Source of the DNA: Clostridiaceae bacterium
Lineage (GTDB): Bacteria; Bacillota; Clostridia; Saccharofermentanales; DTU023
Assembly: GCA_012799695.1 (NCBI GenBank)
Contig: JAAZKT010000084.1
Span: forward strand, 1-34,702
DNA: 34,702 bases
Reading direction: 5' to 3'
Part shown: in pieces, positions 1 through 34,702 of the stretch
How positions within the stretch are numbered: position 1 is the first letter of the stretch
Layout: each line of letters begins with the position of its first letter
Notes under the pieces: model-generated
What the model was told of the DNA's origin: nothing
What the model saw: the letters and a program-made list of their open reading frames with translations, nothing else
Databases searched by the model: none
Translations under genes and position numbers: made by a program

Positions 1-71
1 TATTCGCGACAGAGGTTCTGGAAAGTCAGTCCGTGGCGAATAAAGTAAACTGTTATCGTCTTTTCTTTCAT
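1..71 (-). CDS. Histidine phosphatase family protein, N-terminal fragment
   Basis: Only the first 23 codons are in the window; the gene runs off the left edge. The minus strand reads MKEKTITVYFIRHGLTFQNL, with a beta strand followed by the RHG triad (residues 12-14), whose His is the phospho-acceptor in the phosphoglycerate-mutase-like family. The start ATG (complement of 69-71) is preceded by AAAAGGA about 7 bases upstream, so the start looks real. It is divergent from rpmE. The substrate cannot be judged from 23 residues; family members include phosphoglycerate mutases, alpha-ribazole phosphatases and small-molecule phosphatases. Confidence 0.7.
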   Translation of the reverse strand, partial: MKEKTITVYFIRHGLTFQNLCRE

Positions 72-281
72 ATTATTTTCCTTTTACATATTTGCTCTTA
101 CACAAGCGTATCGTATAGAGCGATCGAATCGCAATTGTGTAACATTTGAGATTTGTTCTCTTACTGTAAATTCCGTCGTGTACAAGTGATAATACGACTG
201 GTGTTTCAAACAGTCTCACTGTCCAAGTTACTTTGGCATTCAGCTTTGCGTATCTTTGCCGAAGTAATAAATGTCGTCGGG

Positions 282-311
282 TTGACAGTAACGGCAATAG
301 CATTGTACAAT
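282..311 (+). promoter_or_regulatory. Housekeeping sigma promoter for rpmE
   Basis: A perfect -35 TTGACA (282-287) and -10 TACAAT (306-311) are separated by 18 bases and point towards rpmE. Transcription would start near 318 and give a leader of about 85 bases. The rest of the 72-403 spacer shows no other gene. Confidence 0.7.
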
Positions 312-317
312 CATCTG

Positions 318-403
318 GCTGGCGACCCGTAAGGGCGCTTATTTCTGGGATCGCATACGAGGGCAGATGACTTCTCGCGCGATTGCCATGAGAGGTGAAT
401 GAG
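318..403 (+). promoter_or_regulatory. rpmE 5' leader, candidate L31 autoregulatory RNA
   Basis: Between the predicted transcription start and the rpmE start codon the RNA can fold ATCGC (350-354) with GCGAT (379-383), and inside it CGAG (358-361) with CTCG (374-377). L31 leader RNAs are known for several phyla; whether this one belongs to such a family is inference. The hairpin ends about 8 bases before the ribosome binding site AGAGGTG (391-397), so it could control its access. Confidence 0.35.
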
Positions 404-607
404 ATGAAAGAAGGAATACATCCTAAATACGGTAAAAGTGTTGTGCGTTGCGCATGCGGCGAGACGTTTGAAACAGGCGCGACGAAAGAAGCGATCAACG
501 TTGACGTCTGTTCCAAGTGCCATCCTTTTTACACGGGACGTCAGAAACTCGTCGATACGGGCGGACGCGTTGATAAGTTTAGAAGGCGCATGGAGCGGAA
601 AGACTAA
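404..607 (+). CDS. rpmE: 50S ribosomal protein L31, zinc-binding type
   Basis: A 67-residue L31 of normal length. It carries the zinc ribbon of the C+ form: C16-x-C18 and C36-x2-C39. L31 sits at the central protuberance and helps bridge the subunits. I chose the ATG at 404 because AGAGGTG lies 6-7 bases upstream; a GTG at 395 in the same frame would overlap that site. The gene is monocistronic, with its own promoter at 282-311 and a terminator at 615-642. A zinc-free paralogue (ytiA/rpmE2 type) may exist elsewhere but is not in this window. Confidence 0.97.
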
Positions 608-614
608 GGCCGCA

Positions 615-642
615 GGGGGAGCTCAACGGCTCCTCTTTTTTT
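615..642 (+). terminator. Rho-independent terminator after rpmE
   Basis: A GC-rich stem pairs GGGGGAGC (615-622) with GCTCCTCT (629-636), with two G-T pairs, and is followed by a run of seven T (636-642). It begins 8 bases after the rpmE stop codon. Confidence 0.85.
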
Positions 643-759
643 GATGTGTTTTGTGTAAGCGTTTGAGATAATATTCGATATGAAATAAGATCCATGTAAC
701 CCCAGGCATTCTCTGTGTCGTTTGGATTCAGTGAAGAATAAGTGATTCGATCATAGAAT

Positions 760-1749
760 ATGGAAAACAATCAGGCAGATTATTTAGAAAAGGCGGAGGG
801 AACCGGTGTTTGTAAAAAGACGTCGATCGGCGGTCAAGCGCTGATCGAAGGTCTGATGATGCTTGGCCCTGACAAACAGTCTATCGCCGTCAGGAATTCG
901 GACGGTGAGATTGTTCTGACAGTAAAGGATCGCCCTTCTTTTGCCAATCGATTTAATATCCCGTTTCTCAGAGGGATTGTTCGTCTTGTGACACAGTTGA
1001 AAACAGGTGTGGGGGCGATCAGTTACTCCGCCGATATCGCCATGCAGGATGAGAAGACGAGTGAAGACAAAAAGAAATCGCGCTTCGATCAGTTTGCCGA
1101 CCGACATCCGCAGCTCGTGATGGGGTTTACGCTGGTATTTTCAATCGCCCTGTCCGTCGCCATATTTATCCTGTTGCCAAGTGCCTTGACCGATCTGATT
1201 CGCAAGGTGACGGGATTCGGTAGCGGCCAACAGAAAGGAGGCATGGCGCTTGCCTTGTCCTTCATTGAGGGGTTTGTCAGGATTGCCATCTTTATTATGT
1301 ATTTGTGGTTGGCGTCTCTCAGCAAGGATATCAAGCGCGTCTGGATGTTCCATGGCTCGGAGCATAAAACGATTGCGGCGTACGAAGCCGGATTGCCTCT
1401 GACGGTTGAGAATGTTCGCCCCATGAGCCGTTTTCATCCGCGTTGCGGAACATCGTTTCTGTTCTTGGTGATGATTATCTCCATACTCGCTTTCGCCGTG
1501 GTCGGACGCTATGCGCTTTGGATCAATATTGTGATTCGGCTCGCTCTGTTACCTTTGGTGACGGGCATTTCTTATGAAATAATTAAACTGGCGGGCACAT
1601 ACGACAATGCTTTGACACGAGTGATATCGAAACCGGGGCTGGCTCTGCAACGCTTAACGACGGCGGAACCGGAGGACGACATGCTTGAAGTCGCGATCTC
1701 CGCCATGAATGCCGTTATTCCCGAAGATCCCGACAGCGATCGATGGTAA
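760..1749 (+). CDS. yqhQ: YqhQ-like DUF1385 membrane protein
   Basis: A 329-residue protein of the DUF1385/YqhQ family, close to the usual length. It starts the conserved domain with TSIGGQALIEGLMM (21-34), has hydrophobic segments near 118-140, 165-187, 232-250 and 254-276, and the family block HGSEHKTIAAYEAG (198-211) followed by HPRCGTSF (226-233). The His, Glu and Cys residues in these blocks suggest a metal-dependent enzyme, but no reaction is established. The family is commonly found next to prmC and prfA in Clostridia. The stop overlaps the prmC start by 7 bases, so translation is likely coupled. No clear ribosome binding site precedes the ATG at 760. Confidence 0.85.
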   Translation: MENNQADYLEKAEGTGVCKKTSIGGQALIEGLMMLGPDKQSIAVRNSDGEIVLTVKDRPSFANRFNIPFLRGIVRLVTQLKTGVGAISYSADIAMQDEKTSEDKKKSRFDQFADRHPQLVMGFTLVFSIALSVAIFILLPSALTDLIRKVTGFGSGQQKGGMALALSFIEGFVRIAIFIMYLWLASLSKDIKRVWMFHGSEHKTIAAYEAGLPLTVENVRPMSRFHPRCGTSFLFLVMIISILAFAVVGRYALWINIVIRLALLPLVTGISYEIIKLAGTYDNALTRVISKPGLALQRLTTAEPEDDMLEVAISAMNAVIPEDPDSDRW

Positions 1750-2627
1750 TTGCCAACATCGTGAGTGCAAGTCGACGGACATTTCTCGATCAGGCAACGG
1801 ATCGTCTCCAAAAAGCGGGGATAGAAGAAGCGCGTAAAGAAGCGCGCCTGCTGATTGAGGCTGTCGCCGATATTTCAATCGCTCATCAGCTTGCCTTTCC
1901 CGATATTATGCTCAGTGACGAACAGCTCGTTGCTCTCAACGAAGCGCTTGCGTTGCGAGAAGTTCGCATACCGCTGTCGCAAATTGTCGGGAAGGTGTCA
2001 TTTTACGGGCAGACTTTTGCGGTTACAAAAGATACGTTGACGCCTCGGCCGGAAAGCGAGTTGCTTGTCGATGCTGTCATTGAGAATACACACGGGTCAG
2101 CAAGCGTATCCTTGCTCGATGCTTTTACGGGCACGGGTGCGGTGGGGATATCGGCTGCGCGATGTCTACATGAAGCGGGAAAAGAAGTCACCTTGACGAT
2201 GACCGATATTTCACGACACGCCTTAGAGGTCGCAGGACGGAATGCGCACCGCCTCATTCCTGCAATCGACTGGCATTTGGAACACGTCGACATATGGCCA
2301 TCGACATGCCGTCCTTATGATGTCATTACGTCAAATCCACCGTATATCGCGACGGATGAAATAATGGCTCTGATGCCTGAGGTAAGACGTTCAGAGCCTC
2401 GTTCGGCTCTCGATGGCGGACGAGACGGGTTGGACTTTTATCGTCGGTTGTCTGAAGAGTCCGGGCGATATTTGAGCGACGACGGCGTTCTGATTATTGA
2501 AATCGGCGCTTCACAGGAAGAAGAAGTCGTGCGTTTGTTTTTGGATAGCGGTGCATGGCGTGAAGCGGACAGAAAAATGGATTTGGCAGGGCATACGCGC
2601 GTTCTCGCTTTTTGTAGGGTTGTTTAA
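1743..2627 (+). CDS. prmC: Peptide chain release factor N5-glutamine methyltransferase
   Basis: PrmC methylates the Gln of the GGQ motif in RF1 and RF2 using S-adenosylmethionine, which raises termination efficiency. The 294-residue protein has an N-terminal helical domain, the substrate-side motif PRPESE (101-106), the SAM-binding loop [12 protein letters not shown] (126-137), and the catalytic NPPY (198-201) that grips the glutamine side chain. It overlaps the upstream gene by 7 bases and is followed 46 bases later by prfA, the gene for its own substrate, an arrangement kept in many bacteria. Confidence 0.95.
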
Positions 2628-2673
2628 TGGACTGTTTGGTAAGATAAAGTGGAATAAAAAATTTGGAGCTGCT

Positions 2674-3747
2674 ATGGACATCGGAGAACTGACAAAATTG
2701 ACGACGAGCGAAGATCGTTACGACGAGCTGACGGAGATGCTCGCCGATACGACGCTTATGCGCGATCGCGAGGCGTATGTCCGTCTCGTCAAGGAGCATG
2801 CGGAATTACAGCCGCTCGTTCAACTTGTCCGCGAACTCCGAGAGGTTCAGGAAGAGTTGGCGGTGAACCGAGCGCTTCTCTATGAAACGGACGATCAGAT
2901 TCTCCGCGAGCTCGCTCGCGACGAAGTCGCTGAGCTCGAAGAAAGAGAAACGTCTCTTGAAGCCGCCATCATGGAGGAAATCGAGCCGAAAGACGAAAAC
3001 GATGAGCGTAACGTCATTATAGAGATACGCGCGGGTACGGGTGGCGAGGAAGCGGCATTGTTTGCGGCAGATCTATACCGTATGTATGTTGCTTATGCGG
3101 AAGCGCGGAGTTGGGAAACGGAAATTGTCGATTTCAACGAGACGGAGTTGGGCGGTTTCAAAGAGATTGTCTTCATCATTGAAGGCAAGGGCGCTTTCAG
3201 TCGATTGAAGTATGAGAGCGGCGCGCATCGCGTACAACGTGTGCCGGAGACCGAGGCGGGAGGGCGCATTCACACTTCCGCCGTTACCGTCGCCGTCTTG
3301 CCTGAAGTTGATGAGGTTGATTTCGAGATTGATCCGAAAGACCTTCAGATCGATACGTATCGGGCGTCGGGTGCAGGCGGGCAACACGTCAACAAGACGA
3401 GTTCCGCTATTCGCATCACGCATCTTCCGAGCGGCGTTGTGGTGACGTGTCAGGATCAACGATCGCAACATAAGAATCGCGACAAAGCGATGGCGCACTT
3501 GCGCGCGATACTTCTCGACAAGGCCGAGCAGGAGCGCGCCGATGCGATCGCGAGCGAGCGCAGAAGTCAGGTGGGCTCCGGTGATCGAAGCGAAAGGATC
3601 CGAACGTACAACTTTCCGCAGTCTCGCGTGACCGACCACCGCATTGGCTTGACTTTGTATAAACTGGATCGCATTTTGGCGGGAGATCTCGACGAAATCA
3701 TCGATGCGCTACAAATCGCCGCGCACGAAGCAGCTCTACAGGCATAA
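2674..3747 (+). CDS. prfA: Peptide chain release factor 1
   Basis: RF1 recognises UAA and UAG in the ribosomal A site and triggers peptide release. The 357-residue protein has an N-terminal helical domain, the RF1-specific codon-recognition tripeptide PET (191-193, the P-x-T form rather than SPF of RF2), and the catalytic GGQ (235-237) within [15 protein letters not shown]. The frame is open further upstream into prmC, but I place the start at the ATG at 2674, which has GGAG 5-6 bases before it and gives the normal RF1 length and N-terminus. The upstream PrmC would methylate Q237. Confidence 0.96.
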
Positions 3748-3766
3748 CGACAAACTAGGAACAAGT

Positions 3767-5278
3767 ATGGACATGCGGATCATTCTCGTTGAACACCCGA
3801 TCGATGAAAGTCTTTTCGAGGAAGTCGGGGAAGCGCTGGCTACGGGTTCCATCGTGGCTTTTCCAACGGAGACCGTTTATGGGCTCGGGGCGTCCGCACT
3901 CCTTCCCGATTCGATTCGCGAGATCTTTCGCTTGAAAGGCAGACCGGCAGACAATCCGCTGATCGTCCACCTTCTGTCTGACAAGGAGTTGGACGGCGTC
4001 GTCGCTTCTATTCCGGATGCTTTTCACGTTCTGTACGAAGCTTTTTCTCCGGGTCCTTTGACCTATGTTATGCCACGCGGGGAACTGATTCCCGATGAAG
4101 TGACGGCAGGTCTTGAAACCGTCGCCGTACGATTCCCGTCACAGCCTGCAGCGCGCGCCCTGCTTGCAGCCGCCAAAGTTCCCGTCGTCGCGCCTTCCGC
4201 GAACGTGTCGGGCAGACCGAGTCCGACGAGAGTGCGTCACGTCCTCGATGATTTTGCCGGGCGCATTCCATGGGTCATCGATGACGGACCGTGTGAAGTC
4301 GGTCTGGAGTCGACGGTGATCGACTTGACATGCAGTCCTGTCAGAATACTGCGCCTTGGCGTCGTGACGGCAGAGATGATTTTTGAGAAGACAGGCATCG
4401 AGGCTGTCTTTTGGAAAGACGTCGTTCAAGACGAAGTTGTCGAGCGCCCCGCTTCGCCGGGCATGAAGTATCGCCACTATGCGCCAAGAGCGACGGTGCG
4501 TATCGTTCTTCCTAAGGAGGGACTTTCGATGTCCGATCAGCTGATCGAGCTCATGGATCCTGAGATCTCTATCGGATTGTTTTTCAGCGAATCGAGCTGG
4601 GATGAATTTCGCTCGAAAATGGACGCGTTTCCTCCGGGTCTTTATGTCTACACGTACGAGGGAGCCAGCGACCTTTCAAAGGCGAGTCATCATTTGTTCG
4701 ATGCGTTACGCACGCTCGACGAACAGGGTGTCGAACTCATTTACGCAGAAGGTTTTGGGGGAGAGAATGCCGCCGCGTACATGGATAGACTGACACATGC
4801 TTCAGCCACGAATGAAGATGCTGAAATTCGTCAAGTATTGTTCGTTTGTCAGGGCAACACGTGCAGAAGCCCGATGGCGGAGGCGCTGTTCAACGATCGT
4901 TATGGCGATACGGGATGGCGTGCGATTTCTGCAGGTCTTTCCACGATTCCCGGGTGGCCGGTCTCCGAACATTCGGTGGAAGCTCTGCGCGAATTCGGCA
5001 TCGATTGTCGCGGAATGACCTCCAAACCTGTTAACCGGAGGATGTTAAGCCAGGCGAGCCTTGTCGTTACGATGACGACGCTACAACGCGAGTGGCTGAG
5101 ACGGTCGGCACCTGAATTGAAGGACAAAATTATCTCGGTGGCGGATATATCGGAGCAATCACAGGACATAGCGGATCCTTTCGGTGAAACGCTTATTTCC
5201 TACCGACAGGTTCGCGATGAGTTAAGCGAAATTATGGATGATTTGCACCGCTTTTTACAGCAATCGGATCATTTGTAG
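3767..5278 (+). CDS. Fused Sua5/YwlC threonylcarbamoyl-AMP synthase and YwlE-type protein arginine phosphatase
   Basis: A 503-residue two-enzyme protein. Residues 10-205 are a YrdC/Sua5 domain with KGRPADNPL (57-65) and APSANVSGRPSP (142-153); this domain makes threonylcarbamoyl-AMP for the t6A37 modification of tRNAs reading ANN codons. SPGMKYRHYAP (230-240) is the Sua5 linker, and 245-345 the Sua5 C-terminal domain. Residues 355-503 are a low-molecular-weight phosphatase with the loop C361-QGNTC-R367-S and the general-acid motif DP (470-471). The Thr365 in the loop is the residue that in YwlE favours phosphoarginine, where tyrosine phosphatases have a bulky aliphatic residue. The ATG at 3767 has AGGA 6 bases upstream; it lies 19 bases after prfA. 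In Bacillus the two functions are separate genes of the same neighbourhood. Confidence 0.9.
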   Translation: MDMRIILVEHPIDESLFEEVGEALATGSIVAFPTETVYGLGASALLPDSIREIFRLKGRPADNPLIVHLLSDKELDGVVASIPDAFHVLYEAFSPGPLTYVMPRGELIPDEVTAGLETVAVRFPSQPAARALLAAAKVPVVAPSANVSGRPSPTRVRHVLDDFAGRIPWVIDDGPCEVGLESTVIDLTCSPVRILRLGVVTAEMIFEKTGIEAVFWKDVVQDEVVERPASPGMKYRHYAPRATVRIVLPKEGLSMSDQLIELMDPEISIGLFFSESSWDEFRSKMDAFPPGLYVYTYEGASDLSKASHHLFDALRTLDEQGVELIYAEGFGGENAAAYMDRLTHASATNEDAEIRQVLFVCQGNTCRSPMAEALFNDRYGDTGWRAISAGLSTIPGWPVSEHSVEALREFGIDCRGMTSKPVNRRMLSQASLVVTMTTLQREWLRRSAPELKDKIISVADISEQSQDIADPFGETLISYRQVRDELSEIMDDLHRFLQQSDHL

Positions 5279-5431
5279 TCAATGATTTCTGAACGGCAAA
5301 CAACCGCTGCAATCAGGCAGATTTCGATTTAAGCGAAATACTTTACAACACTACTTCGATACACTTGATGAAGCAGGAAGATTAAGCGGTTGAAGGCAAA
5401 ATCAGCGAGGTATTACGTAAAACCGCGTGAC
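5279..5431. other. Intergenic spacer with weak inverted repeats
   Basis: No gene is visible. AACCGCT (5302-5308) can pair with AGCGGTT (5385-5391), and ATTTCG (5321-5326) with CGAAAT (5334-5339). Neither is followed by a T run, so I do not call a terminator. Transcription from the upstream operon may end here by another route. Confidence 0.4.
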
Positions 5432-5461
5432 TTGACGGGGGTTCCGTTTCCGTGCTAGAGT
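5432..5461 (+). promoter_or_regulatory. Promoter of the rpsF-ssb-rpsR operon
   Basis: A -35 TTGACG (5432-5437) and a -10 TAGAGT (5456-5461) are 18 bases apart. The position, about 80 bases before rpsF and just ahead of the leader hairpins, supports the call. Confidence 0.55.
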
Positions 5462-5463
5462 GT

Positions 5464-5542
5464 GACTCGCCTGTGAAGACAGGCGTAGTCCTCGCTCTGC
5501 AAAGTGCAGAGCCGTACAGTCCGGGAGGAGGTTAATAATCCC
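5464..5542 (+). promoter_or_regulatory. rpsF leader with two strong hairpins, candidate S6:S18 binding RNA
   Basis: Hairpin one pairs GACT-CGCCTGT (5464-5474) with ACAGGCG-t-AGTC (5479-5490) across a GAAG loop. Hairpin two pairs GCTCTGCA (5494-5501) with TGCAGAGC (5505-5512) and is followed by CCG. The ribosome binding site GGGAGGAGG (5523-5531) comes next. rpsF leaders in many bacteria bind the S6:S18 complex for feedback control through a hairpin with a conserved CCG; this leader is a candidate by position and shape only. Confidence 0.5.
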
Positions 5543-6094
5543 ATGACGAAAAAATATGAATTGATCTATGTCCTGAATGGAACACTTCGGGCGGATGAAC
5601 TGAGAGCGCAGATGGAGCGCGTACACGGTATTGTTGAGGCGTCCGGCGAGATTGTCGACATCGTTGAGTGGGGTCGACGTCGTCTTGCATACGAGATTCA
5701 AGATATCCGCGAAGGATATTATGTCCTCGTGTATTTCAATGCCGCTCCCGATGCGCCGCGTGAGATTGAGCGTTTGCTGCGCATCTACGATGCGGTGCTG
5801 CGTTTCCTCATTGTGGTCGCGGAAGGCGATTTTGTCCCGACAAAACGCACATTGGCGGAAGAAGAGTCTGACGAGAAAGCGACAGAAGACGTGGATGATT
5901 CCGAAATTTCGGAAGTCGAAACGGAAGATGCAACTGAGTCGGAGTCCGTGGCTGAAGCTGAAACTGAAACTGAGGTGGAAGTCGTAGCGGAACCCGAAGA
6001 GGAAGTAGTGGCGGAAGTAGAATCGGATGAGGAAGCTCCCGCTGAACAAAGCGAAGAAGTAGTATTAGAAGAAGAACCGGTAGAGGAAAATTAA
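5543..6094 (+). CDS. rpsF: 30S ribosomal protein S6 with a long acidic C-terminal tail
   Basis: S6 binds the platform of the small subunit with S18. Residues 1-100 are a standard S6 fold, beginning MTKKYELIYVLNGTLRADEL, with the conserved WGRRRLAYEI (43-52). The protein is 183 residues, against about 95-100 in most bacteria. Residues 106-183 form a tail in which 38 positions are Glu or Asp and only one is basic, so it is probably disordered. In E. coli a polyglutamate tail is added to S6 after translation by RimK; here a comparable charge is genetically encoded. The ATG at 5543 follows GGGAGGAGG with an 11-base gap. First gene of the operon with ssb and rpsR. Confidence 0.95.
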   Translation: MTKKYELIYVLNGTLRADELRAQMERVHGIVEASGEIVDIVEWGRRRLAYEIQDIREGYYVLVYFNAAPDAPREIERLLRIYDAVLRFLIVVAEGDFVPTKRTLAEEESDEKATEDVDDSEISEVETEDATESESVAEAETETEVEVVAEPEEEVVAEVESDEEAPAEQSEEVVLEEEPVEEN

Positions 6095-6133
6095 AAAACC
6101 GCTGATTTGTCTGATGACAGAAAGGACACATGA

Positions 6134-6589
6134 ATGAACAGAGCAATCTTAATGGGACGAATGGCAAGAGATCCCGAGATTCGGACAACGCAGGGCGGGA
6201 TTTCCGTCTGTAATTTTACCGTTGCCTGTGATCGTCGCAGTCGTGCGGCTGACGGGACATGGCAGAACCAAGCTGATTTCATCCCCTGCGTCGCATGGCG
6301 CCAACAAGCTGAATTTGTCCATCGATATTTCAGCAAAGGTGACCGGATTCTTGTTTCCGGTTCCATTCAACCGAGGAGTTGGGATGACGATAAAGGAAAT
6401 CGCCGCTATACGACGGAAGTGATCGTCGATGAAGTCGAGTTTTGCGAATCGAAGCGCGGAGGCGGAGGTCGACGCGATGATGCGGATTACGACCGCACGG
6501 ATCACGCGTCGGCATCGACAGTGGACAGCGGGGGAGACGGTTTTCTCCCTGCGCCGGATGATGACACATCGCTGCCGTTTGATTTTTAA
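6134..6589 (+). CDS. ssb: Single-stranded DNA-binding protein
   Basis: SSB coats single-stranded DNA in replication and repair. The 151-residue protein has an OB fold over residues 1-108, starting MNRAILMGRMARDPEIRTT, with the conserved VAWRQQAEF (55-63) region and a disordered linker. The C-terminal tip is acidic and ends LPFDF; the usual partner-binding tip is DDDIPF, so the closing Asp-Phe is a small extension. GAAAGGA lies about 8 bases before the ATG at 6134. It sits between rpsF and rpsR as in most Firmicutes. Confidence 0.95.
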   Translation: MNRAILMGRMARDPEIRTTQGGISVCNFTVACDRRSRAADGTWQNQADFIPCVAWRQQAEFVHRYFSKGDRILVSGSIQPRSWDDDKGNRRYTTEVIVDEVEFCESKRGGGGRRDDADYDRTDHASASTVDSGGDGFLPAPDDDTSLPFDF

Positions 6590-6619
6590 TTAAACTGAAA
6601 CCGTGAAGGAGTATTGAAT

Positions 6620-6874
6620 ATGTCAGAAACAAGAAGACGCGGAAGCTATCAGGGGCAAAGGCGCTACGGCCGAAAAAAGTATTGCGTGTTTTGCGCCGAT
6701 CACATCGACCACATCGACTACAAAGACGTCAACACATTACAGCGTTACACGGCAGAGAATTACAAAATTCTCCCGCGTCGCATGACAGGTACATGTGCAC
6801 GTCACCAGCGTAGCTTGACAAATGCCATTCGTCGCGCGAGACAAGTGGCGTTGCTTCCGTACACAACGGAGTAA
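6620..6874 (+). CDS. rpsR: 30S ribosomal protein S18
   Basis: An 84-residue S18, which pairs with S6 on the platform of the small subunit. The N-terminus is Arg-rich; C22-x2-C25 and a later C-x2-H (in TCARHQRS) suggest a zinc-binding variant. I use the ATG at 6620, with AAGGAG ending 8 bases upstream; a TTG two codons earlier is less well placed. Last gene of the operon, followed by the terminator at 6894-6932. Confidence 0.96.
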
Positions 6875-6893
6875 CTGTTATCTCCGAACAGCG

Positions 6894-6932
6894 GCCTCCG
6901 CTTCGTCGATATGCGAAGCGGAGGCTTTTTTT
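6894..6932 (+). terminator. Strong Rho-independent terminator after rpsR
   Basis: A perfect 12-base-pair stem joins GCCTCCGCTTCG (6894-6905) to CGAAGCGGAGGC (6914-6925), followed by seven T (6926-6932). It separates rpsF-ssb-rpsR from rplI-dnaB. Confidence 0.95.
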
Positions 6933-7015
6933 ATTGGTGCGATTTTAATCACGCCGTCATAATCGGACACTTTTAGGGTATCATGGAGTTCCGATACGTA
7001 TCTAAGGAGGAAGGC

Positions 7016-7468
7016 ATGAAAGTAATACTTCTGGAAAGTGTCAAAGGACTCGGTCGTGCCGGAGACGTCGTTGAGGTCAAGCCCGGCTATGCGAACAATT
7101 ACCTTTTCAAGCGCAAGCTTGCGGTACCCGTAACGAAAGACAACTTGAACGTCGTCGAGATGAAACGGCGCGCAAAGATCGAAGAGCAGGAGACGCGTCT
7201 TGAGTGCGCCCGTCAAATAGCGGCTGACGTACAGGGAAAACGTTTCGTATGGGTAGCGAAAACCGGTTCCGCCGGTCGGCTGTACGGAACGGTGACGAAT
7301 CAGAATATTTCCGATATGCTCCTGCAAAACGGGTATCAAGTCGATAAACGCGACATCACGGTCAGTGAACCGATCAAAACGGTCGGCAGTCATCAAGTGA
7401 CGCTCCGTTTACACCCCGAGATTTCTGTTGATTTCATACTTGATGTAAAGGCCGATTTAAATGGATAG
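7016..7468 (+). CDS. rplI: 50S ribosomal protein L9
   Basis: A 150-residue L9 with the usual two-domain shape: an N-terminal rRNA-binding domain (MKVILLESVKGLGRAGDVV, then PGYANNYLFKRKLAVPVT), a long connecting helix, and a C-terminal domain. L9 projects from the base of the L1 stalk and limits frameshifting. TAAGGAGG (7003-7010) lies 5 bases before the ATG at 7016. The stop overlaps the dnaB start by 8 bases. A weak -10-like TATCAT occurs at 6979-6984, but I see no convincing -35. Confidence 0.97.
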   Translation: MKVILLESVKGLGRAGDVVEVKPGYANNYLFKRKLAVPVTKDNLNVVEMKRRAKIEEQETRLECARQIAADVQGKRFVWVAKTGSAGRLYGTVTNQNISDMLLQNGYQVDKRDITVSEPIKTVGSHQVTLRLHPEISVDFILDVKADLNG

Positions 7469-8876
7469 TGAACGGACATTGCTCCCCGGCAAGCCTATAA
7501 AATTATCGGAACGTTTGAAGGGGCGCGCCTTGCCTCACGATGTCGCGATGGAACAGTCCGTTCTCGGATGCGCGATGTTGAAGCTTGAGGCTTTGTCCGC
7601 GATGATCTCGAAACTCAGATTTTCCGATTTTTATGATCCGCGCCATCAGCTTATCTTCGAAGCGATTGAGATGTTGCACATTGATCAAAAGCCGTGCGAC
7701 ATTTTGACGGTGACGAACCAACTTATTTTGAACGAGAATATCGCTGCGGTAGGCGGCCGCGAATACGTCTCGTCGCTTCCCGGATCGGTGCCATTCGCCG
7801 CAAACTACGCTTCGTATATCGATACGGTGAAAGGGCTGTCGCTGAAGCGGCGTATGATCATGGCGCTTGACGGTGTTATTGAACAGGCGTTTTCGACTGA
7901 TTTGGAAGCTGAGCAGCTTATTGAACTGGCGGCGCAGAGGATCATCAATATTCGTGAAGAAGGTAGTGAAACGGGGCTCACCAAAGTCGGTAAAGTGCTT
8001 AGCGATCGTATCAATGAGCTTTATCTCCAGTCGAAGGGCGTGAGGGTTCCGTTGCCGAAGACATGCTATCCGGGGCTTGATCGTGTGTTGGGCGGCCTTC
8101 GCAAGGGCGCGCTTTACATCTTGGCGTCACGACCCGGTATCGGAAAGTCGGCGTTTTCTCTAAACATCGCGCACAATGTTGCGCGTTTCTACGACGGTGT
8201 GGTCGCAATCTTCTCTTTGGAAATGAGCAAGGAAGAAGTCGCGACGAGGCTTCTTTCCTCCAAGACGGCCATGTCGTCCCAGCAGCTTGAGAGGCTCGAC
8301 GAGAAAGATGTAAGGTCATGGGATATGATTGCTGCCGGCTTGGGCGAGCTCTGCGATGTTCCGATCTATATCGATGATCATTCGTCTGTCAATGTTGTTG
8401 AGATACATGCGCGCTGTCGTCAATTACAGTTGAAATACAATAAACTCGACTTGGTTGTCGTCGACTATTTACAGTTGATGGGGACTGCCTCGGGACGCTC
8501 GAGAGCCGAGAATCGTCAGCAACAGATCGCGGAGATTTCGCGTATGTTGAAGGTGATGGCGCGCGATCTGGAAGTTCCTGTCTTGGCGCTGTCACAGCTC
8601 AGTCGTGAAGTGGATAAGAGTGATCGCAAACCGAAACTTGCCGACTTGCGTGAATCAGGAGCGATCGAACAGGATGCCGATGTTGTCATGTTCTTGCATG
8701 ATCCGGAGGGCAAGAGTGATGACAAAGCGTACAGAAACGAAATTAGGGAGATCGAGTTGATCGTCGAGAAAAATAGGCAAGGAGAGCGTACGCTCGTCAA
8801 GCTCGAATGGAATCCTGAAATTCTCACGTTCACTGAAGAGGGCTACGGTGGAGTGCCTGAACCTCCGTCCGTTTGA
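7461..8876 (+). CDS. dnaB: Replicative DNA helicase DnaB (DnaC in Bacillus naming)
   Basis: The hexameric helicase that unwinds DNA at the replication fork. The 471-residue protein has the N-terminal primase-interacting domain (about 22-125), a linker, and a RecA-like domain with Walker A ASRPGIGKS (222-230), the Walker B strand ending in VVVDYLQLMG, and the conserved DLRESGAIEQDADVVMFLH. The last Walker A residue is Ser where many homologues have Thr, a conservative change. It overlaps rplI by 8 bases, indicating coupling, as is common in Firmicutes. No intein is present. Confidence 0.96.
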   Translation: MDSERTLLPGKPIKLSERLKGRALPHDVAMEQSVLGCAMLKLEALSAMISKLRFSDFYDPRHQLIFEAIEMLHIDQKPCDILTVTNQLILNENIAAVGGREYVSSLPGSVPFAANYASYIDTVKGLSLKRRMIMALDGVIEQAFSTDLEAEQLIELAAQRIINIREEGSETGLTKVGKVLSDRINELYLQSKGVRVPLPKTCYPGLDRVLGGLRKGALYILASRPGIGKSAFSLNIAHNVARFYDGVVAIFSLEMSKEEVATRLLSSKTAMSSQQLERLDEKDVRSWDMIAAGLGELCDVPIYIDDHSSVNVVEIHARCRQLQLKYNKLDLVVVDYLQLMGTASGRSRAENRQQQIAEISRMLKVMARDLEVPVLALSQLSREVDKSDRKPKLADLRESGAIEQDADVVMFLHDPEGKSDDKAYRNEIREIELIVEKNRQGERTLVKLEWNPEILTFTEEGYGGVPEPPSV

Positions 8877-8885
8877 TACCGGTCA

Positions 8886-10001
8886 ATGACACAGCCAAAA
8901 GAGACATTCGAACTATTTCGAAAAATAACGTCGACATGTGAGCGATGGAACATGATTATGCAAGATTCCGTCGTCGTAGCGGGCGTGTCGGGCGGTGTCG
9001 ATTCGATGCTGATGCTCGCCTTTCTCGATTATTATCGAACGAAACATGATTTTTTTCTTCTTGTCTGTCATCTGAATCATATGATTCGCGGCGAGGATGC
9101 CGATTTTGACGAACTCCTCGTCGAGTCGTATTGTGCAGAGCGTTCGATCCCCTATGTTTCGGTGCGTCTCGATATCCCTAAACTCGCTGAAGAACGCGGT
9201 GTCAGTCTTGAGCAGGCGGGAAGAGATGCCCGGCGCGATACGTTGATGCGTCTCGGTATGGAGTACGCCGGCGACAGCATGTCATTTCGCATCGCGTTTG
9301 CTCACCATATGGATGATCGCGCCGAGAGTATTCTCATGCATGTGGGGCGCGGTTCAGGGCTGGCGGGGTTAGTGGGTATTCGATACGTCGACGGTGTTTT
9401 CATTCGACCGCTACTCGATTTGCGCCTTGACGAGATTGAATCCGCGGCAGGTATGCTCGGTTTGCCTTGGCGCGAAGACAAGACAAATCGATCGGACGAA
9501 TTCCTCCGCAACAGAGTGCGTCGCAATCTTATTCCCGCATGGCGTGATGTTCTCGGATATGATCCCGTGCCCGTTCTCGTGCGGCTCGGCGATGCTGCTG
9601 AAGGGGATGAGCGGGCGCTTGCGCTATGGGCCGAATCCTCGTATCGTGCTGCTCATTTGCCTGACGGAAAATTAGCCGTGTCGTCGTTGGCAGAATGTCC
9701 GCCGGCGATCACAAAACGTGTGCTCACGCGCTATTTTGACGATTCGATAATGAAACTTGATGCCGAAAATTCACGTGACCTTTATGTCCCCCGTGAGCCT
9801 GCGTTAGCTGATGGAGGCGTCCCGGCTCAATCAGCGTCAAAACTATCTCTTGGTGCCGCGCATCTCGAGCAACTTTTGATCGGTATTGAAAGGAGCGCGA
9901 GCGGTGAAGGGCGCGAAACTTCATTCTCACTACCGGGCGGAATCGTTGCGCGGATCTCCGACGGTCGTCTCTTTTTTATCTTTCCTAGAGTCGAGGAGTA
10001 G
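8886..10001 (+). CDS. tilS: tRNA(Ile) lysidine synthetase
   Basis: TilS joins lysine to C34 of the CAU-anticodon tRNA(Ile) using ATP, so that it reads AUA. The N-terminal PP-loop SGGVDS is at 35-40, followed by HLNHMIRGEDAD and AHHMDDRAE, both typical of TilS. At 371 residues it is shorter than the Bacillus (about 470) and E. coli (about 430) proteins; the C-terminal region looks reduced, ending in LPGGIVARISDGRLFFIFP, which matches the end of a shortened form. It lies 9 bases after dnaB and before hpt and ftsH, the classic tilS-hpt-ftsH order. No strong ribosome binding site is visible. Confidence 0.92.
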   Translation: MTQPKETFELFRKITSTCERWNMIMQDSVVVAGVSGGVDSMLMLAFLDYYRTKHDFFLLVCHLNHMIRGEDADFDELLVESYCAERSIPYVSVRLDIPKLAEERGVSLEQAGRDARRDTLMRLGMEYAGDSMSFRIAFAHHMDDRAESILMHVGRGSGLAGLVGIRYVDGVFIRPLLDLRLDEIESAAGMLGLPWREDKTNRSDEFLRNRVRRNLIPAWRDVLGYDPVPVLVRLGDAAEGDERALALWAESSYRAAHLPDGKLAVSSLAECPPAITKRVLTRYFDDSIMKLDAENSRDLYVPREPALADGGVPAQSASKLSLGAAHLEQLLIGIERSASGEGRETSFSLPGGIVARISDGRLFFIFPRVEE

Positions 10002-10165
10002 CCTTCACGGGAAGCCTCGTCCGTCAAATTGTCGTCGTTTCGCTTCCATTGTGCCGTGCGTTTCAAATCATATGCCTGCTACCCAATAGAGAATGGCTGT
10101 GATAAAATGCAAATAATTGCAGATGATATTATGTTGTTTGCCTGCGATTTGCGCGTTTGATCGCG

Positions 10166-10171
10166 TATAAT
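10166..10171 (+). promoter_or_regulatory. Candidate -10 element for hpt
   Basis: A perfect TATAAT (10166-10171) lies 38 bases before hpt in a 207-base AT-rich spacer that holds no gene. No good -35 hexamer lies 16-18 bases upstream, so the promoter is only a candidate. Confidence 0.35.
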
Positions 10172-10208
10172 TGATGTTTCACTCCAAACAGAAAGAGAAG
10201 GTTAATAA

Positions 10209-10751
10209 TTGCCTATGCCTTACAGAGAAAAAAAGATCGATCACATGTTAGTCGATCGTGAGACAATCGATGCGTTCATTAAGCGTCTCGGTAAAGAAAT
10301 TAGCCGAGATTACCGCGGGGAAGAGCTTTTCTTTATCTGCGTGCTCAAAGGCTCTTTCATGTTCGCTGCAGATCTCATTCGGGAGATCGATCTTCCGTGT
10401 CAAATTGATTTCATGTCGGTCAGCAGCTACGCTGGGGAAAAGACGACCGGTGTCGTAAAGATCAATAAAGACCTTGACAGCAGCATCGCCGGAAAACACG
10501 TACTCATTGTGGAAGACATTGTCGATACCGGACTGACACTCAATCATTTGAAATCCTTGCTATCGACAAGAAATCCTGCAAGTATCGGCATTGTAACCGC
10601 TTTTGACAAACCGATGCGTCGGAGAGTCGATATTCATGTAGACTACGTAGGGATGGAAGTGCCGAATGAGTTTATTGTCGGATACGGTCTCGACCTTGAT
10701 GGGTATTACAGGAATTTGCCCGAAGTTGCCGTTCTCAGCGACAAAGAGTGA
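10209..10751 (+). CDS. hpt: Hypoxanthine phosphoribosyltransferase
   Basis: It salvages hypoxanthine (and guanine) to the nucleotide with PRPP. The 180-residue protein carries VLKGSFMFAADLIR (45-58), the flexible-loop SSY (72-74) and the PRPP-binding motif VLIVEDIVDTGLT (98-110). The start is uncertain: GAGAAGG (10195-10201) is 7 bases from the TTG at 10209 and 13 from an in-frame ATG at 10215; I favour the TTG for its spacing. It stands between tilS and ftsH as in Bacillus, where HprT also affects ftsH expression. Confidence 0.95.
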   Translation: MPMPYREKKIDHMLVDRETIDAFIKRLGKEISRDYRGEELFFICVLKGSFMFAADLIREIDLPCQIDFMSVSSYAGEKTTGVVKINKDLDSSIAGKHVLIVEDIVDTGLTLNHLKSLLSTRNPASIGIVTAFDKPMRRRVDIHVDYVGMEVPNEFIVGYGLDLDGYYRNLPEVAVLSDKE

Positions 10752-10808
10752 TCGCTTTTTTAATCGGGCGTAAATGATTAGCTAGAATAATAGGGTATTA
10801 AACGCAAC

Positions 10809-12734
10809 ATGGAGCAACAAAGAAGATCCGGCGGTTTTTCTTTTTATATCATCTTGATGATCGCCATTTTGGTGACAACGTTCTTGCTGTCCAAGTCAGA
10901 CAACAAGGATATCACTCTCTATGAAGTGGAGCAGATGATTCAAAGCGGGCAAGTCGAGTCGGTTACGATTGACGGGGCGTCGCTCAATTTAAAAATGAGC
11001 GAAAACGCGGTCAAGGCCGGCAATCCCGCTATCGTGAAAAAAACCATTCCGTCTGAAACGATTCCTTTGTATCTCGAGCTTTTGCGCGACGCGAAGATCA
11101 ACGGCAAAATTGCCTCATTCGATTACAATCGGCCAACTGACTTCGGAAACATTATGAATGCAGTTCTCCTGATTCTCATGATGGTTTCGCTCGGTGCATT
11201 CGTTTTCATATCGTACTCGCGGAGGGACAGCGACGGGAGAACTGCGATGTCGTTCGGAAAGAGTCGCGCGACGCTCGCCGATCCCGGTCAAAGCAAAGTG
11301 ACATTCGAGGATGTGGCAGGCGCGAAGGAGGAGAAGGAAGAATTACAGGAAGTCGTCGATTTCCTGAAAAATCCTAAGAAATACACGGAACTCGGCGCAA
11401 AGATTCCGAAAGGCATTTTACTCGTAGGGCCTCCGGGAACCGGTAAGACGCTTTTGGCGCGAGCAGTCGCCGGGGAGGCGCACGTCCCGTTCTTCACGAT
11501 CAGCGGCTCCGATTTTGTCGAGATGTTTGTCGGTGTCGGCGCGTCACGCGTCCGCAACCTCTTCCTCAACGCGAAGAAAAAAGCCCCTTGCATCGTTTTC
11601 ATTGACGAGATTGACGCCGTAGGGCGTCATCGCGGCGCCGGTCTTGGCGGCGGTCATGACGAGCGCGAACAGACGCTTAACCAACTTCTTGTCGAGATGG
11701 ACGGTTTCGGACCCAACGAGGGAGTCATCGTCTTGGCGGCGACGAACCGTCCAGATATTCTCGACAATGCTCTCCTGCGTCCGGGACGTTTCGACAGACG
11801 TATTTTCGTCATGCGTCCAGACCTTTTGGGACGCGAGGAAATTTTGCACGTTCATGCGAAGGACAAGCCGCTCGCCAAAGACGTCGACCTCGCCGAGGTT
11901 GCTAAGATGACACCCGGTTTTACGGGGGCAGATCTTGCGAACTTGCTGAATGAGGCAGCTCTCCTTGCTGCGAGACGCAACGATACGGTCATTCACTATT
12001 CGGATATTTCGGAGGCAGTATTTAAAGTGACGATCGGTCCCGAGAAGAAGAGTCGCGTCATCAATGATGAGGAGAGAAAGCTTACGGCCTATCACGAGTC
12101 GGGGCATGCGATTGTGTTGCGCGAGGTCTCGCAAACGGATCGCGTCGAGCGCGTCTCGATCATTCCTGCCGGAGGTGCCGGCGGTTATACGGCATACAAG
12201 CCGAACGAGGATTTCTATTTCAAAACGAAATCTCAATTATTGGGAGAAATCATGATGGCGCTCGGCGGTCGTGCCGCCGAAGAGATCGTCTTCGGCGAAA
12301 CGAGCACGGGAGCCAGTTCGGATCTCAAGCACGTCAACCAGATCGCCCGCAACATGGTGACGAAGTACGGTATGAGCAGTCGTCTCGGCAACCTCGTGAC
12401 AGCCGAGCAGGACGAGGTCTTCATAGGTCGCGACTACGGGCACGTTCAAGGGCATAGCGACGTGCTGCAGGCGACGATCGACGAAGAAGTCGCAAGAATT
12501 CTCGAAGAAGCTTACGACCAGACGAAGAACATTCTCACGATCAACCGTACTTTGCTTGAAACATTGTCGCAAGTTCTTTTGGAAAAGGAAAAAATCGAAT
12601 CGGAGGAGTTCGAAGCGATCTATCGCGCACACGCGGTCGAGCCTAAACCGTTGCCCGGTGACGATGCTCACAAAGTAACCGTTGAGCCGGAGGAACCATT
12701 CTCCGGAGCGGACAGTGGTGCGGTCGCTGACTAG
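10809..12734 (+). CDS. ftsH: ATP-dependent zinc metalloprotease FtsH
   Basis: A membrane-anchored AAA+ protease that degrades misassembled membrane proteins and selected regulators. The 641-residue protein has two transmembrane helices (about 11-28 and 115-135) flanking a short extracytoplasmic domain, Walker A GPPGTGKT (207-214), Walker [10 protein letters not shown] (262-270), the second region of homology [20 protein letters not shown] (311-330), and the zinc site HESGH (429-433). The C-terminus after the protease domain is acidic. No good ribosome binding site precedes the ATG at 10809. Confidence 0.97.
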
Positions 12735-12777
12735 GCGTGATTGCACTCCGAATCAATACTAATAAGGGGAAAGTGGC

Positions 12778-13230
12778 ATGTCTGATGATAAGTTTTTGCT
12801 GGAAGATTGTATTGCGTTCATAGCTTGTCGCGATGCGAAACGCCTCGCTGATTCTGTTGAACGAAAACTGACGCCACATAATATAACGAGGGTGCAGTGG
12901 AATGCACTGTATTACATCGACCTTCAAAAAGACGAAACGATCACACAAAGGGAACTTGCCGACTGCATGGGTCTGCGTGAACCGACGATGGTACGATTGA
13001 TTGACCGCATGGAAAAGAACGGTCTCTTGAAACGCGTAACGTCAAAACAAGATCGACGCCGGAACAATCTCGTTCTCACAAAAAAGGGGAGCGAGATCAA
13101 TGAGAAGCTCTGCGGTATCGTCAATAAGTTTAAAGCTGATTGTGAGAGCGGTATCCCGGAAGACGACCTTGCAACATTCAAGCGCGTTTTCAAACAGATT
13201 GTTGAAAATTGCGCTGACGACCATTTCTAA
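12778..13230 (+). CDS. MarR family transcriptional regulator
   Basis: A 150-residue winged-helix regulator of the MarR family, which usually act as dimers whose DNA binding is changed by small ligands or oxidation. The DNA-recognition region ITQRELADCMGLREPTMVRL is followed by the wing with SKQDRRRNNLVLTKKG, the typical D-x-R-x3-hydrophobic signature. AAGGGG lies about 8 bases before the ATG at 12778. It sits 43 bases after ftsH on the same strand and ends only 5 bases before the convergent murC stop. Its targets cannot be told from the sequence. Confidence 0.9.
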   Translation: MSDDKFLLEDCIAFIACRDAKRLADSVERKLTPHNITRVQWNALYYIDLQKDETITQRELADCMGLREPTMVRLIDRMEKNGLLKRVTSKQDRRRNNLVLTKKGSEINEKLCGIVNKFKADCESGIPEDDLATFKRVFKQIVENCADDHF

Positions 13231-13235
13231 CCATT

Positions 13236-14831
13236 CTAAACGACCGGTTTCATGTGATCGGTACGCCCCGTCAGGCGATCTCCGACATTTCTTAAATCAA
13301 CACCCATGATGAGGAGCACATCGCCCGGCTCAATGATTCGGCGCAAGTGCTCCTCCAACATTTCATTCGTCGGGTAGAACTCCGCCTGTCCGCCCAATTC
13401 ATTGATGCGATCGCAGATGTCCTTGGAGCTGATCGACGTATCCTTTTCACGGTCATCGTAGATTTCTGACATCATGATGGGTCGAACGTCCAGCATCGAG
13501 TCGACAAAGTCATCGAAAAAACCGCGAACGCGGCTGTGCGTCAGCGGTTGGAAACAGATCCAAAGACGTTTCGCCGGCAAGTGGCGCGCAGCCTCGATCG
13601 TGACACGTACGGCGGACGGGTGGTGTGCATAATCGACGATCACTTCGGCTCCATTGTAATAGCCGGCTCTCGTAAACCGTCCTTCCGCACCGCGGAAAGA
13701 TCGAAGCGCGATTTTAGCCGCTTCAGGCGTTCCGCCGGAAAGATCTGCAGCGACGATGGCACCCATCGCATTCTGAATATTGAATTCGCCCGGAACGGTC
13801 AATGTGATGTCCGTATATATAGTATCTCCTTTATACACGTCGCAGCACGGCTCGCCGCGATCGTTGTAGTGGAGATCGGTATAGTAGTAGTCGGGTCTCT
13901 TACCGTAGCGGTTTGTCTCATTCTTCTCGCCGAACCAGATGATTTTGAGCTTGTCGAGATGCCCGGGGCGAACCGTCTCGACGAGGTCAAGCATTATATT
14001 TATATCTTGGTCGTACGTAGGCAGGATGAGTACGGATCCGGCAGGTTGAATCGCAACGAATCTCGCGAAAGCATCAATCAAGTCGTCATGTGTCTTATAG
14101 CAGTCGATGTGATCGTGAACGAGATTCAAGACGACGGTCGCCGTGCCGCTGTAATTGTAAAAACCGCGTTTGAACTCACATGCTTCAGAGAGCAGGAAAT
14201 CGCGTTGTTTCGTTTTGCTGAGTCGAACGGTTGTTTTAAACTCGATCAGTTCGGCTCCGAGATGCACGGTCGGATCGATTCCCGATTCCATCATGATCAG
14301 GGCGCACATGGCCGTGCACGTCGATTTCCCGTTCGTCCCGCTGATGTTGATCACGCGATCGAATAACCGATTGATTGCACCTAGAAAGATTGAGCGCTCG
14401 ACACAGGGAATACCTAGCTCGACGGCACGCAAACGCTCGGGGTTATCGTCAAAGACGGCTTTCGAAAAGACAACGAGATCCGGGGCGGTGCGGTCAATCG
14501 ACTCGGCGGCATGGTGGTGGACGACAGGAATGCCGAGCGTTCCTAAATATGCCGTTCTCGCATTCGGATGCGGATCTGAACCGAAGCACGAGACGCCCTC
14601 GTGATGGGCTAACTCCGCCAAACCGCACATGCTGATTCCGCCGATACCGACGAAGAAAATCGTCTTCCCCGGCGCGATCTGCTCCGCTATTCTCCCAAAA
14701 TTGATGACTTCCAGTCCCGTGATCGACGAGGCAAGATCATCCGGAGTCCTTACGACAGACGGATCGGAGAAGCGCGGAAGTTTCGCTTTGGGATGCTCCG
14801 CTCTCTCAAAATCATTTGTTTCGATCGTCAT
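13236..14831 (-). CDS. murC: UDP-N-acetylmuramate--L-alanine ligase (MurC), divergent form
   Basis: MurC adds L-alanine to UDP-MurNAc in peptidoglycan synthesis. The 531-residue product has the Rossmann start GIGGISMCGLA (62-72), the ATP loop GTNGKST (165-171), and DYAHHPSAV (400-408), the MurC-type DYAHHP block. It is longer than usual MurC (about 430-490): some 50 residues precede the Rossmann fold. The ATP loop is GTNGKST rather than GTHGKTT, and SEACEFKRGF (215-224) replaces the common EADESDGSF. I start at the ATG at 14831, with AAGGAT about 9 bases upstream; the frame is open further. It converges with the MarR gene and diverges from the S10 operon. A different Mur-ligase role is possible but less likely. 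Confidence 0.8.
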   Translation of the reverse strand: MTIETNDFERAEHPKAKLPRFSDPSVVRTPDDLASSITGLEVINFGRIAEQIAPGKTIFFVGIGGISMCGLAELAHHEGVSCFGSDPHPNARTAYLGTLGIPVVHHHAAESIDRTAPDLVVFSKAVFDDNPERLRAVELGIPCVERSIFLGAINRLFDRVINISGTNGKSTCTAMCALIMMESGIDPTVHLGAELIEFKTTVRLSKTKQRDFLLSEACEFKRGFYNYSGTATVVLNLVHDHIDCYKTHDDLIDAFARFVAIQPAGSVLILPTYDQDINIMLDLVETVRPGHLDKLKIIWFGEKNETNRYGKRPDYYYTDLHYNDRGEPCCDVYKGDTIYTDITLTVPGEFNIQNAMGAIVAADLSGGTPEAAKIALRSFRGAEGRFTRAGYYNGAEVIVDYAHHPSAVRVTIEAARHLPAKRLWICFQPLTHSRVRGFFDDFVDSMLDVRPIMMSEIYDDREKDTSISSKDICDRINELGGQAEFYPTNEMLEEHLRRIIEPGDVLLIMGVDLRNVGDRLTGRTDHMKPVV

Positions 14832-15014
14832 GGTTTTAATCCTTATCTTCGCGACTTCTCGGAATATGGTCGTCGTCTTCGATGTTAGACTGCATATATT
14901 CGGTATTTTACCATGCACGAGGTAGAGGTGAAAGGCGTCATCGACAAGATCGTGCCCATGACAGCGGTGTCCAAGGCTACAGCGTCCAAGACGACTTTTG
15001 GATCGATTTTGCAC
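14832..15014. other. Divergent spacer between murC and the S10 promoter
   Basis: No gene is visible in this part of the 470-base gap between murC and rpsJ. It should contain the murC promoter on the minus strand, but I see no convincing hexamer pair. Confidence 0.4.
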
Positions 15015-15043
15015 TTGCATCATCCGAAAAGCTGATGTATACT
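15015..15043 (+). promoter_or_regulatory. Promoter of the S10-spc ribosomal protein operon
   Basis: A -35 TTGCAT (15015-15020) and a -10 TATACT (15038-15043) with the ideal 17-base spacer; a TG directly precedes the -10. It lies about 250 bases before rpsJ. The same -35 hexamer occurs in the internal promoter before rpmJ. Confidence 0.75.
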
Positions 15044-15049
15044 ACCTTT

Positions 15050-15301
15050 TGCGTCTTTTTCGCGCGACTTGTCGCGCGCTCAAGATAACGATGACGGTGG
15101 AGATTGCTTGCCGATTTGCTGCAATCCGCAAGGTCACTTCACCCGAGTAGCTCGAACTCGATATCGGGCGCAGAATCCCTTGGCAGTAGGGTTCCCAGCG
15201 TTTGCATCGGGAGATGCTCGTCTGGGATTTCAATTGGCAAAGAATGATACGCCCGAACCAATAGTGATTCTGGATGCAGACAACAGGAGGAATATTAGGA
15301 A
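15050..15301 (+). promoter_or_regulatory. Long structured leader of the S10 operon
   Basis: About 250 untranslated bases precede rpsJ. Four successive hairpins can be read: CGCGCGA/TCGCGCG (15061-15078), CTTGC-c-GATT/AATC-c-GCAAG (15107-15132), CCCGA/TCGGG (15142-15168) and GAA-t-CCCT/AGGGTTC (15173-15194). The ribosome binding site AGGAGG is at 15285-15290. In E. coli the S10 leader is bound by L4 for feedback control; a comparable role here is inference. Confidence 0.5.
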
Positions 15302-15613
15302 ATGGCAATTAATCAGAAAATCAGAATTCGCCTCAAAGCGTTCGACAGCCGCATTCTCGATGACAGCGCACGTCGCATTGTCAACACGGCGGAGAGAACC
15401 GGTGCAAGCGTATCAGGTCCGATCCCGCTCCCGACGGAGAAAGAGGTCATCACGATCTTGCGCTCACCCCACGTTAACAAGGATTCGCGCGAACAATTTG
15501 AGATCCGTACGCACAAGCGTCTGATAGATATTCTTGCCCCGACGTCGAAGACGGTCGAGTCGCTCATGCGCCTCGAAATGCCTGCCGGCGTCAACATTGA
15601 GATTAAACTGTAA
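15302..15613 (+). CDS. rpsJ: 30S ribosomal protein S10
   Basis: A 103-residue S10 of normal length, part of the small-subunit head; the family also acts in antitermination as NusE. It starts [20 protein letters not shown] and contains the conserved GPIPLPTEK and RTHKRLIDI blocks. AGGAGG lies 11 bases upstream of the ATG at 15302. First gene of the S10 operon; the str genes (rpsL, rpsG, fusA, tuf) that often precede it are not here. Confidence 0.98.
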
Positions 15614-15680
15614 ACCCGCGCTCACGGGTCAATGTTTGCTGTAAGAGATACGGTAAACCAATAACTCAGGAGGTTATAAC

Positions 15681-16379
15681 ATGGCAAAGTTCATGCTCGG
15701 TCGTAAAGCCGGGATGACACAAGTCTTTGACGAAAACGGGTCTGTCATTCCCGTCACTGTCATCGCCTGTGACCCCGTGACTGTTTTGCAGAATAAAACA
15801 GTCGAAACAGATGGCTATTGCGCAGTGCGCGTCGGCTATGAAGAGTACAAAGATACTGAAAAAGAAACAAAAAAAGATACTGCTAAAACCAAAAAAGAAA
15901 GAAAAAAGGAAAGAAGAAAATTTGGTAGCCGCCCTCATCGCGGGCAGTTTAAGAAAATCGGCGTCAAGACCATGCGCGTCATTCGCGAGTTTCGCACTGA
16001 TGAGGAGTACGAGCCGGGACAGGTTATCTCAGTCAACGAGATGTTTGAAGCGGGGGACGCCGTCGATGTATCAGGAACATCGAAGGGTAAAGGGTACTCC
16101 GGTGCGATTCGTCGCCACGGCATGAGGCGCGGCCCCAGGACTCACGGCTCGAAATATCATCGCAAAGCGGGTCCTATGAGTTCAGCCGCCACACCGGCGA
16201 GAGTATTCAAAGGCAAAAAATTGCCGGGTCAACTCGGATACAAGCGCGTGACTGTTCAGAATCTCTCTGTTGTTCAGGTCGATGGGGAGCGAAACTTCCT
16301 CGTTGTGAAGGGTGCGGTGCCCGGACCAAAAGGCGGCCTCCTCGAAATCCGGTCGACTGTCAAGACGAAGAAGAAGTAG
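15681..16379 (+). CDS. rplC: 50S ribosomal protein L3 with a Lys/Arg-rich insertion
   Basis: L3 is an early-assembling large-subunit protein near the peptidyl transferase centre. The 232-residue protein has the conserved MLGRKAGMTQVF start and the RRHGMRRGPRTHGSKYHR block. It is about 20 residues longer than usual because of an insertion at about 57-82, rich in Lys, Arg and Glu (KDTEKETKKDTAKTKKERKK), between the strand GYEEY and HRGQFKKIGV. The DNA for this part (15849-15926) is strikingly A-rich compared with the rest of the gene. AGGAGG (15668-15673) is 7 bases before the ATG. Confidence 0.97.
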   Translation: MAKFMLGRKAGMTQVFDENGSVIPVTVIACDPVTVLQNKTVETDGYCAVRVGYEEYKDTEKETKKDTAKTKKERKKERRKFGSRPHRGQFKKIGVKTMRVIREFRTDEEYEPGQVISVNEMFEAGDAVDVSGTSKGKGYSGAIRRHGMRRGPRTHGSKYHRKAGPMSSAATPARVFKGKKLPGQLGYKRVTVQNLSVVQVDGERNFLVVKGAVPGPKGGLLEIRSTVKTKKK

Positions 16380-16391
16380 AGGGAGATACGT

Positions 16392-17015
16392 ATGCAACTC
16401 GATGTTTACAATATGAAGGGCGAAGTCGTCGACACAATCGAATTGTCGGACGATATTTTCGCTATTGAGCCGAATGAGGATGCGATCTACCGTGTCTTAG
16501 TTGCCCAACAGGCGAACAGACGTCAAGGCACTCACAAGGTAAAAGACCGAAGCGAAGTGAGAGGCGGCGGTCGCAAGCCGTTCCGTCAGAAGGGTACGGG
16601 TCGCGCGCGTCAGGGCTCGTCAAGATCACCGAAGCACGTTGGCGGCGGTGTCGTGTTCGGCCCCACGCCGCGCAGTTATCGTGTAAGGCTTCCCAAGAAG
16701 CTTCGCCGACTGGCTCTCTTTTCCGCGTTATCCGTCAAATCGAGCGGCGATAAAATCATCGTTCTTGACGATCTGACGATTGAAAACGGAAAAACGCGTG
16801 AAATGGTAGAAGTTCTTAATAATCTGGGCGTTGATTCGACATCGCTCATCGTCACAACCGGCAAGAACGACTATGTCGTTCGGTCCGCACGTAATATTCA
16901 GGGAGTGAAGACGGCTCCTGTCAATGCGCTTTCAGTGCTCGACTTGCTCAAATACGATTGCCTGATCGCGACGCGTGAAGCGCTTGAATCATTCCAGGAG
17001 GTTTATGCGTCATGA
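16392..17015 (+). CDS. rplD: 50S ribosomal protein L4
   Basis: A 207-residue L4 (L4/L1e family) of normal length, which lines the exit tunnel and in some bacteria represses the S10 operon. Its tunnel loop has GGGRKPFRQKGTGRARQGSS, the conserved signature, followed by VFGPTPRSY. It starts 12 bases after rplC and overlaps rplW by 4 bases (ATGA). Confidence 0.97.
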   Translation: MQLDVYNMKGEVVDTIELSDDIFAIEPNEDAIYRVLVAQQANRRQGTHKVKDRSEVRGGGRKPFRQKGTGRARQGSSRSPKHVGGGVVFGPTPRSYRVRLPKKLRRLALFSALSVKSSGDKIIVLDDLTIENGKTREMVEVLNNLGVDSTSLIVTTGKNDYVVRSARNIQGVKTAPVNALSVLDLLKYDCLIATREALESFQEVYAS

Positions 17016-17365
17016 AAACTCCGCAAGATATCATTCTGAAACCGATTATTACTGAACAAAGTATGGAAGAGACCATGCGCGGCAAGTATACGTTCGTCGT
17101 AGCGAAAAATGCGACGAAGACCGAGATAAAAAAAGCCTGCGAGGACATGTTCGAGGTCAAAGTGCTAAAGGTTAATACAATGCATTTTGCAGGTAAAATG
17201 CGCCGCATGGGCAAGAACAAAGGTCGCACGGCATCGTGGAAAAAGGCCGTCATTACGATCGATCTCGATCCGCAACCGGAAGAGTACATGCTCCCCGGCG
17301 GAAAAGTTGAGACAAAGTCAAAACGCTATAAGACCGAGATCACGGAATTCGGATTTGGCCAGTAA
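17012..17365 (+). CDS. rplW: 50S ribosomal protein L23
   Basis: L23 sits at the tunnel exit and is the docking site for trigger factor and the signal recognition particle. The 117-residue protein starts MKTPQDIILKPIITEQSMEE and has the rRNA-binding loop MRRMGKNKGRTASWKKAVIT. It is about 15-20 residues longer than common L23, the extra part lying at the C-terminus. AGGAGG lies 9 bases before the ATG, which overlaps the rplD stop. Confidence 0.96.
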   Translation: MKTPQDIILKPIITEQSMEETMRGKYTFVVAKNATKTEIKKACEDMFEVKVLKVNTMHFAGKMRRMGKNKGRTASWKKAVITIDLDPQPEEYMLPGGKVETKSKRYKTEITEFGFGQ

Positions 17366-17396
17366 GCCGATCGCGTGAGAGAGTAAGGAGATACCT

Positions 17397-18233
17397 ATGG
17401 CAATAAAAAGCTATCGCCCGACTTCACCCGCTAGAAGGCAGATGACAGGCACGGATTTTTCTGAATTGACGAAGAAAGCGCCTGAAAAGAGCCTTCTCTC
17501 GACGAAGAAAAAACATAGCGGCCGCAATCACTACGGGCGCATCACGGTACGCCACAGAGGCGGTGGAAACCGTCAGAAGTACCGCATCATCGACTGGAAA
17601 CGTAATAAGACCGATATTCCGGCAAAAGTCGCCGCATTAGAATACGATCCGAACCGCACGGCGTTTATCGCGCTGATTGTGTATGCGGACGGAGAGAAGA
17701 GCTATATTCTCGCCCCGCATAATCTCAAAGTGGGTGACACCGTGGTATCCGGAAAAGATGTGGACATCGTCGCAGGAAATTGCCTGCCCTTGTCCTCTAT
17801 TCCCGTCGGTACGCAAATTCACAATATTGAGCTGAATCCGGGGCATGGCGGACAACTTGTCCGTTCTGCGGGGACTTCCGCGCAACTGCTTGCGAAGGAA
17901 GGCCGCTACGCGACAATCCGTATGCCTTCCGGTGAAGTCCGTCTCGTATTGCAGAACTGTCGCGCCGTGATCGGTGTTGTAAGCAACCCGGAGAACGAGA
18001 TCAAGAAAATCGGTAAAGCCGGTCGCAAGCGCCATTTGGGTCGCCGTCCGCATGTGCGCGGTTCTGCGATGAACCCGGTCGATCACCCGCATGGCGGCGG
18101 TGAGGGCAAGGCGCCCATCGGTCTGCCGAGTCCGATGACTCCGTGGGGCAAGCCGAATCATGGCTATCGCACGCGCAAACGTAATAAGTCTACCGATCGT
18201 CTGATCATCAGACGTCGTCGTAAGAAGAGATAA
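17397..18233 (+). CDS. rplB: 50S ribosomal protein L2
   Basis: L2 is needed for subunit association and lies close to the peptidyl transferase centre. The 278-residue protein is full length, with the RNA-binding [15 protein letters not shown] region and the very conserved C-terminal [15 protein letters not shown] block holding the functionally important His. TAAGGAG is 7 bases before the ATG at 17397. Confidence 0.98.
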
Positions 18234-18249
18234 TGATGGAGGAGACAGC

Positions 18250-18531
18250 ATGAGTCGTTCCGCAAAAAAAGGTTTTTACGTTGATGAGAGGCTTCTGAAG
18301 CGCATCAATGAGCTGAATGAGAAAAATGAGCATCGCGTGTTGAGAACGTGGTCACGCGCCTCCACCATTTTCCCCGAGATGGTGGGTCACACCATCGCCG
18401 TGCACGACGGTCGCAAGCACGTACCTGTTTATATTACGGAAGAGATGGTCGGACACAAACTCGGTGAATTCGCGCCCACAAGAACGTTCCGGGGCCATGC
18501 AGGTTCCGAAAAACGTGCTCGGAGAAAATAA
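18250..18531 (+). CDS. rpsS: 30S ribosomal protein S19
   Basis: A 93-residue S19 in the head of the small subunit, in complex with S13. It has the conserved [20 protein letters not shown] and the C-terminal [20 protein letters not shown] lies about 7 bases upstream of the ATG. It follows rplB by 16 bases, standard S10 operon order. Confidence 0.98.
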
Positions 18532-18552
18532 GAAGGACCGGGAGGAGAGATT

Positions 18553-19038
18553 GTGGCTAAAAAAGTTATGAGTAAATCGGAGCTTCTGGAGCGCCGCGAG
18601 GAGATTATCGCGGAGTACGGGAAGCCCGTTCGCAAAAGTGCCAAAAGGCGCACTTTGACTAAAAAGGAACGCAAAGTCCTGGGTATCGGTCGCAATGAAG
18701 GAAAAGCGACGCTAAGACACCTGCGGATGAACGCTTTCAAGGTCAACGCCCTGATTAAACAGGTCAAAGGCAAGAGCCTCGAAGAGGCGTACGCTGTCCT
18801 GTTGTACACACCGCATGGTGCGGCTCAACCCTTGACGAAACTTCTGAAATCTGCAGAAGCAAACGCAGTGAACAATAACGGGTTGAGTGCGGAAGATCTG
18901 TATGTAGCAGAGTTGTATGCAATGCAGGGTCCGACATTGAAACGCATTCGCGCTCGTGCAAAAGGACAGGCGACTTGGATTCTGAAACGCACTTGTCACG
19001 TCCACGTCGTTCTGAAAGAGAAGGAGCAGGAGGTCTAG
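18553..19038 (+). CDS. rplV: 50S ribosomal protein L22 with an N-terminal extension
   Basis: L22 lines the exit tunnel. The conserved core runs from about residue 50 ([20 protein letters not shown]) to the end and includes [20 protein letters not shown], whose hairpin reaches into the tunnel. The protein is 161 residues against 110-115 for most bacteria; the extra 45-50 residues are a charged N-terminal segment ([20 protein letters not shown] onward). The start is a GTG at 18553, with GGAGGAGA about 6 bases upstream, so the extension is likely translated. Confidence 0.95.
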
Positions 19039-19039
19039 T

Positions 19040-19723
19040 ATGGGTCAGAAAGTTAATCCGCACGGTCTGCGCGTCGGAGTCATCAAGGACTGGGATTCTC
19101 GTTGGTACGCCGATAAGAACAATTTTGCCCGTTACCTCGTCGAGGATAAAAAGATCCGCGATTACGTCAAGCAACTGACGGAACGTGCAGGTGTTTCTCG
19201 TATCGAGATCGAGCGCTTGGGTGATGATAAGACGACGATCACGATCACGACGGGCAAACCGGGAATTATCATCGGTCGCGGCGGGTCGGAAATTGAGAAC
19301 CTGAAGAAGAAATTAACTGCTAAGTTCGGCAGGACATTCTTTATCAACGTTAAAGAAGTCCGTAACGTCGACATCGAAGCGCAGCTCGTTGCGGAAAGTA
19401 TCGCCAAGCAGCTTGAGGAGCGCGTTTCTTTCCGTCGCGCCATGAAGCAGGCGATCAGCCGCGCGATGAAGAACGGCGCACGCGGCATCAAGACCATGGT
19501 ATCGGGTCGTCTTGGCGGCGCGGAGATCGCGCGCTTTGAACAGTATCGCGAGGGATCGATTCCTCTGCATACACTTAGGGCAGATATTGATTACGGTTTT
19601 GCCGAGGCGAAGACTTCCTATGGTCAGCTCGGCGTCAAGGTTTGGATTTATAAAGGCGAGGTTCTCACAGTGAAGAGCGTCGCACAGGAACAAAAGGAGG
19701 CGACCCCAGATGTTAATGCCTAA
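19040..19723 (+). CDS. rpsC: 30S ribosomal protein S3
   Basis: S3 lies at the mRNA entry site of the small subunit and contributes to helicase activity. The 227-residue protein starts [20 protein letters not shown] and has a KH domain with [14 protein letters not shown]. Length is normal. The ATG at 19040 comes 1 base after the rplV stop, with AGGAGG just upstream inside rplV. The end overlaps rplP by 14 bases. Confidence 0.98.
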
Positions 19724-20270
19724 ACGCGTTAAGCGGAGAAAGCAGCACCGTGGGCGCATGAAAGGCAAAGCGACTCGCGGAAACAAAGTAACGTACGGTC
19801 AGTACGGATTGCAGGCGATGGAGCCGGGCTGGATTACCGGTAATCAGATTGAGGCTGCCCGTATCGCCATCAACCGTTACTTCAGGCGTGGCGGAACAGT
19901 GTGGATCAAGATTTTCCCTGATAAACCTGTTTCTAAGAAACCTGCAGAGACCCGTATGGGTAAAGGTAAGGGCTCACCGGAATACTGGGTCGCCGTCGTG
20001 AAACCGGGGCGCGTCCTCTTTGAGGTCGCCGGTGTCACGGAGAGACAGGCGCGTGAAGCACTTCGACTTGCCAGCCATAAGCTCCCGATTAAGGTGCGTT
20101 TTGTGGAGAGTGAACGCGAATTTACCGAGGAAGAACTTGCTAAATTTGCCGAGGTTCAGGTTCTCGATATACCCGAAGAACTCCTCTCGGACGCTGAACT
20201 TGAGGAAATGGGTGTCGATGCGGACGTTGACGCTGATGAAGCACCGGAAGAAGCCACAGCGGAGGCATAG
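19710..20270 (+). CDS. rplP: 50S ribosomal protein L16 with an acidic C-terminal extension
   Basis: L16 organises the A-site region of the large subunit. Residues 1-132 are standard, starting [20 protein letters not shown], with the conserved [20 protein letters not shown] (61-80) and [13 protein letters not shown] (83-95). The protein is 186 residues, about 45 more than usual. The added tail (about 133-186) is acidic and includes [15 protein letters not shown] at the end. AAGGAGG lies 9 bases before the ATG, which overlaps rpsC by 14 bases. Confidence 0.96.
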
Positions 20271-20281
20271 GAGGTTTGAAA

Positions 20282-20482
20282 ATGAAGGCAAGTGAACTAC
20301 GTGAAAAAAATCAGGCTGAACTTGAAAACGAGCTTCGCGAACTGAAAGCTGAACTTTTCAAGCTTCGTTTTCAACACGTCACGAATCAGCTCGGAAACCC
20401 GATGGAGTTGAAGCGCGTGAAACGTGACATTGCCCGCGTTAAAACGGTGATGCGCCAGAGAGAACTCGGCCAAGTCATCTAG
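20282..20482 (+). CDS. rpmC: 50S ribosomal protein L29
   Basis: A 66-residue helical hairpin protein near the tunnel exit, starting [20 protein letters not shown] with the conserved [12 protein letters not shown] use the ATG at 20282, with TAGGAGG (20268-20274) 7 bases upstream; a TTG two codons earlier is less likely. It follows rplP by 11 bases. Confidence 0.97.
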
Positions 20483-20498
20483 TTAAGGGAGAGAAGGA

Positions 20499-20756
20499 AT
20501 GAGCGAGCGCAATAATAGAAAACAGCGCGTTGGCATCGTGGTCAGCGACAAGATGGACAAGACCATCGTCGTCGCCGTAACGGAGCACGTGCGCCATCCG
20601 CTTTACAAGAAATACATCAGACGTACAGTCAAAATGAAAGCTCACGACGAGCACAACGAGTGCGGCGTCGGCGACCGTGTCCGTCTGATGGAGACAAGAC
20701 CTTTGAGCCGTGATAAACATTGGCGTCTCGTCGAAGTGATCGAGAAGGCAAGATAA
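20499..20756 (+). CDS. rpsQ: 30S ribosomal protein S17
   Basis: An 85-residue OB-fold protein that binds 16S rRNA early in assembly. It contains the family patterns [20 protein letters not shown] and [18 protein letters not shown]. The ATG at 20499 follows a GGGAGA-type site. Normal length and position between rpmC and rplN. Confidence 0.98.
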
Positions 20757-20785
20757 CTCGGTGGAAATCAGGAGGATATAGGTCA

Positions 20786-21154
20786 ATGATTCAGGTACAA
20801 TCCAGGCTTAAATCGGCCGACAACACCGGCGCGAGAAAGCTGATGTGCATCCGCGTTCTGGGTGGAACGGGACGTCGCTACGCCAATGTCGGCGATGTGA
20901 TCGTCTGTTCCGTCAAGGAAGCCGCTCCGGGCGGTACCGTCAAGAAGGGTGATGTCGTCAAAGCCGTTGTCGTTCGTACGAAATCGGGTATCCACCGCAA
21001 GGATGGAACCGTCATTCGTTTCGATGAAAACGCCGCCGTTATTCTTAAAGAAGATGGGAACCCGCAGGGGACGCGTATCTTCGGTCCCATTGCTCGTGAG
21101 CTGCGTGAGAAGAATTATATGAGAATTCTCTCGTTGGCACCCGAGGTTCTGTGA
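20786..21154 (+). CDS. rplN: 50S ribosomal protein L14
   Basis: A 122-residue L14, exactly the usual length, at the subunit interface. It starts [20 protein letters not shown] and ends [20 protein letters not shown], both diagnostic. The frame is open upstream, but the ATG at 20786 has AGGAGG (20770-20775) ahead of it and gives the conserved N-terminus. Confidence 0.98.
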
Positions 21155-21165
21155 GGAGGAGAAGG

Positions 21166-21516
21166 ATGTCGCGCAATAAAATACATGTAAAAACTGACGA
21201 CCAAGTCTATGTGCTGACAGGCAAGGATGCGGGCAAAACAGGCAAGATCATTGCCGCCTTTCCCGCGACAGGTCGCGTGATCGTGGAAGGCGTCAACATT
21301 GCCACCCGTCACGTCAAGCCGAGATCACAACATCAGCAAGGCGGCATCATCCGTCAGGAGATGCCGATTGACGCGTCGAACGTGATGCTCGTTTGCCAAA
21401 AATGCAAGCGTCCGTCAAAAACAGGAAGAAAATTCTTGGAAAACGGTGATAAGGTACGTTACTGCAAGGCGTGCGGTGAGACCGTTTCTGTGATTAGAAA
21501 AGGTAAGAAGGGATAA
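21166..21516 (+). CDS. rplX: 50S ribosomal protein L24, zinc-ribbon type
   Basis: L24 starts large-subunit assembly and lies near the tunnel exit. The 116-residue protein has the KOW region VYVLTGKDAGKTGKIIAAFP and the conserved GGIIRQEMPIDASNVMLV. It then shows C-x2-C (VCQKCKR) and a second C-x2-C (YCKACGE), a zinc ribbon absent from the Bacillus subtilis protein but known in other lineages. The ATG at 21166 has a GGAGGAGAAGG run just upstream and is preferred over a GTG five codons earlier. Confidence 0.96.
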   Translation: MSRNKIHVKTDDQVYVLTGKDAGKTGKIIAAFPATGRVIVEGVNIATRHVKPRSQHQQGGIIRQEMPIDASNVMLVCQKCKRPSKTGRKFLENGDKVRYCKACGETVSVIRKGKKG

Positions 21517-21519
21517 CGC

Positions 21520-22059
21520 ATGAACAGATTACGTGATAAATATACCGATGAAGTTCGCGATGCCCTGATGAATGAATTCGGCTACAGTTCGGTGATGCAG
21601 GTTCCGCGACTCGAAAAGATTGTTCTGAACATGGGTCTCGGCGACGTGCGTGAGAACCCCAAGGCTGTCGATTCGGCAGTCCGTGATCTCTCGACGATCG
21701 CGGGTCAAAAAGCGATCGTGACGTATGCGCGCAAATCGGTGGCCAACTTCAGACTGAGAGAAGGCATGGCAAACGGCGTCAAAGTGACGATTCGCGGCGA
21801 TCGCATGTACCAGTTTCTCGATAAGCTGATCAGCATCGCGCTTCCGCGAGTGCGCGACTTTCGCGGTGTCAACCCGAACTCATTCGACGGTCGCGGCAAT
21901 TTTTCGCTCGGCGCTCGTGAACAGCTGATTTTTCCCGAAGTGGACTATGACAGCATCGATAAAATCAGCGGACTCGATATCACCATCGTCACAACGGCCA
22001 AAACGGATGAAGAGGGCATGGCGCTGCTCAGTGCGCTCGGCATGCCTTTCCGCAAATAA
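21520..22059 (+). CDS. rplE: 50S ribosomal protein L5
   Basis: A 179-residue L5, which binds 5S rRNA and contacts the P-site tRNA. It has the conserved [14 protein letters not shown] and [20 protein letters not shown] blocks. The ATG is only 3 bases after the rplX stop. Normal length and position. Confidence 0.98.
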
Positions 22060-22069
22060 GGGGGAAACC

Positions 22070-22255
22070 ATGGCTAAAAAATCTCAGATTATTAAAGCGC
22101 AACGCGAGCCGAAATACAGCACGCGCCAGAAGAACCGCTGTCAGTTGTGCGGTCGCCCGAGGGCGTACCTTCGCAAATTCGGTATCTGTCGTGTTTGTTT
22201 TCGTGAACTCGCTTATAAGGGACAGATCCCCGGCGTTCGTAAAGCCAGTTGGTAA
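22070..22255 (+). CDS. rpsZ: 30S ribosomal protein S14, zinc-binding type Z
   Basis: A 61-residue S14 of the short zinc type. It has C-x2-C twice: [20 protein letters not shown], then the conserved [18 protein letters not shown] end. The frame is open further upstream, but the ATG at 22070, after AGGGGGAAA, gives the standard N-terminus [17 protein letters not shown]. Confidence 0.98.
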
Positions 22256-22267
22256 GGAGGGCTAGTT

Positions 22268-22663
22268 ATGCAAGTTACTGATCCTATCGCGGATATGCTG
22301 ACTCGTATTCGCAATGCCGGAAGAGCCGGCAAACTGACTTGTGAGATGCCCGCTTCGAATATGAAGCGCGCCATTGCGGATATCCTTGTCGATGAGGGAT
22401 ACATCGAAAAGGTCGGTTATCGCGATGACGGCAAGCAGGGTATCTTGAAGCTGACATTGAAGTATTACGGCAACAAGCCTGTCATTACAGGCATTAAGAG
22501 AATATCTAAACCGGGGCTGCGCGTTTACGCCGATGTGGAACATCTGCCGCGCGTACAAAACGGTCTCGGTATCGCGATCATCTCGACCTCAAAGGGCGTG
22601 ATGACCGATAAAATTGCACGCCGCAGCCGAGTCGGCGGCGAAGTGCTGGCGTTTGTCTGGTAA
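22268..22663 (+). CDS. rpsH: 30S ribosomal protein S8
   Basis: A 131-residue S8, a primary 16S rRNA binder and, in E. coli, the repressor of the spc operon. It starts [20 protein letters not shown] and contains [28 protein letters not shown] precedes the ATG. A 62-base gap follows before rplF, one of the larger spacers in this cluster. Confidence 0.98.
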
Positions 22664-22725
22664 ACCGGATACGCGTCACTCTGAAAAGGGCGAAAGCTCG
22701 CAATCTTAAGAGCAGGAGGAAAACC

Positions 22726-23265
22726 ATGTCAAGAATTGGCAAAAAGCCGATCGTCATCCCTGACGGCGTCAATGTCGAGATAGCCGACGGTCGCGTCACG
22801 GTGAGCAAGGGACAGGAATCGCTTTCACAAGAGATTCTTCCCGGCATTACTGTCACGATCGAAGACAGCAAGGTGCTTGTCGGTCGTGAGGACGATACGC
22901 GTCAAACGCGTGCGTTACACGGTCTCACACGTTCCCTGATCAACAATATGGTCGTCGGGCTACACGAGGGATTCACGAAGAATCTGGAAATCCATGGTGT
23001 CGGATACCGTGCGGCGAAAGAGGGCAATAAGCTCGTCATGAACCTCGGTTATTCGCACCAAGTCATATTTGAAGAGCCCAAAGGCATCACATTCGAGCTC
23101 GCATCCCCGACGCGTATTGCCGTCAAAGGGGCGGACAAGCAGCTCGTGGGTGAAATGGCCGCGAAGATTCGCGCGTCGCGTCCACCCGATGCGTACAAGG
23201 GCAAGGGCGTCCGGTATGCCGGCGAGGTATTGCGCCTCAAAGTCGGTAAGTCCGGTGCAAGGTAA
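22726..23265 (+). CDS. rplF: 50S ribosomal protein L6
   Basis: A 179-residue L6 with two similar domains, located near the factor-binding site. It starts MSRIGKKPIVIPDGVNVEI and has the conserved C-terminal RPPDAYKGKGVRYAGEVLRL. AGGAGG lies about 6 bases before the ATG. The 62 bases upstream show no separate promoter that I can support. Confidence 0.98.
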   Translation: MSRIGKKPIVIPDGVNVEIADGRVTVSKGQESLSQEILPGITVTIEDSKVLVGREDDTRQTRALHGLTRSLINNMVVGLHEGFTKNLEIHGVGYRAAKEGNKLVMNLGYSHQVIFEEPKGITFELASPTRIAVKGADKQLVGEMAAKIRASRPPDAYKGKGVRYAGEVLRLKVGKSGAR

Positions 23266-23277
23266 GGAGCGTGAACG

Positions 23278-23646
23278 ATGATTAAGAAAGAACCACGCAA
23301 TGTAACCCGTCGTCGTCGCCACGCACGAGTCCGCAGGCACGTGCATGGAACGGCTGAACGTCCGAGGCTGAATGTGTTTAGGAGTACGTCGCATATCTAT
23401 GCGCAAATTATCGATGATGTCACACACCGCACGCTGGTTGCCGCGTCGACACTTGATCCCGCGATCAAATCGGAGATTAAGTACGGCGGCAACATTGAGG
23501 CTGCAAAGGTCGTCGGTAAACTGATCGCCGAGCGCGCGCTCGAAGCTGACATCAAAACTGTCGTCTTCGACCGCGGCGGTTACAAGTACCACGGACGAGT
23601 CGCCGCGTTGGCAGATGCCGCGCGCGAAGCCGGACTCAGTTTTTAG
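23278..23646 (+). CDS. rplR: 50S ribosomal protein L18
   Basis: A 122-residue L18, a 5S rRNA-binding protein. It has an Arg-rich N-terminus, [18 protein letters not shown] and the conserved C-terminal [20 protein letters not shown]. It follows rplF by 12 bases. Normal length. Confidence 0.98.
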
Positions 23647-23658
23647 GGAGTGGCAACT

Positions 23659-24192
23659 ATGAGAAGAGATAATAGAGATCGCAAAGATCGTGACAAAAGA
23701 GAAGATAGAGACCGCGAGAATGAACTTCAAGAGCGCGTGATCCATATCGGGCGTGTCGCCAAAACAGTTAAAGGCGGAAGGAATTTCCGTTTTACGGCAC
23801 TTGTCGTCGTCGGAGACGGCGCGGGACGTGTCGGTAAAGGTCTCGGCAAATCGGCAGAGATCCCCGATGCCATTCGCAAAGGAATCGAAGACGCCAAACG
23901 CAATATGATCGAAGTCGCGACGTATAAAGACACGATCCCCTACCAAGTAACCGGTCGTTTCGGAGCTGCTCGCGTCCTGTTAAAACCTGCAAGCGCCGGT
24001 ACAGGCGTTATCGCGGGAGGAGCCGTTCGTGCTGTCTGTGAATTGGCAGGCATCAAGGACATTCGCACAAAATCCTTGGGCAGCCCGAATCCGAACAACA
24101 TTGTCAATGCGACGATCGAAGGATTGAAATCATTGCGTACACTGGAAGAGGTTGCGGAGATTCGCGGCAAGAATCCCCGCGAGATTCTGTAA
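23659..24192 (+). CDS. rpsE: 30S ribosomal protein S5 with a charged N-terminus
   Basis: S5 shapes the decoding region and mRNA entry. The core includes [20 protein letters not shown] and the C-terminal [18 protein letters not shown]. The 177-residue protein begins with a run of Arg, Asp and Lys residues ([20 protein letters not shown]) that alternates charges and is absent from most S5 proteins, although N-terminal variation is common. The ATG at 23659 has GGGAG 8 bases upstream; a GTG at 23650 overlaps that site and is less likely. Confidence 0.96.
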
Positions 24193-24203
24193 AGGAGGGT
24201 GAC

Positions 24204-24407
24204 ATGGCTCAGTTGAAAGTTACACTGCTCCGGAGCACGAACAGCGCTCGCAAAAAACACAAAGCGACCGTTCAGGCACTCGGTTTGAGAAAGATAGGGC
24301 AGACAGTCATCCATCAAGACAACGAAGCGATCCGCGGCATGATCCAACATGTCCGTCACCTCGTTGTCTCTGAACCGTATGAAGGAGAAGACGATGAAGC
24401 TCAATGA
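24204..24407 (+). CDS. rpmD: 50S ribosomal protein L30
   Basis: A 67-residue L30, slightly longer than the usual 58-60 because of an acidic C-terminal end (YEGEDDEAQ). It has the family pattern LKVTLLRSTNSARKKHKATV followed by ALGLRKIGQTVIHQDN. AAAGGAGGG precedes the ATG. The end overlaps rplO by 14 bases. Confidence 0.96.
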   Translation: MAQLKVTLLRSTNSARKKHKATVQALGLRKIGQTVIHQDNEAIRGMIQHVRHLVVSEPYEGEDDEAQ

Positions 24408-24843
24408 TCTGAGACCTATTCCCGGCTCGAACACGAAGGCGTCCAGAGTCGGACGTGGTAGAGGCTCCGGTAGCGGAAAGACAGCCGGTCGCGGAACAAA
24501 AGGTCAAAAATCGCGTTCCGGTGGCGGCGTTCGTCCACAGTTCGAAGGTGGGCAGATGCCTTTATACCGCCGTCTCCCGAAACGCGGCTTTAACAATAAG
24601 CGTTTTGCAAAGCATTACATCACCGTCAATGTCGGCGACTTGATGTGTATGGAGGATGGTTCCCTCGTCGATGCCGCTTCCTTGGCGGAGGCCGGTGTTA
24701 TCTCTCTCCCTAAGGTCAATGATGGCCTCAAGGTTTTGGGCGACGGCGAACTAACCATTAAACTCAATGTGAAAGCCAAAGCTTTTACCGCCACGGCCAG
24801 AGAAAAAATTGAGAAGGCCGGAGGCACTTGCGAGGTAATCTAA
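24394..24843 (+). CDS. rplO: 50S ribosomal protein L15
   Basis: A 149-residue L15, a late-assembly large-subunit protein. The Gly/Arg-rich N-terminal part GRGRGSGSGKTAGRGTKGQK is typical, followed by QFEGGQMPLYRRLPKRGF. The ATG at 24394 has AAGGAG (24382-24387) 6 bases upstream and lies within the end of rpmD; the longer open frame is not the real start. Confidence 0.97.
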   Translation: MKLNDLRPIPGSNTKASRVGRGRGSGSGKTAGRGTKGQKSRSGGGVRPQFEGGQMPLYRRLPKRGFNNKRFAKHYITVNVGDLMCMEDGSLVDAASLAEAGVISLPKVNDGLKVLGDGELTIKLNVKAKAFTATAREKIEKAGGTCEVI

Positions 24844-24844
24844 C

Positions 24845-26137
24845 ATGGGCAGCATGCTTCAAACGTTGGTAAACGCCTGGAGAATTCCTGACTTAAGGAA
24901 GAAACTCCAGTTTACGCTTGTCGCGATTCTCATTTACCGTCTCGGGACGGCGATTCCGACGCCGATGATCGACAGCGCGGCATTTGCCTCGCTCATCGAA
25001 CGTTTCGGGCAGCTCGGTCAGTTTCTCGACATCATTTCCGGTGGTGCTTTTAAGTCGGTCTCCGTGTTGGCGCTCGGCATTTCACCATATATCAACGCAT
25101 CGATTATCATGCAGCTCTTGACTTTTGCCATCCCCGCGCTAGAACGTTTGTCAAAGGAAGGCGAAGTCGGTCAGAAAAAGATCCAGAAGATCACACGTGC
25201 CGTCACGCTTCTTTTATCGCTTGTCATGGCGGTATCCTACGCGCTGATGACGCGCGGCGCGACGACACCCGGCATTCCGGAATGGTTGAGCCTTACGATC
25301 GTCATCCTGAGTTTCGCTGCCGGTGCTTCATTCGTTGTTTGGCTCGGAGAACAGATCGATGCGCGCGGTGTCGGGAACGGCATTTCGCTTATCATCTTTA
25401 TCGGCATCGCGAGTCGTTTGCCGAGCGGAGCCAAGACGCTATTCCTGTACTTCCAGAATTTGACCGTGACGAAAAATATCTTTTTGGCACTCGGACTCGT
25501 TTTGCTTGTCGCATTCGTTTTCATTGCGATCATCACGGTAGTCGTTTTCGTACAAAGCGCGGAGCGAAGAATTCCCGTGCAGTATACGAAGCGTGTCGTC
25601 GGGCGCAAGATGTACGGCGGTCAGAGCACATACTTGCCGATCAAGGTGAACCAGTCCGGTGTTCTGCCTGTCATTTTCGCGATGTCTGTCCTGATGGTTC
25701 CGTCGACGATTGCTTCTTTCACGGGGAGTACCGGGAAGTTTGCGACGTGGTTGATGAACTTCAACCAGAACCCTCTCTACTACGTCGTCTACACGGTTAT
25801 GATCATCGCCTTCACTTTCTTCTATGCGACGATCAGCTTTAATCCCATCGACATCGCAAACAACCTGCAGAAGAACGGCGGCTATATTCTCGGTATTCGT
25901 CCGGGGCGTCCTACGGCTGAATTTGTCGGCAAGACGGCACGCCGTCTCAACTGGTTCGAATCGGTGTTTCTCGCCATACTCGTTCTGATGCCCTCGGTGC
26001 TCGGAATGCTTACGGGCGCGCACGGTATCTGGTTCGGCGGAACGGCCGTTCTGATCTTGGTCGGCGTCGCGATGGATATCGTGAATCAGCTTGAAGCGCA
26101 GATGCTCATGCGCCACTACAAAGGCTTCCTTGATTGA
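24845..26137 (+). CDS. secY: Preprotein translocase subunit SecY
   Basis: The channel subunit of the Sec machinery in the cytoplasmic membrane. The 430-residue protein has ten predicted transmembrane helices and the conserved GTAIPTPMIDSAAF and GISPYINASIIMQLLT regions, plus the cytoplasmic loop AERRIPVQYTKRVVGRKMYG that contacts SecA and the ribosome. It starts 1 base after the rplO stop, and its stop lies 14 bases before the adk start. Normal length. Confidence 0.98.
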   Translation: MGSMLQTLVNAWRIPDLRKKLQFTLVAILIYRLGTAIPTPMIDSAAFASLIERFGQLGQFLDIISGGAFKSVSVLALGISPYINASIIMQLLTFAIPALERLSKEGEVGQKKIQKITRAVTLLLSLVMAVSYALMTRGATTPGIPEWLSLTIVILSFAAGASFVVWLGEQIDARGVGNGISLIIFIGIASRLPSGAKTLFLYFQNLTVTKNIFLALGLVLLVAFVFIAIITVVVFVQSAERRIPVQYTKRVVGRKMYGGQSTYLPIKVNQSGVLPVIFAMSVLMVPSTIASFTGSTGKFATWLMNFNQNPLYYVVYTVMIIAFTFFYATISFNPIDIANNLQKNGGYILGIRPGRPTAEFVGKTARRLNWFESVFLAILVLMPSVLGMLTGAHGIWFGGTAVLILVGVAMDIVNQLEAQMLMRHYKGFLD

Positions 26138-26151
26138 TGAAGGAGCGAACC

Positions 26152-26820
26152 ATGGGCAAGCGACTTATACTGTTGGGTGCGCCGGGCAGCGGCAAGGGGA
26201 CTTGGTCGAAGATCCTCTCCGATGAAAAAGGTTTGCCCCATATCGCGACGGGGGATCTGTTCCGTGCGGAACTCGCCGCAAAGACGCCTCTCGGTCGGAA
26301 AGTCAAGTCGTTCATGGATCAGGGCGCTCTCGTGCCTGATGAACTGACGCTCCTGCTCGTCGAAAAAGCGCTCTCGGATGAGCGCGCGGTCAACGGTTTC
26401 ATCCTCGATGGATTCCCGCGGACGATTCCGCAAGCGGAAGCGCTGACTGAATTCTTGGAGAAACGCGGACAGGCAATCGACATGGTGATTAACATCGTTG
26501 TCGATGAAAGTGTTCTCATTGAGCGGACGCTTTCGCGTCTTGTGTGTATTAAGTGCGGTCAGCCGTACAACACGATGAACATGAAGCCTGCCGTTGAAGG
26601 AAAATGTGATCATTGCGCGGGGGACGTCGTCCATCGCAGCGATGACACGGAGGAGACGCTCAGAAAGCGCTTGGAAGCATACCGTGCGAGTACGGCGCCT
26701 CTGATCGATTATTACAAAGAACGCGATCTGCTCGTCGCGTTCACAAATGACTGTCCGCTGAATGAAGAGATGCGCAACCGACTTTTTTCCATGGTAGATG
26801 GAATAAAGGGGGAAGCATGA
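26152..26820 (+). CDS. adk: Adenylate kinase, zinc-LID type
   Basis: It interconverts ATP + AMP and 2 ADP. The 222-residue long-form enzyme has the P-loop GAPGSGKGT (9-17), the AMP-site block GFILDGFPRT (82-91) and a zinc-binding LID with C132-x2-C135 and C152-x2-C155. Residue 18 is Trp where most homologues have Gln, an unusual neighbour for the P-loop. I use the ATG at 26152 with AAGGAGCG upstream; an ATG five codons earlier overlaps that site. It overlaps map by 4 bases. Confidence 0.97.
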   Translation: MGKRLILLGAPGSGKGTWSKILSDEKGLPHIATGDLFRAELAAKTPLGRKVKSFMDQGALVPDELTLLLVEKALSDERAVNGFILDGFPRTIPQAEALTEFLEKRGQAIDMVINIVVDESVLIERTLSRLVCIKCGQPYNTMNMKPAVEGKCDHCAGDVVHRSDDTEETLRKRLEAYRASTAPLIDYYKERDLLVAFTNDCPLNEEMRNRLFSMVDGIKGEA

Positions 26821-27584
26821 TTCGGATTAAGTCCGATGAAGAGATTCTTGCGATGAAAAAACCGGGCGCCGTCGTCGCTTCAGTTTTTGAAGCGATCGCC
26901 CCCTTGATGAAACAGGGGACATCGACCGGGTACATCGATCGAATCGCACATCAGGTGATCGTCGATGCGGGGGCGACACCGTCCTTTCTCGGGTATGGTG
27001 GTCCGGAGGTCGTACCGTTCCCGGCGGCGACGTGTATTTCCATCGACGATGAAGTCGTTCACGGGATACCGAGTGATGACCGCATCCTCAAGGACGGCAT
27101 GATCGTCTCCGTCGACGTCGGCGCCTATTTTGAGGGATTTCACTCCGACGCGGCGAGAACGTATATGATCGGTAACGTGCCGCCACGTGTAAGAGAGCTT
27201 GTCGAAGTGACTGAAGAAGCTTTTTGGAAAGGTCTCGAGCAGGCGAAACCGGGCAACAGAATCGGCGACATCTCGTCCGCAGTCCAAGAGCACTGCGAGT
27301 CGCACGGATTCGGAGTCATTCGCGTGCTGACGGGTCACGGTGTCGGCAGAGAACTGCATGAGTCGCCGAATTTGCCGAACTATGGCAGAAGAGGGCGCGG
27401 CCTGAGGCTTCAAGCCGGTATGACACTGGCACTGGAACCGATGGTGACGCTCGGCTCCCATAACGTGGTGCTGACGTCGAATGACTGGACGTTCGTTACA
27501 GTGGACGGACAACCGGCGGCGCATTATGAAAACACGTTCGCCATTACGGATGATGGCCCTATCGTTCTGACGATGCACTCTTGA
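26817..27584 (+). CDS. map: Type I methionine aminopeptidase
   Basis: It removes the initiator methionine from nascent proteins. The 255-residue enzyme has all five metal ligands (D100, D111, H174, E207, E238) and the substrate-side H82, at a constant offset of three from the E. coli numbering. It lacks N-terminal extensions, so it is the basic type Ia form. The start ATG overlaps the adk stop (ATGA), with AAGGGGGAAG upstream. Confidence 0.98.
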   Translation: MIRIKSDEEILAMKKPGAVVASVFEAIAPLMKQGTSTGYIDRIAHQVIVDAGATPSFLGYGGPEVVPFPAATCISIDDEVVHGIPSDDRILKDGMIVSVDVGAYFEGFHSDAARTYMIGNVPPRVRELVEVTEEAFWKGLEQAKPGNRIGDISSAVQEHCESHGFGVIRVLTGHGVGRELHESPNLPNYGRRGRGLRLQAGMTLALEPMVTLGSHNVVLTSNDWTFVTVDGQPAAHYENTFAITDDGPIVLTMHS

Positions 27585-27597
27585 AAACGGACGAGCG

Positions 27598-27936
27598 ATG
27601 GGCGAATGTGACAGAATAGAGGAGCGTCAGCTGTCGGCGAAATTTGTGCCCGGAATGATCGTGAGGTCGCGATCAGGTCATGACAGAGGACGCCTGTACG
27701 TTGTCATCGGCTCCGAGAAGGAGAACTACCTTCTCCTATCGGACGGTAATAAGAGAACGTTAGTCAACGCGAAGCGGAAGAACGTCAAGCACGTTCAGGC
27801 AGTTGGAAAGGCAATCTCTTCGCAGGAACTGGCGGATGCTCTCCGCCGAGAAACGTGCGAGAGAGAGCGAGATACGTTCATCCGACATGTAATTCGCGCG
27901 TGGGAAGAGACGTGCGCAACCGGTATACAGAAGTAG
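27598..27936 (+). CDS. KOW domain RNA-binding protein
   Basis: A 112-residue protein with a KOW-type SH3 barrel: [20 protein letters not shown] then [20 protein letters not shown], as in the eukaryotic/archaeal L14e family. In many Clostridia and other Firmicutes such a small KOW protein lies between map and infA, as here. The C-terminal third is helical and charged. A role in ribosome or rRNA binding is likely from fold and context; no function is established. The ATG at 27598 comes 13 bases after the map stop. Confidence 0.85.
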
Positions 27937-27955
27937 GAAATCATCGGAGGAGCAG

Positions 27956-28174
27956 ATGCCGAAAGAGGACAAAATTGAAGTAAAGGGAGTCGTCGTCGAT
28001 GCCATGCCGAATGCCGTTTTTCGTGTGAGACTGGAAAACGGATTTGAAGTGATTGCTCATATCTCGGGCAAGCTGCGACAGAATTACATCAAAATTCTTA
28101 CCGGTGACAACGTCACCGTGGAATTGTCGCCGTATGACCTGACGAGAGGGCGTATCACTTGGCGCTCTAAGTAA
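27956..28174 (+). CDS. infA: Translation initiation factor IF-1
   Basis: A 72-residue OB-fold protein that occupies the A site during initiation. It has the conserved [20 protein letters not shown] and the C-terminal [22 protein letters not shown] precedes the ATG at 27956. A promoter lies just after its stop codon, so infA ends the upstream part of the cluster. Confidence 0.98.
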
Positions 28175-28179
28175 AGAGC

Positions 28180-28208
28180 TTGCATTTTACTGCGACTCGC
28201 GTTACAAT
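28180..28208 (+). promoter_or_regulatory. Internal promoter before rpmJ and the alpha operon
   Basis: A -35 TTGCAT (28180-28185) and -10 TACAAT (28203-28208) with a 17-base spacer, starting 5 bases after the infA stop and ending 46 bases before rpmJ. The match to consensus is as good as that of the main S10 promoter, with the same -35. Confidence 0.7.
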
Positions 28209-28253
28209 TATTCGCTGTGTGTATAGATACAGAGAGTAACAAGGAGAAGAACC

Positions 28254-28367
28254 ATGAAAGTTAGACCGTCGGTCAAACCTATCTGCGAAAAATGCCGTGT
28301 GATCAAGCGCCGCGGGCGTGTCATGGTAATCTGCAGTGATCCGAAACATAAGCAGAGACAAGGATAA
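28254..28367 (+). CDS. rpmJ: 50S ribosomal protein L36, zinc-binding type
   Basis: A 37-residue L36, starting [20 protein letters not shown] and ending KHKQRQG. The zinc ribbon ligands C11, C14, C27 and H32 are all present (C+ form). AAGGAGA lies 8 bases before the ATG at 28254. It is followed by a 109-base spacer before rpsM. Identification is secure despite the small size. Confidence 0.97.
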
Positions 28368-28476
28368 TGTCCGGTCGTCTCGCAGTGCGAAAATGTGCGA
28401 CACGGACTGCTTGACAGATCGTCAAAGTCCGAGCGTCGCTTATGATAAGCCATACGAGCATAATTGGAGGTAGCGA
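28368..28476 (+). promoter_or_regulatory. rpmJ-rpsM spacer with small hairpins
   Basis: The spacer is long for this cluster. Short inverted repeats occur: GCAGT (28382-28386) with ACTGC (28406-28410), TTGAC (28411-28415) with GTCAA (28421-28425), and CTTAT (28439-28443) with ATAAG (28445-28449). It could be a leader for control of the alpha operon genes, but I cannot match it to a known family. Confidence 0.25.
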
Positions 28477-28845
28477 ATGGCACGTATTGCCGGGGTAGAT
28501 TTGCCCAATGATAAACGCGTTGAGATAGGCCTGACCGCCATTTACGGCATCGGTCGCTCACGATCAAATGAAATCCTTGCGGCGGCTGATGTCAGTCCGG
28601 ATACTCGCGTCCGCGATTTGACGGATGATGAGATCACGCGCATCCGCGAGGTAATGGAACATCATTACGTCGTTGAAGGCGACTTGCGCCGTGAGCGCGC
28701 AATGAACATCAAGCGCCTGTCGGAAATTGGCTGCTATCGCGGTCGCCGTCATCGCACCGGCTTGCCGGTGAGGGGGCAGCGTACGCGTACGAACGCAAGA
28801 ACGCGCAAAGGTCCGAGACGCACGATGGCGAAGAAGAAGAGATAA
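28477..28845 (+). CDS. rpsM: 30S ribosomal protein S13
   Basis: A 122-residue S13 in the small-subunit head, contacting the P-site tRNA and L5. It starts [20 protein letters not shown] and has the basic C-terminal [27 protein letters not shown] lies 7 bases before the ATG. Normal length. Confidence 0.98.
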
Positions 28846-28857
28846 GGAGGACGAACC

Positions 28858-29259
28858 GTGGCTAAAAAAGGTGGACGTCCAGTAGCAAGAACGAGAAGGC
28901 GTGACCGGAAGAATGTCGAGCGCGGACATGCGCATATTCGTTCGTCCTTTAACAACACGATTATTACAATCACCGATCCTGCCGGTAACGTGATTTCCTG
29001 GTCGAGTTCCGGGGCACAAGGCATGAAAGGTTCGCGTAAAGGAACTCCGTTCGCGGCGCAGTTGGCGGCCGAGACGGCAGCCCGCAAAGCCGTTGAACAT
29101 GGTATGAAGACTGTTGAAGTCTACGTACGCGGACCGGGATCGGGTCGCGAGTCGGCGATACGCGCGCTTGCGACGGGCGGTTTGGATATCGTCTTGATCA
29201 AAGATGTGACACCCATCCCGCACAACGGGTGTCGCCCGCCCAAACGCAGAAGAGTATAA
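28858..29259 (+). CDS. rpsK: 30S ribosomal protein S11
   Basis: A 133-residue S11 on the platform. It has [20 protein letters not shown] and the C-terminal [20 protein letters not shown], both diagnostic. The start is a GTG at 28858 with AAGGAGG 8-9 bases upstream, right after rpsM. Confidence 0.98.
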
Positions 29260-29274
29260 GAGGAGACAGGAAGT

Positions 29275-29856
29275 ATGGCCAAAGATCGATCACCCATATT
29301 GAAACGTGCTCGTTCACTCGAAATCGCGCCTCAGATGTTGGGTATTAATAAAAAATCGAGAAGAAATCCGAAACAGTCGCGTAGAAAAGAAGGCGAGTAC
29401 GGTCGTCAACTAAAAGCGAAACAGTCGGTCAAATTTATATATGGCGTGCTGGAAAAGCAATTCCGCAACACGTATGATCGCGCGACGAAAATGCCCGGCA
29501 AGAGCGGTGAGAATTTGCTGAAACTCTTGGAGCTGAGGCTCGACAATGTTGTTTATCGCATGGGATTCACGTCGACGCGTGCGCAGGCTCGTCAGCTGAT
29601 CAATCATGGACACTTCAACCTGAACGGTCGCCGCGCGAGCATTCCGTCCATGACGGTTTCACCCGGTGATGAAATTGCCGTTCGCGAGAATGCGCGCAGC
29701 GTGAAAGTATTTGAAGATTTACCGAACACGATCGTTCCGAACTGGATGACGTTTGACGCTTCCGCTCTCAAGGGAACTGTTCTCAGAGCTCCCGAGCGTG
29801 AAGAGATCGACGTTCCCGTCGAAGAGACATTGATTGTCGAGTTCTACTCGAAGTAA
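29275..29856 (+). CDS. rpsD: 30S ribosomal protein S4, zinc-free type
   Basis: S4 is a primary 16S rRNA binder and in many bacteria represses its own operon. The 193-residue protein contains no Cys, so it is the C- form, although other ribosomal proteins in the window keep their zinc sites. It includes the S4 RNA-binding domain (LRLDNVVYRMGFTSTRAQAR and INHGHFNLNGRRASIPSMTV). In Bacillus rpsD lies elsewhere; here it is in the alpha operon, as is common in Clostridia. Confidence 0.98.
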   Translation: MAKDRSPILKRARSLEIAPQMLGINKKSRRNPKQSRRKEGEYGRQLKAKQSVKFIYGVLEKQFRNTYDRATKMPGKSGENLLKLLELRLDNVVYRMGFTSTRAQARQLINHGHFNLNGRRASIPSMTVSPGDEIAVRENARSVKVFEDLPNTIVPNWMTFDASALKGTVLRAPEREEIDVPVEETLIVEFYSK

Positions 29857-29896
29857 TTCGAATGTATAGTGGTGCAGCACGACCATGGAGGCTCAC

Positions 29897-30850
29897 ATGA
29901 TTGAAGTCAAAAACACACAAATTGAATACATGTCCCACTCGGAAGATGAAACATACGGACTGTTCGTCGCTGAACCGCTCGAGCGCGGCTACGGCATTAC
30001 GTTAGGCAATGCGCTTCGCCGCGTGCTGCTTTCGTCCCTGCCGGGTTGCGCCGTGACGTCGATCCGCATCGAAGGTGTTTATCAGGAGTACTCGACCATT
30101 CCCGGCGTCATTGAAGATGTGACGGAGATTTTGCTGAATATCAAGCAGATACGCGCGAGATTGAGCGTGCCTGGTCCAAAGACAGTCTTCATCAACAAAG
30201 AAGCCAGTTATTCCGGTCCCGTGCGTGCCGGTGAGTTTATTCAGAGCGACGAGCTCGAAATTATCAACCCCGACCTCGTCATCGCACACATGAACGGCGA
30301 AGGACCTCTGTTCATGGGGCTGACGTTTAACTCCGGAATCGGATATAAGAGCGCTGAACAGAACAAGGAAATCAATGCGCCAATCGGCGTTATTCCGATT
30401 GACAGTATCTTCACACCTATCCGAAAGGTTAACTACCACGTTGAAGATACGCGTGTCGGGCAGGTGACGGACTACGACAAGCTGACACTCGAAGTATGGA
30501 CGGATGGAACGATCACGGCGGAAGACGCATTGGCGAAGGCATCTGAGATTTTAATCGGACATCTCAATCTTTTCTTGTCAATGACACACGACAAATCGGT
30601 GTCGGAGCCTGAAACATTTCATATTGACGAGAAGGAGAAGAGCATCTACGACGCACCGATCGAAGAGCTGAAATTTTCGACGCGTATCTTCAACTCGCTG
30701 AAGCGCGCCGACATCCATACGGTCGCCGATCTCGTCGCAAAGTCATACGATGATCTGATGAAAGTCAGAAACCTCGGGACGACGTCACTGGCGGAGCTCG
30801 TTGAGAAGCTCGGTGCATTGGATCTGGAGTTGGCAGATCCGGAAGATTAG
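29897..30850 (+). CDS. rpoA: DNA-directed RNA polymerase subunit alpha
   Basis: The alpha subunit nucleates RNA polymerase assembly and contacts activators and UP elements. The 317-residue protein has the N-terminal assembly domain (about 1-230, with [20 protein letters not shown] at 31-50) and the C-terminal DNA-binding domain (about 255-308, with [13 protein letters not shown] and [12 protein letters not shown]). I use the ATG at 29897 with GGAGG 5 bases upstream; an ATG at 29885 lacks a binding site. Confidence 0.98.
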
Positions 30851-30870
30851 GACAAAAGGAGTATTATCTC

Positions 30871-31395
30871 ATGGCAGGATATAGAAGACTCAGCCAAAAA
30901 ACGGCTGCGAGAAAGTCTATGCTTAGAAATCTCGTGACTTCTCTGATTGTTCACGGAAAAGTGACGACGACGGAAACGCGCGCGAAAGAAGCGGCGCGTA
31001 TCGCGGAGAAGATCATCTCGCTCGCTGTGAAAGAACAGAGCAATTTCACCACGAGAACCGTTCTCGTTTCAGGAGCGAAACTCGACGACAAAGGACGCAA
31101 AATTCTCCGCACGGCGACTTCGAAAAACGATCGTAAATACGACGTTGTCGAACGCGAGATGAAGACGAAGACGGTTCAAGTCGACATGCCTTCGAGACTT
31201 GCCGCGCGTCGTCAGATCATGAGTGTGCTCGTCGAAACACGCGACGAGGATGGCAAGCGCGTCAATACGGTCAATTACCTGTTCAATACGGTCGCCCCGC
31301 GTTACATCGGCCGTTCCGGCGGATACACTCGCATTACGAAACTTGGCGCACGTCGTGGAGACGCCGCGCCAATGGCAATCCTTGAGCTCGTTTAG
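30871..31395 (+). CDS. rplQ: 50S ribosomal protein L17 with an internal insertion
   Basis: L17 lies near the tunnel exit. The N-terminal half has [20 protein letters not shown] and the C-terminal end has the conserved [20 protein letters not shown] followed by APMAILELV. At 174 residues it is about 50-60 longer than usual. The surplus lies inside the protein, at about residues 56-107, between the two conserved halves, and is charged. AAAGGAG lies before the ATG at 30871. It closes the ribosomal cluster, with a terminator 49 bases later. Confidence 0.95.
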
Positions 31396-31444
31396 CTTTC
31401 GCTTTACATGTCATTTTCCGTGGCGTTGACCGGGGAAATGTTTG

Positions 31445-31476
31445 GACCGAACGCCTTCGGCATTCGGTCTTTTCTT
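31445..31476 (+). terminator. Rho-independent terminator after rplQ
   Basis: GACCGAA (31445-31451) pairs with TTCGGTC (31463-31469); inside, GCC pairs with GGC around a short loop. A T-rich tract (31470-31476, one C) follows. It ends the S10-spc-alpha cluster and repeats the sense of the gap before the ECF genes. Confidence 0.8.
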
Positions 31477-31477
31477 T

Positions 31478-31593
31478 GCCCGGTAGGGAGTTTAGGGTAG
31501 GGGGATCTGAATGTTCCCCTACGGTCAGGCACCTGCCGGCGTGAATACCCCGGAGGAGTCGCAAAGTGATTTGATTGTTGGAGGTGTTATGCA
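31478..31593 (+). promoter_or_regulatory. Untranslated region before the ECF genes, with a strong hairpin
   Basis: GTAGGGG (31497-31503) pairs with CCCCTAC (31516-31522), and GGCA with TGCC can pair just downstream. The region is GC-rich compared with other spacers and ends with the binding site GGAGG (31580-31584). It might be a leader or a riboswitch-like element controlling the transporter, but I do not recognise a known family in it. I see no convincing promoter. Confidence 0.35.
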
Positions 31594-33408
31594 ATGATTC
31601 GTTTCAACGATGTCAGTTTTACATACGGTGCGAATGAAGGGCAACTGCCAATTCGCGCCGTCGATCACCTCTCTTTTCACGTTAAGAAAGGTTCACACGT
31701 CGCACTTCTAGGACGCAACGGATCTGGCAAATCGACGATTGCGCGTCTGATTAACGGGCTCTTGCTTCCCGATGAGGGGTCAGTCATCGTTGGCGGCATG
31801 GACACGAGAGATTCGCTCGATATTTTTGAAATTCGCCGCATCTGCGGCATGGTCTTTCAGAATCCCGACAATCAATTGATCGGCACAACGGTCGCAGACG
31901 ACATCGCGTTCGGTCCGTGTAACTTAGAGTTATCGATTGATGAGGTCAATAGCCGTGTCGATGAAGCGCTACGGAAAGCAGGTCTTACCGATTTGCGCGA
32001 TCGAGCGCCACACAACTTGTCAGGCGGCCAGAAACAAAAGCTCGCCATCGCGTCAGTTCTGGCGATGGAGCCGGAGTGCATCATTCTGGACGAGGCGACA
32101 TCAATGCTCGATCCGTCATCGAGGCAGAGTGTCATGGAGCTTATTCTCGAATTGAAAGATAAGTCCGATATTTCAATCGTCCAAATTACGCACCATATGG
32201 AAGAGGCCGTGCTAGCTGATTACGTTTATGTTATCAGCGAAGGACGTATCACCCTTGAAGGGATTCCGGCGGAAGTCTTTGATCAATTTGAAAGAGTTCG
32301 CGCCGAGGGACTTTCCATTCCCACGCATATTGAGATCGCTCGCCGCATCGCCAATGCGACGACCGCGCCCTATCGTCCAGAAGACATCTTCTCTTTTGAC
32401 GGCGCCGTTTCATTTGTGCGGAGCGTTTTGTCGCAGTTTTCGCCTTCTGATGTCCCGGGTAATCGCCGCGATGCCATCGACAAGTCTCCAAGTAAATCCG
32501 TAGAATCAGAAGACCGCCGTGTCGATGATGTCGCTCATGAGAGCGACTGTGAGCGCGTGGTCGAGATTTCCGATCTCTCATTCGCCTACGTCTCGGATGC
32601 GGGGGATCCTGTCAAGGCGTTGAAAAATGTCTCTCTTTCCGTCTACAAAGGTGAGATACTCGGGATCTTGGGACACACGGGCTCGGGTAAATCAACGTTG
32701 ATACAACACATAAACGGTATACTCCCCTCAAAGAAAGGGACGGTCGTCGTTCTCGGGCGCGATCTTTCCGACAGAAAGGTTGTCCGAGAGATTCGTCGCC
32801 ATGTCGGACTTCTCTTTCAATATCCCGAAGATCAGCTGTTCGAGGAGACGGTAGCGCTCGACATCGCCTTTGCTCCGAAACAGTTGAACCGTACGCCTGA
32901 ACAGGTTGAGCGCTCCGTGTTGCGTGCGGCGAAAAGGCTTGGCGTCGACTCGATTTTGCACAGGTCGCCCTTTGAGTTGTCGGGCGGTCAAAGGCGACGT
33001 GTCGCTATTGCCGGCGTCTTGGCGGCGGATCCCGATATCATCATGATGGACGAGCCTGCAGCAGGGTTTGACCCTGCGGGGCGCGATGATCTCTTCTCCG
33101 ATTTGATGACGCTGGCGGACGAAGGTGCGACGCTTCTCATCGTTTCACATGACATGGAGACGATGGCGAGCTTGTGTGATCGCATTCTCATTTTGAACGA
33201 CGGTGAAATCGCCGGATGCGGCACGCCTCGTGAAATGACCTCGTCGTCCGAATTCCTGGAAAGCGTTTCACTCGTCTTGCCGTCGTCAAAACGGTTCCTG
33301 AACCGTTTTGTTGACTTGTTCCCGAACCTTGATACAAACTGTTATACAGCGGAAGAGGCGGCGGATTCACTTCTTAGAGCGACAGCCGAAGAATACTCCG
33401 CCAATTAA
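31594..33408 (+). CDS. Fused energy-coupling factor ATPase EcfA1-EcfA2
   Basis: The two ATPases of an ECF (energy-coupling factor) transporter joined in one 604-residue protein. Domain one (1-245, EcfA1-like): Walker A GRNGSGKST (40-48), LSGGQ (142-146), Walker B with LDEATSMLDP, H-loop His 200/201. A hydrophilic linker of about 55 residues (265-320) follows. Domain two (321-545, EcfA2-like): Walker A GHTGSGKST (360-368), LSGGQ (462-466), MDEPAAGFDP and His 519. All catalytic motifs are intact in both halves. In most Firmicutes these are separate adjacent genes. With EcfT next door the module would power several substrate-binding S proteins encoded elsewhere. GGAGG lies 9 bases before the ATG at 31594. 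Confidence 0.93.
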   Translation: MIRFNDVSFTYGANEGQLPIRAVDHLSFHVKKGSHVALLGRNGSGKSTIARLINGLLLPDEGSVIVGGMDTRDSLDIFEIRRICGMVFQNPDNQLIGTTVADDIAFGPCNLELSIDEVNSRVDEALRKAGLTDLRDRAPHNLSGGQKQKLAIASVLAMEPECIILDEATSMLDPSSRQSVMELILELKDKSDISIVQITHHMEEAVLADYVYVISEGRITLEGIPAEVFDQFERVRAEGLSIPTHIEIARRIANATTAPYRPEDIFSFDGAVSFVRSVLSQFSPSDVPGNRRDAIDKSPSKSVESEDRRVDDVAHESDCERVVEISDLSFAYVSDAGDPVKALKNVSLSVYKGEILGILGHTGSGKSTLIQHINGILPSKKGTVVVLGRDLSDRKVVREIRRHVGLLFQYPEDQLFEETVALDIAFAPKQLNRTPEQVERSVLRAAKRLGVDSILHRSPFELSGGQRRRVAIAGVLAADPDIIMMDEPAAGFDPAGRDDLFSDLMTLADEGATLLIVSHDMETMASLCDRILILNDGEIAGCGTPREMTSSSEFLESVSLVLPSSKRFLNRFVDLFPNLDTNCYTAEEAADSLLRATAEEYSAN

Positions 33409-33457
33409 GACAACAATCAAATTTCCGAGATAGCCCCTTGTGTAAAAGAGAGAAACC

Positions 33458-34294
33458 ATGAAAGCGCGCAGTATGTTAGGTCGGTCGGTCCCCGGGACAT
33501 CTTTGGTACACCGTCTTGATGCGCGCATAAAATTCTTGGGCGCCATCGTGCTGATGGTGGCGACGCTTTCCGCACGCGACGTCCGTGTCCTAGGATTTTT
33601 TCTCCTTTGGACGGTCGTTATCGCGATCATTTCTCAGATTAAAATCAAGGTGATCATGCGCAGCATTCGCCCGCTGCTGTTTATCATTATCTTCGCGACG
33701 CTGTTACACCTATTCACGGTAGAGGGTCACGTGTTTCTACGGCTCGGCGCTCTCAAGATTACGCGCGAAGGTCTGATATCGGGCGGCTTGACGGCATTGC
33801 GTTTAGCCTTGATGGTGGTAAACACGTCGATGTTTTTGACGTTGACAACAACCCCGCTCGCCATCGCCGACGCACTGGAAAGCTTGTTGTCACCTCTTGC
33901 TTATCTTCACTTTCCAGTCCATGAATTCGCGATGATGATGTCCATCGCACTTCGATTTGTCCCTACACTTCTCGATGAGGCGGATAAGATTATGAAGGCT
34001 CAGTCCTCGCGCGGTGCCGATTACGATACGGGCGGTCCGTTACGAAGAATGCGAGGACTCGTGAGTATACTCGTTCCTCTCTTTATCTCCAGCTTCAGAC
34101 GCGCCGACGATCTCGCCATCGCTATGGAAGCTCGCTGTTACCGAGGCGGTACGGCAAGAACGCGTTTGCACGCATCGAAGCTCAAGGCCATCGACATCGT
34201 ATTCTCTTTCATTCTTTTGGGCTTGCTACTACTCGTCTTTGTGGTGCAACCGCATTTACCGCTATTGGCGTTTCCCGGAGGTTTGGCCTCATAA
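33458..34294 (+). CDS. ecfT: Energy-coupling factor transporter transmembrane protein EcfT
   Basis: The membrane scaffold that links the two ATPases to exchangeable vitamin- or metal-binding S components. The 278-residue protein has hydrophobic segments near 25-60, 72-90, 105-125 and 240-265, and the two cytoplasmic coupling motifs: QSSRGADYDTGG and EARCYRGG. It lies 49 bases after the fused ATPase gene on the same strand. The genes that usually follow in Firmicutes (truA, rplM, rpsI) are not here. Confidence 0.94.
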   Translation: MKARSMLGRSVPGTSLVHRLDARIKFLGAIVLMVATLSARDVRVLGFFLLWTVVIAIISQIKIKVIMRSIRPLLFIIIFATLLHLFTVEGHVFLRLGALKITREGLISGGLTALRLALMVVNTSMFLTLTTTPLAIADALESLLSPLAYLHFPVHEFAMMMSIALRFVPTLLDEADKIMKAQSSRGADYDTGGPLRRMRGLVSILVPLFISSFRRADDLAIAMEARCYRGGTARTRLHASKLKAIDIVFSFILLGLLLLVFVVQPHLPLLAFPGGLAS

Positions 34295-34372
34295 GAGAGA
34301 CCTCTTTTACTGTTTTCTAATCCAAAATTGCGATATTGCAGGTTAGTAAAATTGACTTCATTCATGCTCAGC

Positions 34373-34702
34373 TCATAAATCTTCGAGCTGTTTACAATCA
34401 ATTCCCGTATACTTTTGGATGATATCTATACCCACCCCGTCATGTAACATCGCCTTGGCAATATTGATCGTCGCTTCTTCTTTGCCTTCGCCTTTGCCTC
34501 TCTGCAAGCCTTCTTCAAGACCGCTCTCATATTTCTCCATCATGATCGAATAGTGATCCATCTCAGCGATATGTTCGCGGATGTAGATCTCTCGCTCGCT
34601 CGGGGTGTAGAATACAGATTTCACTTTTTCATTGCATTCGCTCATGAGTTTATCTCCTTCCGATAGTGCGTTGCGTACCTTCTGGCTGTCTGTTCGTATG
34701 AA
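34373..34702 (-). CDS. Rpn-family recombination-promoting nuclease, C-terminal part
   Basis: The reading frame is open to the right edge, so the gene start is outside the window; 109 codons are visible. The visible part matches the C-terminal region of Rpn / PD-(D/E)XK nuclease family 'transposase' proteins: a charged helical stretch (SEREIYIREHIAEMDHYSIM), then Gly-repeat GLEEGLQRGKGEGKEE, then a small helical end with AKAMLHDGVGIDIIQKYTGI. The catalytic nuclease domain would lie beyond the edge. Rpn proteins are DNA nucleases with reported anti-phage and toxin-antitoxin roles. It is convergent with ecfT. Confidence 0.75.
   Translation of the reverse strand, partial: FIRTDSQKVRNALSEGDKLMSECNEKVKSVFYTPSEREIYIREHIAEMDHYSIMMEKYESGLEEGLQRGKGEGKEEATINIAKAMLHDGVGIDIIQKYTGIDCKQLEDL
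34475..34522 (-). repeat. Four-residue Gly repeats in the Rpn C-terminal region
   Basis: Four consecutive tetrads each start with Gly: GLEE, GLQR, GKGE, GKEE (residues 42-57 of the short product). The DNA copies have diverged, so it is a protein-level repeat. Variable four-residue repeats of this kind are reported at the dimer helix of RpnS. Confidence 0.6.
34643..34660 (-). promoter_or_regulatory. Internal ribosome binding site and start codon inside the Rpn frame
   Basis: On the minus strand GAAGGAGA (complement of 34653-34660) lies 7-8 bases before an in-frame ATG (complement of 34643-34645). It would start a separate 90-residue product MSECNEKVKSV..., identical to the C-terminal end of the long protein. 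Such internal starts make the small RpnS antitoxin in described Rpn systems. Upstream codons in the same frame are all sense to the window edge. Confidence 0.55.

Follow-up and report, generated by a model that had tools for sequence, protein, structure and literature searches.

At the end of the window, on the minus strand, lies part of an rpn gene whose family most probably has a two-product arrangement, a long nuclease (RpnL) and a short C-terminal protein (RpnS) with an antitoxin role, the latter started inside the same frame. We give this reading a probability of roughly 85% on the anatomy of the genes. The evidence includes a family of PD-(D/E)XK genes of which full-length members retain the internal start, conservation of that start far beyond chance, and free-standing short genes which begin there.

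The rpn fragment at the contig end

The window, meaning the whole stretch of DNA that was analysed, covers contig C12 entirely (34,702 nt; the assembly comprises 1.71 Mb in 133 contigs), so that its edge is an assembly break. A minus-strand ORF runs from 34702 to 34373, with 109 codons visible and no stop before the contig end. As the initial annotation had recognized, this is the C-terminal part (105–109 residues) of an Rpn (PF12784/TIGR01784) gene: it is 75–78% identical to residues 195–299 of a paralogue in the same genome (C106:45100-45996) and matches the C-terminus of TIGR01784 (E=2e-10, 40.9 bits), the score falling under the cut-off of 52.1 because the fragment has the C-terminus only. 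An in-frame ATG, also reported initially, is located at 34645-34643 in a frame open to the contig end. From it, 90 residues extend to the stop at 34373, defining a predicted RpnS-like protein which starts MSECNEKV (34373..34645, minus strand) and whose free-standing homologues begin at the same Met. The Shine-Dalgarno (SD) sequence GAAGGAGA (34653..34660, minus strand) is present in all copies of the genus; GGAAGGAGA ends 7 nt upstream of the ATG, with an SD duplex energy of -8.8 kcal/mol. Across the window's long ORFs, 5 of 202 in-frame internal ATGs (2.5%) have an SD as strong as this, so one such case alone could be chance.

Downstream of the ATG, a long helix carries four-residue (dodecamer) repeats, GLEE-GLQR-GKGE-GKEE (34467..34520, minus strand), and is followed by a C-terminal helical (HTH-like) tail which matches the E. 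coli RpnA-S structure (PDB 7TH0; 34373..34470, minus strand); the bounds of both features are approximate. Weak Pfam matches of the short products (ComA, Yae1_N, DUF447_C) were disregarded as chance or coiled-coil. Elsewhere in the window, a 524-aa plus-strand ORF (3704-5278), by eye a fusion of Sua5/YrdC-like and low-molecular-weight phosphatase-like parts, contains an internal ATG at codon 275 with an SD of -12.8 kcal/mol; this may be either another gene-within-gene or a fusion of recent origin.

The left neighbour of the fragment is ecfT (33458..34294, plus strand). In 7 related genomes truA comes directly after ecfT, hence rpn is an insertion between the two genes. The start of contig C131 carries, on the minus strand, residues 1–28 of what appears as another rpn copy, followed by truA. 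Both this N-terminus and the C-terminus on C12 are open and in frame. From synteny (ecfT and the rpn C-terminus at the end of one contig, the rpn N-terminus and truA at the start of the other), we infer that the two ends belong to a single gene which lies between ecfT and truA, interrupted by the assembly gap. About 166 residues of this copy, catalytic core included, fall in the gap.

Full-length paralogue and structural features of the family

The paralogue encodes 299 aa and possesses the same internal SD-ATG. Its PF12784 (PDDEXK_2) domain spans residues 24–249 (E=2.3e-46), and the catalytic D79, E93 and Q95, in the arrangement D...ExQ, are invariant across 5 relatives. Comparison of the full-length model with PDB folds gave weak matches only, some of them to PD-(D/E)XK enzymes (EndoMS, EcoO109I, MspI), and the fold assignment therefore rests on PF12784. 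A nuclease domain in frame upstream of the internal start, one of the checks proposed with the initial annotation, is thus present in the paralogue and in sister genomes, the N-terminus of the window copy lying across the gap.

The internal Met corresponds to residue 214 of the paralogue. It had been placed at a domain border, which does not agree with the Pfam limits (PF12784 reaches residue 249) but does agree with the structure modelled by AlphaFold2 for a sister protein (eight sequences, mean pLDDT 77). In this model, the Met lies at the first turn of a helix (212–222), beyond the catalytic alpha/beta fold, of which 164–170 is the last strand, and beyond connecting helices. Next come a very long helix (228–273), which bears the repeats, and two short helices. 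The best PDB match is 7TH0, whose chain residues 5–44 align with residues 67–106 of the 109-mer (E=0.022, 40 residues); taken alone this match is weak, although the C-terminal ends are in register. Among the genus copies, the GxxE repeat helix varies in length by complete four-residue units, 1 or 4 of them (4 or 16 residues). The distance from the Met to the repeats has a median of 47 residues and a range of 34–60.

All rpn copies of the genus, located at different chromosomal sites, have in common a leader some 90 nt long, which includes an extended -10-like element (TGCTATAAT/TGCTACAAT) and ends with GAAAGAGGAAA before the ATG (L002 upstream of 862; L020 85-190, minus strand; L017 upstream of 2013 and 3189). 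The duplicated unit thus seems to include its promoter.

Free-standing, deleted and arrayed copies in other genomes

Several related loci amount to natural experiments on this gene: a toxin deleted with the antitoxin kept, an array with separate short genes and no internal start, and a short gene on a viral contig. In one genome (G028), two full-length rpn genes stand in a row with an acetyltransferase-like gene and, last, a free-standing short gene of 129 aa. In the latter, homology begins at GAAGGAGATGAACTAATG / GAAGGAGATGAACTAATGAGC, and the preceding sequence is unrelated. The acetyltransferase-like gene (L017 4161-4628), GNAT-like by eye, separates the tandem rpn pair from the short gene.

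At the same chromosomal place, beside tatD and metG, a second genome (G027) has undergone a deletion which fuses the N-terminal 34–35 codons to the terminal part of the gene in a different frame. Read from the N-terminus, the frame reaches a TGA stop codon a few nucleotides ahead of the internal ATG. Despite this frame-shifting loss of the nuclease domain, the SD and a short ORF of 89 aa are intact. A third genome (G446) contains a tandem array of six long rpn genes without the internal start, and among them two separate short C-terminal genes (L085, G446 C1:2078000-2085500; short ORFs 1458-1724 and 4463-4753). The copies of this array vary in their number of four-residue repeats. Together, the three genomes point to the short product as an independent unit that selection maintains.

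On a viral contig (IMGVR_UViG_3300031555_005180; L082 1444-2773), an Rpn gene is followed by a second ORF with an rpnS-like part after AAGGAGG, in the vicinity of a ThyX-like gene. A short Rpn protein borne by a phage could act in counter-defence. A scan of viral contigs using the 90-aa product of the window as query found no relatives.

The deletion in G027 bears on the state of the window copy. This copy could be internally deleted in the same manner, because the assembly lacks its middle part of some 166 residues; it would then be a decayed gene whose ORF is now a free-standing orphan antitoxin read from the old internal start. G027 shows exactly such a deletion at another site, and free-standing short copies occur in sister genomes. 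This possibility is compatible with the two-product reading of the family, but we regard it as unlikely for the window copy, whose two ends on either side of the gap are open and in frame and whose genome holds an intact paralogue.

G027 also bears on what the short product would do. It might be made and yet serve as a structural or dimerising partner which activates or targets the nuclease, in the manner of Cas11, with no antitoxin function. Cooperative internal products are known (Cas11d, cited in PMC10327210), and the short product is longer here than E. coli RpnS. Against this, the homologous products of E. coli lift growth arrest and prevent both SOS induction and cleavage of DNA (PMC10327210), and retention of the short ORF where the nuclease has been lost, as in G027, fits an immunity role better. 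We hold a purely cooperative role to be quite improbable and retain the antitoxin role for the short product.

Conservation of the internal start

To evaluate conservation, rpn homologues were gathered at the levels of family, order, class and phylum as well as from plasmids, yielding 128 full-length-like proteins. These are represented by 47 Rpn proteins with <50% identity to each other. SD energy was computed for each in-frame ATG, GTG or TTG, a strong SD being defined as <= -8.5 kcal/mol, and the null was derived from 200 shuffles in which each gene had its synonymous codons permuted. Positions are numbered by the residues of the C106 paralogue.

A start codon with a strong SD lies between residues 201 and 218 in 39 of the 47 representatives, and 8 have none at this position. 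In the bin of residues 200–209, 32/47 genes carry such a start compared to 10.0 ± 2.4 in the shuffles (maximum 16 genes in any of the 200), about nine standard deviations above the null. The adjacent bin (210–219) contains 8 genes against 1.4 expected, and outside these two bins the counts match the null or come close to it, being about 0. An earlier run with a smaller set of 38 representatives gave the same picture (25/38 versus 7.3 ± 1.8). A start near residue 247, as in E. coli, was considered for Bacillota and rejected (1/47 in bin 240–249, null 0.5).

The internal SD-ATG is present in the full-length paralogue and in every sister copy of the genus. Among rpn genes tested separately, the plasmid genes of Paenibacillus, Priestia and Leptospira also have the internal SD start, while those of Planktothrix, Megaera, Aureibacter and Phocaeicola (Bacteroidota examples included) have no such site at this threshold.

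Internal SD and Met are thus strongly conserved, far beyond chance, and free-standing genes start there, which answers a second of the proposed checks. The initial view that so strong an internal SD is unlikely to be chance does not stand for the single case in the window, but it stands for the conservation of the site. That the SD-ATG might be an unused by-product of a Glu/Lys/Gly-rich protein segment can be dismissed as very improbable: the segment alone does raise the chance (10/47 in synonymous shuffles), and 2.5% of the internal ATGs of the window have an equally strong SD, but that same null falls far short of the observed count, and the internal SD-ATG is exactly where free-standing genes begin. 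The result is a statistically strong, phylum-wide signature of a putative internal antitoxin start, precisely placed in the PF12784 branch of Rpn.

Proposed mechanism

We propose that the rpn gene between ecfT and truA would encode two proteins in one frame, both presumably translated. RpnL would be a PD-(D/E)XK nuclease that ends in a helical tail, and RpnS (90 aa), starting at the internal SD-ATG just past the catalytic fold, would consist of nothing but this tail, made up of a short helix, the long helix with the repeats and a pair of terminal helices. The internal start would in this way supply an excess of the nuclease's own tail. By analogy with E. coli, RpnS would most likely pair with the same tail in RpnL and silence the nuclease, and phage infection or stress would free RpnL to cut DNA. 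The precise location of the start renders the gene-within-gene arrangement testable outside E. coli, and annotation pipelines could add the missing short Rpn proteins.

Comparison with known Rpn systems

In E. coli, full-length Rpn is toxic and is blocked by RpnS, whose translation begins at an internal start (Zhong et al. 2023, PMC10327210). Rpn repeats vary and determine specificity, free-standing rpnS genes occur, and a plasmid Rpn gives protection from T-even phages (PMC10327210). The genes described here resemble the E. coli RpnA/RpnB/RpnC systems in having a PD-(D/E)XK nuclease of COG5464 type with an in-frame internal SD-ATG, a C-terminal helical tail with four-residue repeats of varying number, and extra free-standing short genes and tandem arrays. 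The RpnL/RpnS gene-within-gene design put forward initially is accordingly borne out at the level of anatomy (gene family, conserved internal start, free-standing copies). Its extension to this lineage is true as well, but less surprising than was implied, because a C. difficile RpnS and broad conservation were already reported in 2023 (PMC10327210): the C. difficile rpn gene, with a predicted ribosome binding site (RBS) and internal start, yields RpnS when expressed in E. coli.

The differences concern family and position. E. coli RpnA belongs to PF04754, the present Rpn to PF12784. The E. coli start aligns to residue 247–248 of the paralogue and that of Providencia rpn to residue 248, in contrast to residue 214 here and 201–218 in Bacillota. 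The present start thus precedes the proven RpnS start of E. coli by about 34 residues and predicts a longer RpnS (61–143 aa, median 101, compared to 49–60 aa in E. coli). Likewise, the internal start is said to lie 8–20 residues before the repeats in described members (PMC10327210), a spacing exceeded by the median found here. We take this spacing as a property of the described members and not of the mechanism, and hence consider that the system would work like RpnL/RpnS with a different start position. Separate C-terminal domains also have a counterpart in E. coli ypaA and free-standing rpnS genes near rpn (some annotated DUF4351); unlike these, the free-standing copies of the sister genomes begin right at the parent gene's internal SD-ATG.

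As far as sequence can tell, an in-frame internal start with an RBS, a variable repeat number and a C-terminus resembling RpnA-S (7TH0) are all found, and the finding fits RpnL/RpnS in every such feature except the start position. We lean, with moderate confidence, towards the view that the PF12784-type Rpn of Bacillota and Leptospira constitute a second gene-within-gene class with a longer RpnS. Because of the upstream start, the antitoxin of this class would also hold the last helix after the catalytic fold, probably providing a larger interface to block the nuclease, and its free-standing short genes, one of them viral, would have been cut out at or near that start. The C. difficile gene, a Bacillota rpn whose internal start may or may not match the upstream site described here, is among the closest known systems, and we make no claim of novelty for the longer class.
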